Both the position numbers and the translations under genes were made by a program. Below are positions 1 through 55,590 of a stretch of 55,590 nt of DNA, piece by piece; the stretch's first letter is position 1, and each line of letters starts with the position of its first letter. The stretch is from assembly GCA_900316475.1 (NCBI GenBank), contig ONDA01000019.1, positions 1 through 55,590 of the forward strand, written 5' to 3'. The DNA comes from an uncultured Prevotellaceae bacterium (lineage in GTDB: Bacteria; Bacteroidota; Bacteroidia; Bacteroidales; Bacteroidaceae). Under the pieces are notes generated by a model. That model searched no databases. It saw only the letters and a program-made list of their open reading frames with translations, and was not told the origin of the DNA.

Positions 1-191
1 ATAATACGCGCGCGAGCTGCCGCAGGCGCCACAGCCGCTTGGCTCTCACACCGTAGAGCTGGTACTTACACTGACGGCACACCCGTCGGCGCGTCCCCGT
101 GGGGTAGTAAGCACACGGGGACAGATTCTGTGAGGGACGCTCAAGAATGCAAATTTATTTGTATTTTCTTCGCTTAATCGAAATTTTGCAC
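1..191. other. Left edge, no confident gene
   Basis: No reading frame here looks like a real protein. A 16-bp motif AGCACACGGGGACAGA at 110-125 recurs with one base missing at 937-951 and inverted at 8027-8042, so it belongs to a dispersed repeat family. The AT-rich part from about 150 leads into the promoter of the next gene. A gene ending just inside the left edge cannot be excluded. Confidence 0.4.
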
Positions 192-199
192 TATCTTTG
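192..199 (+). promoter_or_regulatory. Promoter -7 box for the short ORF/DUF6169 pair
   Basis: TATCTTTG matches the Bacteroidota -7 consensus TAnnTTTG and lies 25 nt before the first start codon. There is no good TTTG at the usual 19-nt distance (TTCG is found there), so the -33 part is weak. Confidence 0.6.
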
Positions 200-223
200 C
201 ACGCAGAAACATAAAACGATACG

Positions 224-355
224 ATGATGGAAGAAAAGAAGTTCAAGAATTATTCCGACCAAGAATTCAAGGAGGCACTAAGGGCCACCCTGAATCTGAA
301 GAAAGAGTGGATGGCCTCAGTGGCACAACGTGAAAAAGAATTAGGCATACAATGA
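224..355 (+). CDS. Short helical protein (43 aa), first gene of a DUF6169 pair
   Basis: The frame begins with two ATG codons after a -7 box and encodes a 43-residue, highly charged protein with no signal or membrane segment. Its stop overlaps the next start as ATGA, so the two genes are probably translationally coupled. A similar short ORF (2965-3099) precedes a broken DUF6169-like gene. The two share the pattern (E/D)W, then V three residues later, then R and E near the C-terminus, with equal length, which supports a real gene. Function is unknown. An antitoxin-like or chaperone-like partner of the DUF6169 protein is an inference from size and coupling only. Confidence 0.6.
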   Translation: MMEEKKFKNYSDQEFKEALRATLNLKKEWMASVAQREKELGIQ

Positions 356-858
356 GACTGTCTGCCGACCGCATAAATAGGAAATCACCTTACTGGGTGA
401 TTCAGTTGGATGAACTCACGTTCCGTTTCGTTACCAAAAACGGAATACTGTATCGCGTTGGGTTCTACCAGGACAGGTTTTTTCTGGGAAGCCGTGCATA
501 CCATTTCTTCATCGCCAACGACAGTGAGGCCAGCGCCCCGAAGGATGGCGACGTGTTTAGGGTTATCACGTGCGTACTGGAAGAGTTTTTCAGGCAAGAC
601 GCATCGGTGATGCTCTACATCTGTGATCCTCACGACCACCGCGAAGCCATCAGGGACAGCCTGTATAAGCGATGGTTCAACGGCTACACCCACAAAAGAA
701 GGCTGACGCTGGAAACTGCGGAAATCAACTTCGACAACTACATTGTATATACGGGCATGATTCTGCGCAACGATCATCCCGAATACGACGAACTGTTGAC
801 AGCATACAGAGAGTTCGTACAACGAGCAAGCAGTCTGTATCAGATACAGCCCAAATAG
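352..858 (+). CDS. DUF6169 family protein
   Basis: This 168-residue cytoplasmic protein has the features I associate with DUF6169: an N-terminal stretch reading FRFVTKNGILYRVGF, a middle LYICDPHDHRE segment, and a KRWFNGY segment before a C-terminal helix. No catalytic motif of a known enzyme class is visible. The ATG start overlaps the preceding short ORF by four bases, so the pair is one transcription unit, and a GC-rich hairpin follows. The broken relative at 3096-3276 shows this unit exists in more than one copy. Family assignment is from memory; function is unknown. A two-gene toxin-antitoxin-like module is possible but unproven. Confidence 0.7.
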   Translation: MRLSADRINRKSPYWVIQLDELTFRFVTKNGILYRVGFYQDRFFLGSRAYHFFIANDSEASAPKDGDVFRVITCVLEEFFRQDASVMLYICDPHDHREAIRDSLYKRWFNGYTHKRRLTLETAEINFDNYIVYTGMILRNDHPEYDELLTAYREFVQRASSLYQIQPK

Positions 859-886
859 GTTGCCCTTTTCTCAAGAAAAGAAATAT

Positions 887-921
887 CCGCCGAGACATCC
901 GCAAGGATGCCCCGGCGGTTT
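887..921 (+). terminator. Hairpin terminator after DUF6169 gene
   Basis: CCGCCG (887-892) pairs with CGGCGG (913-918), and CATCC (896-900) pairs with GGATG (905-909), giving a long interrupted stem followed by TTTCCGTTTT. Position 30 nt after the stop fits a terminator, though the T-run is imperfect. Confidence 0.55.
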
Positions 922-936
922 CCGTTTTGTCTCACA

Positions 937-970
937 AGCACACGGGACAGACCTAGGGTGTTAAGTTAAC
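937..970. repeat. Left arm of an inverted repeat bounding the cassette island
   Basis: The 34 bp here match the reverse complement of 8008-8041, apart from one extra G in the CACGGGG run and the outermost base. The arm has two parts: an outer AGCACACGGGACAGA and an inner CCTAGGGTGTTAAGTTAA, which is also the terminal repeat of the 237-bp element starting at 952. The two arms enclose about 7.1 kb with three lipoprotein cassettes. Confidence 0.75.
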
Positions 971-1188
971 TATTCATTTTTCGTATACATTTTAAGGCAT
1001 AAGATGTATGCGCACCCTTTAGGATAATGAGGTTTGTCTTTGTTAACAACAGCAATTTTACTTATATAACACAAATGTTAAAAATGAGCATCGCATTTAT
1101 TTGTATATATCTGTATGACAACAAGATGCGAGTAATTTCTACTGTTAAATATGGATACGAATACATATGATTAACTTAACACCCTAGG
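952..1188. mobile_element. MITE-like 237-bp element with 18-bp terminal inverted repeats
   Basis: CCTAGGGTGTTAAGTTAA at 952-969 is the exact reverse complement of TTAACTTAACACCCTAGG at 1171-1188. The 237 bp between are AT-rich and hold no ORF of note. The last 80 bp (1109-1188) recur at 7946-8025 with a single mismatch, so this is a dispersed element and not a local hairpin. Small size, terminal repeats and lack of coding fit a non-autonomous mobile element. No transposase is in the window and no clear target duplication is visible. A recombination-site role is the alternative. Confidence 0.6.
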
Positions 1189-1427
1189 GCAGCCCTCCCC
1201 TGTGAGCTTCCCCGAGCAGGGGAGTTTGCGCCCTTCTGGACCTATCCCCACAAACAATACTGCACACGTGCGCTTGCGTCGTGCAGCCAAGGAAATGTCA
1301 TTAAGCGAAATGACATTGGTTAGAAATTAATAAAAAATTCATCGACTCCACCGTACGTGAGTATCGTGGAGTTTTCTATCGAAAACAACTAAAACAAGAT
1401 TTAGGTCGAAGACCCTATTGTGCACTT
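1189..1427. other. Intergenic segment with two hairpins, no gene
   Basis: No ORF is supported. AATGTCATT at about 1295-1303 is followed by an inverted copy a few bases on. CTCCAC near 1346 pairs with GTGGAG near 1367, followed by TTTT, which could act as a terminator. The last part (from about 1404) is shared with the DNA just before the third cassette at about 6150. Confidence 0.4.
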
Positions 1428-1506
1428 GGTATAGTGGGCCACGATGCGCGGAAACGGGACGGGAATGGAGAAAAGTTAACGCGTTAACTTTTCTTTGTTT
1501 TTTTTT

Positions 1507-1537
1507 TTTGAAATTAACGCCGGATTGATTACCTTTG
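1507..1537 (+). promoter_or_regulatory. Consensus promoter of cassette 1
   Basis: TTTG at 1507-1510, a 19-nt spacer and TACCTTTG at 1530-1537 match the Bacteroidota consensus exactly. The -33 TTTG is the end of the T-tract that follows the 24-bp palindrome, so a protein bound to the palindrome would sit just upstream of RNA polymerase. Expected RNA start is near 1544, leaving a leader of about 95 nt. Confidence 0.85.
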
Positions 1538-1569
1538 CCGATATTTTTGTCTACGAACAATTCGGAGAC

Positions 1570-1602
1570 ATGATAAATATACTACATGAAATGTGTGTTT
1601 AA
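1570..1602 (+). CDS. Conserved 10-aa upstream ORF, cassette 1
   Basis: ATG to TAA encodes MINILHEMCV. The same 33 bases occur in the leaders of all three cassettes (3589, 6326), each preceded by GGAGAC, which is a Shine-Dalgarno-like sequence and unusual for this phylum. It starts 69 nt before the short peptide gene. It may control translation of the downstream genes. The surrounding leader is equally conserved, so coding is not proven. Confidence 0.4.
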   Translation: MINILHEMCV

Positions 1603-1638
1603 TAACAATATTACTAATTAATTTAATGATAAACAAAC

Positions 1639-1770
1639 ATGAAAAGAAAAAAGTATGAAAGGCCGACGATGCAGGTCGTCGAAGTGAAACAACAGGCACA
1701 GTTGCTGGCTGGTAGTGCCCCCAATCAGGCAAGTATCGATGACTATAAGGACGGCGAGTTCTCATGGTAA
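1639..1770 (+). CDS. Short peptide with constant start and variable tail, cassette 1 (43 aa)
   Basis: The 43-residue product starts MKRKKYERPTMQVVEVKQQ and then has the motif LLAGS (residues 22-26). After that the sequence is unlike the peptides of cassettes 2 and 3, ending in an acidic stretch and Trp. There is no signal peptide. The stop lies 19 nt before the lipoprotein gene, and the promoter is about 100 nt upstream. Short proteins of this general form (basic start, Tyr-x-x-Pro, LL-Gly-Ser) are common in Prevotellaceae as I remember them but have no known function. The conserved-leader, Gly-Ser, variable-tail layout is like a peptide precursor. That reading is inference. Confidence 0.7.
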   Translation: MKRKKYERPTMQVVEVKQQAQLLAGSAPNQASIDDYKDGEFSW

Positions 1771-1789
1771 GTAATAACCCTTTAAACAG

Positions 1790-2587
1790 ATGAAGACAAT
1801 GAAGAAATACATCTTTATGGCTGTGGCAGGTATGCTTGCACTCAGCAGTTGCTCGAACGACGACAACGACGTACAGAATACACAGAACGCTCCCCGACAG
1901 ATGACCTTCACCGCTGGCTTTGGTGACGAGGCTCAGACCCGCGCCGCGTTGGATGGCTCCACCAAGAAGGTCAGCTTCGAAACTGGCGATGACATCAGCA
2001 TCCTCAGCGCCAATAATACCAACACGAAGTTCAGCACCACGGAGGACGGCGCATCGGTCACGTTCACAGGTACGGCTACGGCCGACTCGAAGTTCTATTC
2101 CGTCTATCCCTACACCGACGGCCTGACTCTCGCCCCCAGCACCGGCATCATCTCAGGCGTGGAAATTCCCATGAGTCAGTTTGACGCTGCCGGGTCAACC
2201 TGTGGTTGGGACGAAAGAGCCCCCATCGCCTATGCCACCACCGATGACACGAACCTTCAGTTCCACAATGCTTGCGCCTTGCTTAAAATAACTAACGACA
2301 AAGGTGATGCTATATTGATTGAAGTAGGGTGTAATGAAGCATTGACAGGAAAATTCTCCCTCAATACTTCGAACGGGGCACTAACAGGTATAAAGACCGA
2401 ACGTTCTGCGTCGGTAGAGTCTGTGCCTCTTAATAAAACGATATATATTGCCATCGCACCGGGTACGAAGACTGGTTTCATGGCTACTTGGTTGGGGAAG
2501 GACTATTCTTATGCAGCGAAAGAGAAATCTTCCTTCACCTTCGAGGCAGGTAAGATTTACGACTTAGGTAATACGAGTGCATGGTGA
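1790..2587 (+). CDS. Fimbrillin family surface lipoprotein (265 aa)
   Basis: The N-terminus has a lipoprotein signal with lipobox LSSC (Cys21), followed by an Asp/Asn-rich linker. The mature part has fimbrillin-like signatures: QMTFTAGF, then TRA near residue 50, then the YSVYPYTD strand, and it ends with FEAGKIYDLG, the usual C-terminal strand. At 265 residues it is short for the family. An in-frame ATG at 1799 is an alternative start that would still give a lipoprotein. It follows the 43-aa peptide gene by 19 nt and is the payload of cassette 1. Likely exported to the outer surface as a pilus-like or adhesive subunit; which one is not known. Confidence 0.75.
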   Translation: MKTMKKYIFMAVAGMLALSSCSNDDNDVQNTQNAPRQMTFTAGFGDEAQTRAALDGSTKKVSFETGDDISILSANNTNTKFSTTEDGASVTFTGTATADSKFYSVYPYTDGLTLAPSTGIISGVEIPMSQFDAAGSTCGWDERAPIAYATTDDTNLQFHNACALLKITNDKGDAILIEVGCNEALTGKFSLNTSNGALTGIKTERSASVESVPLNKTIYIAIAPGTKTGFMATWLGKDYSYAAKEKSSFTFEAGKIYDLGNTSAW

Positions 2588-2603
2588 TGAGCATTAAGCG
2601 AGT

Positions 2604-2726
2604 AAAAAAAATCGGGTCGGTTCTCTGACCGAGGTCAGAGTGTGGCTACGCAATCTCTCTTCGAGAGTGTGGCGTTGCAATCTCTGACCGAGGTCAGAGT
2701 GTGGCTTCGCAATCTTGATGATCCAC
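2604..2726. repeat. Tandem hairpin array of three units
   Basis: After the lipoprotein gene come three short units, each a small hairpin plus a constant tail AGTGTGGCNNNGCAAT. Loops alternate: CTCTGACC/GGTCAGAG, then CTCTCTTCGAGAG, then CTCTGACC/GGTCAGAG. The array starts with AAATCGGGTCGGTT and ends with GATGATCCAC. The same array with only two units follows cassette 3 (7759-7846), so unit number has changed between copies. Confidence 0.75.
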
Positions 2727-2747
2727 TTTTTTAAAAGAATAAAACAG

Positions 2748-2783
2748 GAAACGGAAGTCGTCAATCGCGGCTTCCGTTTCTTT
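2748..2783 (+). terminator. Hairpin terminator after cassette 1
   Basis: GAAACGGAAG (2748-2757) pairs perfectly with CTTCCGTTTC (2771-2780), followed by TTT. Placed 160 nt after the lipoprotein stop, it probably ends the cassette transcript. Confidence 0.65.
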
Positions 2784-2823
2784 GAGGTAACACGGGGCCT
2801 GCCTCCTGTGCGATTAATACAGA

Positions 2824-2862
2824 GCCTCCTCCTGCGGAAATGCAACGGGGAGGCTTTTTTTT
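2824..2862 (+). terminator. GCCTCC/GGAGGC terminator with T8
   Basis: GCCTCC (2824-2829) pairs with GGAGGC (2849-2854) and is followed by eight T. The 60-bp block around it, beginning CCTCCTGTGCGATTAATACA, is repeated at 3311-3370 with one base change in the loop. Between the two copies lies the decayed DUF6169 unit. Confidence 0.7.
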
Positions 2863-2904
2863 GCGCACAGATCCCACAGATCCCACAGATTTTTGTGGTA
2901 TTGT

Positions 2905-2936
2905 TTTGGCGGTGTTAGATATTATTCGTATCTTTG
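2905..2936 (+). promoter_or_regulatory. Promoter of the second short ORF/DUF6169 unit
   Basis: TTTG at 2905-2908 and TATCTTTG at 2929-2936 with a 20-nt spacer match the Bacteroidota consensus. Just upstream, the 9-nt unit ATCCCACAG is repeated in tandem at about 2872-2899. Confidence 0.75.
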
Positions 2937-2964
2937 CATGCAGAAAACGTAAAAATGTACGGTT

Positions 2965-3099
2965 ATGGAAGCAAAGAGAACAACGCAACAGGTTATCGAC
3001 TGGCTTAAGGCCGCCGAGAAGCGACAGCAGGACTGGCAGCAGGAGGTGAAGAAACGCTGGGCTGAGAAGAAACAGCCGAAAATAGTAGCTACAGTATGA
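2965..3099 (+). CDS. Short helical protein (44 aa), relative of the 224-355 product
   Basis: The ORF starts MEAKRTTQQVIDWLK and encodes 44 residues rich in Lys, Arg, Gln and Trp. It resembles the 43-residue product at 224 in length, in the DW/EW pattern followed by V, R and E, and in ending as ATGA on a DUF6169-type start. It keeps a good promoter and an intact frame although its partner gene is broken. If the pair is toxin-antitoxin-like, loss of the larger gene with retention of the small one is the expected decay path, but this is inference. Confidence 0.6.
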   Translation: MEAKRTTQQVIDWLKAAEKRQQDWQQEVKKRWAEKKQPKIVATV

Positions 3100-3276
3100 A
3101 GCAGTTAAATATCGACCGCATCAACGCCAAGGCGCCCTATAAGGTAAGCGAGGACGGCAAGCAACTGGTGATTCTTTGCCGCCATCATTGTGGAGAACCG
3201 CAACCCGCTGCTGACCGACATTACTGCCGACTTCGACCAGACGGCAGTTTCGCTAACGAACAAGCCTAGCGAATAA
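3096..3276 (+). pseudogene. Remnant of a DUF6169-like gene (internal deletion and frameshift)
   Basis: The first frame starts MKQLNIDRINAKAPYKV, which parallels MRLSADRINRKSPYWV of the intact gene at 352, and stops after 57 codons at 3269. In another frame the end of the segment reads VENRNPLLTDITADFDQTAV and stops at 3276, paralleling the intact C-terminus around MILRNDHPEYDELLTAY. So the ends survive while about 90 central codons are missing, and the junction is out of frame near 3175-3190. The short ORF upstream is intact. Confidence 0.75.
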
Positions 3277-3332
3277 ATTAGCATTTAGAATTGACACACG
3301 GGCATAGCCCCCTCCTGTGCGATTAATACAGA

Positions 3333-3370
3333 GCCTCCTCCTGCGGAAATGCAGCGGGGAGGCTTTTTTT
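3333..3370 (+). terminator. GCCTCC/GGAGGC terminator, second copy
   Basis: GCCTCC (3333-3338) pairs with GGAGGC (3358-3363), followed by seven T. It ends the decayed DUF6169 unit and is a duplicate of the block at 2812-2862. Confidence 0.7.
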
Positions 3371-3525
3371 GCGCGAGGATTAAAGGTTTTGTGTCAAAAA
3401 ATTATAAAATCAGAAGGTGTTTGGACGTGTTCTATATATATAATATGGTATAGTGGGCCACGATGCGCGGAAACGGGACGGGAATGGAGAAAAGTTAACG
3501 CGTTAACTTTTCTTATTTTTTTTTT

Positions 3526-3556
3526 TTTGAAATTAACGCCGGAATGATTACCTTTG
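3526..3556 (+). promoter_or_regulatory. Consensus promoter of cassette 2
   Basis: TTTG at 3526-3529 and TACCTTTG at 3549-3556 with a 19-nt spacer. Same placement behind palindrome and T-tract as in cassette 1. Confidence 0.85.
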
Positions 3557-3588
3557 CCAATGTTTTTGTCTACGAACAATTCGGAGAC

Positions 3589-3621
3589 ATGATAAATATA
3601 CTACATGAAATGTGTGTTTAA
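3589..3621 (+). CDS. Conserved 10-aa upstream ORF, cassette 2
   Basis: Identical 33 bases to 1570-1602, encoding MINILHEMCV after GGAGAC. See copy 1 for the possible role; coding is not proven. Confidence 0.4.
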   Translation: MINILHEMCV

Positions 3622-3657
3622 TAACAATATTGCTAATTAATTTAATGATTAACAAAC

Positions 3658-3804
3658 ATGAAAAGAAAAGAGTATGAAAGGCCGACGATGGATGTCGTCG
3701 AAGTGAAACAACAGGCACAGTTGCTGGCCGGAAGCGTAGGAGTTTCACGTGGAGATACCTATGGTGTTGCAATTGAAGACACTTGGTTAGAAGATTTTGG
3801 TTAG
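3658..3804 (+). CDS. Short peptide with constant start and variable tail, cassette 2 (48 aa)
   Basis: The product starts MKRKEYERPTMDVVEVKQQ and has LLAGS at residues 22-26, as in cassette 1. The following 22 residues are new (Gly, Asp and Trp rich, ending LEDFG). The first 78 bases differ from cassette 1 at only a few positions, and then similarity stops. The stop is 21 nt before the lipoprotein gene. The uneven conservation argues that the first half has a shared partner or processing step and the second half is specific to each cassette. Confidence 0.7.
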   Translation: MKRKEYERPTMDVVEVKQQAQLLAGSVGVSRGDTYGVAIEDTWLEDFG

Positions 3805-3825
3805 AAGATTAAGGAGGACACGACT

Positions 3826-6033
3826 ATGAAGAAGAATATTTTCAATATCAAGACTCTGGCCGCCCTGCTGATGGCAGGAGCCGCCTTCACCGCTTGCTCT
3901 AACGAAGATGATTTTATCAAGGAGCAACCAGTTAATCCCACACAGAAGTATATCATGACCGTCAATGCCACGAAGGGCGACGATGCCACGACCCGCGGAC
4001 TCTCGCTCAGCGGCAAGACGCTCAGCGCCAAATGGGCTGCCACCGACGAGGTGAGCGTTTTCCCTGAGGCTTGGAGTTCCACCACAACACTTACGCCGAT
4101 TGGTACGCTGAGGGCAGCTGCCAGCGACAATGGCTCGACCTCGCTGACGGGCGACCTAACTACCGCCCCGACGGCTGGCGACAATCTGAAACTGCTGTTC
4201 CCCCGCGCCACGTGGGACTATACCGGACAGACTGGCATGCTGCTCAGCGATGCTAACTCAATTGAGAAGAAGTACGACTACGCACTGGCCGAGGTCGAGG
4301 TCAAAGAGGTTGACGGCAACACGATTACCACCACCGCTGATGCCAGCTTCGAGAGCCAGCAGGCCATTGTGAAGTTCAATCTGCAGGATGCCGGTGGTAG
4401 CGCCATCAATGCTACAAGCCTTAAAATATATGCCAATGGTGGCCAGTTGGTGCAGAGCCGTGGCATGAAGAAGACTTATACCCCCACAGGATGGGAGCCC
4501 GTCAGCGGCGAGAACAAGTATTATGTCTATATCGAGACGAATTGGGCGATTGACAATGGTGGTACAAATGTAGAAGGTTATGATGGTGAATATCACATTC
4601 CTTTCCAATTAGATGGAGATTACGGCACTAACGGCTGTCAGGTGGTGGGCGGCAAATATGTCTATCGTTTCGTTTTTACAAAGGAGTATGATGGTAATGC
4701 ACCTACACAAATCAAATCTATAAGTTTATATTCCGCAGATAATTCTCATGGGATTTACTTCAGTGAGTATGATGAGGACACGCCAATCGCCTTCACTAAC
4801 GGCATGTATCTGCGTCAGTATGATCCTGACAGTGATCCAGAAACGGAAGATAAGGTACAGGAGGTTGCTGTCAAAGAGGGCACCCCCGTGATGGCTTCCA
4901 CCTATGGTGCACTGACTGTGACACCTGAATCTGCCGCCAGCGAGCTGACCGTAGCCCTGCGCAACGAGTTGGGCGCTGATACATACAGTTTCCTGGTCAA
5001 TGCGGATAATGGCAAGACCTATACTTTCTCAAAGTCGAATGTGAATTTCGAAAATGGCAAGTATTATGAAATCACCATGAAGATGACGGAGGCTCCACAG
5101 TACGTTGATCTCTCGACGAAAACAGCCAACTACGAGGCTCAGAACGGTGACGTGCTGACAGGCCAGTTGCCGAGCAACTATCAACTGACCATTGCCGCCA
5201 ATGCTAAGGTGACCCTCTTCAACGCCACTGTCAACTATGGGGGTTATGGTGGACCTGCTGTCAGCTGCCTTGGCGATGCAACGCTCGTGCTGAAGGGTTC
5301 AAACACCGTTACTTGCAACAGCTATCAGGGAGCTGGCATCACCCCAGCTGACGGTAAAACGCTCACCATCCAGGGCAACGGCATACTGAACGTTAATGGT
5401 AACGGAGATGAATGTATCGGTATCGGCTATCGCAATGGAGTTAATGGTACGGGTAACGTTGTCATCAACAGCGGTACCATCGTCATAAAAGCCAACTCGG
5501 CTGCTATCGGTGCTAAATACGGAAGTATCGGCGACATCACGATCAATGGCGGTAATGTCACGGCCTATGGTAAGGACTGGGCTGCCGCTATCGGCTGCGG
5601 CTATGAATCCACCTGTGGTAAAATTACCATCACCGGCGGCACCGTTACGGCTATTGGTAACGAATATGGCTGCACAGCTATCGGTACCGGTGGAGGTAGC
5701 TGTACCTGTGGCGACATCACCATCAGCGGTGGCACTGTGACGGCTACAGGCAATGGTGTTCAGTCGATTGGCGTAGTCGAAGGTACATGCAGCAAGGTGA
5801 CCATCACAACCGGCATCACCAGCCTGACAATGACTTCCAGCAATTATTATGGTTATGCTGGCAATGTTAGTGACTTCATCAAGGCTACGGCGGTCTATGC
5901 CAATTCGACGGATATTACCACAATGTTATCAACGAGTGTAACCGATGCAATGGTAACAACCGGAATGACAGCGGCTGGATTCGCAACCTCGTATAACGAA
6001 GGTACGAAGACGTGGACGGTCACTAAGAAATAG
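3826..6033 (+). CDS. Large fimbrillin-like lipoprotein with C-terminal beta-repeat domain (735 aa)
   Basis: A lipoprotein signal ends in the lipobox FTAC (Cys24). Residues about 40-420 are fimbrillin-like (TRGLSLSG near 60, then LLFPRATWDY, and a FENGKYYEI strand near 410). Residues about 430-650 form a repeat domain with units such as ITINGGNVTAYG, ITITGGTVTAIG and ITISGGTVTATG, each followed by an AIG-type turn. This is the pattern of a right-handed beta-helix seen in carbohydrate-binding domains of surface proteins. It has no enzyme motif that I recognise. It is the payload of cassette 2 and is almost three times as long as that of cassette 1. A surface adhesin or glycan-binding role is likely but inferred. 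Confidence 0.7.
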   Translation: MKKNIFNIKTLAALLMAGAAFTACSNEDDFIKEQPVNPTQKYIMTVNATKGDDATTRGLSLSGKTLSAKWAATDEVSVFPEAWSSTTTLTPIGTLRAAASDNGSTSLTGDLTTAPTAGDNLKLLFPRATWDYTGQTGMLLSDANSIEKKYDYALAEVEVKEVDGNTITTTADASFESQQAIVKFNLQDAGGSAINATSLKIYANGGQLVQSRGMKKTYTPTGWEPVSGENKYYVYIETNWAIDNGGTNVEGYDGEYHIPFQLDGDYGTNGCQVVGGKYVYRFVFTKEYDGNAPTQIKSISLYSADNSHGIYFSEYDEDTPIAFTNGMYLRQYDPDSDPETEDKVQEVAVKEGTPVMASTYGALTVTPESAASELTVALRNELGADTYSFLVNADNGKTYTFSKSNVNFENGKYYEITMKMTEAPQYVDLSTKTANYEAQNGDVLTGQLPSNYQLTIAANAKVTLFNATVNYGGYGGPAVSCLGDATLVLKGSNTVTCNSYQGAGITPADGKTLTIQGNGILNVNGNGDECIGIGYRNGVNGTGNVVINSGTIVIKANSAAIGAKYGSIGDITINGGNVTAYGKDWAAAIGCGYESTCGKITITGGTVTAIGNEYGCTAIGTGGGSCTCGDITISGGTVTATGNGVQSIGVVEGTCSKVTITTGITSLTMTSSNYYGYAGNVSDFIKATAVYANSTDITTMLSTSVTDAMVTTGMTAAGFATSYNEGTKTWTVTKK

Positions 6034-6066
6034 TAACACGGGGAAAAGACCCCTCTAAATAACTTC

Positions 6067-6091
6067 GGGAGCCTTCGGGCTCCCTTTTTTT
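6067..6091 (+). terminator. Strong terminator after cassette 2
   Basis: GGGAGCC (6067-6073) pairs with GGCTCCC (6078-6084) across a short loop and is followed by seven T. The same hairpin and the following GTCGGCAGGA occur after cassette 3 (7886-7913). Confidence 0.85.
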
Positions 6092-6262
6092 GTCGGCAGG
6101 ATTTGAGTGCACAGCGAGTGCACAGCGGATTGCAACGCCACACTTCGTACCTTTAGGTCGAAGAACCGACCCTATTGTGCACTTGGTATAGTGGGCCACG
6201 ATGCGCGGAAACGGGACGGGAATGGAGAAAAGTTAACGCGTTAACTTTTCTTCATTTTTTTT

Positions 6263-6293
6263 TTTGAAATTAACACCGGATTGATTACCTTTG
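6263..6293 (+). promoter_or_regulatory. Consensus promoter of cassette 3
   Basis: TTTG at 6263-6266 and TACCTTTG at 6286-6293 with a 19-nt spacer, again directly behind the T-tract. Confidence 0.85.
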
Positions 6294-6325
6294 CCGATGT
6301 TTTTGTCTACGAACAATTCGGAGAC

Positions 6326-6358
6326 ATGATAAATATACTACATGAAATGTGTGTTTAA
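6326..6358 (+). CDS. Conserved 10-aa upstream ORF, cassette 3
   Basis: Same MINILHEMCV coding stretch after GGAGAC as in the other two leaders; 70 nt before the short peptide gene here. Confidence 0.4.
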   Translation: MINILHEMCV

Positions 6359-6395
6359 TAACAATATTGCTAATTTAGTTTAATGATTAACAAAC

Positions 6396-6527
6396 ATGAA
6401 AAGAAAAAAGTATGAAAGGCCGACGATGCAGGTCGTCGAGTTGCAACACCAATGCCAGATTCTGGCTGGTAGCAATGGCCAAGCCGGAGTGCAGGACTAT
6501 AATTGGAATAATAAAGTTCCAGAGTAA
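6396..6527 (+). CDS. Short peptide with constant start and variable tail, cassette 3 (43 aa)
   Basis: It starts MKRKKYERPTMQVVELQHQC and has ILAGS at residues 22-26. The tail is again unrelated to the others, with Trp, Asn and an ending of KVPE. It carries the only Cys among the three peptides (residue 20). Its stop lies 25 nt before the next lipoprotein gene. The first 45 bases are almost the same as in copy 1, and differences begin at the codon for residue 15. Confidence 0.7.
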   Translation: MKRKKYERPTMQVVELQHQCQILAGSNGQAGVQDYNWNNKVPE

Positions 6528-6552
6528 TTAACCCACAAAAACGAAGAAAGCA

Positions 6553-7758
6553 ATGAAGACAAAGAAATTTCTTAGCATGGCCGCCCTCGCACTGGTGGGT
6601 GCCATGATGACCGGCTGCTCTAGCGATGAAGACTTTAGCAATCCGCAGCAGCCCGAGAACAAGAACAACCTAGTAACCCTGACCACCACCGTAGGCTTCG
6701 ACGATGCCGCCGGAACAACCCGCGCACTCAGCAGCACGGGCGTGAAAACCTTTGCCGCAGGCGAGACGATGGCCGTGATTTACTATAACGGAACATCTAT
6801 AGTAAAAGCTGTGAGCCATGCCCTCGAAGCTGGCGATATCACCAATGAAGGCAAGAATGCAACCTTTACTTTCGATCTCGAAACTCCCAGTAAAAGTGGT
6901 AGCGTACTCTACATCTATCCCGCTGCAATGGCTGGTGAAACGGGGGTTGACATAACCAAGCTCAACACGCAGGAAGGCACGTTCGATGCTCTTCAAAGCA
7001 AATACGACCTCTGCACGAATTTTGGCGATTGGGACGGTGACAACCTGCCCTCGCTGACGCTTGAGAACCTTCTCGCCATCCTGGCCATCAACCTTAAGAA
7101 CGGCAGCACCGACATCACCAGCACCATCACGGACATGACCATCAGCGATGGCACGAACACCTACAACGTCAGCCGCGAGGCAGCCGCAGGCCCCATCTAC
7201 GTGGCCATCCAACCCACGTCCGGTGCTACCATCGAGGTTACCGCCACCGACGGCACCGATGACTACGTCAAGACATTGTCCGGCAAGACCTATGCAGCCG
7301 GCAACGGCTATAACGTCACCTGGAACATGACTAAGTTGCCCAAAGTGACGTGGAACAGCACGAATGTGTTCAAAGAAGATAACCAGAATGTCGAGCTTGA
7401 TCAATGGCACACGACTCCCCTCAATTATGAAGAAATTACGATTTCGTTTAGCGGAACTAGTGTCAGCAAGTTTAGCCCTTACTCCCCTGGAACGGGTGAT
7501 GCAGTCCTCATTTGTTTTGGAGGTGATGGCGACTCATTTACCTTCACGGCGCCGTCAGGCAAGAAGTTCACCAAGATTGAGATAATCGATAATTCTCATG
7601 TCGTCTTTGATGCATACGGTGACTGGACACAGCCGGTGGATGATGATACGAAAATCGTATGGCGCGGTACTCCTGCAAGTACAGTGACGCTGGGCGGTTC
7701 TGAGAGTACATTCGCTTATGACCTCAACAGCATCGTGTTCACACTGAAAGATGAGTAA
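6553..7758 (+). CDS. Fimbrillin-like lipoprotein (401 aa)
   Basis: The signal ends with lipobox MTGC (Cys22). A fimbrillin-type first domain follows (VTLTTTVGFDD, TRALSSTG near 57, VLYIYPAAM near 120, YVAIQP near 217). A second domain from about 265 has alternating strands and a WRGTPASTVTLGG segment near the end. No enzyme motif is visible. It shares overall plan with the payloads of cassettes 1 and 2, but the sequences have diverged far more than their control regions. Probably exported and surface-exposed. The array of small hairpins and a strong terminator follow. Confidence 0.7.
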   Translation: MKTKKFLSMAALALVGAMMTGCSSDEDFSNPQQPENKNNLVTLTTTVGFDDAAGTTRALSSTGVKTFAAGETMAVIYYNGTSIVKAVSHALEAGDITNEGKNATFTFDLETPSKSGSVLYIYPAAMAGETGVDITKLNTQEGTFDALQSKYDLCTNFGDWDGDNLPSLTLENLLAILAINLKNGSTDITSTITDMTISDGTNTYNVSREAAAGPIYVAIQPTSGATIEVTATDGTDDYVKTLSGKTYAAGNGYNVTWNMTKLPKVTWNSTNVFKEDNQNVELDQWHTTPLNYEEITISFSGTSVSKFSPYSPGTGDAVLICFGGDGDSFTFTAPSGKKFTKIEIIDNSHVVFDAYGDWTQPVDDDTKIVWRGTPASTVTLGGSESTFAYDLNSIVFTLKDE

Positions 7759-7846
7759 AAAAATCGGGTCGGTTCTCTCTTCGAGAGTGTGGCGTTGCAA
7801 TCTCTGACCGAGGTCAGAGTGTGGCTTCGCAATCTAGATGATCCAC
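7759..7846. repeat. Tandem hairpin array of two units
   Basis: A shorter version of 2604-2726: the same AAATCGGGTCGGTT start, one CTCTCTTCGAGAG unit, one CTCTGACC/GGTCAGAG unit and the GATGATCCAC end. One unit is missing compared with the array after cassette 1. Confidence 0.75.
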
Positions 7847-7885
7847 GGTTACAGCCCCTCTGATACAAGAGAAATGTATAAATCG

Positions 7886-7913
7886 GGGAGCCTTCGGGCT
7901 CCCTGTTTTTTTT
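7886..7913 (+). terminator. Strong terminator after cassette 3
   Basis: GGGAGCC/GGCTCCC stem with a short loop, then TG and eight T. Nearly the same as 6067-6091. Confidence 0.85.
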
Positions 7914-7945
7914 GTCGGCAGGACTTAGGTCGTTGGGCGGTTGTT

Positions 7946-8025
7946 ATCTGTATGACAACAAGATGCAAGTAATTTCTACTGTTAAATATGGATACGAATA
8001 CATATGATTAACTTAACACCCTAGG
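7946..8025. mobile_element. Truncated copy of the 237-bp element (right 80 bp)
   Basis: Matches 1109-1188 with a single mismatch and is in the same orientation, ending in TTAACTTAACACCCTAGG. The left part and left terminal repeat are absent. The last 18 bp therefore form the inner half of the inverted repeat with 952-969. Confidence 0.8.
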
Positions 8026-8041
8026 TCTGTCCCCGTGTGCT
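8008..8041. repeat. Right arm of the inverted repeat bounding the cassette island
   Basis: Reverse complement of 937-970, extending beyond the element end through GTCTGTCCCCGTGTGCT. Because the match continues past the element border on both sides, the two ends share more than the mobile element alone. The 8042-8160 stretch after it holds no feature that I can support. Confidence 0.75.
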
Positions 8042-8160
8042 ACAGAGTCAGGATCCAGGCGGTGTCAGCAGTGTGGGGTATGTGGAGGTAGCGGGGCATG
8101 AGAGTGGGGTTGTTTTTGCTATTTGTTATGAGAGATTTTGATTGTTTGCTTTGAGAGGGA

Positions 8161-8457
8161 TTAGACCAGGACGCCTGTGCGCATCACGTCGTCGTAGAGG
8201 GGCGACCAGCGGTCTTCGGCCATGAGGACCGGTTCGATGAGGACGCTCACTTTGTCGCTGTCAGCACCGAGGGCCACACTGGTCTCATACCATTTGTCGT
8301 CATCCAGCTGAGGCAGGATGACGGCCACGTCGATGTCGCTCCACTTGTTGGCAGTGCCCTTGGAGTAGGACCCGTACATCATCACCTTGGCCCTGCCGCC
8401 GAAACGTGGCGAGATTATGCGTTTGTATTCTCTGACGAGCCGGAGGGCTTCATTGCG
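8161..8457 (-). pseudogene. Nucleotidyltransferase (MNT type) with lost start
   Basis: The product has the polymerase-beta-like signature GSYSKGTANKWSDIDVAV, giving G-S and D-x-D metal ligands, and ends ...VMRTGVLV as small MNT proteins do. The first start codon is a GTG at 8385, only four residues before that signature. The conserved N-terminal helix (NEALRLVREYKRIISP) is readable upstream in the same frame to about 8457, but no ATG, GTG or TTG precedes it before the frame runs into the end of the next gene. So either the 5' end is lost or an unusual start is used. No HEPN partner gene is beside it. Confidence 0.6.
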
Positions 8458-8476
8458 AGAAGATTCACAAAAAGGC

Positions 8477-8507
8477 TTTGTCGTCTCACGGAAAAAGCGT
8501 ACCTTTG
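8477..8507 (+). promoter_or_regulatory. Perfect promoter with no gene downstream
   Basis: TTTG at 8477-8480 and TACCTTTG at 8500-8507 with a 19-nt spacer fit the consensus exactly, reading right. Downstream on this strand there is no gene, only the reverse strand of the ComEA-like gene. It could drive an antisense RNA or be left over from a lost gene. Confidence 0.55.
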
Positions 8508-8527
8508 CAACGTCTAAATAAAAAACG

Positions 8528-9403
8528 TCATTTGAAATCGACGTAAGGTTCCAGGCGCTCTATGGCTTCGGGCGTGAAGTCGCGATCGAGACGCAGCTGC
8601 TGCAGATTTTCCAGATTACCATAGAGACGGCGGTAGTCGACAATGGCACGGGCCTGATAGAAATTGACATAAGGATGGCGCTTCAGTTCGTTGATGCCCA
8701 TGCTGTTGAGGTGCAGACAGCGCTTGGGCTGAGTGGAGTCGGGAATGATGAAGAAGGCAACGGCCGTCTCCGGGAAATCTTCTATTTCCAAGAGTTGCTG
8801 AACTTTGTAAAAACCACCGAGCCGACGGCGGTATTCCACAATCTTCCGCGCGAAATGGGAACCGATGCCGGGCACCTTTCGCAGGACGGTCGTGTCGGCA
8901 ACGTTCAGCACGACGCGCTCTTCGGGCAGCAGTTTGATGGGATAGCGCACGGTGTCGCGCTCTTCTATCGGTTCGTAGGCATAGAAATATCTTTCTGCCG
9001 GCAAGTTCTCTTCGCCGATTTGTATGTAAGGCTCTAAGCGGCGATACTGCTTCAGCGTGAGACCATAAAGACGGGCAAAGTCGCGCGGCTTCCTATAGAC
9101 GCCACCTGCCGCACGGTATCGGTAGATGTTGCGCACCTGCCACGGCTGCAGACCGAGGCGCAGAAGCTGGGTGCTGTCGGCTGTGTTGGGGTCGAAGGGG
9201 AAGAGTTCCGGCTGTCGTGACTCGGCTTGTTTGTAATAGTGCGACCGGCGGGACTTGTCGTACTTCTTGACTGACACTTCCTTGAGCGGCATCGTCTCCT
9301 GTCTGCTGTCGGTGAAATAGATGACACCCAGGGCTACTGCCACAAGACAAAGCAGGAAAATAATGGTGCGGCGGTCGGATTTTGTCAGATAGAAAAATTT
9401 CAT
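8528..9403 (-). CDS. Helix-hairpin-helix protein, ComEA-like (291 aa)
   Basis: Starts MKFFYLTKSDRRTIIF with one membrane segment (about residues 13-30), so it is anchored with the rest outside the cytoplasm. The soluble part has three helix-hairpin-helix units: FDPNTADSTQLLRLGL near 75, LNVADTTVLRKVPGIG near 170 and LNSMGINELKRHPYV near 235. The middle one has the strongest DNA-binding hairpin (VPGIGSHFARKIVEYR). ComEA-type proteins bind incoming DNA in competence; Bacteroidota carry this longer three-unit form. The start overlaps the transporter stop as ATGA, so it is the third gene of a minus-strand operon. Confidence 0.8.
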   Translation of the reverse strand: MKFFYLTKSDRRTIIFLLCLVAVALGVIYFTDSRQETMPLKEVSVKKYDKSRRSHYYKQAESRQPELFPFDPNTADSTQLLRLGLQPWQVRNIYRYRAAGGVYRKPRDFARLYGLTLKQYRRLEPYIQIGEENLPAERYFYAYEPIEERDTVRYPIKLLPEERVVLNVADTTVLRKVPGIGSHFARKIVEYRRRLGGFYKVQQLLEIEDFPETAVAFFIIPDSTQPKRCLHLNSMGINELKRHPYVNFYQARAIVDYRRLYGNLENLQQLRLDRDFTPEAIERLEPYVDFK

Positions 9404-10755
9404 ATAACGCCAAACTGGTGGAGGAATATGAGCAGGATGCACAACGGTACAACGTAACGCACACCGAAGCGCCAGACGGGGAACAACGACTCGCTGACAA
9501 TGCCATGGTTGGTAAACTCGTCGCGGACGACATTCCGAGAGACGACCCAGCCTACCATGAGGCTCGTCAACAAGGCACCGGCGGGCAGCATCACCTGTGC
9601 CGTCAGGAAGTCGCAGAAGTCCATCAGCGGCATACCGAAAAGACGGAGACTGTCGACAGCACCGACGCTGAGTGAACAGAACACACAGATGACACTGCAC
9701 ACAATGGTCAGTATCCACGCGGCACTTTGGCGCTTCATCTTCAGCTCTTCATGGAAGAAGGCGGTACCTATCTCGTGCATCGAAATGGTAGACGTCAGGG
9801 CGGCAAAGACGAGTAAGGCGTAGAACAGGATGCTGATGACATAGCCTACGGTGGGCATCGTGGCAAAAGCCTGCTGGAAGACGTTTGGCAGAGTGATGAA
9901 GATGAGCGACGGACCGGAGTCGGGGTTGACGCCAACGGAGAACGCGGCAGGGAAAATCATGAGACCGGCAAGGATGGCGATGACGGTGTCGAGCAGGGCT
10001 ATCTGCGTGGCCGACCGCAGGAGGTTCGTGTGGCGGCTGAAGTAGCTGGCATAGGTGCAGAGGCAGGCCGTGCCGAGGGAGAGTGAGAAGAAGGCCTGCC
10101 CAAGGGCTTCGAGCAGTACGCTATGGGTTACCTTCGAGAAATCTGGCAACAGCAGGAAACGGACACCTTCGATAGCTCCGGGCAACAGGCACGACGCCAC
10201 GACAATGACCACCAGCAGTACCAGCAGCAACGGCATCAGGATTTTCGATGCCCGCTCAATGCCATGTCGTACGCCGCGGACGACAATCAGATGGGTGATG
10301 AGCACGAAGATGACACCCCATAGACAGGGCTTCAACGGGTCGCTTGAGAATGTCTGGAAATACTGGCTGACATATTCGGTATCGCCGGTAAGCTGACCGC
10401 CAACCGATGCAAAGAGATATTGCAGACACCAGCCGGCCACAACAGCATAGAAGCCCAAGATGATGGTCGACGTAAAGATGCCCAGCAGGCCCACGCCCCG
10501 CCAGAGCTTGCCTCCCATCTTGCCATAGGCACGGTAGGCATTTGCCTGAGCGTGACGGCCGATGATGAACTCGCTCACCATCCCCGGAATGCCTAACAGC
10601 AAGATGCAGCCGAAATAAAGGATGATAAACGCAGCACCGCCGTTCTGCCCCGTCATGAACGGGAAGCGCCAGACATTGCCGAGACCAACGGCGGAGCCTG
10701 CCGTTGCCAGGATAACACCCAGCTTACTGCCGAAATTGCCACGATCCGCACTCAT
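9400..10755 (-). CDS. Sodium-dependent transporter, SNF/NSS family (451 aa)
   Basis: The start MSADRGNFGSKLGVILATAG overlaps the stop of the transporter upstream (ATGA), which decides it over an earlier in-frame Met. The TM1 signature GSAVGLGNVWRFPF, with the unwound GLGNVW that binds sodium and substrate, is at about residues 22-35. About eleven to twelve hydrophobic segments follow. NSS proteins carry amino acids or related amines into the cell with sodium. It resembles its upstream neighbour along the whole length, so the two arose by tandem duplication. The substrate cannot be read from the sequence. Confidence 0.88.
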   Translation of the reverse strand: MSADRGNFGSKLGVILATAGSAVGLGNVWRFPFMTGQNGGAAFIILYFGCILLLGIPGMVSEFIIGRHAQANAYRAYGKMGGKLWRGVGLLGIFTSTIILGFYAVVAGWCLQYLFASVGGQLTGDTEYVSQYFQTFSSDPLKPCLWGVIFVLITHLIVVRGVRHGIERASKILMPLLLVLLVVIVVASCLLPGAIEGVRFLLLPDFSKVTHSVLLEALGQAFFSLSLGTACLCTYASYFSRHTNLLRSATQIALLDTVIAILAGLMIFPAAFSVGVNPDSGPSLIFITLPNVFQQAFATMPTVGYVISILFYALLVFAALTSTISMHEIGTAFFHEELKMKRQSAAWILTIVCSVICVFCSLSVGAVDSLRLFGMPLMDFCDFLTAQVMLPAGALLTSLMVGWVVSRNVVRDEFTNHGIVSESLFPVWRFGVRYVVPLCILLIFLHQFGVI

Positions 10756-12149
10756 ATCAGTTCGAATTGATGAAGGAAGATGAACAGAATACACACAGGA
10801 CAGACGTACTTCACCAGGAACAAGAAGGCATGGAAGTAGTGACCGCGAAGCGTACCCCAGTTGGTGAACTCGTCGCGCACTATCTTATGGGGAACAAACC
10901 AGCCTATGAAGATGCAAGTCAGGAAGCCGACAATAGGCAGGAATATCTGACCTGTGATAAAGTCGAACCAGTCGAAGAGCGAACGGCCGAAGAATACCAA
11001 ACTATGGCCGACGGCTCCCAGCGACAATGAGCAGAAGACGCCCACAATACACGTGGAAACGGTAACGAGAATTGCCGCACGCTTGCGGGTGATGCTCAGC
11101 TCTTCATGCAAAAAAGCCGTCGACACCTCATGCAGCGACATCAGCGACGTCAGTGCTGCCAGCGACAACAGCAGAAAGAAGAGCAACGCGATGATATAGC
11201 CAACGATAGGCAACTGGGCAAAAGCCTGTTGGAAGACGTTGGGCAGGGTGATAAAGATGAGCGAGGGGCCGGAGTCGGGGTTGACGCCGACGGAAAATGC
11301 TGCCGGGAAAATCATAAGTCCGGCAAGGATGGCCACGCAGGAGTCGATGACGCCTATCTGTACTGCCGACTTCGTCAGATCGGTCTGCCGTGAGAAGTAG
11401 CTGGCATAGGTACAGATGCATCCCATAGCGATGGAGAGTGAATAGAACGACTGTCCTAAGGCTGCCAGGAAAACGTCGCTGTTGATGGCAGAGAAGTCGG
11501 GGTAGAAGAGGAACTCTATGCCCTTGTCGGCTCCTGGCAACAGGCACGACGCAGCAACGATGACGAACAGCAGCAAGAAGAGCGCCGGCATCAGCAGTTT
11601 CGACACCCTCTCAATACCGTCACGCACGCCATGCTCTATAATTAAATAGGTAATACCAAGAATGATGACCGTCCAGAATATCGGCTTCACGGGATCGCCC
11701 GAAAACTCGGCGAAATATTGTTGATAGTAGTCGGGAGGACCTTGCATCTGACCAATCAGCGATGCCCACACATACTGCAGGCACCAGCCGGCTACGACAG
11801 CATAGTAGCCCGTAATGAGGAATCCCGTGAGAACACCCATATAGCCGATGAATGCCCAAGGACGACCTTCGGCAATCTTCCTGAACGAACGGGCAGTGTT
11901 GGCCTGACCGTAACGGCCAATGATAAACTCGCTGACCATGCAGGGTATGCCTAAAAGCAATACGCAGGCTATATAAATAAGGATAAAAACGGCACCACCG
12001 TTCTCGCCAGCCATATAGGGAAAACGCCACACGTTTCCAAGTCCGACAGCGGAACCTGCCGTAGCTAAAACGACGCCCATCTTACTGCTAAAATTGGCTC
12101 TTTTTTCAGAACTGTTGTCACCAGCCCGAAGCCTTTTAAGTGCTCCCAT
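10752..12149 (-). CDS. Sodium-dependent transporter, SNF/NSS family (465 aa)
   Basis: Start chosen at MGALKRLRAGDN, 14 residues before the conserved SKMGVVLATAGSAVG. Longer readings run into the promoter region. TM1 carries GSAVGLGNVWRFPYM, and the VNPDSGPSLIFITLPNVFQ segment is shared word for word with the next gene. It is the first gene of a three-gene minus-strand operon (two transporters, then the ComEA-like gene), with ATGA overlaps at both junctions. Likely an amino-acid/sodium symporter in the inner membrane. The two copies may differ in substrate. Confidence 0.88.
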   Translation of the reverse strand: MGALKRLRAGDNSSEKRANFSSKMGVVLATAGSAVGLGNVWRFPYMAGENGGAVFILIYIACVLLLGIPCMVSEFIIGRYGQANTARSFRKIAEGRPWAFIGYMGVLTGFLITGYYAVVAGWCLQYVWASLIGQMQGPPDYYQQYFAEFSGDPVKPIFWTVIILGITYLIIEHGVRDGIERVSKLLMPALFLLLFVIVAASCLLPGADKGIEFLFYPDFSAINSDVFLAALGQSFYSLSIAMGCICTYASYFSRQTDLTKSAVQIGVIDSCVAILAGLMIFPAAFSVGVNPDSGPSLIFITLPNVFQQAFAQLPIVGYIIALLFFLLLSLAALTSLMSLHEVSTAFLHEELSITRKRAAILVTVSTCIVGVFCSLSLGAVGHSLVFFGRSLFDWFDFITGQIFLPIVGFLTCIFIGWFVPHKIVRDEFTNWGTLRGHYFHAFLFLVKYVCPVCILFIFLHQFELI

Positions 12150-12171
12150 TCCGTGATTCTTTAATTTTCGC

Positions 12172-12209
12172 TTGCAAAAATATAAAATATTTCTTACTTT
12201 TGCAGCAAA
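12172..12209. promoter_or_regulatory. Overlapping divergent promoters (VanZ gene and transporter operon)
   Basis: On the plus strand, TTG at 12172-12174 and TACTTTTG at 12195-12202 (20-nt spacer) serve the VanZ-like gene. On the minus strand, TATTTTTG lies at 12182-12175 with a TTTG about 23 nt behind it (12209-12206) for the transporter operon. The two promoters share DNA, so they may exclude each other. Confidence 0.6.
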
Positions 12210-12231
12210 ATTTCTTATAAAAATTCTGCTG

Positions 12232-12621
12232 ATGCTCGAAATTGTTGGAAAACATATTCGGAAATATCCTTCTTCTGTCGCCTGCATTGTCGTGGTGTGG
12301 CTGTTGTCGCTCGTGCCGTTTTTTCCCGAAACGCCGCTTGACAACGTACGTTTTGTTGACAAATGGGTACACCTTGTTATGTATGGCGGTACGACGGTGG
12401 TTATCTGGTGGGAATACTGGCGGCAACACCGCAACCAGCCGTCCTGTAGCCGACGGCTCCTCCTCTGGGGCGTTCTGGCTCCCATCCTGATGGGCGGATT
12501 GCTGGAGTTGCTGCAGGCCTATGCCACTACCACCCGCAACGGCGACTGGTTAGACTTTGCCGCCAACAGTCTCGGTGTCATCATCGGCGCCGCCTGCTCT
12601 TATCCGCTCAAACACTTATGA
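12232..12621 (+). CDS. VanZ family membrane protein (130 aa including start Met)
   Basis: Start chosen at MLEIVGKHIRKYP because the earlier Met codons lie in or next to the promoter. There are four hydrophobic segments, with the VanZ-type pattern: WLLSLVPFFPE near the start, then DKWVHLVMYGG, and later LLELLQAYATTTRNGDWLDFAANSLG. The last contains the Glu-Gln and Asp residues typical of this family. VanZ relatives are small inner-membrane proteins, named from teicoplanin resistance; most members have no defined role, and resistance should not be inferred here. It stands alone between a divergent operon and dut. Confidence 0.8.
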   Translation: MLEIVGKHIRKYPSSVACIVVVWLLSLVPFFPETPLDNVRFVDKWVHLVMYGGTTVVIWWEYWRQHRNQPSCSRRLLLWGVLAPILMGGLLELLQAYATTTRNGDWLDFAANSLGVIIGAACSYPLKHL

Positions 12622-12655
12622 TTCGTTCAAAACTGCGTTAAACTTCCTAATTCTT

Positions 12656-12686
12656 TTTGCTTTCTCGATTTTTCTTCGTAACTTTG
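12656..12686 (+). promoter_or_regulatory. Promoter of the dut operon
   Basis: TTTG at 12656-12659 and TAACTTTG at 12679-12686 with a 19-nt spacer, 19 nt before the dut start codon. Confidence 0.85.
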
Positions 12687-12705
12687 CACACTAAAATAAT
12701 AATGT

Positions 12706-13140
12706 ATGGAAATCAAAGTCGTAAATAAGGGGCATCAACCGCTGCCGACGTATGCCACGCCGCAGAGTGCCGGCATGGACTTGCGGGCAAATCTGGATGC
12801 TCCCGTCACCCTGCACCCCATGGAGCGACGGCTGATACCGACAGGGCTACACATCGCCCTGCCAGAGGGCTACGAGGCTCAGGTCAGGCCACGCAGCGGT
12901 CTGGCCTTGAAAAAGGGCATCACGGTACTTAACGCACCTGGAACGGTTGACGCTGACTACCGAGGCGAGGTTGGCGTGCTGCTCATCAACCTGTCGGCAG
13001 AAGACTTTGTGGTCAACGACGGTGAGCGCATTGCCCAGATGGTCATTGCCCGCCATGAGCAGGGAACGTTCCTGCAGGTTGACGTGCTCGACGAAACGGA
13101 GCGCGGCGAGGGCGGCTACGGACATACGGGAGTAAAGTGA
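12706..13140 (+). CDS. dut: dUTP diphosphatase
   Basis: Dut cleaves dUTP to dUMP and pyrophosphate, keeping uracil out of DNA and feeding dTMP synthesis. All five motifs of the trimeric family are visible in 144 residues: AGMDLRA (23-29), RPRSGLAL (63-70), [13 protein letters not shown] (about 82-94), RIAQMVI (about 109-115) and the C-terminal [10 protein letters not shown] (133-142), whose Tyr in place of the usual Phe should still stack on uracil. The length is normal. It is the first gene after a consensus promoter, 33 nt before the TPR gene. Confidence 0.95.
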
Positions 13141-13164
13141 GAAGTGGGAAGAAAGAAGTGATAA

Positions 13165-13278
13165 GGAAGAAGTATGATTAGATTGTTTTTGGTGTTGGTA
13201 GTGTTATGGGGGTATTTGGGCGCGAGTGCTCAGACGCCTCCTGCAGCCCAGCAAGGTGGAAGTAATCATACTTCTTCC
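13165..13278. repeat. Inverted repeat spanning the start of the TPR gene
   Basis: GGAAGAAGTATGATTA at 13165-13180 is the exact reverse complement of 13263-13278. The left arm contains the start codon of the TPR gene, and the right arm encodes residues just after its signal peptide. The same GAAGTATGATT sequence flanks the four-helix-bundle gene in inverted orientation at 53518-53528 and 53935-53945, so it is a dispersed repeat. Confidence 0.8.
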
Positions 13279-14925
13279 TTCTTACCTCTTTCTTCATCCT
13301 TAACCTACGACACGTTTTTCCTCGAAGCCATCGTCCAGCGGCAGAAAGGCAACAACGATGCCGTCTTCGACCTGCTGCAGCACTGCATCAAGCTGAAGCC
13401 CGATGCTGCCGAAGCCTACTACTTCCTCGCACAGTACTACCTGCAACTGAAGAACGACAGCCTGGCTGGACAGAACTATCTGAAGGCCGCCGAACTGGAG
13501 CCCAACAACACCGTTTTCTTAGAGACCTTGGCACAATGGTATATCAACCAGCAGGATTTTGACAACGCCATCACGGCGTTAGAGCGCCTATACAACGAGG
13601 ACAAAAGTCGCGACGACCTGTTGGAAATGCTCTGTGAACTGTATCAGCAGACCGAGAACTACCCGAAAGCCATTGAGACGCTGAACAGGATAGAAGCGGC
13701 GGAAGGGAAAAGCGAGCATCTGTCGTACTCGAAAAGCGAAATCTATACTAAGCAGGGGATGAAGCAAGCCGCCATTGCCGAGATGGAAGCACTGGCCCGC
13801 CAATACCCGAACGACCTGAACTATAAGGGGATGTATGCAGACAAACTGCTGCAAAACGATGAGGAACAGCAGGCACTACGCCTCTACAACGAAATACTGG
13901 CCGAGGAACCCGACAACATCCGTGCCCTGGTATCGCTCCGCAGCTACTATAGGGTACAGGGCGAGACCGAGATTGTAGACTCACTGACCGAGCGAATCTT
14001 GCTCAACCCCTCTGCCACCACAGAGCAGCGCGTCTATATGATGCGACAGATGGTGGGCGAAAGCGAACGGGACGGCGGAGACAGCACGCAGGTGCTGGAG
14101 ATGTTTCACAAACTGCTACAGCAGCCTCAGAAGGATGCAGACATTGCCTCCCTCTGTGCTGCCTATATGAGTCTGAAGGAAATGCCACGCGACACGATTG
14201 CCGCGATACTTCATACCATTTTGCGGATAGCTCCCGACAACGCCGGCGCCCGCCTGCAACTCGTCAGCTACGCCTGGGACGCAAAAGACCTCGACGAGGT
14301 GGTGAGCCTCTGCCAGGACGCACGGCAGTACAATCCCGAAGAAATGGCTTTCTACTACTACCAGGGAATGGCCTTCTACCAGAAAGACCAACGCGACAAG
14401 GCTCTGGAGGCTTTCCAAAACGGCATCAGCGTCATCACCCAAGAGAGCAATCCCGCCATCGTCAGCGATTTCTATGCCGTTATGGGCGACCTGTTCTACC
14501 AGAAAGGGCTGCCTCAGCAGGCTTTCGAGGCCTACGACTCCTGTCTGCAATGGAAGGACGACAACATCATGTGCATGAACAACTACGCTTACTACCTCAG
14601 CGAACTGGGACAGCAGTTGGACAAGGCAGAGCAGATGAGCTATAAGACCATCAAGGCGGCTCCCAAGAATGCCACATACCTGGACACCTATGCCTGGATC
14701 CTGTTTATGAAAGAGCGCTACGCCGAGGCAAAAATCTATATCGACCAAGCTCTCCAGAACGACTCCGACAGCAGTGCCGTCATCATCGAGCACGCTGGCG
14801 ACATCTACGCCAAGGGGGGAAACGTCGAACGTGCGGTAGCGCTGTGGCAGCAGGCTCAAGAGATAGACCCTGACAACAAGATACTTAACAGAAAAATCAA
14901 ACGCAGAAAATACATTAAGAAATGA
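13174..14925 (+). CDS. Periplasmic TPR protein (583 aa)
   Basis: A signal peptide (residues 1-20, ending GASAQ) is followed by a low-complexity stretch GSNHTSSFLPLSSS that is encoded by the right arm of a dispersed repeat. From residue 50 on there are many tetratricopeptide repeats (for example DAAEAYYFLAQYYLQLKN and NIMCMNNYAYYLSELGQ) up to the C-terminus, which ends in basic residues. TPR arrays bind other proteins. The exported location and the operon with a DUF4292 lipoprotein and an EnvC-like factor suggest an envelope assembly or cell-separation role. It overlaps the next gene by four bases (ATGA). Confidence 0.8.
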   Translation: MIRLFLVLVVLWGYLGASAQTPPAAQQGGSNHTSSFLPLSSSLTYDTFFLEAIVQRQKGNNDAVFDLLQHCIKLKPDAAEAYYFLAQYYLQLKNDSLAGQNYLKAAELEPNNTVFLETLAQWYINQQDFDNAITALERLYNEDKSRDDLLEMLCELYQQTENYPKAIETLNRIEAAEGKSEHLSYSKSEIYTKQGMKQAAIAEMEALARQYPNDLNYKGMYADKLLQNDEEQQALRLYNEILAEEPDNIRALVSLRSYYRVQGETEIVDSLTERILLNPSATTEQRVYMMRQMVGESERDGGDSTQVLEMFHKLLQQPQKDADIASLCAAYMSLKEMPRDTIAAILHTILRIAPDNAGARLQLVSYAWDAKDLDEVVSLCQDARQYNPEEMAFYYYQGMAFYQKDQRDKALEAFQNGISVITQESNPAIVSDFYAVMGDLFYQKGLPQQAFEAYDSCLQWKDDNIMCMNNYAYYLSELGQQLDKAEQMSYKTIKAAPKNATYLDTYAWILFMKERYAEAKIYIDQALQNDSDSSAVIIEHAGDIYAKGGNVERAVALWQQAQEIDPDNKILNRKIKRRKYIKK

Positions 14926-15773
14926 AAAAGTCAAGTTTACTGAAAGTCGCCATTTTAGCATGGCCGCTGGTTCTTGCATCGTGCAGCTCCAAGAAGAACG
15001 CTGTTATTGAGAACAAGACTGTGGAGGTGAAGACCGATCAGGCGCAGTTTCTTAATAAGGTGAAAGACAACACACAGAAGACGAAGTTCATCACATCGAA
15101 GGTGAGATTTTCCGTTGAAGTGGGTAACCAAGACATCTCCCTCACCGGATCGCTGAAGATGAAACGCGACGACGTCATCCGTATGCAGCTGATGGCTTTC
15201 GGATTCGTCGAGGCCGCACGCCTGGAGTTCACCAAGGACTACGTCCTCATCATGGACCGTATCAACAAGCAGTATCTGAAGGCTCCGTATATGTCTATTG
15301 ACTTCCTGCGCAACAGCGGTCTGAACTTCTACTCACTGCAGGCACTGTTCTGGAACGAGCTCTTCCAGCCCAACCGCGCCAGTGTCGACAGGAATGACCT
15401 GAAGAACTACACCACCACAGAGTCGGGCGATGACATTGTCATCTCCCTTGAAGACACGAAGCTTGACTACAGTTGGTTAGCCAACAAGAATACCGGCCTC
15501 ATCAAGATGGCCAACATCATGTATAAGGATCGTCTGAACGGCAACAGCCAGCTGAACTGGGACTACGTCAATTTCACAACATTGGAAAGCAACGGCAGCA
15601 AGTTCCCCGATGATATGTCCATCACACTGACGACCCAGAAGAAGGAGGTTAAGCTGAGAATAAAGCTCAACACCATCAAGAACGAGACAGAGTGGGAGAC
15701 ACGCACCGAAGTGTCCAACAAGTATCGCGAGGTGACCGTCGACGAGATTCTACAACGTTTCATGGCTCTGTAA
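14922..15773 (+). CDS. DUF4292 family lipoprotein (283 aa)
   Basis: A lipoprotein signal with lipobox LASC (Cys21) is followed by the DUF4292 fold: an N-terminal region rich in KVRFSVEVGNQDISL, the segment GSLKMKRDDVIRMQLMAFG and later DYVNFTTLESNGSKFPDDM. The shape resembles LolA/LolB-like beta-barrels that carry lipids or lipoproteins, which is an inference. Family assignment is from memory. It is translationally coupled to the TPR gene (ATGA) and followed after three bases by the EnvC-like gene, so the three proteins probably act together at the envelope. Confidence 0.8.
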   Translation: MKKSSLLKVAILAWPLVLASCSSKKNAVIENKTVEVKTDQAQFLNKVKDNTQKTKFITSKVRFSVEVGNQDISLTGSLKMKRDDVIRMQLMAFGFVEAARLEFTKDYVLIMDRINKQYLKAPYMSIDFLRNSGLNFYSLQALFWNELFQPNRASVDRNDLKNYTTTESGDDIVISLEDTKLDYSWLANKNTGLIKMANIMYKDRLNGNSQLNWDYVNFTTLESNGSKFPDDMSITLTTQKKEVKLRIKLNTIKNETEWETRTEVSNKYREVTVDEILQRFMAL

Positions 15774-15776
15774 TCC

Positions 15777-17390
15777 GTGACAAAGAAACTATTCTGGCTG
15801 TTCACCGTCAGCTGTTGGCTGCTCAGCAGCACTGTTGTGCCTGCACAGACTCGCAAGTCTGCGCAAAAGAAGGCGCGTACCACGCAGACAACAAAGAAGA
15901 AAAAGCCTGCCACCAATGGCAAAAAGACAAAAGCCAGAAGTCAGCAGTCTACGGTAAAAGGACTTCAGACCCAGCGCCAGCAGTTGCAGCGCCAAATTCA
16001 GGAACAGGAGCGTAAGCTTCGGGCCAACCGCCAGAACGTCAAGAAACGCCTTGAAAACCTGCAGATAATCAATACCGAGATTGCCGACAAGCGCCGCACC
16101 ATCGATACCATCCGCCATGACATCGGCGTGCTGGATGGTAACATCAACACGTTGAACATTCAGGTTGAGGTGCTTGACAAAAGACTGAATGAGCGCAAGC
16201 AGAACTATATGAAATCGATGCGCTACATGCACCGAAACCGTTCATTGCAGAACCAGCTGATGTTTATCTTCTCTGCCAAGAACTTCACGCAGATGTACCG
16301 CCGTCTGCGTTTTATGCGTGAATATGCGCAATACCAGAAAGCGCAAGGCGAGGCTGTAATGACGATACAGAACGACATCAAGCAGGCCCAGGAGGAACTG
16401 ACGGCCCACAAGCGCCAGAAAGACAACCTCCTGAACAGGGGCGAGCAGGAACGCAGGAACTTAGAGGGCAAGCAGGCAGAACAACAGCAGGTGGTCAACT
16501 CCCTGCAAAAAGAGCAGAAGACCATTGAAAGCCTCATCACCCAACAGCGCAAGAAAGACCAGGCCCTGAACGCCCAGATAGAAAAGCTTATCGCCGAGGA
16601 GATAGCCCGAGCCAAAGCCCGCGCCGAGGCAGAAGCCCGCGCCGAGGCCAAGCGCAAGGCTGCAGAGGCTGCCGCTAAGAAGCGTGCCGAGGAGCTGGCA
16701 CGTAAGAAAGCCGCCGCCCAGGCTGCCGCTCGCGAGAATGCCCGTCGCATCGCTGAGGCCAAGGCACGCGAGGAGCAGGCGAAGAAGCAGGCTCTTGCCG
16801 CTGCCCGTAAGAGTGCCGCCGAGAAGGCTGCCGCCGAAGCTGCTGCCCGTGAGGCAGAGAACGCGCGCCGCGAAGCCGAGCGTAAGGCCTCTGAAGAGGC
16901 TCAGGCTCACGAGCGTGAGGTTGCCGAAGTGAGGAAAAAAGAAGAAGTGGAGCGCAGGTCGTTCACCATATCGTCTGAGGACAGTCGTCTGAGCGGTAAC
17001 TTCGAGAGCAACCGCGGCCGTCTTCCCATGCCTATCACTGGCGGCTATCGCATCGTGAGCGGCTTCGGACAGAACGCCGTAGAAGGTCTGAAGGGCGTAC
17101 AGCTCGACAACAAAGGCATCAACCTCAAGGGACAGCCCGGCGCCATGGCCCGCAGCGTCTTCAGCGGCGAGGTCTGTGCCGTCTTTAACATCGGTGGTGT
17201 GATGGGTGTCATGGTGCGCCACGGCAGCTATATCTCCGTCTACTCCAACCTCTCCAGCGTCAGTGTCCACCGCGGACAGCAGGTCAGTGCCCGTCAGACA
17301 TTAGGTGCCATCAATGCCGACGGCGTTCTCCATTTCCAGCTCCGCAAGGGAGCAGCCCCGCAGAATCCCGCTCGTTGGCTGAGTCGCTGA
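15777..17390 (+). CDS. EnvC-like murein hydrolase activator with degenerate LytM domain (537 aa)
   Basis: GTG start three bases after the DUF4292 stop; a signal peptide ends near residue 24 (VVPAQ). Residues about 55-250 are coiled coil, then an Ala/Lys/Glu-rich helix (about 260-385), then a LytM (peptidase M23) domain from about 420. The zinc-site positions are changed: the H-x-x-x-D motif reads N445-KGI-N449, and the H-x-H motif reads V517-L-H519. So it is probably not a hydrolase but an activator of amidases at the division site, as E. coli EnvC is. It is the last gene of the dut operon. Confidence 0.85.
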   Translation: MTKKLFWLFTVSCWLLSSTVVPAQTRKSAQKKARTTQTTKKKKPATNGKKTKARSQQSTVKGLQTQRQQLQRQIQEQERKLRANRQNVKKRLENLQIINTEIADKRRTIDTIRHDIGVLDGNINTLNIQVEVLDKRLNERKQNYMKSMRYMHRNRSLQNQLMFIFSAKNFTQMYRRLRFMREYAQYQKAQGEAVMTIQNDIKQAQEELTAHKRQKDNLLNRGEQERRNLEGKQAEQQQVVNSLQKEQKTIESLITQQRKKDQALNAQIEKLIAEEIARAKARAEAEARAEAKRKAAEAAAKKRAEELARKKAAAQAAARENARRIAEAKAREEQAKKQALAAARKSAAEKAAAEAAAREAENARREAERKASEEAQAHEREVAEVRKKEEVERRSFTISSEDSRLSGNFESNRGRLPMPITGGYRIVSGFGQNAVEGLKGVQLDNKGINLKGQPGAMARSVFSGEVCAVFNIGGVMGVMVRHGSYISVYSNLSSVSVHRGQQVSARQTLGAINADGVLHFQLRKGAAPQNPARWLSR

Positions 17391-17392
17391 CA

Positions 17393-18451
17393 CTACAACT
17401 CCAGTCCCGTTAGCAGGGCGACATAGGTTCCTATGGCCTGCCTGATCTCCGAAAGGCATATAAACTCGTCGGCAGAGTGGCTACGGCTTGACTGGCCGGG
17501 GCCGAGTTTCAGCGAGGCGAACGGCATCAGTGCCTGGTCGCTGAGCGTGGGCGACCCGAAAGGCGTCATCCCCATCTGCAAGCAGCGCTTCACCAAGGGG
17601 TGCTCATGGCTGATACCCGAGGAGTGCAGGCGGAAGGAGCGGGCCTTCAGCTCGCATTTCTGCATGTGTTTGCGCAGAAATTCAAAAACAAACTCATTCT
17701 GATAGAACTCGTTCGTGCGCACATCAATAATAAAGTGCAACAGGTCGGGGACGACGTTGTGCTGGGTGCCGCTCTCGACGACGGTGACGGTCATCTTCGT
17801 GGGACCTAACAGCGGGCTCTCCTTGCGGAAACGATAGTCGCGCAACCACACCAGGTCGTCCAACGCCTCGTAGATGGCGTTCACACCCTCGTTACGGGCA
17901 GCATGACCCGACTTGCCGTGCGCATAGCCGTCGATGACCATCAGTCCCTTCTCGGCCGTGGCAGGCTGCATCCCCGTCGGTTCGCCGACAATGGCAACAT
18001 CAATGGGTGGCAGCCGATGGAGTACGCGGCTGAAACCATCCTTGCCCGACACTTCTTCCTCGGCAGAGCATACCCACAGAATATTATAGGTACGTGGTGC
18101 GTGCAACATGATACGGTAGGCCTGCAGCGTGGCAACAAGTCCTCCGCCGCAGTCGTTGGAGCCTAAGCCATACAGCTTGTCACCCTCGATGGCCGGTTCA
18201 AAGGGGTTACGCGTCCATGTCGCCACGGGCTTTACCGTGTCGATATGGGCATTGAGCATCACGGTCGGCCGGTTGTCGTCCCAGTCCTGACAGCCCACCC
18301 ACAGGTTGTTTCCTTCACGGCCGTAGGGCAGTCCCCAAGCTTCCAGATGTTGAGACATGACATCGGCAGCACGCGCTTCGTCGCGGCTGACGGACGGGGT
18401 GGCAATGAGCTGGCGGAGCAGCCCGATAGCGTCGTTTACGTATTGTTCCAT
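17393..18451 (-). CDS. M20 family metallopeptidase, ArgE/DapE-like (352 aa)
   Basis: The start MEQYVNDAIGLLRQL is set by the promoter ending only four bases upstream. M20 motifs are in order: NAHIDTVKP (first His and Asp of the zinc site), GSNDCGGGL (bridging Asp), SAEEEVSG (catalytic Glu pair) and GEPTGMQPA. The HNVVPD segment of the dimer domain is also present. These enzymes remove acyl groups from amino acids; deacetylation of N-acetylornithine or N-acetylcitrulline in arginine synthesis is the most likely activity, but no arginine gene is adjacent, so the substrate is open. It converges on the EnvC-like gene with two bases between stops. Confidence 0.8.
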   Translation of the reverse strand: MEQYVNDAIGLLRQLIATPSVSRDEARAADVMSQHLEAWGLPYGREGNNLWVGCQDWDDNRPTVMLNAHIDTVKPVATWTRNPFEPAIEGDKLYGLGSNDCGGGLVATLQAYRIMLHAPRTYNILWVCSAEEEVSGKDGFSRVLHRLPPIDVAIVGEPTGMQPATAEKGLMVIDGYAHGKSGHAARNEGVNAIYEALDDLVWLRDYRFRKESPLLGPTKMTVTVVESGTQHNVVPDLLHFIIDVRTNEFYQNEFVFEFLRKHMQKCELKARSFRLHSSGISHEHPLVKRCLQMGMTPFGSPTLSDQALMPFASLKLGPGQSSRSHSADEFICLSEIRQAIGTYVALLTGLEL

Positions 18452-18455
18452 AGTG

Positions 18456-18463
18456 CAAAGGTA
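18456..18463 (-). promoter_or_regulatory. Promoter -7 box touching the M20 start codon
   Basis: On the minus strand TACCTTTG ends at 18456 and the ATG begins at 18451. A TTTG lies about 20 nt behind. The RNA should start at or within a few bases of the ATG, so the message is probably leaderless. Confidence 0.65.
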
Positions 18464-18553
18464 CGAAATAGTGGCAGAAAAACCAAAAATTCCGCCTTTT
18501 TGTTTTCCTATGTCCCACTTTTTGCGTACTTTTGCAGAAAAATTGGTATAGCT

Positions 18554-20362
18554 ATGCAAAATCTCAGCCACCAAGCCATACTCATTCATGAGCAGGCAAA
18601 GACTTATGGCGACCGCGAAGCACTCATCTATAAGGACTTCGGCGGCTCGGAGTGGAAGTCAATGTCATGGAACCAGTTTTCTGACACGGTGAAGCGCGTG
18701 TCCAACGCGCTACTCAACCTTGGTGTGAAGGTACAAGAGAATCTGGGAATCTTCTCTCAGAACTCCGTTCAGTACCTCTTCTGCGACTTCGGCGCATGGG
18801 CCATCCGTGCCGTTACAATCCCCTTCTACGCCACTTCGTCGGAACAGCAGATTCAGTTTATGCTGAACGACGCAAGCATACACATCCTCTTTGTGGGCGA
18901 ACAGGAGCAGTATGACAAGGCACGCCGCGTTCAGGCCACCTGCAGCACCCTGGAGCGCATCGTCGTCTACGACCGGCAGGTGAAACTGGCCGACGGCGAC
19001 ACGACAGCCATGTATTTCGACGACTTCCTAAAGCTGGGCGACGGTCTTCCACGCCAGTCTGAGGTGGACAACCTGTCGGCTCAGGCCAAGATGGAAGATA
19101 TTGCAAATATCCTCTACACCAGCGGTACCACGGGCGACTCCAAAGGCGTCATCCTGACCTGCGGCCAATACCATGCAGCGATGGTTGCCAACGGCAAGTG
19201 CGTCCCCGTGACCGAGGACGACCGCGTGCTCAACTTCCTGCCTTTCACCCATATCTTCGAGAAGGGCTGGAAGATTCTGTGCCTCACCGTCGGTGCCCGT
19301 CTCATCGTCAACACCTACCCGCAGCAGGTGCAGCAGGCAATGAAGGAGACCCACCCCACATGTATGTCATCCGTACCCCGTTTCTGGGAGAAGGTCTTTA
19401 TGGGCGTTCAGGAGAAGATAGAGTCGAGCAACACCGTACAGCGCAAGATTTTCGAGCACGCCATAGAGGTTGGCCGCCGACATAATATCGAATACCTCTC
19501 AAAAGGCCGCAAACCGCCCATTGCCCTGCATCTGGAGTACGAGATGCTGAACAAGACCATTTTCTCCTTGGTCCGCAAGGAGCTGGGCTTGGAGAACGCA
19601 CACTTCTTCCCCACGGCAGGCGCTACGGTGAACCCGAAGGTGGAAGAATTTGTCCATTCCATCGGTATCAACATGGTTGTAGGCTACGGCCTGACGGAGT
19701 CGCTGGCCACCGTCTCGTGCAACCACTTGGGCGACCCCTGGACGGTGGGTAGCGTAGGCATCCCCATCGAGGGCATCTCCATCCGCATCAGCGACGAGGG
19801 CGAGGTGCTGCTCAAGGGTCCCACCATCACCCGTGGCTACTATAACCGCGACGACCTGACGCGCCAGGCATTTACCGAGGACGGCTATTTCCGTACGGGC
19901 GACTCCGGCTATCTGGAGGGCGGCGAACTCTTCCTCAAGGAGCGCATCAAGGACCTTTTCAAGACGTCGAACGGCAAGTACATCGCCCCACAGATGATCG
20001 AGTCGAAGATACTCGTCGACAAGTACGTCGACCAGATAGCCATCATCGCCGACCAGCGCAAGTTCGTCTCGGCACTCATCATACCCGTCTATCCGCTGCT
20101 GGAAGAGTACGCCCGCGAGCACCACATCGCCTTCAACGGCCGTGAGGACCTCTGTCAGAACGAGCAGATCCATGAGATGATGATGGAGCGCATCGACACG
20201 CTGCAGCAGCAGCTGGCCCACTACGAGCAGATTAAGCGCTTCACGCTGCTGCCCCATGCCTTCTCACTGGAACGTGGCGAACTGACGAATACGCTGAAAA
20301 TCAAGCGTCGCGTACTGAACGAGAACTACAAAAGCGAAATCGATAAGATGTACGAAGAATAA
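18554..20362 (+). CDS. AMP-dependent acyl-CoA synthetase, long-chain type (602 aa)
   Basis: Start chosen at MQNLSHQAILIHEQAK, 20 nt after a TACTTTTG box; longer readings overlap the divergent M20 gene. The ANL-family P-loop YTSGTTGDSKGVILT is near residue 185, the GYGLTE motif near 376, the YFRTGD motif near 445 and a C-terminal KIKRRVLNENY tail. The enzyme activates fatty acids with ATP to acyl-AMP and then acyl-CoA. The FTHIFEKGW segment is typical of FadD15-like bacterial long-chain ligases. Its stop codon shares a base with the prfB start (TAATG), so the two are coupled. Confidence 0.85.
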   Translation: MQNLSHQAILIHEQAKTYGDREALIYKDFGGSEWKSMSWNQFSDTVKRVSNALLNLGVKVQENLGIFSQNSVQYLFCDFGAWAIRAVTIPFYATSSEQQIQFMLNDASIHILFVGEQEQYDKARRVQATCSTLERIVVYDRQVKLADGDTTAMYFDDFLKLGDGLPRQSEVDNLSAQAKMEDIANILYTSGTTGDSKGVILTCGQYHAAMVANGKCVPVTEDDRVLNFLPFTHIFEKGWKILCLTVGARLIVNTYPQQVQQAMKETHPTCMSSVPRFWEKVFMGVQEKIESSNTVQRKIFEHAIEVGRRHNIEYLSKGRKPPIALHLEYEMLNKTIFSLVRKELGLENAHFFPTAGATVNPKVEEFVHSIGINMVVGYGLTESLATVSCNHLGDPWTVGSVGIPIEGISIRISDEGEVLLKGPTITRGYYNRDDLTRQAFTEDGYFRTGDSGYLEGGELFLKERIKDLFKTSNGKYIAPQMIESKILVDKYVDQIAIIADQRKFVSALIIPVYPLLEEYAREHHIAFNGREDLCQNEQIHEMMMERIDTLQQQLAHYEQIKRFTLLPHAFSLERGELTNTLKIKRRVLNENYKSEIDKMYEE

Positions 20363-21480
20363 TGATTACACAAGACCAACTGAAAGACGTGCTCGACAGG
20401 GCTGAAAAGCTGAAGCACTACCTGAGAATAGACGAGAAACAGATAGAATGGGAGGAGGAAGACCTGCGCACACAGGCTCCCGACTTCTGGGACGACCCGA
20501 AGCGGGCTGAGGCCCAGATGAAGAAAGTAAAGGCCATCAAGAAATGGATTGACGGCTACAACGATGTGCGGACGATGGCCGACGAACTGCAGCTGGCCTT
20601 CGACTTCTACAAGGAGGAGATGGTGACAGAGCAGGAGGTGGACGAGGCCTACGAAAAAGCCATCAAAGCCATTGAGGACTTGGAACTGATGAACATGCTG
20701 CGTCAGGAGGAAGACCCGATGGACGCCGTCCTGAAGATTAACTCGGGTGCTGGTGGCACTGAAGCCCAGGACTGGGCACAGATGCTCATGCGAATGTACA
20801 TGCGCTGGGCCGAAGCCCACGGCTATAAAGTGACCATCGCCAACATCTTAGACGGCGAGGATGCCGGCATCAAGAGCGTGACGATGCAGATAGAGGGAGG
20901 AGAATATGCCTACGGCTACCTGAAGAGCGAGAACGGCGTCCACCGTCTGGTACGCGTTTCGCCCTATAATGCCCAGGGCAAGCGCATGACGTCGTTTGCG
21001 TCGGTCTTCGTCACACCGCTGGTCGACGACACTATCGAGGTCTACGTCGACCCGGCCAAGCTGTCGTGGGACACGTTCCGCTCGTCAGGTGCTGGCGGTC
21101 AGAACGTCAACAAGGTGGAGTCGGGCGTCCGTCTGCGCTACTGGTACACCGACCCCGACACCGGCGAGGAAGAGGAAATCCTCATTGAGAACACCGAGAC
21201 CCGCGACCAGCCCAAGAACAAAGAGCGCGCCATGGCCCTGCTCCGCTCACAGCTCTACGACCGCGCCATGAAGAAGCGCATGGAGGCGCAGGCGAAGATT
21301 GAGGCCGGCAAGAAGAAGATTGAGTGGGGGTCGCAGATACGCTCCTACGTCTTCGACGACAAGCGCGTCAAGGACCACCGCACCAACTTCGAGACCCGCG
21401 ACGTAGAAGCCGTCATGAACGGCAAACTCGACGGCTTCATCAAGGCTTACCTGATGGAGTTCGCTGCCGAAGAAGCGTAA
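20362..21480 (+). CDS. prfB: Peptide chain release factor 2
   Basis: RF2 releases finished proteins at UGA and UAA. The catalytic GGQ is at residues 245-247 within SSGAGGQNVNKVESG. The stop-codon reading site, SPF in E. coli, reads S200-P201-Y202 here, followed by NAQGKRMTSFASV. The gene is one continuous frame of 372 codons: at the place of the usual programmed frameshift (near codon 20-25) the sequence reads KHYLRIDEKQ with no in-frame stop. So self-regulation by frameshifting is absent. It starts on the last base of the acyl-CoA ligase stop. Confidence 0.95.
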   Translation: MITQDQLKDVLDRAEKLKHYLRIDEKQIEWEEEDLRTQAPDFWDDPKRAEAQMKKVKAIKKWIDGYNDVRTMADELQLAFDFYKEEMVTEQEVDEAYEKAIKAIEDLELMNMLRQEEDPMDAVLKINSGAGGTEAQDWAQMLMRMYMRWAEAHGYKVTIANILDGEDAGIKSVTMQIEGGEYAYGYLKSENGVHRLVRVSPYNAQGKRMTSFASVFVTPLVDDTIEVYVDPAKLSWDTFRSSGAGGQNVNKVESGVRLRYWYTDPDTGEEEEILIENTETRDQPKNKERAMALLRSQLYDRAMKKRMEAQAKIEAGKKKIEWGSQIRSYVFDDKRVKDHRTNFETRDVEAVMNGKLDGFIKAYLMEFAAEEA

Positions 21481-21527
21481 AATCTGTCGCAGCACCAATC
21501 GAGTGTTGTGCACTCGCAAATAACATT

Positions 21528-21553
21528 GAAGGGAAGCCCGCAGGCTTCCCTTC
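21528..21553. terminator. Bidirectional terminator between prfB and the HU-like gene
   Basis: GAAGGGAAGCC (21528-21538) pairs with GGCTTCCCTTC (21543-21553) over a four-base loop, between convergent genes. The same core forms the 42-bp palindrome at 27951-27992. Confidence 0.75.
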
Positions 21554-21560
21554 ACCGTGG

Positions 21561-22034
21561 TTATCCGTTGTTATCGTCATCGTCGCCGCCGTCGGGCTCG
21601 GGTTCGGGCTGCGGACGCTCGGCGTTGCGCAGGCTCTCGGCCAGCGAGGTGTAGGCCAGTTCGCCGGCCTTGTTCAGCTCGGCACGGGTGAAGTCGCCGG
21701 TGCCCACCACCGACAGGCGGATGTTCTTCACGTGCTTGCCCAGGTCGTAGGCCAGGTAGCTGTTGGCGCCCTTCGACTCCACCTGACACTTGATGATGGC
21801 CAGGTTGTCGAGCTTCACGGGCTTGCCCTCGAGGGCCAGCTCACGGATGCACTTCACCATGTTCGTCAGGATGCCGATGATGAGTCCCGTCTCGTAGGGC
21901 GAGTTGTGGTCGTGCATGTGCTGTGCCAGCTTCTCGATGCTCATCGGCTTGTCGTTCTCCACGCGGCCGTAGATCATGCCGTAGCCCTTAGAGGTGGTCA
22001 TGGTGTTGCGATACAGATTCAGTTTCAGTGACAT
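21561..22034 (-). CDS. HU-related DNA-binding protein (157 aa)
   Basis: The start MSLKLNLYRNTMTTSKGYG fits the Bacteroidota HU-related family, which is longer than true HU. The core has the HU-like helix GLIIGILTNMVKCIREL and the beta-arm VKLDNLAIIKCQVESKG (about residues 45-90). The tail (from about 138) is Pro and Glu followed by DGGDDDDNN, an acidic end that may limit DNA binding. A TACCTTTG box lies about 70 nt upstream on this strand (22110-22103). Probably a nucleoid or mobile-element-associated protein. It stands alone between two terminator/promoter regions. Confidence 0.8.
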   Translation of the reverse strand: MSLKLNLYRNTMTTSKGYGMIYGRVENDKPMSIEKLAQHMHDHNSPYETGLIIGILTNMVKCIRELALEGKPVKLDNLAIIKCQVESKGANSYLAYDLGKHVKNIRLSVVGTGDFTRAELNKAGELAYTSLAESLRNAERPQPEPEPDGGDDDDNNG

Positions 22035-22284
22035 AATGTTGTTCCTTTCTTTTTTTAAATGGTTAATACTTGTGTTTGTGACTTCAGCGCTTTTGTCGGG
22101 TGCAAAGGTACGGCGAAAACTGCACTCCCGCAAGGAAGCTGTGGGGGCCGGCGGAATCCTAAAGTTACAACATCCTGCCTGTCAGTGCATTACCGAGCAT
22201 CTCGTCAGAATCTGTCGCGGCATAACTTGTCTGGCGTCGTTCTCTTTAATAATGTTAAATACGGCAAAATTCGTTGTATAAACC

Positions 22285-22315
22285 TTTGCCAGCTCTCTTT
22301 TTTTATGTAATTTTG
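22285..22315 (+). promoter_or_regulatory. Promoter of the DUF4143 ATPase gene
   Basis: TTTG at 22285-22288 and TAATTTTG at 22308-22315, 19-nt spacer, 28 nt before the ATG. Confidence 0.75.
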
Positions 22316-22342
22316 GAGCGCAATTCCGAATTTGCATAAAAT

Positions 22343-23527
22343 ATGGCAAACAATCTGTACATTCACCGCACAATGGAAGGCATCATCAAGGAGGCCTCCA
22401 ACTATTTCTCTGTCATCTCCGTGACAGGCCCCAGACAGTCTGGCAAGAGCACCCTGTTAAAGCACCTCTTCCCCAATGTACACAAGTACAGTTTGAAGGA
22501 TGTCAACGTCCGAGAATTTGCGGAACATGACCCCATTGCTTTCCTCCGCCAACATCCAAACGGAATGTTTATTGATGAAGTTCAGAAGGTGCCACAGCTA
22601 TTGGAATATATTCAGGGTATTGTAGATGACAATCCCGATTGTCAGTTTCTACTTACGGGTAGTTCCAATTTCGAATTGCTTCAGGGTTTGAGTGAGTCGC
22701 TGCCAGGCAGGGCCGGCGTTTACGAGCTGTTGCCTATGACCTATTGTGAAAGTCAGTCCACTATGGGAGAGATGTCTTTAGATGAATTTCTTTTTAGCGG
22801 GCTCTATCCTGCAATCTGCGCCAAGAAGAATAAGCCTCAGCTTTTCTATCCTTCTTATGTCAAGACCTATTTAGAGCGCGACGTCCGCGACTTGTTAAAA
22901 ATAAAAGACCAAATGCAGTTCATGAAGTTTATGAAACTCTGTGCTGCCAGAGTGGGGGCTGTCTTCAACGCTTCTGAGATTGCCGGACAGCTTGGTGTCG
23001 ACAGCAAAACCGTCACCAGTTGGCTGTCTGTTCTTCAGGCCTCCTATCTGGTCACCCTTCTGCCTCCGTATTACGAGAACATTTCCAAGCGTCTGGTGAA
23101 AAGTCCGAAACTCTACTTTAACGATCCTGGCCTTGCTTGCTTCTTGTTGGATATTGAGAGCCCCCGGCAGTTGGCGCGTGACAAGATGCGAGGAGCCATC
23201 TTCGAAAACTATGTCGTAATGGAAGTCATCAAGCATCGTTACAACCGAGGGCTCTTGAATGGCGTTTTCTTCTACCGCGATTCAAACCAGAACGAAGTTG
23301 ACATACTTTTAAAAGAGGAGGGGGAACTCACGGCTATTGAAGTCAAGTCGTCAATGACCTACCACTCCTCATTTGAAGATTCCATTTCAAAGCTCTCAGA
23401 ATGGATTAAAACACCGATAACGAATAAAATCATTGTTTATACAGGCGATTTTGAGAACGCGGCAGGCAGTGTAAAGCTTTTAAATTATCGCCACCTCCAT
23501 ACCTATTTGCCTCACAGTGAAATGTAA
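22343..23527 (+). CDS. AAA ATPase with C-terminal DUF4143 domain (394 aa)
   Basis: The Walker A motif GPRQSGKST is at residues 29-37 and Walker B is MFIDEVQKVP near 74. A sensor-like LLTGSSNFELL segment follows. The C-terminal half is DUF4143: a winged-helix-like region (ASEIAGQLGVDSKTVTSWL) and a nuclease-like fold ending FYRDSNQNEVDILLKEEG...AIEVKSS. In nuclease folds the D, then E-x-K pattern would hold a metal ion. These ATPases are abundant in Bacteroidota and of unknown role; defence or mobile-DNA links are suspected. It overlaps the next gene by 11 bases. A remnant of a relative lies at 55060-55155. Confidence 0.85.
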   Translation: MANNLYIHRTMEGIIKEASNYFSVISVTGPRQSGKSTLLKHLFPNVHKYSLKDVNVREFAEHDPIAFLRQHPNGMFIDEVQKVPQLLEYIQGIVDDNPDCQFLLTGSSNFELLQGLSESLPGRAGVYELLPMTYCESQSTMGEMSLDEFLFSGLYPAICAKKNKPQLFYPSYVKTYLERDVRDLLKIKDQMQFMKFMKLCAARVGAVFNASEIAGQLGVDSKTVTSWLSVLQASYLVTLLPPYYENISKRLVKSPKLYFNDPGLACFLLDIESPRQLARDKMRGAIFENYVVMEVIKHRYNRGLLNGVFFYRDSNQNEVDILLKEEGELTAIEVKSSMTYHSSFEDSISKLSEWIKTPITNKIIVYTGDFENAAGSVKLLNYRHLHTYLPHSEM

Positions 23528-25232
23528 GTACTCTATAACCATCTGGCTGTTTCTTGCCGTCCTGCTCCTTGTCGCCTGCGACAACGGCGAGCGGCAGCGT
23601 CTTCAGCTCGCCGAGCTGGAGCGGCAGAACCGTGCCGACAGTCTGATGCTGAACGACTCGCTCGCCCGCGACCTCGCCGACTGGTTCGACCGCCACGGCA
23701 CTCGCAACGAACAGATGCGTGCCCACTATATCCTCGGCCGAACCTACGCCGACCGCGGCGAGAGTCCCGCCGCCCTCGATGCCTATAACGATGCTGCCGA
23801 CCGTGCCGACACTACGTCAAAGGACTGTGATTACTATACTTTATGCAGAGTCTATACCCAGATGGCCCATGTGTTCTTTTTGCAAAATCTATATTATGAA
23901 GACCTTGCAAGCCTTGATCGAGCCATAAAATACGCATTTATGGCAAGGGATACTCTCTCCGCTTTTTTAGCCTATGCGCAGAAGACTGATGCTTATGATA
24001 TGCTTGTTATGCCAGATTCCTGTTTATCTGTTAGTGAGAGGGCCTTTTCATTGCTTAACGACGCCGGCTGCACAGATTTTGCTGCAAGTATGCTTATAAG
24101 TGCCATCGTTCCCTTGTCGGATAAAGGCGATTTTTCAAAGACCAGACATTATATTGATATCTATGAGAATTATTCAGGTTATTTTGATGACGAGAAAAAT
24201 ATTAAGCCTGGACGTGAAATCTACTATTATAATAAAGGCTATTATTTCCTGAAGTCGTGTCAATATGACTCTGCAGAGTATTATTTCCGGAAGGAACTTA
24301 TTACGGGAAGTGACTATAATAACCAAAACGCAGGTTCTCGTGGTTTGGCATTGTTGTTCCAACAGACCAACAAACCCGATTCTGCAGCAAAGTATGCACT
24401 TTATGCCTATGCTATGAATGATTCCGTTTACGACAATGAGGCCACTGCTGAGGTTGCTAAGATGAAGTCACTTTATGTTTACAGTCGCTATCAACAACAA
24501 GCTGAAAGGGAGAAGAGTCGGACAGAGAAAGAGAGAATGAAGAATGGAATTCTATTATTTATCTCAGTAATCATTTGCTTACTATTCATCCTTTTTATCA
24601 TATATCAACGTAAGAGGCATAGAAAGAGATATCAAGAAATAGTAGGTAAGCTTGTACAGGCCCAAAACGATATTCTTCGTTTGCAATCTCATGATCATAC
24701 TTTAGCAGAGATGATAGATATGCAGGCAAATGCCACTATATCAAATGACGAAGTTCTAACTCCGAATTCCTTGACATTAGAAAGAGACCAATTAAGACAA
24801 TCCATTATTGAAAAGGAAAATGAAATTAAAGAATTAGAGACTTTGCTTGCCGGATTCCGCCATTTTAGACAATCTGCAGCAGATGTGATTAATAAACGGA
24901 TAAATCAATCAGATATTTATCAGTGTGTGAGGAATAAAGCCAATATTGGCGAAGAACTTTCGATTTCAGATTGGAATCAATTGATGCAGTTGATTATCCA
25001 GAATCTCCCTAATTTCTATACTCTTATATCATCGCGAGAGCGTAGCCTCAGTAAGTTGGAATATCAGATATGTATTCTTGACCGTCTTGGAATTGAACCT
25101 GGCCGCATCTGCTATTTAATTGGTATCTCGGAGTCATATGTTTCAAGAATCCGCAGCACTCTTCATCAGAAATTGTTTGATGTTGATGCATCAAGAAAAG
25201 AGTTTAGTCAAAAAATAAGAACCATCTACTAA
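23517..25232 (+). CDS. Membrane TPR regulator with C-terminal HTH (571 aa)
   Basis: A lipoprotein-like or membrane signal (LLLVAC, Cys21) starts the protein. TPR-like helices fill about residues 50-335, one membrane segment is at about 341-366, a coiled coil follows (about 370-470), and the end (about 511-556) is a LuxR-type helix-turn-helix (LSKLEYQICILDRLGIEPGR, then ISESYVSRIRSTLHQK). It would sense outside and act on DNA inside. Just downstream are a DUF3244 protein and a C10 protease, probable targets. The first 100 codons are GC-rich, and from about 23825 the gene is AT-rich, like a recombinant join. Confidence 0.75.
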   Translation: MKCKYSITIWLFLAVLLLVACDNGERQRLQLAELERQNRADSLMLNDSLARDLADWFDRHGTRNEQMRAHYILGRTYADRGESPAALDAYNDAADRADTTSKDCDYYTLCRVYTQMAHVFFLQNLYYEDLASLDRAIKYAFMARDTLSAFLAYAQKTDAYDMLVMPDSCLSVSERAFSLLNDAGCTDFAASMLISAIVPLSDKGDFSKTRHYIDIYENYSGYFDDEKNIKPGREIYYYNKGYYFLKSCQYDSAEYYFRKELITGSDYNNQNAGSRGLALLFQQTNKPDSAAKYALYAYAMNDSVYDNEATAEVAKMKSLYVYSRYQQQAEREKSRTEKERMKNGILLFISVIICLLFILFIIYQRKRHRKRYQEIVGKLVQAQNDILRLQSHDHTLAEMIDMQANATISNDEVLTPNSLTLERDQLRQSIIEKENEIKELETLLAGFRHFRQSAADVINKRINQSDIYQCVRNKANIGEELSISDWNQLMQLIIQNLPNFYTLISSRERSLSKLEYQICILDRLGIEPGRICYLIGISESYVSRIRSTLHQKLFDVDASRKEFSQKIRTIY

Positions 25233-25335
25233 TACAATCTCCTTGTAACAAGGAGACACAAGATGTTTCTAAACATTTCATTCTGAGATAGATACAATAT
25301 AGTAAAGTTTTTGTAAAGTTTTAATAGCCCGGAAG

Positions 25336-25368
25336 TTTGGAACATATTTCATTAGTTTGTTATTTTTG
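25336..25368 (+). promoter_or_regulatory. Promoter of the DUF3244/C10 protease unit
   Basis: TTTG at 25336-25339 and TATTTTTG at 25361-25368 with a 21-nt spacer, slightly long. A loose spacing like this would suit a promoter that needs an activator, perhaps the HTH protein upstream. Confidence 0.6.
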
Positions 25369-25410
25369 CACCGGAAATAGTTCCAAACAATTAAAACTTT
25401 ATTATCTATA

Positions 25411-25782
25411 ATGAAAAAACTTGTATCATTAGTCGTCTTATTGTGTTCTATGTCCCTAGGGGGTGTCAATGTGAGTGCAAATGTTCAATCAACACCTGTT
25501 TGCCTTACATATGGAAAAATTAACAACTCTACTGGTCATGTAGGCGGTAGCAAGTCTCCTGAATCTCCGATGTTCATAGATTTAGATGACAACGTCATTT
25601 CGATGGAGGTAACGCCGTGTGATTACACCCTCAATCTCTACGACGAGGACGAAGCCGTCGTCTATTCTGTATTCGTACCTGCAGGCACGACGCAGGTCGT
25701 CCTGCCCACAACTCTCTCTGGCAACTTCGAACTCCGCTTCGAGACCGACACCTATTATTACTACGGATTTATTTACCTTTAA
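25411..25782 (+). CDS. Small secreted DUF3244-type protein (123 aa)
   Basis: Signal peptide (residues 1-24, MKKLVSLVVLLCSMSLGG start, cleavage near VSA). The mature part of about 100 residues is predicted all beta, ending LSGNFELRFETDTYYYYGFI, a pattern I associate with DUF3244. The gene is AT-rich for its first half and GC-rich for its second half (switch near 25580). It precedes the C10 protease by 78 nt. In Bacteroides, C10 proteases are encoded next to small secreted inhibitors, so an inhibitor role is possible; there is no sequence proof. Confidence 0.65.
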   Translation: MKKLVSLVVLLCSMSLGGVNVSANVQSTPVCLTYGKINNSTGHVGGSKSPESPMFIDLDDNVISMEVTPCDYTLNLYDEDEAVVYSVFVPAGTTQVVLPTTLSGNFELRFETDTYYYYGFIYL

Positions 25783-25860
25783 ACAATCAGTGTTTGGGTT
25801 ATAGTCCGCTATAATGGAATGGAAGTATTGTGAAAAAGATTATTTTAATTTAAATAAAAT

Positions 25861-27120
25861 ATGAAAAGTTATTCTATTTTGTTTTTCTGGTTCTTATCTG
25901 TACTTACTATTAGTTGTTCTTCTGACCTTGAAGAGTGTTGTCTTGAAAAGGAGATTGTCAAAACATCCTCTCATCGGATTTCTTCAGAACAGGCTGCGCA
26001 GAATGCTTTGAATTTTGTGAGTAATATATATAATTCGACAAGGTCTGAACAGAAATCATTCACCATTTCTGATGTCAAGGCAATTAACGGATATGTAGAT
26101 CCTACACGAGCACAAAATGACTCCGTTAGTTTTGATTCTCTGTTCTATGTTGTTTCTTTTGAAGACAATCAAGGATTTGTAATTGCTGCATCTGACGACA
26201 GGGAACAACCCATTTTTGCCTATGTCGAGAGTGGTACATACGAGGATGCGAGTGATGACAATCCTGGTTTTGAGAGGTTTTTGGGGAATTTGTATGAAAA
26301 AGAATATGCCGAACGCATTAAGGATGAGAACAAACGTCTTCAAGATGATCCAGATATAGACAATCCTCGTGGTGGAACAGGGGGCGTAAATCCTAATCCA
26401 GATATGTTTGAAATCATGTATCCACTTTTGGCTACAAAATGGAATCAGACATCCTACAAGAAATACTGTCCTAAGAATTATACGGGATGTGTAGTTACTG
26501 CTGTTTCTCAGATATGTTCCTATTTACGTTTTCCAAATCAGGTTAGCTGGAGTAGTAATTACAACTGTGGGGTATATCCGATAGACTGGAACTCTATAAT
26601 AACTGAGTGTATATGTAATCATGGCAACGTTAAAAATGAAATTCTTAAGGATCAAGTATCTGCCCTTATGCGGTTTTGGGGCGTTGTTTTTGACGCAGAT
26701 TATGAAGATGGTGGAACGGGTGTGGATAGCGAGTATGCAGTATCACAGATGCAACAACTGGGTATGAATGTTACTGATCTCATTGATTATGATGGCCCTG
26801 AAGTTGTTAGACAGCTTAAAAAAGGTAATAAGATTGTATTCATGAGAGGTAATGGCAGATACTATCACGTCGGTTTCGTATTTCGGAAATATGTAGATGG
26901 CCATGCATGGGTGGTTGACGGTTGTATAGAAAGCGTTCATAATCACAAGACATCATATTATGTCCATTGTAACTGGGGGTGGGGTGGCCTAAGTAATGGA
27001 TATTTTCTGAGTAATGTGCTGAATGCAGAAGAGAAACCTTACTATGATGATTATGGCGATGCTATTACCCGTGGTCAAAATTATCAATATAAACTTCGAT
27101 ATGCTGTAGTTTCTAAATAA
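25861..27120 (+). CDS. C10 family cysteine protease (streptopain/SpeB-like, 419 aa)
   Basis: A lipoprotein signal with lipobox TISC (Cys19) starts a prodomain of about 150 residues (SSEQAAQNALNFVSNIY...FVIAASDDREQPIFAYVESG), typical of the family. The catalytic part has the active-site Cys210 in YTGC-VVTAVSQICSY, His348 in DGHAWVVDGC and the CNWGWGG motif at 370-376. All key residues are present, so it should be active after prodomain removal. Such proteases cleave host or bacterial surface proteins. The gene is AT-rich compared with the housekeeping regions, which hints at transfer. Neighbours are a DUF3244 protein and a membrane HTH regulator. Confidence 0.88.
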   Translation: MKSYSILFFWFLSVLTISCSSDLEECCLEKEIVKTSSHRISSEQAAQNALNFVSNIYNSTRSEQKSFTISDVKAINGYVDPTRAQNDSVSFDSLFYVVSFEDNQGFVIAASDDREQPIFAYVESGTYEDASDDNPGFERFLGNLYEKEYAERIKDENKRLQDDPDIDNPRGGTGGVNPNPDMFEIMYPLLATKWNQTSYKKYCPKNYTGCVVTAVSQICSYLRFPNQVSWSSNYNCGVYPIDWNSIITECICNHGNVKNEILKDQVSALMRFWGVVFDADYEDGGTGVDSEYAVSQMQQLGMNVTDLIDYDGPEVVRQLKKGNKIVFMRGNGRYYHVGFVFRKYVDGHAWVVDGCIESVHNHKTSYYVHCNWGWGGLSNGYFLSNVLNAEEKPYYDDYGDAITRGQNYQYKLRYAVVSK

Positions 27121-27141
27121 CAGTCTTTTTCTGAGAAATAT

Positions 27142-27172
27142 TTTGTAGATAAAGATAATTGTACTATCTTTG
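27142..27172 (+). promoter_or_regulatory. Promoter of the 27200 lipoprotein
   Basis: TTTG at 27142-27145 and TATCTTTG at 27165-27172 with a 19-nt spacer, 28 nt before the ATG. Confidence 0.8.
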
Positions 27173-27199
27173 CATTGTCTTACATATAATACATCTCAA

Positions 27200-27793
27200 A
27201 TGAAACAAGTATCTATTCGAAAATACCTTTCTTTGCTTGCAGCAACCATTCTGCTGCAGTTGGTGGCGGGGTGTAGTGGTTACTGGGAAGATTCGCTCCC
27301 ACCCAGGGTAGAGGCAACCTATATCCGGTTTGTTTCCCCATCGGGGACTAACGTGTTCGACTCGCTGTGTATCTCCACCGACAGCGCTTTTTGTGTTGGG
27401 GCAAAGGCCGGACAGATCGGTGTCGAGTTGATTCGCCAGAGTGACGGTGCACGGCTGTATGCCTCTTCCGAATGGTTTAAGGACACTACGTATGTCCGCG
27501 CGGCTCTCGGTCGTGACGAGACGGTGCTTAGATTGACTTGGTGCGACTTTAATGGAATAACTCCCGATGACTACTTTAACGATGTCTACGAGATACGCCT
27601 CACGTCGCCTCTTGCTTTTCGCAGCGACGAGACGCACGTTGTGAAGTGGCGTTTTCGAATCGAGGGCGGCAAGGAAACCGTCGAGGGCTGTACTGTCGAC
27701 GATGAGCCAGTGCGTTACGAAGACGATCCTTTCTATCGCCGTAACAAAAGCGATGAACCTATGGGCGCCTTGCTGACAGTCAGGTGTAAGTGA
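27200..27793 (+). CDS. Hypothetical lipoprotein (197 aa)
   Basis: Start MKQVSIRKYLSLLAAT chosen because earlier Met codons overlap the promoter. The lipobox is VAGC (Cys24), and the mature protein is predicted mainly beta, with short strands such as VEATYIRFVSPSG and DVYEIRLTSPLAF. No known motif is seen. It has its own promoter and returns to the GC-rich style of the core genes, unlike the protease before it. Function unknown; I do not recognise the family with confidence. Confidence 0.65.
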   Translation: MKQVSIRKYLSLLAATILLQLVAGCSGYWEDSLPPRVEATYIRFVSPSGTNVFDSLCISTDSAFCVGAKAGQIGVELIRQSDGARLYASSEWFKDTTYVRAALGRDETVLRLTWCDFNGITPDDYFNDVYEIRLTSPLAFRSDETHVVKWRFRIEGGKETVEGCTVDDEPVRYEDDPFYRRNKSDEPMGALLTVRCK

Positions 27794-27859
27794 GTGATTG
27801 CAAGGGGACGGAGCCCCCCTTGTGACAGGAAGATAGAGAACTTTATAATCATAACCATT

Positions 27860-27940
27860 ATGAAAAAGAATTTATATTTCTTCGTTTCTTTAGTAGTATT
27901 GGTGTACGGTAGAACCATGCTGACGAGAGGCGTGTTATAG
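27860..27940 (+). pseudogene. Signal-peptide remnant (26 codons)
   Basis: MKKNLYFFVSLVVLVYG is a good start of a secreted protein, and the frame then ends after ten more codons at TAG. A 42-bp palindrome follows directly. It looks like the front end of a deleted gene. The rest of 27941-28160 has a terminator-like palindrome and short A/T-rich inverted repeats near 28020-28060 but no gene. Confidence 0.5.
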
Positions 27941-27950
27941 TCACCACGCC

Positions 27951-27992
27951 AACACAATGAAGGGAAGCCCGCGGGCTTCCCTTCATTGTGTT
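27951..27992. terminator. Perfect 42-bp palindrome (bidirectional terminator-like)
   Basis: All 42 bases are self-complementary around the centre at 27971/27972, with half-site AACACAATGAAGGGAAGCCC. There is no loop spacer, so the RNA would form a stem closed by a few unpaired bases. The inner GAAGGGAAGCC is shared with the prfB/HU terminator at 21528, and the flanking AACACAATG is not. Confidence 0.65.
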
Positions 27993-28160
27993 CAGGCTGC
28001 AAAGCAAATGAATCAGGAATTTTACGCGAAAAATTTCGCAACGAAAATTTTCGCAACCTCCAGTAGACCGAGGGACTTCATGATCTACTCGTGAAAACGT
28101 GACGACCTCTGAGATAATATGCTAATAAAACATAAATATGGGACAATAATGGTTCCTTGA

Positions 28161-28192
28161 TTTGCAGAATCCAATCAAATTATGTATTTTTG
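28161..28192 (+). promoter_or_regulatory. Promoter of the 28232 ATPase gene
   Basis: TTTG at 28161-28164 and TATTTTTG at 28185-28192, 20-nt spacer. Confidence 0.65.
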
Positions 28193-28231
28193 CATTATGT
28201 AATTTTGCATAAAACGCATTCGCTATTGATT

Positions 28232-29359
28232 ATGAAACAGTTAAGTAATCCTTTCGTGATAGGGAAATATGTTGATAAGGACTATTTTTGCGACAGAGAG
28301 AAAGAATCTGAGTTGCTTGTCCATCATATAATGAATGGTCGGCATGTTACTTTGATGTCAGAACGTCGTATGGGGAAGACTGGTCTTATTGAGCATGTGT
28401 TTACTAACCGTTTGCCTGATGAGTACGAAACATTCTTAATAGACGTATACACTTGCAAGAACCTGCGTGAAATGGTTTATTTGTTGGCCAACGAGGTTTT
28501 CAAAAAGATCTCAAAGAAACAGCCTCTGCTGGAGAAATTGTTAAGCATCGTACATTCCTTAAAAGCAACGTTGTCATACAATTCCCTGACAGGTCAGCCC
28601 GAATTTGGACTTGGTCTTGGCGAAATCACTCAGCCCGAGGTTACGCTCGACGAGATTCTAAGTTATTTGGAGGCTTCCGACAAGGTGTGTGTGGTAGCTA
28701 TTGATGAGTTTCAGAAGATTGCAAGCTTTGAGGAGGATAACATTGAGGCACTATTACGCACGAGGATCCAGCATCTGAAGAAAACGCAGTTTATCTTTGC
28801 CGGTAGCGAGCGTCATCTGTTGGAAGGCATTTTCAACGACCCAGCCCGTCCTTTCTACAACAGCGTGGTATTCATGCAATTGCTACCCATTGATGAGAAT
28901 GAGTATATTAGATTTTGCCAACGTCTGTTTTCACTTTACGACAAAACCGTCTCAGAGACATTAGTATCTCGTCTCTATGATTGTTTCCAAGGTGTTACCT
29001 GGTACTTGCAGTTATCAATGAACGAGGCTTTTACAATAGTTGAACGTGGTGGATATGTTGGCGAAGAAGCCTACGAACATATTCTGAATCACATGGTAGA
29101 TTCCAAGCGTTTCACCTTCGAGGACCGCTATGTATCGCTTACGGAAAAACAAAAGGCTGTTTTATTAGCTATAGCCGCAGAATATCCTAAAGAATTAACT
29201 TTAACCAGTCAGGCATTTATTGCAAAATACAACTTGAAGACGGCCAGTAGCGTACAAACGGCAGTCAAGGGATTGATGGAAAAAGGCATCCTCAATGACT
29301 ATCATGGAATCAAGCGACCCGCTGACCTTCTGTTTATGTTGTGGTTGAAGAAATATTAA
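28232..29359 (+). CDS. P-loop ATPase, ATPase_2-like (375 aa)
   Basis: Start MKQLSNPFVIGKYVDKDYFC, 40 nt after the promoter. Residues 20-35 have the FCDREKESELL segment common to this group. The P-loop is SERRMGKTGLI (43-53), Walker B is VVAIDEFQKI near 167, and sensor-like FIFAGSERHLL follows near 195. The C-terminal third is winged-helix-like (LTEKQKAVLLAIAAEYP). It parallels the protein at 30520 from end to end. Family members act as STAND-like switches or unknown regulators; the role here is unknown. Confidence 0.8.
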   Translation: MKQLSNPFVIGKYVDKDYFCDREKESELLVHHIMNGRHVTLMSERRMGKTGLIEHVFTNRLPDEYETFLIDVYTCKNLREMVYLLANEVFKKISKKQPLLEKLLSIVHSLKATLSYNSLTGQPEFGLGLGEITQPEVTLDEILSYLEASDKVCVVAIDEFQKIASFEEDNIEALLRTRIQHLKKTQFIFAGSERHLLEGIFNDPARPFYNSVVFMQLLPIDENEYIRFCQRLFSLYDKTVSETLVSRLYDCFQGVTWYLQLSMNEAFTIVERGGYVGEEAYEHILNHMVDSKRFTFEDRYVSLTEKQKAVLLAIAAEYPKELTLTSQAFIAKYNLKTASSVQTAVKGLMEKGILNDYHGIKRPADLLFMLWLKKY

Positions 29360-29513
29360 AATTGGGATGCTTTATGCTTAGGCATAATGACAAACAGATA
29401 TATAGGTGACACCTCTTACACCTGGCACTTAAATGTCTGAAAATCAGGGCCTATTTTTTCAGGCCAAGTGACACCTGTAGTCGCACCAGAGGTGACACCA
29501 GATAGTAACGGCA

Positions 29514-29576
29514 GGCCGTGAAACATTTACGAGCGGCCGATATTTTTTTACGAGAGGCCGTGAAATTTTCACGAGC
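29514..29576. repeat. 21-nt tandem repeat, three units
   Basis: Units at 29514-29534, 29535-29555 and 29556-29576 begin GGCCG and end ACGAGC or ACGAGA, with A/T variation in the middle. A degenerate fourth begins GGCTTGTACG. The period is a multiple of three. Confidence 0.75.
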
Positions 29577-29821
29577 GGCTTGTACGTTTTTGGCTTTGGG
29601 CGTGAAACATTGTCACCCGAATAAACAATGATAAATTTGAAACGAATTTGAATAATTATTATAATTTTGCCCATGAATTTGAATAATAATAATTGTGGGG
29701 ATTTGAAGACTTGGTATGCGCTTTGTTTGCGAATAATTATTATATAAATTTGTGGATTAAATTATTTCAATTATACAAATTCGTTTCAAAAAACAATTCT
29801 GTTATCATGCGTTTGACCTAC

Positions 29822-29869
29822 ATTGGTGCGAGTATTGGTGCGGGTATTGGTGCGGGTATTGGTGCGACC
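29822..29869. repeat. 12-nt tandem repeat, four units
   Basis: Four units of ATTGGTGCGGGT, the first and last with small changes. In one frame on the plus strand it would encode repeated Ile-Gly-Ala-Gly, but no gene context supports this. Confidence 0.8.
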
Positions 29870-30109
29870 ACCCGGTGCTGCAACTGTCTGATAATCAGTG
29901 GGCGGTGCGGCGGGTGTCACCTGCGTTCGCCATTTCGGCTGAAGCGTGCGCACGCACGCGAGCGAAGAGCGAGTCCCTGCGGGCAAACCGCAGGACATTG
30001 TATAAAAGAAGCGAAAGGCGTCAAAGGACGGCAGCCGTCAGGACGGTTTATACGGCGCTGGTTGTCAGCCACTTGACAAATTAGGATTCCGTCAGCCCCC
30101 GTCAGGCTC

Positions 30110-30140
30110 TTGCACCGTCCAGTCTTTCTCCGTATCTTTG
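30110..30140 (+). promoter_or_regulatory. Promoter-like pair with no gene right after it
   Basis: TTG at 30110-30112 and TATCTTTG at 30133-30140 with a 20-nt spacer. The 350 nt after it have no convincing ORF, so this could drive a non-coding RNA, a long leader for the ATPase gene at 30520, or nothing. Confidence 0.4.
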
Positions 30141-30486
30141 CACCGCCATTCGGCACTCCGACCGTCTACCACGTGGTTGTCGCTTACATCTACAAGTGCG
30201 CCACAAACCTATCGTCGGAAATGGCTGCTGTTCTGACTGCCAAAATACGGGCGACCATCATCTGGTTGCAAACTCCGGGTGCAATTCCCTGGCGCGTCAG
30301 CAGTCTATCCGTCATCCATCAGTCGACAGCCGAGCGGACACAAAGCGATCTTTGACATCACTAACAGTGTTGCGTGGTTACGCACTCAAGAGTTTTAACA
30401 GAATCCCCTGATCTACGTTAATTATGTTTAATTATTGGACGTATCCTTTGGATATATGCAGATATATTTGTTATTTTGCATTTCAT

Positions 30487-30524
30487 AAAATATGAAACGT
30501 AAAATATGAAACGTAAAATATGAA
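30487..30524 (+). repeat. 14-nt tandem repeat carrying stacked start codons
   Basis: AAAATATGAAACGT occurs at 30487-30500 and 30501-30514, with a partial third copy at 30515-30524. Each copy contains an ATG (30492, 30506, 30520). The first two open five-codon ORFs (MKRKI) whose TGA overlaps the next ATG, so they would hand ribosomes on to the real start at 30520. Confidence 0.8.
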
Positions 30525-31653
30525 ATTAGAGAATCCCTTCCCCGAATATGGCTACTTTGGTCCTGAATACTTCTGCGATAGGGAGCAGGAGACGGAAGAG
30601 CTGATTAATGCGCTGGTCAATGGCAGCAACGTGACGCTGATGGCTCCCCGGCGCATCGGTAAGACAGGCCTGATAAGCCATGCCTTCGAACGGATGAAGG
30701 CAAGGGACAAGAACGTGCGCTGTTTCTATGTGGACATCTTCTCGACAAAGAACTTTAACCAGATGGTACAGTTCATTGCCAATGCCGTCATCGGGAAACT
30801 CGACTCCCCCTCGCAGTCGGTCATGAGGAAGCTCAACACGTTCGTGTCTGCCCTACGGCCAACGATGAGTCAGGATCCCCTCACGGGCATGCCCACTTTC
30901 AGTGTGTCGGTCACTGCTGAAAGGGCCCGCGACACACTCCAGCAGGTGTTCGAATATATGAAGGAGTCGGGACGGCAATGTTATTTAGCTATTGACGAGT
31001 TCCAGCAGGTGAGCCGCTATACCGAGATTGGCGCCGACGCGTTCATACGCTCAATCATACAGTTTGTCCCCAACGTGCATATCATCTTCTCGGGTAGTCA
31101 GCAACACCTGTTGGTCGACATGTTCATGTCGCCAGAGCACCCGTTCTTCAACAGTTCGCAAATGATGACGATAGGCGCCATCGATGCCCATGTCTACAGG
31201 GCGTTCGCCAACAGCTTCTTCGCCCAGCAGAAGCGAGAAATGTCGGAGGAAGCATTCGCCTACTTGTACGACATGGTTGACGGACAGACGTGGTATGTGC
31301 AAAAGATTCTCAATCGGCTCTATCGTACGCCGAAAGGCAAGCTCGACCAGGACGATGTGTTTAGGGCAACCGACAAGATTCTGCATGAACAGGAGATCAA
31401 CTACCAGTCAAATTACAACCTGTTGACCAGTAACCAGGCGCAGTTACTGACGGCCATCGCCTGCGAGGGCAAGGTCAGCGCCCCCACGTCGCTTGAGTTC
31501 GTCCTCCGCCACCAGCTTCCGGCTCCCAGTAGCATCAAAATGGCATTGAAGTCGCTACAAGACAAAGAGTTCCTGTACTACGATGCCAAACAAGGTTACA
31601 TGGTTTACGACCGGTTCTTTGGCATGTGGCTTAAGAGGTTGGCTGGTGAATGA
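30520..31653 (+). CDS. P-loop ATPase, ATPase_2-like, paralog of the 28232 product (377 aa)
   Basis: Starts MKLENPFPEYGYFGPEYFCD; the FCDREQETEEL segment and the P-loop APRRIGKTGLI (about 42-52) match the gene at 28232. Walker B is YLAIDEFQQV near 155 and is followed by HIIFSGSQQHLLVDMF. The C-terminal region has the same winged-helix-like plan (NLLTSNQAQLLTAIACEG). It is GC-rich, whereas its paralog is AT-rich, so the two did not arise by a recent local duplication. The start is the last of three ATG codons stacked in a 14-nt repeat. Role unknown. Confidence 0.8.
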   Translation: MKLENPFPEYGYFGPEYFCDREQETEELINALVNGSNVTLMAPRRIGKTGLISHAFERMKARDKNVRCFYVDIFSTKNFNQMVQFIANAVIGKLDSPSQSVMRKLNTFVSALRPTMSQDPLTGMPTFSVSVTAERARDTLQQVFEYMKESGRQCYLAIDEFQQVSRYTEIGADAFIRSIIQFVPNVHIIFSGSQQHLLVDMFMSPEHPFFNSSQMMTIGAIDAHVYRAFANSFFAQQKREMSEEAFAYLYDMVDGQTWYVQKILNRLYRTPKGKLDQDDVFRATDKILHEQEINYQSNYNLLTSNQAQLLTAIACEGKVSAPTSLEFVLRHQLPAPSSIKMALKSLQDKEFLYYDAKQGYMVYDRFFGMWLKRLAGE

Positions 31654-31677
31654 TTTGAAAGAAAAATGGGAAATTCT

Positions 31678-31708
31678 TTTGCGGTTCGCAGACTTATTTG
31701 TACCTTTG
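31678..31708 (+). promoter_or_regulatory. Promoter of the 31739-35006 unit
   Basis: TTTG at 31678-31681 and TACCTTTG at 31701-31708 with a 19-nt spacer. No other promoter is obvious before 33732. Confidence 0.85.
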
Positions 31709-31738
31709 CACGAAGAAAACCAAAACAATAAAAATACT

Positions 31739-31894
31739 ATGGCAAAGAAAACGGCAAAAGAAACCAACCCTAAGCGCGTTGCTTACGAGAAGAAGCAGGA
31801 ACAGCAGGGTGAGAAAGTCATCAAGTGGATTATCGGCGTGCTCATAGCTCTCGCCATGTGCTACGCTGCCTACTCCATCTGGCTCGTCGCGTAG
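31739..31894 (+). CDS. Small membrane protein (51 aa)
   Basis: A Lys/Glu/Gln-rich N-terminal half (starting MAKKTAKETNPKRVAYEKK) is followed by one membrane helix, WIIGVLIALAMCYAAYSIWL. A consensus promoter lies 30 nt before the ATG, and the stop is three bases before the CYTH gene, so it is the first gene of an operon. Orientation by the positive-inside rule puts the N-terminus in the cytoplasm. Function unknown. Confidence 0.7.
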   Translation: MAKKTAKETNPKRVAYEKKQEQQGEKVIKWIIGVLIALAMCYAAYSIWLVA

Positions 31895-31897
31895 GCT

Positions 31898-32383
31898 ATG
31901 AGCGGCATGGAGATTGAGCGGAAGTTCCTGGTCAAGAAAGGCAGCGACTTCAAGGCTCAGGCCTACACTCACGACCGTATCAAGCAGGGCTATATCTGCA
32001 GTGGTCATGGGCGTACGGTGAGGGTACGCCTGCGTGGCGACCGTGCTTACCTCACCATCAAAGGGCCGTCCCGCGACGGAGGGCTGAGTCGTTATGAGTT
32101 CGAGAAGGAGATAGCCGTGGAGGAGGCCGAGCAGCTGTTCGCCCTCTGTGAGCCGGGCGTCATCGACAAGACGCGCTACCTGGTGAAGAGCGGCCGTCAT
32201 ACCTTCGAGGTCGACGAGTTCTATGGTGACAATGAAGGTTTGGTCATGGCCGAGGTGGAGCTGTCGACCCCCGACGAACCGTTCGAAACGCCCGATTTCA
32301 TCGGGGAGGAAGTTACCGGCGACCGCCGCTACTACAACAGCCACCTCCGTCAGAATCCTTATAAACTCTGGGGCAACTCATGA
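31898..32383 (+). CDS. CYTH domain protein, probable inorganic triphosphatase (161 aa)
   Basis: The signature EIERKFLV starts at residue 5 (the E-x-E-x-K motif that binds metal and phosphate). An in-frame ATG at 31907 would begin the protein right at MEIERKFLV and may be the true start. Other acidic and basic strands of the tunnel fold follow (VRVRLRGDRAYLTIKGPS, RYEFEKEI, FEVDEFYGDNEGLVMAEVEL). Proteins of this size usually cleave inorganic triphosphate or nucleoside triphosphates. The stop overlaps the dgt start (ATGA). Confidence 0.88.
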   Translation: MSGMEIERKFLVKKGSDFKAQAYTHDRIKQGYICSGHGRTVRVRLRGDRAYLTIKGPSRDGGLSRYEFEKEIAVEEAEQLFALCEPGVIDKTRYLVKSGRHTFEVDEFYGDNEGLVMAEVELSTPDEPFETPDFIGEEVTGDRRYYNSHLRQNPYKLWGNS

Positions 32384-33720
32384 TGAACTGGCAACAACTG
32401 ATATCGAACAAGCGGCTGGGACAGGAGCAGCGACACCCCGAGCGTCACGACGTACGCACGGAGTTCAAGCGCGACTATGACCGGCTGATATTCTCGGCCC
32501 CTTTCCGTCGGCTGCAGAACAAGACGCAGGTGTTCCCGTTGCCGGGCAGCGTCTTCGTCCACAACCGCCTGACCCATTCGTTAGAGGTAGCCAGCGTCGG
32601 CATGTCACTCGGCAACGACGTGGCACGTATCCTGTCCGACCGGCACCCGGAACTGAAGGACACTTTGTTCGATGAAATCGGCCAAATTGTGGCCACGGCC
32701 TGTCTGGCACACGACATGGGCAACCCACCCTTCGGTCATTCCGGCGAGAAAGCCATCCAGACATTCTTCTCAGAAGGTCCCGGCAGCGACCTGCAACGGC
32801 AGGTGAGTCGCGACTTCTGGGACGACATCACCCACTTCGAGGGTAACGCCAATGCCTTCCGCCTGCTGACCCACCAGTTTGAAGGTCGCCGTCAGGGCGG
32901 CTTCGTCATGACCTACTCCACTCTGGCCAGCATCGTGAAATACCCCTACGCCTCGTCGGCAGCATCGCATAAAGGGAAGTTCGGGTTCTTCTGCTCTGAG
33001 AAGGCTAACTATCAGAAAATTGCCGATGAATTGGGCATTTTTTGCATTTCGCAGCCTGGCGAGCCGTTGCGCTATGTACGCCACCCGCTGGTCTACCTCG
33101 TCGAGGCCGCCGACGACATCTGCTACGAGATTATGGACTTGGAGGATGCCCACAAGCTAAAGCTCCTCAGCTATGGCGAGATAGCCATGCTGATGCTCGG
33201 ATTCTTCGATGAAACCGCTCAAAAAAGCATCCTGAGACGCATAGAAGAGGAACAGCTCACCGACGACAACGAGAAGGTGGTCTACCTGCGCGCCTGCGTC
33301 ATCGGCAAACTTGAGAACGAGTGCGTGCGCACCTTCGTAGAACATGAGGACGACATCCTCAACGGGCGTTTCGAGGGCAGCCTCATCGACCACATCGCCC
33401 CCTTGCAGGCCGAGGCCTACCGCCGCTGCGCCGAACTGTCGCGCCAGCGCATCTACCGCAGCAAGGTGGTGCTCGACGTCGAACTGTCAGGTTATAAGAT
33501 TATGGAGACGCTGATGCAGCAGATGACCGAGGCCATCATGCACCCCGAGCGCTACTACTCGCAGCAGCTGATAGGGCGCGTCTCGTCGCAGTATGCCATC
33601 CACAGCGACGACCTTGAGACGCGCGTGATGGCTGTCATCGACTACATCTCAGGCATGACAGACATCTATGCCCTCGACGTCTTCCAGAAGATCAACGGTA
33701 TATCTTTACCTATCGTATAA
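32380..33720 (+). CDS. dgt: Deoxyguanosinetriphosphate triphosphohydrolase
   Basis: This HD-domain enzyme splits dGTP (or other dNTPs) to the nucleoside and triphosphate. The metal site is visible: FVHNRLTHSLEVASVG (first His), ACLAHDMGNPPFGHSGE (His-Asp pair with the following GH) and DDICYEIMDLEDAHKL (later Asp). The N-terminal FSAPFRRLQNKTQVFP is typical of the family, and 446 residues is normal. The upstream CYTH gene probably cleaves triphosphate, the product of this reaction, which makes a functional link between the coupled pair plausible. Confidence 0.9.
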   Translation: MMNWQQLISNKRLGQEQRHPERHDVRTEFKRDYDRLIFSAPFRRLQNKTQVFPLPGSVFVHNRLTHSLEVASVGMSLGNDVARILSDRHPELKDTLFDEIGQIVATACLAHDMGNPPFGHSGEKAIQTFFSEGPGSDLQRQVSRDFWDDITHFEGNANAFRLLTHQFEGRRQGGFVMTYSTLASIVKYPYASSAASHKGKFGFFCSEKANYQKIADELGIFCISQPGEPLRYVRHPLVYLVEAADDICYEIMDLEDAHKLKLLSYGEIAMLMLGFFDETAQKSILRRIEEEQLTDDNEKVVYLRACVIGKLENECVRTFVEHEDDILNGRFEGSLIDHIAPLQAEAYRRCAELSRQRIYRSKVVLDVELSGYKIMETLMQQMTEAIMHPERYYSQQLIGRVSSQYAIHSDDLETRVMAVIDYISGMTDIYALDVFQKINGISLPIV

Positions 33721-33731
33721 ATAAAATTCAA

Positions 33732-35006
33732 ATGAAAAAACTACTACTTGCTTTCGTTTTCGGTGCTTTCGCACTGACGAGCCACGCTCAACAACACTAT
33801 GTAGGCGGCGACATCTCGCTGCTCCCAACCTATGAGGCCAACGGTGCCTGGTATATGGATGGCAATAACGAACGCATCACCGACATGCTCGGCTACCTGA
33901 AGGCACAGGGACTGAACAGCCTGCGTGTGCGCCTGTTTGTAGACCCATCGAAAGCCACTGCCGACGAGAAGGGTCAGGGCGTCCGTCAGGACCTGGAGTA
34001 TGTCAAGACGTTAGGCCAGCGTATCAAGGCCGCCGGTTTCTCCCTGCTGCTCGACTTCCACTACAGCGACACCTGGGCCGACCCGAAACAGCAGATCACG
34101 CCCGAGTCCTGGCAGGGACTGACGGACGACCAGCTGAAGGCCAAAATCCACGAATACACCAAGGACTGTCTGACGCAGATGGTGGAGGCCGGTGCTACGC
34201 CCGACTTCATACAGACGGGTAACGAAATCAGCTACGGTATGCTGTGGGGTGCCCGCGATGCCAGTTCCAGTCAGCTGAAGAAAGCATATCCCGACGATGC
34301 TCCCAGTTGGAATCGCCTGTTAGGACTGCTCGGTCAGGCTGCCGCTGCCTGCCGTGAGGTTTGTCCGCAGGCCAAACTGATTCTCCATTCGGAGTTCGTG
34401 CGTAACATCACCCTCTTGCAGAAGTTCTATAAAGGGCTGAACTCTGCCGACTATGATATTGTCGGTCTGAGCTACTATCCCTATTACCACGGTGGTCTGT
34501 CGCAACTGGAATTAGCGCTGAATTGGTTGGCCAACAATATCGACAAGGACGTCATGATTGTGGAGACCGGCTACTACTACGCCTGGCAGCCTTCCGACAT
34601 CTCCTACGACCTGTCGTCGACCTGGCCCGTCACTCCTGCCGGTCAGCAGCAGTTTACCAAAGACCTCATTGCCAAGCTGAAAGCCCACAACCGCGTGACG
34701 GGCCTTTACTGGTGGTTTATGGAGGCCTGCGAGAACGGACTGGACTGGAATACGAAGCGCGTGACCGACAAGTGGTATAACGCCAGCCTGTTCAACGACA
34801 CCGACAACAGCATCTGGGGCTACGGTCAGGTGATGCCCGCCATGCAGGAGCTGAAGGCATTTGCCGAGGGCACCTCTGGCGTAGGCAGCGTGACGGTGAC
34901 TCGCCGCGACGGCCGCTGGTACAACCTACAGGGTATGCGCTATGACGCACAGCCGCAGCGTCGTGGACTGTACATCGTCGATGGAAAGAAAGTATTTGTG
35001 AAATAA
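33732..35006 (+). CDS. GH53 arabinogalactan endo-beta-1,4-galactanase (424 aa)
   Basis: Signal peptide 1-19 (ALTSHA then QQ). The GH53 barrel carries the acid/base Glu165 in QTGNEIS and the nucleophile Glu278 in IVETGYYYAW. DFHYSDTWADP and GLSYYPYYHGG are also family landmarks. It degrades beta-1,4-galactan side chains of pectin. The last 40 residues (YNLQGMRYD, then RGLYIVDGKKVFVK) form a C-terminal tail found on many secreted Prevotella proteins and may be a sorting signal. It lies 11 nt after dgt with no obvious promoter and ends in a strong terminator. Confidence 0.9.
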   Translation: MKKLLLAFVFGAFALTSHAQQHYVGGDISLLPTYEANGAWYMDGNNERITDMLGYLKAQGLNSLRVRLFVDPSKATADEKGQGVRQDLEYVKTLGQRIKAAGFSLLLDFHYSDTWADPKQQITPESWQGLTDDQLKAKIHEYTKDCLTQMVEAGATPDFIQTGNEISYGMLWGARDASSSQLKKAYPDDAPSWNRLLGLLGQAAAACREVCPQAKLILHSEFVRNITLLQKFYKGLNSADYDIVGLSYYPYYHGGLSQLELALNWLANNIDKDVMIVETGYYYAWQPSDISYDLSSTWPVTPAGQQQFTKDLIAKLKAHNRVTGLYWWFMEACENGLDWNTKRVTDKWYNASLFNDTDNSIWGYGQVMPAMQELKAFAEGTSGVGSVTVTRRDGRWYNLQGMRYDAQPQRRGLYIVDGKKVFVK

Positions 35007-35025
35007 AGCGAACCGACACTTTATA

Positions 35026-35078
35026 CCGATGAAACCGCCGATTCCTGATTGAAATCGGCGGTTTCATCGGTTTTATTT
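35026..35078. terminator. 18-bp stem bidirectional terminator
   Basis: CCGATGAAACCGCCGATT (35026-35043) pairs exactly with 35053-35070, followed by TTTTATTT. It serves the convergent GH53 gene and the acyltransferase gene, whose stop (35073-35075) is inside the T-tail. Confidence 0.9.
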
Positions 35079-36062
35079 CTCTTTGTAGATTACGTTGTTG
35101 GCACCACTGGTAATTTTCAGCGCCTCAGGATGGTCCTTGATGAAGGAGTCGATGTGGCGCACCCGCTTCTGATCCCATATCTCGTCGATGGCAATGAGGA
35201 TGCCCGTCTCCTCGACGTCGCCGAAACCGTAGTTGATGGCCGTTCCGAAGAGCTTCATCGTCGGCGAGAGGCTCATGTAGGCATTGACCAGCGGCGGGAT
35301 GTTGTAGCCCAAGGCACGTATCTCACGGTTCAGGATGCGGTAGTCTTCGTTGAAGTTGCTGCCGGTGAAAAGCTGCTCCAGCTCGCGCTCGTCAGTTTCA
35401 ATTTTCAGCGGTTTCATCGGAACAATCAGCTCTTCCTTGTCGGCAAAATACTTCTTGAGGAAATAGAGAATCATGTCGCGGCCACGGCGGATATAGGAAG
35501 GATACATGGTGAACTTCCCGAAGAAGTACCTTACGTTAGGCTTGATGACGGTCAGCGCCCCTAAGCCGTCCCACAGGTTGTCGAGGGCAAAGAGACTCTT
35601 GGCTCCCATGCGCGAACTCTGGTAGGGCAGTGCCACGAACGAGCGTCCCAGCTCTATGGTGTAAGGGCGGTAGTCGTTGAGGAATTTCTCGCTGAAGTGG
35701 AACATGTGGCTCGTGGCCAGTATGGGCTGTCCCTTGTCGTCCATCTCCCAGTCGGAACCTAAGATATAGCGATAGCCGCCGATAATCTCCTGTTCCTCAG
35801 GGTTCCAGACTATCAGCTGCTTGTAGCAGTTCTCGCAGGTGTCGAACTCGTCGATGTCGCAATCCTTGCCCGTTCCGCCACCGGCCTCGCGGAAGGCCAT
35901 CTCGCGGAGTCTGCCAATCTCTCGCATCACGTTCGGCGCATTGTGGGCCGTAATGATGTAAATCTCGTTGTTGCTCTTGTTGGTCATGCGCAGCTGGCGG
36001 TCGGGCGTCAGTTCGCTGAGTAGTACCTCTTTGGGAATAGGGGCGATGATAGGTTGTTCCAT
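35073..36062 (-). CDS. glsB: GNAT-type N-acyltransferase, probable GlsB (329 aa)
   Basis: The N-terminal half resembles OlsB/hemolysin-type acyltransferases that use acyl-ACP (REMAFREAGGGTGKDCDIDEFD, then IIGGYRYILGSD and ELGRSFVALPYQ). In Bacteroides, GlsB N-acylates glycine as the first step of glycine-lipid synthesis. The partner O-acyltransferase gene is directly upstream with one base between them, the arrangement I recall for the gls pair. The length suits. An ornithine-lipid-like or other amino-acid substrate remains possible. Confidence 0.72.
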   Translation of the reverse strand: MEQPIIAPIPKEVLLSELTPDRQLRMTNKSNNEIYIITAHNAPNVMREIGRLREMAFREAGGGTGKDCDIDEFDTCENCYKQLIVWNPEEQEIIGGYRYILGSDWEMDDKGQPILATSHMFHFSEKFLNDYRPYTIELGRSFVALPYQSSRMGAKSLFALDNLWDGLGALTVIKPNVRYFFGKFTMYPSYIRRGRDMILYFLKKYFADKEELIVPMKPLKIETDERELEQLFTGSNFNEDYRILNREIRALGYNIPPLVNAYMSLSPTMKLFGTAINYGFGDVEETGILIAIDEIWDQKRVRHIDSFIKDHPEALKITSGANNVIYKEK

Positions 36063-36063
36063 A

Positions 36064-36888
36064 TTATAGTTCGTAAACTTTGTCTTGCACCCACTGTGCC
36101 CACTCTGCGGGCTTTCGTGACTTGTCGAAGGTCTGCCAGGGAATAGGTTTTCCGATGGCTACGCGGAAAGTCTTATGCACATTTTTGTACATTTCATCGA
36201 CTAAAAACAGCATCGCGAGGTTGAATGGCAGGCAGCGGTCGGAGAAGTTGGCCAGACGGTAGAAGAAGTCTGAGTTCTGACCACCGAAATGAATGGGCAC
36301 CACGTCGCGCTGATACTCCACGCTCTTGGTAATGAACGTTTTCTTCCACGGTATGTCGCGAATCACCCCGTTCTTGCGTCGTGAGCAGAGTCCGGCGGGG
36401 AACATCAGCATGTGGTTGTCGCTCTGGAAGCCCGTCTCCACCATTTTCGGGAAGTCGCGTCCCTGCTTGCCCGTCTTGTTGATGGGAATGCAGACCGGTG
36501 CCAGTCCCGGCAGGTTCATCAGCAGGTCGTTGACCAAGTAGCGGAACCGTCCGTCGTAGTGGCGACCGATGATGGCGCCCAGTGCCACGCCGTCTTCGCC
36601 GCCCAGGGGGTGGTTTGAGACGAAGATGTAGAGCCGTCCGTCGTCCTTCGGTGGCAAGTTCTCGGCACCGACGACGTCGAGCGTGGCATCCAGATAGCGT
36701 ACGCACTCCTCGAGCCATTCGGTGCCCACGAGGTGACGGCTCTCCCATAGATAGGCGTTCACCTGGTCCTGATGGATGATGCGTTTCAACCATGACACCA
36801 TAAACCTTGGCACGAACCTGGCCTTCGCGCCCAACTTGTCGCGCAGAATCACGTCAATGTCTATGGTCTTTTCCGTTACTGTTGTCAT
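36064..36888 (-). CDS. glsA: PlsC-like O-acyltransferase, probable GlsA (274 aa)
   Basis: The acyltransferase motif NHPLGGEDG, with catalytic His and Asp, is at about residues 91-99. Later motifs are FPKMVETGFQ, MLMFPAGLCSRRKNG (the substrate-binding FPAG) and VVPIHFGG. It is the first gene of a two-gene minus-strand operon. Paired with the N-acyltransferase, it would add a second fatty acid to the 3-hydroxy group of the first, completing a glycine lipid in the membrane. A TATTTTTG box about 20-30 nt upstream on the minus strand is a likely promoter. Confidence 0.72.
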   Translation of the reverse strand: MTTVTEKTIDIDVILRDKLGAKARFVPRFMVSWLKRIIHQDQVNAYLWESRHLVGTEWLEECVRYLDATLDVVGAENLPPKDDGRLYIFVSNHPLGGEDGVALGAIIGRHYDGRFRYLVNDLLMNLPGLAPVCIPINKTGKQGRDFPKMVETGFQSDNHMLMFPAGLCSRRKNGVIRDIPWKKTFITKSVEYQRDVVPIHFGGQNSDFFYRLANFSDRCLPFNLAMLFLVDEMYKNVHKTFRVAIGKPIPWQTFDKSRKPAEWAQWVQDKVYEL

Positions 36889-37045
36889 TTTCGTTGTTCA
36901 TACTTTGAATCGGGATGCAAAAATAGTACAAAAGTTTGAGAAATTACACATTTCGCGCGAAAAAGTGCAGAATTTCGCTTTTTTTGACTTTTCGCGCCCT
37001 CTTGAAAAGACGTAAATCAATAATTTGCGTTAATTTTTCTTATTT

Positions 37046-37088
37046 GTGGAGAAAAGTGGTGAATTGTGGGGAAAAATATATACCTTTG
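37046..37088 (+). promoter_or_regulatory. MraZ operator repeats and dcw promoter
   Basis: Three boxes GTGGAG (37046), GTGGTG (37056) and GTGGGG (37066) are spaced exactly 10 bp apart, matching the known MraZ site (direct GTGGG-type repeats one helical turn apart). The -7 box TACCTTTG is at 37081-37088, and the second box covers the expected -33 position, so MraZ binding should block polymerase. The mraZ start is 30 nt on. Confidence 0.85.
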
Positions 37089-37117
37089 TAGGCAGAATTC
37101 TTAATTAAGAGGTTTAC

Positions 37118-37579
37118 GTGCGTTTTTTAGGTAATATAGAGGCCAAGACAGATGCCAAGGGAAGAGTCTTCCTGCCGGCAACGTTCCGCAAGGTGCTACA
37201 GGCATCGGGCGAGGAGGCGCTGGTGCTGAGGAAAGACATTTTCCAGGACTGCCTGGTGCTTTACCCCGAAAGCGTATGGAACGAGCAGATGGACACTTTG
37301 CGCAGCAAGTTGAACCGCTATAATGCTCAGCACCAGCGTATTTTCCGACAGTTTGTATCGGAGGTTGAGATGCTGACGCTCGACGGCAACGGCAGGTTTC
37401 TGATTCCCAAACGCTATCAGGCCATGTCGGCCATCAAGCAGGAGGTTAAGTTCATAGGCATGGGCGACACGATAGAGATATGGGCCAGCGAGAAAATCGA
37501 GGAATCGAAGATGAGCGGCGAAGAATTTGGCGAGGCCCTTGAAGGCCTTATGAATGACGGCACTATAGCGGATATTTGA
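37118..37579 (+). CDS. mraZ: Transcriptional regulator MraZ
   Basis: GTG start; 153 residues with the two SpoVT/AbrB-like halves: FLGNIEAKTDAKGRVFLPATFR at the start and LTLDGNGRFLIPKRYQ near residue 88. The Asp-x-x-G-R pattern in each half makes the DNA-binding turn. MraZ forms a ring and binds repeats before its own gene, controlling the division cluster. The three 10-bp-spaced boxes upstream are the expected target. First gene of the cluster; rsmH follows after 12 bases. Confidence 0.95.
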   Translation: MRFLGNIEAKTDAKGRVFLPATFRKVLQASGEEALVLRKDIFQDCLVLYPESVWNEQMDTLRSKLNRYNAQHQRIFRQFVSEVEMLTLDGNGRFLIPKRYQAMSAIKQEVKFIGMGDTIEIWASEKIEESKMSGEEFGEALEGLMNDGTIADI

Positions 37580-37591
37580 AATAGCAGACTA

Positions 37592-38521
37592 ATGATTGTC
37601 AGAGCAGAGACATACCACGTACCAGTGCTTCTGAAGGAGAGCATTGACGGGTTGGCCATTCAACCCGGCGGAGTCTATGTGGACGTCACGTTCGGTGGCG
37701 GCGGCCACAGTCGCGAGATTCTGCGCCGTCTGGGGCCTGACGGTCACCTCTACAGTTTCGACCAGGATGCCGATGCGGAGAAAAATATCGTCGACGACGA
37801 CAGATTCACCTTCGTCAGGAGCAACTTCAGATATGTGAAACAGTGGATGCGCTACTATGGCGTGGAGCATGTCGACGGCCTGCTGGCCGACCTGGGCGTC
37901 TCCAGTCACCATTTCGACGACGAGACGCGCGGCTTCTCCTTCCGCTTTGAGGAGTCGCCACTGGATATGCGCATGAACAAACGGGCGTCGCTGACAGCTG
38001 CCGACGTCGTGAACGGCTACAGCGAGGAACAGCTGGCCGACATCTTCTACCTGTACGGCGAACTGAAACAGGCCCGGAAGATAGCCTCGCTCATCGTCAA
38101 GGCACGGGCGCAGCGGCGCATCGCTACCACGGGCGACCTGCTGACGGTGCTGGGCGTCGATGGTCAATGGTCAATGGTCAATGGTCAATGGAAAAAGGAC
38201 ATGGCCCGGCTGTTCCAGGCACTGCGCATCGAGGTGAACCACGAGATGGAAGCCCTGAAGGAGATGCTTCGCGGCGCGACGGAAGTGCTGGGCGAGGGTG
38301 GCCGCCTCTCGGTCATCACCTACCACTCCCTGGAAGACCGCATCGTGAAGAACGTGATGAAGGCCGGGAACGCCGAAGGCCGCGTCAGTCAGGACTTCTT
38401 CGGTCGCATAGAGGCGCCGTTCCGGCCGGTGAACAACAAGGTGATAGTGCCTGACGCCGAGGAGCAGCAGCAGAACCCGCGCAGCCGCAGTGCAAAACTC
38501 AGAATAGCAGAAAAAGTGTAA
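37592..38521 (+). CDS. rsmH: 16S rRNA (cytosine(1402)-N4)-methyltransferase
   Basis: RsmH methylates C1402 in the ribosomal decoding site with SAM. Motifs include VDVTFGGGGHSREIL (SAM loop, about 30-44), LLADLGVSSHHFD (about 97-109) and SVITYHSLEDRIVKN near the C-terminus. An unusual insert DGQWSMVNGQWK at about residues 189-201 is encoded by a heptanucleotide tandem repeat (38161-38191) in the place of a variable loop. The gene stays in frame here, but loss or gain of one 7-nt unit would break it. The C-terminal NPRSRSAKLRIAEK is normal. Confidence 0.95.
   Translation: MIVRAETYHVPVLLKESIDGLAIQPGGVYVDVTFGGGGHSREILRRLGPDGHLYSFDQDADAEKNIVDDDRFTFVRSNFRYVKQWMRYYGVEHVDGLLADLGVSSHHFDDETRGFSFRFEESPLDMRMNKRASLTAADVVNGYSEEQLADIFYLYGELKQARKIASLIVKARAQRRIATTGDLLTVLGVDGQWSMVNGQWKKDMARLFQALRIEVNHEMEALKEMLRGATEVLGEGGRLSVITYHSLEDRIVKNVMKAGNAEGRVSQDFFGRIEAPFRPVNNKVIVPDAEEQQQNPRSRSAKLRIAEKV
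38161..38191 (+). repeat. Heptanucleotide tandem repeat inside rsmH
   Basis: TGGTCAA is repeated four times without error (38161-38188) and followed by TGG. A 7-nt unit is not a multiple of three, so slippage by one unit shifts the frame of rsmH. Confidence 0.95.
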
Positions 38522-38524
38522 GAT

Positions 38525-38983
38525 ATGGCAGAAGAGGAAGACATACAGGAGAAGCTGAAGGCCAAGGAGCAGAACGCCTTGGAGAAGCTGAAGGAAATCA
38601 AGCAGAGTGTCAGCGAGGACGATACCGTCCCCGTAGGTACCCTGACGCTGCGTAAGATATTAGGTGGCGACTTCCTGTCGGCTGAACTCGTGCGCCACAA
38701 CATCTGGCCGTTGGTGCTGGTTGTTTTCTTCACGGTCATCTATGTGGCCTTCCGCTACCAGTGCCAGCAGGACATGATTCTGATAGACAAGATGGAAGGC
38801 CAGCTGAAGGATGCCAAGTACAAGGCACTGTCAAGCTCGAGCACGCTGACGGAGCGCTGCCGCGAGAGTCAGGTGCTGGAAATGCTCCGCCAGAGGAACG
38901 ACTCGCTGCTGCATCCCAGCACCCAGCCGCCCTATATTATTAATGTACCCGAAAAGGGAATTTTCCAAGGAGACGAAGAATGA
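38525..38983 (+). CDS. ftsL: FtsL-like division protein (152 aa)
   Basis: The layout fits FtsL: a charged cytoplasmic N-terminal part of about 65 residues, one membrane helix (IWPLVLVVFFTVIYVAF, about 61-77) and a short outer coiled coil (about 85-130). It is longer at the front than E. coli FtsL, as usual in Bacteroidota. FtsL joins FtsQ and FtsB to activate FtsI and FtsW at the septum. Position between rsmH and ftsI is diagnostic. Its stop overlaps the ftsI start (ATGA). Confidence 0.85.
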   Translation: MAEEEDIQEKLKAKEQNALEKLKEIKQSVSEDDTVPVGTLTLRKILGGDFLSAELVRHNIWPLVLVVFFTVIYVAFRYQCQQDMILIDKMEGQLKDAKYKALSSSSTLTERCRESQVLEMLRQRNDSLLHPSTQPPYIINVPEKGIFQGDEE

Positions 38984-41103
38984 GTAGGTTTAACGCACGA
39001 AAGGTCATGCCGCGCTATTTCTTTATTGTAATAGTGCTGACGTTGTTGGGTGTTGCCATTGTCGGCAAGGCCTTCTATATCATGACGGCACAGAAAGATT
39101 ATTGGCAGACGGTACAGAACCAGCTGAAGCACGACTCCATACCGGTGCCGCCCAGCCGTGGCAATATCCTGAGCTGCGACGGTCAGCTGATGGCCAGCTC
39201 CATACCCGAATACAAGATATACATGGACTTCCAAACCGGCGGCCAGGAGCGCGACTCGCTGTGGCAGCTGAAACTCGACAGCATCTGCATCGGCTTGAAC
39301 GACATCTTCCCGGAGATGTCGAAGGAGGAGTTCCGTCAGCATCTGGAGGAGGGACGCCTGAAGGTGACGAAGAGCGGAGCCGTCGGCTCGCGCCACTGGC
39401 CCATCTGGAAGAAGCGCATCAACTACAACACCTTCACCGAGGTGCGCAAGCTGCCCGTCTTCAACATGGGCAAGTACAAGAGCGGCTTCCACTGGGAGGA
39501 GTTCAATGCGCGCAACCGCCCCTTCGGTTCGCTGGCTCAGCGCACGGTGGGCATTATGTTTGGCGAGATAGACTCTGCCCGCTGCGGACTGGAGCTGTCG
39601 TACGACTCGCTGCTGCGCGGACAGAACGGATTGGTACACCGCCAGAAGGTGCTCAACAAGATTATGAACATCACCGAGATACCGCCCGTGGACGGTGCCG
39701 ACATCGTGACAACCATCGACGTGGGTATGCAGGACTTGGCCGAGCGTGCCCTCGTCGAGGAGATGAAGCTGCCAGAGGTGAATGCCGAGATGGGCGTGGC
39801 CATCCTGATGGAGGTGCAGACGGGCGACGTGAAGGCTATCGTCAACATGATGCGGATGCCCGACGGACAGTATGCCGAGGCCATCAACTCGGCCATCAGC
39901 TACCGTTGCGAGCCCGGTTCGGTGTTCAAGGTTGCCTCCATACTGGTAGCCCTCGACGACGGTGTCATTCCCGGCGACACGAGCTACGTCATACACACGG
40001 GCAATGGCGTCATGGAGATGCACGGCCGCTGGATGAAAGACCACAACTGGCGCCGTGGCGGCTACCAGGACATCAACGTGGCCCGCACCCTGGAGGTCAG
40101 CTCCAACATCGGCACGAGCTACGTCATCGACAAGTTCTATGGCGGCCATCCCGAGAAATACGTTCAGGGACTGCGCCGCGTAGGCATTGGCGAGGATCTG
40201 AAGTTGCCGCTGGTAGGCTACCGCAAGCCCGTCATCCGCGATGTGGACACGAAGACTACCGACCGTTCGAGATACTGGAGTAAGACGACACTGCCCTGGA
40301 TGTCGATAGGCTATGAGACGCAGATAGCGCCCATCAACACGGTGACCTTCTATAATGCCATTGCCAACGGCGGCAAGATGATGCAGCCGCGCTTCGTCAC
40401 GAAGCTGGTGAAGGACGGCGAGACCATCCGTGAGTTCCCGCCCGTGGTGCTGAAGGAGCGCATCGCCAAGAAAGAGACCATCACCATGATGCAGACCATC
40501 CTGGAGCACGTCGTCAGCCAGGGACTGGGCCGCAAGGCTGCCCCCTTGTCGAGAGCCTTCAAGGTGGCCGGCAAGACGGGAACGGCTCAGATTGCCGACG
40601 AGCATGGCGGCTACCACTCAGGAACGACGCGCTACTGGCTGTCGTTTGCCGGCTTCTTCCCGGCCGACAACCCCCGCTATACGTGTATCGTCTGTCTGCG
40701 AAAGACGGGGCTGCCGGCATCGGGTGGCGGCATGAGCGGTGTGGTGTTCCGCCATATTGCCGAGGGTGTGATGGCGCAGAACGTCAAGCGGCTGGTCGAC
40801 GACGTGCGCGACTCCACGTCGAGCTTCACGCCCGACGTGAAACCCGGCGACGAGGCGGCTTCGTCGTATATCCTGGGAAAACTGGGGCTTAAGGCTAATA
40901 AGGCCAATGGGGCCAATAAGTCCTATGCTGCTGGATTGGTGCCCGACGTGACGGGAATGGGAGCCCGCGATGCCGTCTACGAGATGGAGCGTCGTGGCAT
41001 GAAGGTGGTGATCCACGGTCGCGGGAAAGTGAAATCGCAGAGCATAGCTGCCGGCACCACGGCGGAGCGCGGGGCTGTCTGCAATCTGTATATGGATATT
41101 TAA
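38980..41103 (+). CDS. ftsI: Septal penicillin-binding protein FtsI with PASTA domain
   Basis: FtsI is the septal peptidoglycan transpeptidase. A short cytoplasmic start and one membrane helix (about 12-33) are followed by the PBP dimer domain (PPSRGNILSCDG at 57-68) and the transpeptidase domain with S314-V-F-K317 (active-site Ser314), S374-S-N376 and K532-T-G534. A PASTA domain ends the protein (VPDVTGMGARDAVYEMERRG onward, about 652-707), as is usual in this phylum but absent in E. coli FtsI. A linker with repeated Lys-Ala-Asn (about 640) joins it. murE follows after 15 bases. Confidence 0.93.
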   Translation: MSRFNARKVMPRYFFIVIVLTLLGVAIVGKAFYIMTAQKDYWQTVQNQLKHDSIPVPPSRGNILSCDGQLMASSIPEYKIYMDFQTGGQERDSLWQLKLDSICIGLNDIFPEMSKEEFRQHLEEGRLKVTKSGAVGSRHWPIWKKRINYNTFTEVRKLPVFNMGKYKSGFHWEEFNARNRPFGSLAQRTVGIMFGEIDSARCGLELSYDSLLRGQNGLVHRQKVLNKIMNITEIPPVDGADIVTTIDVGMQDLAERALVEEMKLPEVNAEMGVAILMEVQTGDVKAIVNMMRMPDGQYAEAINSAISYRCEPGSVFKVASILVALDDGVIPGDTSYVIHTGNGVMEMHGRWMKDHNWRRGGYQDINVARTLEVSSNIGTSYVIDKFYGGHPEKYVQGLRRVGIGEDLKLPLVGYRKPVIRDVDTKTTDRSRYWSKTTLPWMSIGYETQIAPINTVTFYNAIANGGKMMQPRFVTKLVKDGETIREFPPVVLKERIAKKETITMMQTILEHVVSQGLGRKAAPLSRAFKVAGKTGTAQIADEHGGYHSGTTRYWLSFAGFFPADNPRYTCIVCLRKTGLPASGGGMSGVVFRHIAEGVMAQNVKRLVDDVRDSTSSFTPDVKPGDEAASSYILGKLGLKANKANGANKSYAAGLVPDVTGMGARDAVYEMERRGMKVVIHGRGKVKSQSIAAGTTAERGAVCNLYMDI

Positions 41104-41118
41104 ACTAAAAGCAAAGAT

Positions 41119-42573
41119 ATGAAACTGAGTGAACTCCTCAAGCATGTAAATGTTCTCAACCTGATAGGCGATGCCGAGGTTGAGATAACCGGCGTGAATA
41201 TTGACTCGCGTCGCATTGAGAACGGCCACTTGTTTGTGGCCATTCCCGGAACTCAGACTGATGGCCACCGCTTCATCAACAAGGCCATAGAGCAAGGGGC
41301 TGTCGCCATCCTGTGCGAGAGTCTTCCGACGAAACGGACAGAGGGTGTCACCTATATTGCCGTGGAGTCGACCGAGGACTGCGTCGGCAAGGTGGCCACA
41401 CAGTTCTATGGCGACCCGTCGCGTCGGCTGGTGCTGGTGGGCGTCACGGGAACCAACGGCAAGACGACCATCGCCACCTTATTATATAATATGTTCCGCA
41501 AGTTGGGATACCGCTGCGGCCTGCTGTCGACGGTGTGCAACTATATTGAGGGCGAGCCGGTGGCCGCCAGCCACACCACCCCCGACCCCATAGAGCTGAA
41601 CGCCCTGCTGGCCCGTATGGTGGAGGCCGGCTGCAAGTACGCCTTCATGGAATGCTCCAGCCACGCCATTGCCCAGCACCGCATCGGCGGACTGCACTTC
41701 GCGGGCGGACTCTTCACCAACCTCACCCGCGACCATCTGGACTATCATAAGACCGTAGAGAACTACCGCGACGCCAAGAAAATGTTCTTCGACGGACTCG
41801 ACAAGGACGCCTTCGCCATTACCAATGCCGACGACAAGAACGGCATGTACATGGTGCAGAACACAAAGGCAACCGTCAAGACCTATAGCACGCGGACCAT
41901 GGCCGACTTCCGTGCCCGTATCATCGAGTGCCACTTCGAAGGCATGTATCTTGACATCGACGGCCACGAGGTGGGCGTGCAGTTCATCGGCAAGTTCAAC
42001 GTGTCGAACCTGCTGTGCGTCTACGGTGCCGCCATCATGTTAGGACAGCGGCCAGAGGACATTCTCGTGACGATGAGTACCCTGAAGAGCGTCAACGGGC
42101 GCCTCGACCCCATCCAGTCGCCCGACGGCTATACGGCAATCGTTGACTATGCCCACACACCCGACGCCCTGCAGAACGTGTTAGGCGCCATCCATGAGGT
42201 GCTCGACGGCAAGGGGCAGGTCATCACCGTCTGCGGTGCCGGCGGCAACCGCGATAAGGGCAAGCGTCCGCTCATGGCACAGGAAGCCGTCCGCCAGAGC
42301 GACCGCGTCATCATCACCAGCGACAACCCCCGCTTCGAGGAGCCGCAGGACATCATCAACGACATGCTTGAAGGCCTTGATGCGAAGCAGATGAAGAAGG
42401 TCATCTCAATCGTCGACCGCCGTGAGGCTATCCGCACCGCCTGTATGATGGCTCAGAAAGGCGATGTCATCCTGATAGCCGGCAAAGGCCACGAGGACTA
42501 TCAGGAGATACAGGGCGTGAAACACCACTTCGACGACCATGAGGTGGTCAGAGAAGCCTTCGGCATGGCTTGA
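41119..42573 (+). CDS. murE: UDP-MurNAc-tripeptide synthetase MurE (meso-DAP type)
   Basis: MurE adds the third residue to the cell-wall stem peptide. The ATP-binding GTNGKTT is at 111-117, and the carbamylated-Lys region follows. The DNPR motif at 402-405 ([11 protein letters not shown]) selects meso-diaminopimelate rather than lysine. Length (484) is normal. The gene sits between ftsI and mraY in cluster order, and 91 bases with short tandem repeats separate it from mraY. Confidence 0.95.
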
Positions 42574-42615
42574 ATAGGGGAAATGTTTAATCGGGGAATC
42601 GTTTAATCGATAATC

Positions 42616-42660
42616 CGAAAGAACGAATAATCGAAAGAACGAATAATCGAAAAATCGAAA
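42616..42660. repeat. 16-nt tandem repeat between murE and mraY
   Basis: CGAAAGAACGAATAAT is repeated twice (42616-42631, 42632-42647), followed by shorter CGAAAAAT pieces. Upstream (42588-42610) are two TTTAATCG-containing pieces. No promoter consensus is visible in it. Confidence 0.8.
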
Positions 42661-42664
42661 AAAG

Positions 42665-43936
42665 ATGTTATACTACGTATTCAGATATTTGGAGCAGTTT
42701 GGCGTCTCGGGAGCACACCTTTGGTCGTACATCTCGTTCCGTTCGCTGTTAGCATTGATCTTTGCACTGCTCATCTCGGCGTGGTTCGGCGAGTACTTCA
42801 TCAAGTTCATGCGCCGCAGGAAGATTTTCGAGACAGAGCGCGACCCGGCTGTCGACCCGTTTGGCGTGGAGAAAAAGGGCGTGCCGACAATGGGTGGCAT
42901 CATCATCATCGTGTCGCTGCTGATTCCCGTGCTGCTCTTTGCCCGTATGCGCAACATCTACATCATCCTTATGATAGCCACCACCGTCTGGCTGGGCTTC
43001 CTTGGCTTTATGGACGACTACATCAAGATTTTCCGCCGCAACAAAGAAGGGCTGAAAGGCAAGTACAAGATTGTGGGCCAGGTGTCTATCGGTTTCATCG
43101 TCGGCCTGACGCTGTGGCTCAGCCCCGACGCCGTGGTGCGCGAGAATGTCAGCGTGCAGCAGCAGAACCAGGAGATCGTGGTGAAGCATAAGGCCGATGC
43201 GGTGAAGTCGCTGAAGACGACAATCCCCTTCGTGAAGAACCACAACCTGAACTATTCCGAGGTGATGGGATTCTTAGGCCAGTATAAGGTGGCTGCCGGA
43301 TGGGTGCTGTTCGTCATCCTGACCATCCTCGTGGTGACGGCAGTGTCGAACGGTGCCAACCTGAACGACGGTATGGACGGCATGTGTGCCGGCAACTCGG
43401 CCATCATCGGTGTAGCGCTGCTCATCCTGGCCTATGTGTCGGGACACATCGTCTACGCGGCCTATTTCGATATTATGTACATTCCCCATACTGAGGAGCT
43501 GGTGGTGTTCCTGTCGGCGTTCATCGGTGCTATGATAGGTTTCCTGTGGTACAACGCCTACCCGGCACAAATCTTCATGGGCGACACCGGTTCGCTGACC
43601 ATTGGCGGCATCATCGGTGTGTGCGCCGTCATCATCCATAAGGAGCTGTTGCTGCCGCTGCTCTGTGGCATCTTCTTTATCGAGAGCCTCAGCGTCATCA
43701 TCCAGACGCAGTGGTTCAAGCTGATGAAGAAGAAGGGCAAGCGGGTGCGCGTGTTCCGTGCCACACCTATCCACGACAACTTCCGGCGACTGGACTCGCA
43801 GCTCGACCCCACGTCGACATACATCCTGCGTGGCTGGCCGAAGCGGCAGTTCCATGAGTCGAAGATTACGTTCCGCTTCTGGATCATCACTATCATCCTG
43901 GCGGCACTCACCATTATAACGTTGAAGATAAGATAA
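42665..43936 (+). CDS. mraY: Phospho-MurNAc-pentapeptide transferase MraY
   Basis: MraY moves phospho-MurNAc-pentapeptide onto undecaprenyl phosphate, making lipid I in the inner membrane. About ten membrane helices are visible. Landmarks are KKGVPTMGGIIII (about 74-86), the catalytic GFMDDYIKIFRRNK (about 117-130), NLNDGMDGMCAG near 237 and the later FRATPIHDNFRR. Compared with the roughly 360-residue E. coli enzyme, this one (423) carries an extra segment of about 55 residues after the SPDAVV stretch (about 157-215), typical of the phylum. It is four bases from murD. Confidence 0.95.
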   Translation: MLYYVFRYLEQFGVSGAHLWSYISFRSLLALIFALLISAWFGEYFIKFMRRRKIFETERDPAVDPFGVEKKGVPTMGGIIIIVSLLIPVLLFARMRNIYIILMIATTVWLGFLGFMDDYIKIFRRNKEGLKGKYKIVGQVSIGFIVGLTLWLSPDAVVRENVSVQQQNQEIVVKHKADAVKSLKTTIPFVKNHNLNYSEVMGFLGQYKVAAGWVLFVILTILVVTAVSNGANLNDGMDGMCAGNSAIIGVALLILAYVSGHIVYAAYFDIMYIPHTEELVVFLSAFIGAMIGFLWYNAYPAQIFMGDTGSLTIGGIIGVCAVIIHKELLLPLLCGIFFIESLSVIIQTQWFKLMKKKGKRVRVFRATPIHDNFRRLDSQLDPTSTYILRGWPKRQFHESKITFRFWIITIILAALTIITLKIR

Positions 43937-43940
43937 GAAT

Positions 43941-45272
43941 ATGAAAAAGATTGTTGTTTTAGGAGCCGGCGAGAGCGGCGCGGGAGCCGCCGTGCTGGCC
44001 AAGAAGGAAGGGTTCGACGTGTTTGTATCAGACATGTCGAAGATTGCTGATAAGTATAAGAAACTGCTGGACGACCACCAGATAGCCTGGGAGGAAGGAC
44101 AGCATACGGAGGAACGCATCCTGGCTGCCGACGAGATTATCAAGTCGCCAGGCATACCCGACAAGGCGCCGATGGTGGCCAAGGCTGTTGAGAAGGGTAT
44201 TCCCATCATCAGCGAGATAGAGTTCGCCGGACGCTATACGCAGTCGAAGATGATCTGCATCACTGGCTCCAACGGCAAGACGACGACGACGTCGCTCATC
44301 TACCACATCTTCCGTCAGGCAGGCTACGACGCCGGACTGGCAGGCAACATCGGCCGTTCACTGGCCCTTCAGGTGGCTGAAGATCCGCACGAATACTACA
44401 TCATCGAACTGTCGTCGTTCCAGTTGGACAACATGTACAAGTTCCGTGCCAACATTGCCATCCTGCTGAACATCACGCCCGACCATCTGGACCGTTACGA
44501 CAACAAGATGCAGAACTATACCGACGCGAAGATGCGCATCATCCAGAACCAGACGCCGCAGGACGCCTTTATCTACTGGGCCGACGACCCCATCATCTCG
44601 GAAGAGCTGAAGAAGTACGACATCAAGGCCGTGCGCTGTCCGTTCAGCGACGTGAAGAAGAACGGTGTCATCGGCTATATCGAGGAAGGCCAGTACAAGC
44701 TGGAGTATCCTACGCCGTTCAATATGGAGCAGGAGAGTCTGAGTCTGACGGGGCGCCACAATATGTACAACTCGCTGGCCGCAGGTCTGGCGGCAAACAT
44801 TGCCGGTATCAAGAAGGAGGACATACGCCGGTCGCTGAGCGACTTCCCCGGTGTGGAACACCGTTTGGAGAAAGTCTGCGACGTGCGTGGCGTCCACTAT
44901 GTCAACGACTCGAAGGCCACGAATGTCGATGCTTGCTGGTATGCGCTGGAATCGATGAAAACGAAGGTCGTACTGATTGTCGGCGGTAAGGACAAGGGCA
45001 ACGACTACAGTCCGCTGATGCCGCTGATTAAGGAGAAGTGCTCGGCACTGGTCTATCTCGGTGCCGACAACCAGAAGCTGCACGACAATTTCGACCAGCT
45101 GGGCATCCCCGTGCGCGACACCCACTCTATGAAGGAGTGTATGCAGGCCTGCTACGAGCTGGCCCAGCCCGGCGAGACGGTGCTGCTCTCTCCCTGCTGC
45201 GCTTCGTTCGACCTGTTCAAGAACATGGAGGACCGCGGCGAACAGTTCAAGGCCATAGCCCGCTCCCTCTGA
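43941..45272 (+). CDS. murD: UDP-MurNAc-L-alanine:D-glutamate ligase MurD
   Basis: MurD adds D-Glu in the cytoplasm. The N-terminal Rossmann loop is VVLGAGESGAGAAVLAK (4-20), the ATP-binding GSNGKTTTTS is near 110, and NITPDHLDRYDN near 174 and VEHRLEKV near 305 belong to the Mur ligase core. The C-terminal domain starts with VNDSKATNVDA. Length (443) is normal, and it follows mraY after four bases. Confidence 0.95.
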   Translation: MKKIVVLGAGESGAGAAVLAKKEGFDVFVSDMSKIADKYKKLLDDHQIAWEEGQHTEERILAADEIIKSPGIPDKAPMVAKAVEKGIPIISEIEFAGRYTQSKMICITGSNGKTTTTSLIYHIFRQAGYDAGLAGNIGRSLALQVAEDPHEYYIIELSSFQLDNMYKFRANIAILLNITPDHLDRYDNKMQNYTDAKMRIIQNQTPQDAFIYWADDPIISEELKKYDIKAVRCPFSDVKKNGVIGYIEEGQYKLEYPTPFNMEQESLSLTGRHNMYNSLAAGLAANIAGIKKEDIRRSLSDFPGVEHRLEKVCDVRGVHYVNDSKATNVDACWYALESMKTKVVLIVGGKDKGNDYSPLMPLIKEKCSALVYLGADNQKLHDNFDQLGIPVRDTHSMKECMQACYELAQPGETVLLSPCCASFDLFKNMEDRGEQFKAIARSL

Positions 45273-45311
45273 ATCGTCAATCGGAAATACTGTAAATTGT
45301 AATTACTCAAA

Positions 45312-46583
45312 GTGAACAAGAAAATAGGCAATCTGTTTAAAGGCGACAAGGTCATCTGGATGGTGTTCTTCTTCCTCTGCATGATCAGTATTGTCGAAGT
45401 CTTCTCGGCTTCGAGCAACCTGACGTATAAGACGCAGAACTATATGGGTCCCATCATCTACCATACGGCCATGATTATTGTCGGTGTGGTGGTGGCAGTG
45501 GTGACGCTCAACATCCCGTGCCGCTACTTCAAACTGTTGACACCTTTCCTGCTCGTCATCTCGGCGTTGACGCTGCTATGGGTGTTGGTAGGCGGCGAGA
45601 GCATCAACGGTGCCAACCGCGTCATCTCGCTGGCGGGCTTCACCTTCCAGCCGTCGGAGATTGCCAAGGGCACGATGGTGCTCGTCACGGCACAGATTCT
45701 GAGTGCCATGCAGCGCGAGACGGGAGCCGACCGCAAGGCTATCAAGTATATTCTCATGATACTGGTGCCTACGGTGTTCCTGATAGGTATCGAGAACCTG
45801 TCGACGGCCGCCCTGCTCTTTGCCGTCATTGTCCTGATGATGTTCATTGGCCGCGTGCCGATGTCACAAATGGGAAAGCTGATGGGCTTCATTGGCGTGT
45901 TGGGCGCGCTATTCTTAGCGGCGGTGTTTACATTGGGCAGTATTGAAAGCGACGAGACGGAAGAGGCTAAGCTCACCGAGACCGTGGTCGACGGCGACCA
46001 TATTGACGCTAACGAGACCAGTATCAAGTCCCACGGTATCTTCCACCGATTTACTACACAGCGCAACCGCATTCTGAAGTTTGTGCAGAAGCAAGAGGTG
46101 GCCCCTGAGAACTACGACATCGAGGAAAACTTCCAGGTGGGCCACGCCAATATAGCCATCGCTTCATCAGGTATCATCGGCAAAGGGCCGGGCAACTCCT
46201 TGGAGCGCGACTACCTGCCGCAGGCGTTCTCAGACTTTATCTATGCTATCATCATCGAGGAGACGGGCATCATCGGTGCTGCTGTCGTGGTGTTTCTCTA
46301 TATCGTGCTGCTCTACCGTGCCGCCCGCATAGCTTCGCGCTGCGAGAACAACTTCCCGGCATTCCTCATCATGGGGCTGTCGCTGCTATTGGTCATTCAG
46401 GCTACGTTCAACATGATGGTGGCCGTAGGGTTGGCACCAGTCACGGGACAGCCGCTACCACTCGTGTCGAAAGGTGGTACGAGTACTATCATCAACTGTG
46501 CCTACATCGGCGTCATCCTGAGTGTCAGCCGTTCCGCGAAATTGAAGAAAGAAGTTAAGGAATATAAGAGTATGGAGTCATGA
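45312..46583 (+). CDS. ftsW: Septal peptidoglycan polymerase FtsW (SEDS)
   Basis: GTG start. SEDS proteins polymerise lipid II, here with FtsI at the septum. About ten membrane segments are present. The signature APVTGQPLPLVSKGGTS is near residue 375, and the catalytic Asp-containing outer loop lies before it. A large loop of about 65 residues between helices (about 203-270, from DETEEAKLTET on) is longer than in E. coli. Its last four bases overlap the murG start. Confidence 0.93.
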   Translation: MNKKIGNLFKGDKVIWMVFFFLCMISIVEVFSASSNLTYKTQNYMGPIIYHTAMIIVGVVVAVVTLNIPCRYFKLLTPFLLVISALTLLWVLVGGESINGANRVISLAGFTFQPSEIAKGTMVLVTAQILSAMQRETGADRKAIKYILMILVPTVFLIGIENLSTAALLFAVIVLMMFIGRVPMSQMGKLMGFIGVLGALFLAAVFTLGSIESDETEEAKLTETVVDGDHIDANETSIKSHGIFHRFTTQRNRILKFVQKQEVAPENYDIEENFQVGHANIAIASSGIIGKGPGNSLERDYLPQAFSDFIYAIIIEETGIIGAAVVVFLYIVLLYRAARIASRCENNFPAFLIMGLSLLLVIQATFNMMVAVGLAPVTGQPLPLVSKGGTSTIINCAYIGVILSVSRSAKLKKEVKEYKSMES

Positions 46584-47695
46584 AAAAGGAGTTAAGAGTC
46601 ATTGTCAGTGGCGGTGGTACGGGAGGCCATATCTTCCCGGCCGTCAGTATAGCCAACGCCGTGATGCGCCTGCGTCCCGACGCGAAAATTCTGTTCATCG
46701 GTGCCCTGGGCCGTATGGAGATGCAGCGCGTGCCTGCTGCCGGCTACGAAATCAAGGGTCTGCCCATTCGCGGATTCTTCCGTCCGCTGTGGAAGCCCGC
46801 CAATGTAGGCGTGGCTATCGACTACCTCAAGAGCAAGTGGCTTGCCAAGAAGCTGCTCAAGGAGTTCAAGCCCGACGTGGCCGTCGGTGTGGGTGGCTAT
46901 GCCAGCAGTGCGGCTCTTGGTGCCGCCAACAGTCTGGGCATTCCTACGCTGATACAAGAACAGAACTCTTATGCCGGTTTGGCTAACAAGCAGTTGGCTT
47001 CAAAGGCGAAAAAAATCTGTGTCGCCTACGAAGGCATGGAACGCTTCTTCCCGAAGGAGAAAATCATGCTGACGGGCAATCCCGTGCGTCAGGCTCTGCT
47101 CGAAACGACCATATCCCGCGAAGATGCCGTTCGCAGTCTCGGCTTCGACCCGGCGAAGAAGACCATCCTGCTTGTCGGCGGCTCGCTTGGCGCACGAACC
47201 ATCAACGAGAGCGTCTTGCAGCATCTGGACCTGGTGGAACAAACCGACGTCCAGATACTCTGGCAGACGGGCAAGTACTACTATGCCGATATTCAGGAAC
47301 GCCTGAAGGGCAAGCAGCTGCCCAACCTGAAGGCAACCGACTTCATCAGCGACATGGGCACGGCCTACCGTGCTGCCGACCTGGTCATCAGCCGCGCCGG
47401 TGCCAGCAGTATCAGCGAGTTCTGCCTTATCGGCAAGCCTGTCATCCTGGTGCCCAGCCCTAACGTGGCCGAAGACCATCAGACGAAGAATGCGCTGGCT
47501 CTGGCCAACCGCGACGCCGCTCTCTACGTCAAGGACAGCGAGGCACCAGCCACCCTGTTGCAGCTGGCTCTTGACACCGTGGCCGACGAGGCGCGCCTGC
47601 ACGCGCTCAGCGAGAATGTATTAAAACTGGCTCTGCCCGACTCGGCAGACATCATAGCAAAGGAAGTGATAAAATTAGCAGAAAATGGAAAGTAA
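46580..47695 (+). CDS. murG: UDP-GlcNAc:lipid I transferase MurG
   Basis: MurG adds GlcNAc to lipid I to give lipid II on the inner face of the membrane. The first glycine-rich loop is SGGGTGGHIFPAVSIA (9-24), the VGVGGYASSAALGAA loop near 102 is the second, and SRAGASSISEFCLIGKPVILVP (about 270-290) binds UDP-GlcNAc. Length (371) is normal. It overlaps ftsW (ATGA) and the murC start by 11 bases. Confidence 0.95.
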   Translation: MKKELRVIVSGGGTGGHIFPAVSIANAVMRLRPDAKILFIGALGRMEMQRVPAAGYEIKGLPIRGFFRPLWKPANVGVAIDYLKSKWLAKKLLKEFKPDVAVGVGGYASSAALGAANSLGIPTLIQEQNSYAGLANKQLASKAKKICVAYEGMERFFPKEKIMLTGNPVRQALLETTISREDAVRSLGFDPAKKTILLVGGSLGARTINESVLQHLDLVEQTDVQILWQTGKYYYADIQERLKGKQLPNLKATDFISDMGTAYRAADLVISRAGASSISEFCLIGKPVILVPSPNVAEDHQTKNALALANRDAALYVKDSEAPATLLQLALDTVADEARLHALSENVLKLALPDSADIIAKEVIKLAENGK

Positions 47696-49061
47696 AGACT
47701 TGAAAGCAGTATATTTCGTAGGAGCCGGCGGCATCGGCATGAGCGCCATAGCCCGCTATTATCTGAAACGCGGCCTCGTCGTAGCCGGCTACGACAAGAC
47801 ACCCAGCGAACTGACACGCCAGCTGGAGCACGAGGGGATGCTCATCCACTACGAGGAGAGCGTCGCCGACATTCCGCAGGCATGCCGACAGCCGCAGTCG
47901 TGCCTCGTTATCTATACGCCCGCCATTCCTGCCGACCATGAGGAACTCGTCTATTTCCGTGAACACGGCTTTGAGATACAGAAGCGGGCACAGGTGCTTG
48001 GAACACTCACCCGCCAACACCGCGGACTCTGCGTCGCCGGAACACATGGCAAGACCACAACGTCGACCATGTGTGCCCATATCATGCACCAGTCTGCCCT
48101 CGACTGCAATGCCTTCCTCGGCGGCATCTCCAAGAACTACGGCACGAACTACATCCTGTCCGACTCCGACTACGTCGTCATCGAGGCCGACGAGTTCGAC
48201 CGCTCCTTCCACTGGCTCCGCCCCTGGATGACGGTCATCACCTCCACCGACCCCGACCATCTGGACATCTACGGCACGAAGGAGGCTTACCTGGAGAGTT
48301 TCCGCCACTACACGACACTCATACAGCCGGGTGGTGCGCTCATCATCCATCGCGGATTAGAGATGCAGGAAGACCTTCCCCAGGGTGTGCGCCGCTATGA
48401 CTATGCGCTGAATGAAGGCGACTTCCATGCCGAGAATATCCGTATCGGGAACGGCACCATCACCTTCGACTTCGTGTCGCCGATAGAGTCGGTGCCCAAT
48501 ATCGAACTGGGACAGCCCGTACCTATCAACATAGAGAATGGCATCGCTGCCATGGCTATGGCACAGCTCAACGGATGCACAGCCGAAGATCTGCGCTACG
48601 GTATGAAGACCTATGGTGGCGTCGACCGCCGTTTCGACTTCAAGATCAAGACCGACCAGCTGGTATTCCTCAGCGACTATGCCCACCACCCGAAGGAAAT
48701 CTACCAGAGCGCGCGCAGCATCCGTGAACTCTATCAAGGCCGACATATCACGGCTATCTTCCAGCCGCATCTCTACACCCGCACACGCGACTTCTACCGC
48801 GACTTTGCCGACGCACTGAGTCAGCTCGACGAGGTGGTGCTGACGGAGATATACCCGGCGCGCGAACAGCCTATCGAGGGCGTCACCTCGCAGCTTATCT
48901 ACGACAATCTGAAGCCGGGTGTCGACAAGAAGATCATCAACAAGGCCGACGTGCTCGACTTCGTCCGCGACCATACGTTCGACGTGCTCATCGTGCTCGG
49001 TGCAGGCGACCTCGACAACATGGTGCCGCAGATAACCGATATCCTCAAGAGAAAAATGTAA
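47685..49061 (+). CDS. murC: UDP-MurNAc:L-alanine ligase MurC
   Basis: MurC adds L-Ala, the first stem residue. The start MESKDLKAVYFVGAGGIGMS leads into the Rossmann loop, the ATP-binding GTHGKTTTSTM is near 114-124, and the EADEFDRSFHWL, DPDHLDIYG and FLSDYAHHPKE stretches follow. The C-terminal domain ends in VLGAGDLDNMVPQI. 458 residues is standard. It overlaps murG by 11 bases and is 16 bases before ftsQ. Confidence 0.95.
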   Translation: MESKDLKAVYFVGAGGIGMSAIARYYLKRGLVVAGYDKTPSELTRQLEHEGMLIHYEESVADIPQACRQPQSCLVIYTPAIPADHEELVYFREHGFEIQKRAQVLGTLTRQHRGLCVAGTHGKTTTSTMCAHIMHQSALDCNAFLGGISKNYGTNYILSDSDYVVIEADEFDRSFHWLRPWMTVITSTDPDHLDIYGTKEAYLESFRHYTTLIQPGGALIIHRGLEMQEDLPQGVRRYDYALNEGDFHAENIRIGNGTITFDFVSPIESVPNIELGQPVPINIENGIAAMAMAQLNGCTAEDLRYGMKTYGGVDRRFDFKIKTDQLVFLSDYAHHPKEIYQSARSIRELYQGRHITAIFQPHLYTRTRDFYRDFADALSQLDEVVLTEIYPAREQPIEGVTSQLIYDNLKPGVDKKIINKADVLDFVRDHTFDVLIVLGAGDLDNMVPQITDILKRKM

Positions 49062-49077
49062 AAAACAACAGAAGAGA

Positions 49078-49821
49078 ATGACCATTAACTGGAAGCAAAC
49101 AGCATTCATCCTGGCCGACATTGTCATCGCCGCCTACCTGCTCCTGGCAATCACCGTCTTCAACCAGCCGGAGGAGAAGGCTACAGTGTGCTCCGAGGTG
49201 AACATCCGTGTTGACGACCAGCAGAGCGGACTCCTCAGTCCCGCAGAGGTGAAGCGCCTGTTGCAACAGCGCCGCCTCTACCCTTTGGGCCAGCCCATGC
49301 AGTTTGTCAGTACGCGCGACATTGAAGATTTCCTGGCTTCTAACCCATACGTGGAGTCTGCCCAGTGCTACAAGACGCAGAATGGCCATATCAATGTTGA
49401 CCTCGTGCAGCGTCAGCCCGTGCTCCACGTGATGCCGACGAACGACGTACAGTACTATGTCGACACGCACGGCGACGTGTTGCCCCATACCCAACTTGCC
49501 GGCAATCTGCTTGTGGCAACGGGTACGATGGAGCGTAGCTTTGCCCAGAAGCAGCTGGCACCTATTGCACGCATCATCCTCGACGACCAGTTCTGGCGCT
49601 CACAGACGGAGCAGCTCAATGTGCTGCCTGACGGTACGGTCGAGTTGATACCGCGTGTGGGCGACCACGTCATCTACTTAGGTGCGCCAGTAGATGTTGC
49701 CAAGAAGCTGGAGCGACTGCGCAAGTTCTACAAATACGGCCTCAGCCAGGCAGGCTGGAGCCGCTATAAACGCATCAGTGTAGAGTTCGATAACCAAATC
49801 GTCTGCAAGAAGAGCAGTTAA
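49078..49821 (+). CDS. ftsQ: Division protein FtsQ
   Basis: One membrane helix (FILADIVIAAYLLLAITVF, about 9-27) is followed by an outer part with a POTRA-like stretch (VNIRVDDQQSGLLSPAEV, then NPYVESAQCYKTQNGHINVDLVQ) and the FtsQ beta domain. Sequence similarity among FtsQ proteins is weak; size (247), topology and place between murC and ftsA support the call. It bridges FtsL/FtsB to the septal enzymes. Confidence 0.88.
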   Translation: MTINWKQTAFILADIVIAAYLLLAITVFNQPEEKATVCSEVNIRVDDQQSGLLSPAEVKRLLQQRRLYPLGQPMQFVSTRDIEDFLASNPYVESAQCYKTQNGHINVDLVQRQPVLHVMPTNDVQYYVDTHGDVLPHTQLAGNLLVATGTMERSFAQKQLAPIARIILDDQFWRSQTEQLNVLPDGTVELIPRVGDHVIYLGAPVDVAKKLERLRKFYKYGLSQAGWSRYKRISVEFDNQIVCKKSS

Positions 49822-49855
49822 GAAGAAAGAAAACAAGTAACAAGGAGTAAGTAAT

Positions 49856-51307
49856 ATGGCAAAGGATTTCATTGTAGCAATTGAGCTCGGTTCATCGAAG
49901 GTGACAGGTATTGCCGGGCAGAAGAATCTGGATGGCAGCATAACGGTGTTAGCTGTGGCCAAGGAGGAGTCGTCCTCCTTCATCCGTAAGGGAGTGGTTT
50001 ACAACATTGACAAGACGGCTCTGTGTCTGCAGGGCATCATCAAGAAGTTGGAGACCCAGTTGAAGACACAAATCTCGCAGGTTTATGTCGGTGTCGGCGG
50101 ACAGTCTATCCGCGGAGTGCGTAATGTCGTGGTGAAAGAGCTACCCGCGGGCACCATCGTGACCGATGCGCTTATCGACGAGTTGGTCTATATGAACCGC
50201 AATTCTAATTATCCTGACCAGGAACGTATCGACACCGCCGTACAGGAATATAAGGTGGATTCACAGTACCAGCAGGATCCGGTAGGCATACAGTGTACGC
50301 GCTTGGAGGGCAACTATCTGAATATCCTGCAGCGCAAGGCCTTCTTCAAGAACCTCAACAAGTGCTTCGAGACGGCTGGCATTGCCATTGCCGAAATGCT
50401 CAATGCGCCACTGGCCTTGGCCGAGGCAGTGCTCACCGAGGCCGAGCGCCGCTCGGGCTGTGCACTCATCGACATCGGCAGCGACACGACTACGGTCTCC
50501 GTCTACTCGAAGAACATCCTGCGCCATTTAGCTGTCATACCCCTTGGCGGTGCAAACATCACGAAGGATATTGCCAGCCTCCAGATGGAAGAGTCGGATG
50601 CCGAGAACATGAAGCTGAAGTATGCCACGGCCTACACCGACAACAACGACATTGACAACAACCTGAAATACTCTATCGACCAGGACCGCCAAGTAGAGAG
50701 TCGCCGCTTCATAGAGATTGTCGAAGGCCGTCTTGAGGAGATTGTCGAGAACGCCTGGTATCAAGTGCCGTCGGAATATTACGACAAGCTTCTGGGAGGC
50801 ATCATCCTGACGGGTGGTGGCGCAAACCTGAAGAATATCGAGCGCGCTTTCCATAACCACACTCATGTCGACAAGATCCGTGTTGCCAAGGCTCCTGTTC
50901 AGGCCATCAATGGCGGTGGCGACGATATCAAGTCGAAGAATGGCATGATGAACACCGTGTTAGGACTGTTGTTGAAGGGCGATGTCAATTGTGCAGGCTA
51001 TGCCATCGACCAGCATGGCGACCTCTTTGAGCCGGTGAAGCCCTCTGGCACACAGGAGATTAACGACCAGCGCCCCGCCCGCAAGCCCGGTGATGTCCGC
51101 GCCGGTGTCGTCGTAACCGAGGCCGAGAAGCAGAAGGCTGAGGAGGAGGCCCGACTCAAGGCTGAGGAGGAAGCCCGACAGAAAGCCGAGGAGGAGCGTC
51201 TGCGTAAGGAGGAGGAGGAGCGCATCCGCCGCGAGAACTCCAAGTGGAACAAGTTCAAGAAAGGTGCCATGCGTTTTGTCAAGGGTATGGTCGAAGCGGA
51301 TGAGTAG
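49856..51307 (+). CDS. ftsA: Division actin-like protein FtsA
   Basis: FtsA tethers FtsZ to the membrane. The actin-like phosphate loops are seen in FIVAIELGSSKVTGIAG (4-20) and GCALIDIGSDTTTVSVY (about 201-217), and GIILTGGGANLKNIE (about 317) is the adenosine motif. The C-terminal part after about 415 is a long Glu/Lys/Arg helix with repeated KAEEEARLKAEEEARQKAEE units. It is longer than in E. coli FtsA and ends in an amphipathic KFKKGAMRFVKGMV helix suited to membrane binding. Confidence 0.95.
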   Translation: MAKDFIVAIELGSSKVTGIAGQKNLDGSITVLAVAKEESSSFIRKGVVYNIDKTALCLQGIIKKLETQLKTQISQVYVGVGGQSIRGVRNVVVKELPAGTIVTDALIDELVYMNRNSNYPDQERIDTAVQEYKVDSQYQQDPVGIQCTRLEGNYLNILQRKAFFKNLNKCFETAGIAIAEMLNAPLALAEAVLTEAERRSGCALIDIGSDTTTVSVYSKNILRHLAVIPLGGANITKDIASLQMEESDAENMKLKYATAYTDNNDIDNNLKYSIDQDRQVESRRFIEIVEGRLEEIVENAWYQVPSEYYDKLLGGIILTGGGANLKNIERAFHNHTHVDKIRVAKAPVQAINGGGDDIKSKNGMMNTVLGLLLKGDVNCAGYAIDQHGDLFEPVKPSGTQEINDQRPARKPGDVRAGVVVTEAEKQKAEEEARLKAEEEARQKAEEERLRKEEEERIRRENSKWNKFKKGAMRFVKGMVEADE

Positions 51308-51347
51308 TCAATGAATCGTAATAGTAAATCGTTAAAAAATAAAGAAT

Positions 51348-52676
51348 ATGGCAGACAACACAATAGACATCCTCGACTTCGGTGAGCCGGAGAAGGAGCA
51401 CAGCATCATCAAGGTCATCGGCGTAGGCGGCGGTGGCGGCAATGCCGTCAACCACATGTACCGCGAGGGCATCCACGACGTCACTTTCGTCCTTTGTAAT
51501 ACCGACGCACAGGCACTCAACGACTCGCCAGTGCCCGTCCATCTGCAACTCGGCGCCGAAGGGCTCGGTGCCGGCAACAAGCCCGAGCGTGCCCGCCAGG
51601 CTGCTGAGGAGAGCCTCGAAGACATCAAGGCGATGCTCAGCGACGGCACACGCATGGCTTTCATCACCGCCGGCATGGGTGGTGGCACCGGCACTGGTGC
51701 AGCCCCCGTTATCGCCCGTGTCTCAAAGGAGATGGGCATCCTCACCGTCGGCATCGTCACCATACCCTTCCGCTTCGAGGGCGCCAAGAAAATTGACCAG
51801 GCACTCGACGGCGTCGAGGAGATGGCAAAACACGTTGACGCACTGCTCGTCATCAACAACGAGCGTCTGCGTGAGATCTATCCCGACCTCTCGCTCATGG
51901 CAGCTTTCGGCAAGGCCGACGACACGCTCTCCGTGGCCGCCAAGTCTATCGCGGAAATCATCACCGTTCACGGTGTCATCAACCTCGACTTCAACGATGT
52001 GCGCACAGTACTGCAGGACGGCGGCGTGGCCATCATGTCGACAGGATACGGAGAAGGCGAAGACCGAGTGAAGAAGGCCATCGAAGATGCGCTGAACTCG
52101 CCCCTGCTCAACGACAACGACATCTTCAACTCGAAGAAGATTCTTCTCTCCATTGCATTCAACGAGGAGAAGGGCGGCAAGGACAACTTCATGATGGAGG
52201 AAATGAACTACGTACACGACTTCATGGACCAGTTCGGCAGCGACTTCGAAATCAAGTGGGGCGTGGCCATCGACCCGGAACTGGGCAAGCGCGTGAAGGT
52301 CACCATACTCGCCACAGGATTCGGCATCACCAATGTCGACGGCATGGAGGCACGACTGAAGAAGCATTCGCAGGAGGAGGCCAACCGCATGGCAGAGGAA
52401 CAGGAGAAGGCTGCCGCCCGCGAGGAGCGCCGAAGCCGATTCTACGGCGACGCTACGGGAACGAAGCGCTACAAACGGCGTCCCCACATCTATCTCTTCC
52501 GGGCAGAAGACCTCGACAACGACGACGTCATCTCGGCCGTAGAGTCAACGCCCACCTACAAACGCACGAAGGAGATACTCGAAAGTATTCATTCGCAGGC
52601 TACCGGCGACCTGCCTATCGACGCCAAGAGCGATATACAGTCGGAGCCGATGCAGGGTGTCATCAGTTTTGTGTAG
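51348..52676 (+). CDS. ftsZ: Division GTPase FtsZ
   Basis: FtsZ forms the cytokinetic ring. The GTP-binding motifs are VIGVGGGGGNAVNHM (about 23-37) and the tubulin signature GGGTGTGAAPV (about 110-120). The T7 loop NLDFNDVRTVLQ is near 212. After the core (about 330) comes a linker with Glu/Arg-rich DNA, and the last residues MQGVISFV resemble the C-terminal FtsA-binding peptide. It is the last gene of the cluster, followed by a terminator. Confidence 0.97.
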   Translation: MADNTIDILDFGEPEKEHSIIKVIGVGGGGGNAVNHMYREGIHDVTFVLCNTDAQALNDSPVPVHLQLGAEGLGAGNKPERARQAAEESLEDIKAMLSDGTRMAFITAGMGGGTGTGAAPVIARVSKEMGILTVGIVTIPFRFEGAKKIDQALDGVEEMAKHVDALLVINNERLREIYPDLSLMAAFGKADDTLSVAAKSIAEIITVHGVINLDFNDVRTVLQDGGVAIMSTGYGEGEDRVKKAIEDALNSPLLNDNDIFNSKKILLSIAFNEEKGGKDNFMMEEMNYVHDFMDQFGSDFEIKWGVAIDPELGKRVKVTILATGFGITNVDGMEARLKKHSQEEANRMAEEQEKAAAREERRSRFYGDATGTKRYKRRPHIYLFRAEDLDNDDVISAVESTPTYKRTKEILESIHSQATGDLPIDAKSDIQSEPMQGVISFV

Positions 52677-52682
52677 ATAATG

Positions 52683-52716
52683 GAAATCCCAACCTCTGTC
52701 TGAAGGTTGGGATTTC
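52683..52716. terminator. Bidirectional terminator between ftsZ and lpxH
   Basis: GAAATCCCAACC (52683-52694) pairs perfectly with GGTTGGGATTTC (52705-52716) over a ten-base loop. The T-tail is short, but the convergent gene arrangement supports termination. Confidence 0.75.
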
Positions 52717-52718
52717 TG

Positions 52719-53483
52719 TTACATAATGCTTTCGCCCTCGATGTACTGCGACATGAAAAGATGTTCACCATCGAAGACGACGTAGCTGAAGTGTGATATC
52801 CAGTCGCCGAGGATAATCATCCGCGAGCGCCGTGTCAGCTGCAGGTCCACCTCAATGTGGCGGTGACCGTAGATGAAGTAGTCGACGTTCGGGTGAAACT
52901 GTATGTACTTCTTCGTGTAGAGCACGAGGAACTCACGGTTCTCGCCCATATACGGCGGCTCCTCGCCGCCGGGCCGCTTCATCCGCGAGTGCTTGGCCCA
53001 TGTCTGGCCGAACCATATTGCCCAACGGGGGTGTAGCGCCGAGAAGGCCCACTGGCAGACACGGTTGTGGAAAATCCACCTGATGAGCTTGAACGACTTG
53101 TTGGGGTCGCCAAGCCCGTCGCCGTGAGCCAGGAAAAACACCTTGCCGTAAATCTCAGTGGTTAGCGGCTTCTTATGCAGGATGACGCCGCACTCCTTCT
53201 CCAGGTAGTCGTAGGCCCAGATGTCGTGGTTGCCGGTGAAGTAGTGTACCTCCACGCCCATGTCCGTCAGTTCCGACAGCTTTCCCAGGAAGCGGGTGTA
53301 GCCCCGAGGCACCACGTACTTGTACTCGTACCAGAAGTCGAACATATCGCCCAGCAGGTAGACGGCACCCGCCTTCTCCTTGATACTGTCGAGGAATCTC
53401 ACCAGCCGCCGTTCCTGCATCCGTTGGTGAGCAATGGCCCACGAACCAAGGTGGGCGTCGCTAAGGAAATAGATCGGTTTCAT
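52719..53483 (-). CDS. lpxH: UDP-2,3-diacylglucosamine diphosphatase LpxH
   Basis: LpxH removes UMP from UDP-2,3-diacylglucosamine to give lipid X in lipid A synthesis. The metallophosphoesterase motifs are present: LSDAHLGS (D9, H11), LLGDMFDFW (near 44-52), TGNHDIW (near 80) and YGHRHIEV near the end. Length (254) fits the family. It is convergent to ftsZ and probably read from a promoter upstream of 53483 that I could not identify. Confidence 0.85.
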   Translation of the reverse strand: MKPIYFLSDAHLGSWAIAHQRMQERRLVRFLDSIKEKAGAVYLLGDMFDFWYEYKYVVPRGYTRFLGKLSELTDMGVEVHYFTGNHDIWAYDYLEKECGVILHKKPLTTEIYGKVFFLAHGDGLGDPNKSFKLIRWIFHNRVCQWAFSALHPRWAIWFGQTWAKHSRMKRPGGEEPPYMGENREFLVLYTKKYIQFHPNVDYFIYGHRHIEVDLQLTRRSRMIILGDWISHFSYVVFDGEHLFMSQYIEGESIM

Positions 53484-53494
53484 ATCAATGAAGA

Positions 53495-53529
53495 ATGAAG
53501 TAATAAGTAATAAGAATGAAGTATGATTA
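53495..53529. repeat. Purine-rich flank of the four-helix-bundle gene, left
   Basis: Repeats of the AAGTAATAAG/GAATGAAG type end in GAAGTATGATTA (53518-53529). Inverted copies are at 53935-53975 and within 13165-13278. Confidence 0.65.
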
Positions 53530-53530
53530 C

Positions 53531-53908
53531 TTAGGGGGTGAGTAGACCATATTTTTTCTTGCAGGTCTTGATGGAACTGACCAGCAACTTAATGATTTCG
53601 TCAACATCATGATGTATTGATTCATATTCCTTTTCATTAATATATTGTCCCTTATATAAATTCTCTATCCAATAGTCGGTCTCGTTAGCCTCTTTCAGTG
53701 CAATACTCAATTTGCTGATGTAGTCAGGCGTACTTTGGGCGAATCTGCTTTCAGCAATGTTAGCACCAATACTTGTGCCACTACGGTATATCTGTTTAGA
53801 CATCATTTTCTCATGTCGCTGTTCTGACAGATATTGATACATCCTGACAATTCTTCCTGATAAATCTCTTGCTTTTACTTCTAAGAAGAATTTTTTCCGC
53901 TGCATCAT
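53531..53908 (-). CDS. Four-helix-bundle protein (S23/23S rRNA intervening-sequence family, 125 aa)
   Basis: The helix KQIYRSGTSIGANIAES (about 38-54) is the hallmark of this small family, with further helices DYISKLSIALKEANETDYWI and YESIHHDVDEIIKLLVSSI. The proteins form pentameric barrels related to Avd of retroelements and to ORFs in 23S rRNA insertions; their role is unclear. The gene is AT-rich compared with lpxH and radC, and is flanked on both sides by inverted purine-rich repeats containing GAAGTATGATT. This suggests that gene and repeats may move as one unit. Confidence 0.85.
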   Translation of the reverse strand: MMQRKKFFLEVKARDLSGRIVRMYQYLSEQRHEKMMSKQIYRSGTSIGANIAESRFAQSTPDYISKLSIALKEANETDYWIENLYKGQYINEKEYESIHHDVDEIIKLLVSSIKTCKKKYGLLTP

Positions 53909-53934
53909 GGCCGCCTCCTTTCTACATCCTTACA

Positions 53935-53975
53935 AATCATACTTCTTACTTCTAACTTCTTACTTCTAACTTTAA
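53935..53975. repeat. Purine-rich flank of the four-helix-bundle gene, right (inverted)
   Basis: AATCATACTTC (53935-53945) is the reverse complement of 53518-53528. It is followed by repeated ACTTCTTACTTCTA units. Confidence 0.65.
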
Positions 53976-54292
53976 TCAAAGCCAAGTTCTACTCGCGCTT
54001 CCTCCGACATCATCGACTGGTCCCAGACGGGTTCGAACACCAGGTTGACGTTGGCTCCTTTGACGCCCTCGACGCTCTCCACCTTTGTCCGCACGTCCTC
54101 TAGGATAAAGTCGGCAGCGGGGCAGTTGGGGGCGGTGAATGTCATGTCTAACTCTACCGACGCGTCGTCCTGCACGTCGATCTTGTAAATCATTCCCAGG
54201 TCGTAGATGTTGACGGGAATCTCAGGGTCGTAGACGGTTTTCAGCACGTCGACGATGCGCTCTTCTAAAAGTGTTTTCTCTTGTTGTGTCAT
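53972..54292 (-). CDS. DUF59/MIP18 iron-sulfur assembly factor, SufT-like (106 aa)
   Basis: Start at MTQQEKTLLEERIVDVL, set by a -7 box that ends only about ten bases upstream. The DUF59 core is DPEIPVNIYDLGMIYKI (about 22-38), and the TFTAPNCPAADFI motif holds the single conserved Cys. Proteins of this type help load iron-sulfur clusters. The C-terminal VWDQSMMSEEARVELGF is typical of the short bacterial form. Confidence 0.88.
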   Translation of the reverse strand: MTQQEKTLLEERIVDVLKTVYDPEIPVNIYDLGMIYKIDVQDDASVELDMTFTAPNCPAADFILEDVRTKVESVEGVKGANVNLVFEPVWDQSMMSEEARVELGFD

Positions 54293-54301
54293 ATCAGGTT
54301 G

Positions 54302-54309
54302 CAAAGGTA
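54302..54309 (-). promoter_or_regulatory. Promoter -7 box nearly touching the DUF59 start
   Basis: TACCTTTG on the minus strand ends at 54302 and the ATG begins at 54292, leaving nine bases. A 5' leader of only a few bases, or none, is expected. Confidence 0.6.
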
Positions 54310-54319
54310 ATGAAAAAAG

Positions 54320-55018
54320 TTAGATTCTCCCACTTTCGTGGTAAGAAAAATAATTGCCGTCGGTCACGATGACGTGGTCCAGGAACTTGATACGCATGAC
54401 GTCGCAGGCCTGTTTGATGCTTCTCGTCAGGTCGTTGTCGGCCTGACTGGGGCGCAGACTGCCGCTGGGGTGGTTGTGGCACACAGCCATGATGGTGGCA
54501 TTCACCAGCACGGCTTCGCGCATGATGACGCGAATGTCGACGGACACCTCACTGATGCCGCCGTGGGCAATCTTCACCTCGCGGATGAGACGGTAGTTCT
54601 GGTTCAGCAGCAGCAGCCAGAACTCCTCGACGTCGAGGTCCTGCAGCGTGGGGTGCATGTGGTTGTAGATTCTGGTGGCGGTGCCCAGGTCGGGGCGCTC
54701 CTCGGGCTTCTCGTGCTGGCGGCGCTTGCCCAACTCGCAGGCCGCCATGATGGTGATAGCCTTGGCCGGTCCGACGCCGTTATACTGGCACAGGTCGCGT
54801 ATGCTCATCTTACCCAGCGTGTTCAGGTTGTTGTGACAGTCGTTGAGGATGCGCTTCATCAGCGTCACCGCGTCCTCCTTCGTCGAACCGCTGCCCACGA
54901 GTATGGCCAGCAGTTCGGCGTCGCTCAGTGCCTGTGCTCCGAGCCGCTCCAACTTCTCGCGCGGACGGTCTTCCTCCGCCCACTGGTTGATGTTCAGCTT
55001 ATTCTCCACTGCTTTCAT
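54320..55018 (-). CDS. radC: RadC family JAB-domain protein
   Basis: Start MKAVENKLNINQWAEEDRPR (the frame is open further up but this Met suits the family). A helix-hairpin-helix-like part (DLCQYNGVGPAKAITIMAA, about 84-102) precedes the JAB/MPN domain with the metal motif CHNHPSGSLRPSQAD (His-x-His, Ser, Asp; about 180-194). RadC was named for DNA repair, but its role is unsure, and many copies ride with mobile DNA. A TATTTTTG box on the minus strand ends five bases before the ATG. Confidence 0.92.
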   Translation of the reverse strand: MKAVENKLNINQWAEEDRPREKLERLGAQALSDAELLAILVGSGSTKEDAVTLMKRILNDCHNNLNTLGKMSIRDLCQYNGVGPAKAITIMAACELGKRRQHEKPEERPDLGTATRIYNHMHPTLQDLDVEEFWLLLLNQNYRLIREVKIAHGGISEVSVDIRVIMREAVLVNATIMAVCHNHPSGSLRPSQADNDLTRSIKQACDVMRIKFLDHVIVTDGNYFSYHESGRI

Positions 55019-55059
55019 GTCTGCAAAAATACACAAAAAAACTGACTACACTCCGAGTT

Positions 55060-55155
55060 CCGTATGACCTGATTACCTTTGCAGACCACAAAGTCGCACT
55101 CGCCCGAACGGTCGTTCAGGTAATAGACATCCAATCCCTCCGACTTGCATTTCCT
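55060..55155 (-). pseudogene. Remnant of an ATPase C-terminus (DUF4143-like)
   Basis: Residues KSEGLDVYYLNDRSGECDFVVCKGNQ on the minus strand match the nuclease-like end of DUF4143 ATPases (compare FYRDSNQNEVDILLKEE in the intact gene at 22343; the key pattern is E-x-D-F-x-x). The remainder of the gene is missing on both sides, and the frame then runs into radC leader sequence. Confidence 0.5.
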
Positions 55156-55194
55156 GACAAGGGTGCAAAGATACGAAGAAAAAAACGTAAAACG

Positions 55195-55271
55195 CGATAT
55201 TTTACATAAAAACATAGCGTCAGAATACGATATTTTACAAGAAATGGCGTTTCAGAACGCGATATTTTACA
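55195..55271. repeat. Three direct repeats of CGATATTTTACA, 32-33 bp apart
   Basis: Copies lie at 55195-55206, 55228-55239 and 55260-55271; each is followed by a looser GCGTTTCAGAA-like piece. The period is three helical turns, so several molecules of one DNA-binding protein could line up. The stretch 55272-55340 holds nothing else that I can support. Confidence 0.65.
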
Positions 55272-55340
55272 TAATAACGCTGCAATTTTAAAATAGTCAA
55301 ATGATAGTGGAAATAAAAGGGGGCGAATAGAAGGAAAAGA

Positions 55341-55590
55341 TTAAAGTACTTGAAGTGACAGAACAAAAGCGACATGGCATCCGTGGCGCGGTGTATCAGC
55401 CAGTTCGAGCATACCGCCTTGCTGAATCGCCATTCTGCGGCTTAGAGACAAGCCGATTCCGCTACCGCTTCGTTTGGTGGTGAAGAAAGGGACAAAGAGT
55501 GACTGGCGATTTTCGGCAGGGATGGGAAGGCCATCGTTACCTATATACAGACTCACTTGTTTATCGTGAAGACTGTCTTCAAGGACATCT
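55341..55590 (-). CDS. Histidine kinase, C-terminal end (partial)
   Basis: The frame is open to the right edge, so only the last 83 residues are visible. It holds the end of a HATPase_c domain: YIGNDGLPIPAENRQSLFVP (G1-like box region), FFTTKRSGSGIGLSLSRRM (F and G2 boxes) and a final GGMLELADTPRHGCHVAFVL strand. It would be a sensor kinase with its input part outside the window. Confidence 0.85.
   Translation of the reverse strand, partial: DVLEDSLHDKQVSLYIGNDGLPIPAENRQSLFVPFFTTKRSGSGIGLSLSRRMAIQQGGMLELADTPRHGCHVAFVLSLQVL

Follow-up and report, generated by a model that had tools for sequence, protein, structure and literature searches.

The window analysed here, a 55,590-nt stretch from an uncultured, Prevotella-type rumen bacterium of the Prevotellaceae, contains three short peptide genes that rather probably encode orphan, in-trans precursors of LPP-type (linear polyphosphorylated peptide) RiPPs, each coupled to its own fimbrillin-like lipoprotein. 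LPP were described by Popov et al. (Nat Commun, May 2026; PMC13381572; here and below, literature statements refer to excerpts of the cited papers) as confined to Bacillota and lacking a known role, with a gene set of RRE, signal-peptidase-like protease, HprK-like kinase, NTP transferase and ABC exporter. Our reading draws on what the sequences show: a mosaic build, selection on the peptides, a large family, operons with candidate maturation genes in a few relatives, co-occurrence with the RRE and a link between tail and lipoprotein.

Each of the three loci is headed by a block of approximately 290 bp, composed of 211 bp upstream and 26 codons, followed by a 43-48 aa peptide and a lipoprotein (Table 1). 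Every module begins exactly 211 bp before a peptide ATG, and over module and leader (288 bp) copies 2 and 3 are 96% (E 5e-132) and 93% (E 7e-121) identical to copy 1, confirming the threefold module noted in the first-pass annotation. The near-identical leaders also hold up, with 24 of 26 (peptide 2) and 21 of 26 (peptide 3) residues shared with peptide 1. Across all pairs, the 180 nt upstream are about 95-98% identical (95-97% for copies 1 and 3) and the leaders 81-92%, and conservation falls sharply after LLAGS, as had been anticipated: over the following 60 nt identity drops from 92% to 37% between copies 1 and 2, from 86% to 35% between copies 1 and 3, and from 81% to 37% between copies 2 and 3. 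The lipoproteins are indeed far more diverged than the control region.

Table 1 Features of the three peptide-lipoprotein loci (window coordinates).
Feature	Position	Strand	Basis or remarks
Control module 1 (upstream hairpin, promoter-like element, 5'UTR)	1428..1638	+	repeat comparison
26-bp perfect palindrome, T-rich run after	1469..1494	none	identical copies 3488-3513, 6226-6251
Promoter-like element TTTTG...TTACCTTTGC	1506..1538	+	copies 3525-3557, 6262-6294
5'UTR	1539..1638	+	copies 3558-3657, 6295-6395
Precursor-like peptide 1, tail type I	1639..1770	+	leader 1639-1716; candidate phospho-Ser codon 1714-1716
Fimbrillin-like lipoprotein 1	1790..2587	+	start 1790 or 1799; family matches weak, below cut-offs
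Control module 2	3447..3657	+	repeat comparison
Precursor-like peptide 2, tail type II	3658..3804	+	leader 3658-3735; candidate phospho-Ser codon 3733-3735
Lipoprotein 2, 735 aa, beta-helix-like, C-terminal half repeat-rich	3826..6033	+	Beta_helix_3
Control module 3	6185..6395	+	repeat comparison
Precursor-like peptide 3, tail type III	6396..6527	+	leader 6396-6473; candidate phospho-Ser codon 6471-6473
Lipoprotein 3, Mfa1-family-like	6553..7758	+	NF038041

Within the control module, the palindrome may serve as upstream terminator or operator, its third copy also scoring as terminator-like. The promoter-like pattern gave three matches and none in 100 shuffles, a count that is no independent test, as the pattern was derived from the same copies; we take it to resemble the Bacteroidetes -33/-7 consensus. 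An invertible promoter was considered and dropped, the palindrome itself being the sole inverted repeat within the scanned 1428-1560 and 3440-3560. Scanning 1300-7900 against Rfam returned six matches at E<=5, none near the gathering score, and an exact 26-mer of the UTR had no match in viral contigs.

A search of 398 genomes of the genus, the own genome among them and the best two candidates per genome scored, gave full or partial matches to the module in 16 (again counting the own) at E<=1e-8. The first-pass annotation had proposed payload swapping, which is supported: four other genomes carry the nearly full module, always before the same leader and with three kinds of tail and lipoprotein, and among the copies the similarity of heads conflicts with that of payloads (judged by similarity, not by trees). 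In the remaining 11 genomes the match covers part of the module, mostly the palindrome/promoter half; where what follows it was seen, this was a different peptide, a lipoprotein or some other gene. Judged from sequence, recombination between a head (control region and leader) and a payload (tail and lipoprotein) with LLAGS as the mosaic boundary is thus supported, and beside swapping the window heads may possibly have been homogenised by gene conversion.

The leader, YxxPxM...LLxxS, defines a dispersed family with 23 matches in the own genome and, by profile search, members in 97 of 161 genomes of the taxonomic family. Y6 and P9 are present in all three window peptides, and [YFH]xxP was found in 46/46 profile-found and 44/45 tblastn-found peptides (one of the 44 via a spurious upstream YxxP). 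A Ser lies at +19/+20 from the Tyr in 46/46 and 42/44, respectively, a count that is partly circular because the search seeds carried the Ser; variation increases after it, and the leader mostly ends in GS, AS or TS. Statements on Ser invariance rest on the 46 peptides from the profile search and on 45 of the 47 found by tblastn, because the collection of 100 peptides (101 found, a spurious one from L163 dropped) came from a pattern that required a Ser or an Asn close to where the leader ends. The Gly-Ser is probably not a spacer, the Ser being near-invariant and close to the position of the phosphorylated Ser3 of LPP. The window peptides (43, 48 and 43 aa) fall inside the LPP precursor range of 35-200 aa; they gave no Pfam or NCBIfam match at E<=1, and the leader profile had a single chance-like match in the PDB (E 0.58).

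Among seven module copies from five genomes, the leader shows pS 0.27 and pN 0.09, while the approximately 105 nt 5' of the ATG differ at only 0.038 per site; in the tails, pN/pS is 0.44 (type I), 0.59 (type III) and 0.68 (one further type). These values indicate purifying selection, which supports translation of the peptide. A regulatory upstream ORF, whose translation would couple or control lipoprotein expression and whose product would stay unprocessed, could account for this strongly conserved 5'UTR and for the short distance of 19-25 nt between peptide stop and lipoprotein in the window. We regard it as quite unlikely, since the amino-acid constraint extends into the tail, 47 of the 100 collected peptides (contig ends included) have no lipobox-like protein next, family members occur in RRE operons, and coupling gives no evident reason for a YxxP and a Ser held at a fixed distance.

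The tails, described earlier as unrelated, are so inside the window; beyond it, each is homologous to others and tracks the lipoprotein type. Tail 1 recurs on own-genome contig C10 and at L113/L114, tail 3 on own-genome contig C34 and at L115/L116/L125/L151, and tail 2 is similar to tails at L118/L120/L128; wherever the downstream gene was covered, a recurring tail was followed by the same type of lipoprotein. Random tails, an idea considered at first, were dropped once these homologues turned up. Distances of tails and lipoproteins correlate (Mantel r 0.67, partial 0.65, n=52) among the 52 of 100 peptides with a lipobox-like neighbour, by a loose pattern, and a tail of >=6 residues. Some linkage is expected given their physical closeness. 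Pairing is not universal, because a lipobox-like protein directly follows only 53 of the 100 collected peptides and 7 of the 20 examined (of 23) in the own genome. From the co-variation of tail and lipoprotein, the likeliest role of the mature peptide is at the cell surface, in concert with the lipoprotein or acting upon it. The earlier suggestion of a precursor paired with its own surface protein is retained in its precursor part by leader motif, cis operons and co-occurrence, and modified in that the tail belongs to the payload.

The same co-variation, together with the near-identical window heads, would also fit a small unmodified partner of the lipoprotein (chaperone, plug or immunity peptide) whose leader is kept through recent duplication and gene conversion. 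To this we assign the same low likelihood as to the regulatory ORF: the leader motif extends to 97/161 family genomes, far past recent copies; no Sec signal was apparent by eye, so a surface partner would need another export route; and the co-occurrence with RRE would be left unexplained.

For lipoprotein 1, an AlphaFold model (pLDDT 68, residues 1-58 at low confidence) matched 3ufi (1.1e-8), a Bacteroides adhesion protein, at TM about 0.5, as well as 4k4k (2.8e-8) and 4dgu (1.1e-4) in Foldseek. Lipoprotein 2 matched Beta_helix_3 with E 1e-5 and 26.1 bits, under the cut-off of 27, and lipoprotein 3 matched NF038041 with E 1.2e-9 and 38 bits, under the cut-off of 130, and had no match in a Pfam scan. 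The predicted fold of lipoprotein 1, the lipobox-like N-terminus and the weak Mfa1-family match of lipoprotein 3 suggest a possible likeness to type V pilins/fimbrillins (Mfa1, FimA).

The window has no RRE gene, and no LPP-type cluster surrounds its precursors; PqqD matches in the own genome are confined to contigs C34 and C59. C59 carries a module of RRE, signal-peptidase-like protease and HprK-like kinase (E 0.0019, below the curated cut-off; no Pfam match), and by eye neither a peptide gene nor an NTP transferase or ABC gene adjoins it. All five gene kinds stand beside a peptide in two relatives, each on one strand: G414 has the peptide (34 aa), NTP_transf_5 (2.3e-40), HprK-related (6e-7, below cut-off), S24 (4e-6), PqqD (2.7e-12) and ABC, and G121 has HprK-like (2.6e-4), archaeal-type signal-peptidase-like (2.2e-7, below cut-off), PqqD (1.7e-10), NTP_transf_5 (1.9e-34), ABC and the peptide. 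Part of the set was found in three others: peptide, NTP_transf_5 (3e-43), S24-like and PqqD in G108; peptide, NTP_transf_5-like and S24-like in G082; and, in G113, a single run of PqqD (6e-14), a protein whose parts weakly resemble HprK and signal peptidases, peptide and lipoprotein. Own-genome contig C34, likewise, has a YMKP-leader precursor beside its PqqD. HprK-like and signal-peptidase-like matches fall under curated cut-offs.

The RRE profile matched lasso RREs in the PDB (TfuB1, 1.4e-5; 9x90 chaperone, 0.006), LppB being absent from its four matches at E<=1. In its model, the protease has an S24/S26-type fold similar to LexA/UmuD and to type I signal peptidases. For the Ser-His-Asp triad of an SpI-like leader peptidase, it offers Ser42 and His80 as candidates, invariant in 13/13 and 38 residues apart (39 for S29/H68 of LppS), with no residue assigned as the Asp. 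A pattern search of 30 PqqD loci of approximately 3 kb gave no convincing peptide, nor was one found at RRE loci L198, L199, L200, L205 and L210-L212; L206-L209 were covered by pattern scan only. In G450, the peptide near the RRE lies on the opposite strand.

Maturation could alternatively depend on the C34 cluster instead of the C59 module, making the peptides another RRE-dependent RiPP class, lasso-like or radical-SAM-modified. C34 combines PqqD, followed by a MERKAYMKP..QGSG precursor, with three radical SAM proteins, an ABC gene, HprK-like, NTP_transf_5 and a weak B2-like protein, and lasso leaders carry YxxP too (PMC13381572, PMC12710340). We consider this unlikely: PF13471, searched as marker of the lasso B2 protease, has no match in the whole genome at E<=0.001, the B2-like protein falling below cut-offs; the C34 precursor diverges after YxxP (QGSG, Tyr-rich core) and is absent from the own-genome leader-profile matches; and the RRE beside LLAGS-type peptides in G414, G121 and G108 are matched by the C59-seeded profile (G121 and G108 being seeds themselves), a profile that misses the C34 RRE at E<=0.001. 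Neither the C34 nor the G121 precursor matched NCBIfam.

Across 161 family genomes (peptide E<=0.01, RRE E<=0.001; both samples treated as identical, as sizes and listed handles agree), 94 had both, 3 the peptide only (G126, weak, G138 and G442), 39 the RRE only and 25 neither (Fisher p 3.7e-9, kinship ignored). At genus level, as far as phylogeny was corrected for, the contrast is 22/25 vs 0/5 (p 3.9e-4), and in the order set, whose two samples were likewise taken as identical, RRE occurs in 6 of 7 peptide genomes vs 37/240 (p 1.2e-4), the seven including the own genome and weak matches in G243 (E 0.010) and G301 (E 0.045), besides G177. Most precursors and most RRE loci lie far apart; still, 4 of 127 listed peptides outside the own genome are <=4 kb from a C59-type RRE vs 0.42 expected (p 9e-4), with RRE positions on shared contigs taken by eye among the matches listed and the expectation assuming roughly 1.2 such genes in 2.9 Mb.

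In the LPP-type maturation that we favour, the leader would be an address tag whose YxxP is bound by a discrete RRE (PqqD) encoded elsewhere (C59, with a second RRE cluster on C34). An HprK-like kinase would phosphorylate the near-invariant Ser26 of LL-A-G-S, and a protease would trim off the leader a little ahead of this Ser, A-G-S matching A1-Q2-S3 of LppA. The phosphate may then be lengthened by an NTP transferase. Release through an ABC exporter would follow for the linear phosphopeptide, whose most likely place of action would be its own lipoprotein at the cell surface. Tails would be free to diversify because recognition needs the leader only, and head and payload would be exchanged as blocks at LLAGS. 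More doubtful is a modular peptide-adhesin code, in which one RRE/kinase/protease/exporter set would serve tens of scattered precursors, each phosphopeptide would be a dedicated ligand, plug or decoration of the adjoining lipoprotein, and shuffling of heads and payloads between loci and species would re-equip the surface.

If LPP-type maturation is correct, such peptides would not stop at Gram-positive bacteria but also occur in Bacteroidota of gut and rumen, where the system, with C59-type RRE in 133/161 sampled family genomes (97/161 with peptides), would rank among the widespread RiPP-like ones. It would account for a number of small genes without annotation, the surface proteins would give a first hint of LPP-type function, and head/payload recombination would be a natural case of leader-directed modularity. 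Searches of the open-licence literature showed neither this peptide family in Bacteroidota nor a fimbrillin preceded by a RiPP-like peptide gene of its own.

Paeninodin-/pseudomycoidin-type lasso peptides share the discrete PqqD/B1 RRE, HprK-like kinase and nucleotidyltransferase (PMC8498205, PMC7533575) and leaders with YxxP or WxxP (PMC13381572), whereas the G121 and G414 operons, the two most complete in cis, by eye lack macrolactam cyclase and B2, and no lasso core is obvious in the tails. Bacteroidetocins and PCAT/GG-leader RiPPs are likewise small Bacteroidales precursors with conserved leader and variable core (PMC10352776), but our leaders have no double-Gly end, and Pfam scans gave no peptidase C39 match for the ABC proteins of G414 or G121. 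Compared with LPP, the host is Bacteroidota instead of Bacillota (PMC13381572), the leader has no VLxHQxIxFET, Tyr-Ser spacing is 19-20 instead of 18, up to 23 mostly in-trans orphan precursors occur per genome vs 1-3 per LPP cluster, precursors are often paired with fimbrillin-like lipoproteins, and head and payload are exchanged. Like LPP, the peptides have a YxxP leader, a conserved N-terminus with a highly variable C-terminus and a conserved Ser towards the end of the leader, and in relatives they come with the same five gene kinds (PMC13381572); moreover, the G113 locus lies beside capsule-export-like genes (by eye), as LPP clusters often do (PMC13381572).

Each of the three tandem cassettes in the window carries a perfect palindrome of 26 bp with a T-rich run behind it, a promoter-like element with TTACCTTTGC at its end, and a 5′UTR of ~100 nt between this element and the peptide gene. 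Over 288 bp of control module plus leader, copies 2 and 3 share 96% and 93% identity with copy 1, respectively. The first-pass annotation had anticipated a sharp drop in conservation past LLAGS, the leader end, and this was borne out, with identity among the copies falling from 81-92% in the leader to only 35-37% after codon 26. Its description of the tails as unrelated holds among the three window copies but not genome-wide, where tails 1 and 3 recur with their lipoproteins.

Layout of the three cassettes
Feature	Position	Strand	Content
Cassette 1	1428-2587	+	peptide 43 aa, 19 nt gap, lipoprotein 265 aa
Cassette 2	3447-6033	+	peptide 48 aa, 21 nt gap, lipoprotein 735 aa
Cassette 3	6185-7758	+	peptide 43 aa, 25 nt gap, lipoprotein 401 aa

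Within the same genome, tail 1 and its lipoprotein recur on contig C10 behind different upstream sequence (identity 42-50% upstream, 77% in the tail and 75-95% in windows of the lipoprotein), as do tail 3 and its lipoprotein on contig C34 (38-58% upstream, 78% in the tail, 92% at the lipoprotein start and 52-78% farther along). Across 52 peptide-lipoprotein pairs, lipoprotein distance was tracked by tail distance (Mantel r 0.67; 0.65 in the partial test controlling for the leader) and more weakly by leader distance (Mantel 0.33, partial 0.26), with p 0.0005 in tail and leader tests alike being the floor of 2000 permutations. We therefore consider tail and lipoprotein as the payload, and control region and leader as the head, with the border between them at LLAGS. 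The tails are thus non-random. Tail pN/pS was 0.44 in type I, 0.59 in type III and 0.68 in a further type. Close linkage accounts for the co-inheritance of tail and lipoprotein, not for the retention of a tail constrained at the amino-acid level.

Payload swapping was one of the initial suggestions, and among 398 genomes of the genus (own genome included, best two candidates per genome scored) a nearly full copy was found in four others, always ahead of this leader and with differing payloads. These modules show 94-95% identity over 183-211 nt; two of them precede a type III tail, one a type II tail and one a tail of another kind (GLGNPEDYPNGGNPFA). At locus L116, a type III tail is joined to the cassette-2 leader, amino acids identical. 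On contig C28 of the own genome (L014, ~4510-4590), the half of the module with the palindrome and promoter precedes a gene that does not encode a leader peptide, and similar cases occur elsewhere; this half may therefore serve as a promoter unit of broader use.

In seven module copies, three in the window and four elsewhere, leader pS was 0.27 and pN 0.09, while the aligned ~105 nt upstream of the ATG showed 0.038 differences per site, far under the leader synonymous sites, and the 5′UTR is therefore under its own constraint. An RNA-level function is possible; the Rfam search returned no family near its threshold. By eye, short inverted repeats and tiny ORFs, e.g., ATGATAAATATACTACATGAAATGTGTGTTTAA, are seen in the 5′UTR at 1539-1638.

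The leader profile, built from 55 rows, gave 23 matches in the own genome and placed peptides in 97 of 161 family genomes (E<=0.01) and in 7 of 247 genomes of the order-wide draw (E<=0.05). Named relatives are mainly rumen Prevotellaceae MAGs, with the isolates Xylanibacter ruminicola, Prevotella communis and P. lacticifex. A lipobox-like protein start lies within -45 to +160 nt behind 53 of 100 collected peptides, the remainder being followed by contig ends and other neighbours. Window leaders share Tyr6, Pro9 and a hydrophobic residue at 11, and a near-invariant Ser lies 19-20 residues past the Tyr (46/46 and 42/44 peptides). Through these residues they partly match the leaders of linear polyphosphorylated peptides (LPPs), in which the Tyr-Ser spacing is 18 and A1-Q2-S3 corresponds in position to A-G-S of the window. 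Cleavage would occur near A-G-S or possibly behind the Ser. Popov et al. 2026 (PMC13381572) describe LPPs as restricted to Bacillota and their role as unknown. In pseudomycoidin, hexoses are added to such a phosphate by a nucleotidyltransferase (PMC8498205).

A few relatives of the peptides were found beside genes of a RiPP-like machinery. On one strand of genome G414, the peptide MKKTYQKPEMEVV...LLDES is followed by NTP_transf_5, HprK-like, S24, PqqD and ABC genes; the order in G121 is HprK-like, signal-peptidase-like, PqqD, NTP_transf_5, ABC and a peptide with AYEKPSMQVYE...LMAHSS. G108 combines a peptide with NTP_transf_5, S24-like and PqqD genes, and G082 with NTP_transf_5-like and S24-like genes. 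In G113, PqqD is followed by a protein in which one part weakly resembles HprK and another a signal peptidase, then by the peptide MKKEFLIPEVEVV...ITTSS and a lipoprotein. The own genome encodes PqqD on contig C59, alongside a protease and an HprK-like protein, and on C34, where a 47-aa precursor, MERKAYMKP...QGSG, sits between PqqD and HprK-like genes. Matches to solved lasso RREs support PqqD as a RiPP recognition element (RRE), and the modelled fold with invariant Ser and His supports the predicted protease. The C34 locus (L162, 7649-16546) is a RiPP-like cluster with three radical SAM proteins, a weak lasso-B2-like protein, PqqD, HprK-like, ABC and NTP_transf_5 genes, and a Tyr-rich precursor (MERKAYMKP..QGSGLYYTSLYYSLY..).

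Among the 161 family genomes, 94 carried the peptide and this RRE type (C59-seeded profile), three the peptide only, 39 the RRE only and 25 neither (p 3.7e-9); the comparison was 22/25 vs 0/5 by genus (p 3.9e-4), and in the order set the RRE was carried by 6/7 peptide genomes vs 37/240 of the others (p 1.2e-4), all p-values being inflated by the relatedness of the genomes. Two of the six are weak peptide matches, and the exception, G177, has a peptide match of E 0.034. Among the 127 peptide matches listed (own genome excluded), four lay <=4 kb from an RRE gene of this type vs 0.42 expected (p 9e-4), thus peptide-RRE linkage exceeds chance. Counting against the machinery link, 30 PqqD loci of ~3 kb showed no convincing peptide, nor did L198, L199, L200, L205 and L210-L212 beside their RRE. 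Most precursors, those of the window included, are orphans, and some linkage is hidden by draft contigs.

The AlphaFold model of lipoprotein 1 (pLDDT 68) retrieved with Foldseek the Bacteroides adhesion proteins 3ufi, 4k4k and 4dgu, then Mfa4 (E 0.005), and on this model the protein is predicted to be fimbrillin-like; for lipoprotein 2, a beta-helix match was narrowly under the cut-off. Together, the family probably represents LPP-type precursors in Bacteroidota, the window cassettes being orphans joined in evolution to fimbrillin-like payloads, and we predict with fair confidence that it works like LPP. Because they lie outside a cluster and differ in leader consensus, the window peptides are candidates for strict LPP membership.

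A second array resembling that of the window, with three tandem peptide-lipoprotein pairs, occupies a 6.7-kb contig of another genome (L105, G127 C28). Upstream of the window array, a ~250-bp MITE-like stretch (945-1195) has 25-nt terminal inverted repeats, 88% complementary; 88 nt from its right part are found again downstream of the array, at 7945-8032, with 95% identity. A small gene pair (43 aa and a DUF6169 protein, E 4e-18) lies upstream of the cassettes at 224-858, and a shorter, apparently truncated relative of the pair, identified by eye, between cassettes 1 and 2 at 2965-3269. Repeats based on TCTCTGACCGAGGTCAGAGTGTGGC are located behind lipoproteins 1 and 3 (2622-2726 and 7774-7846).
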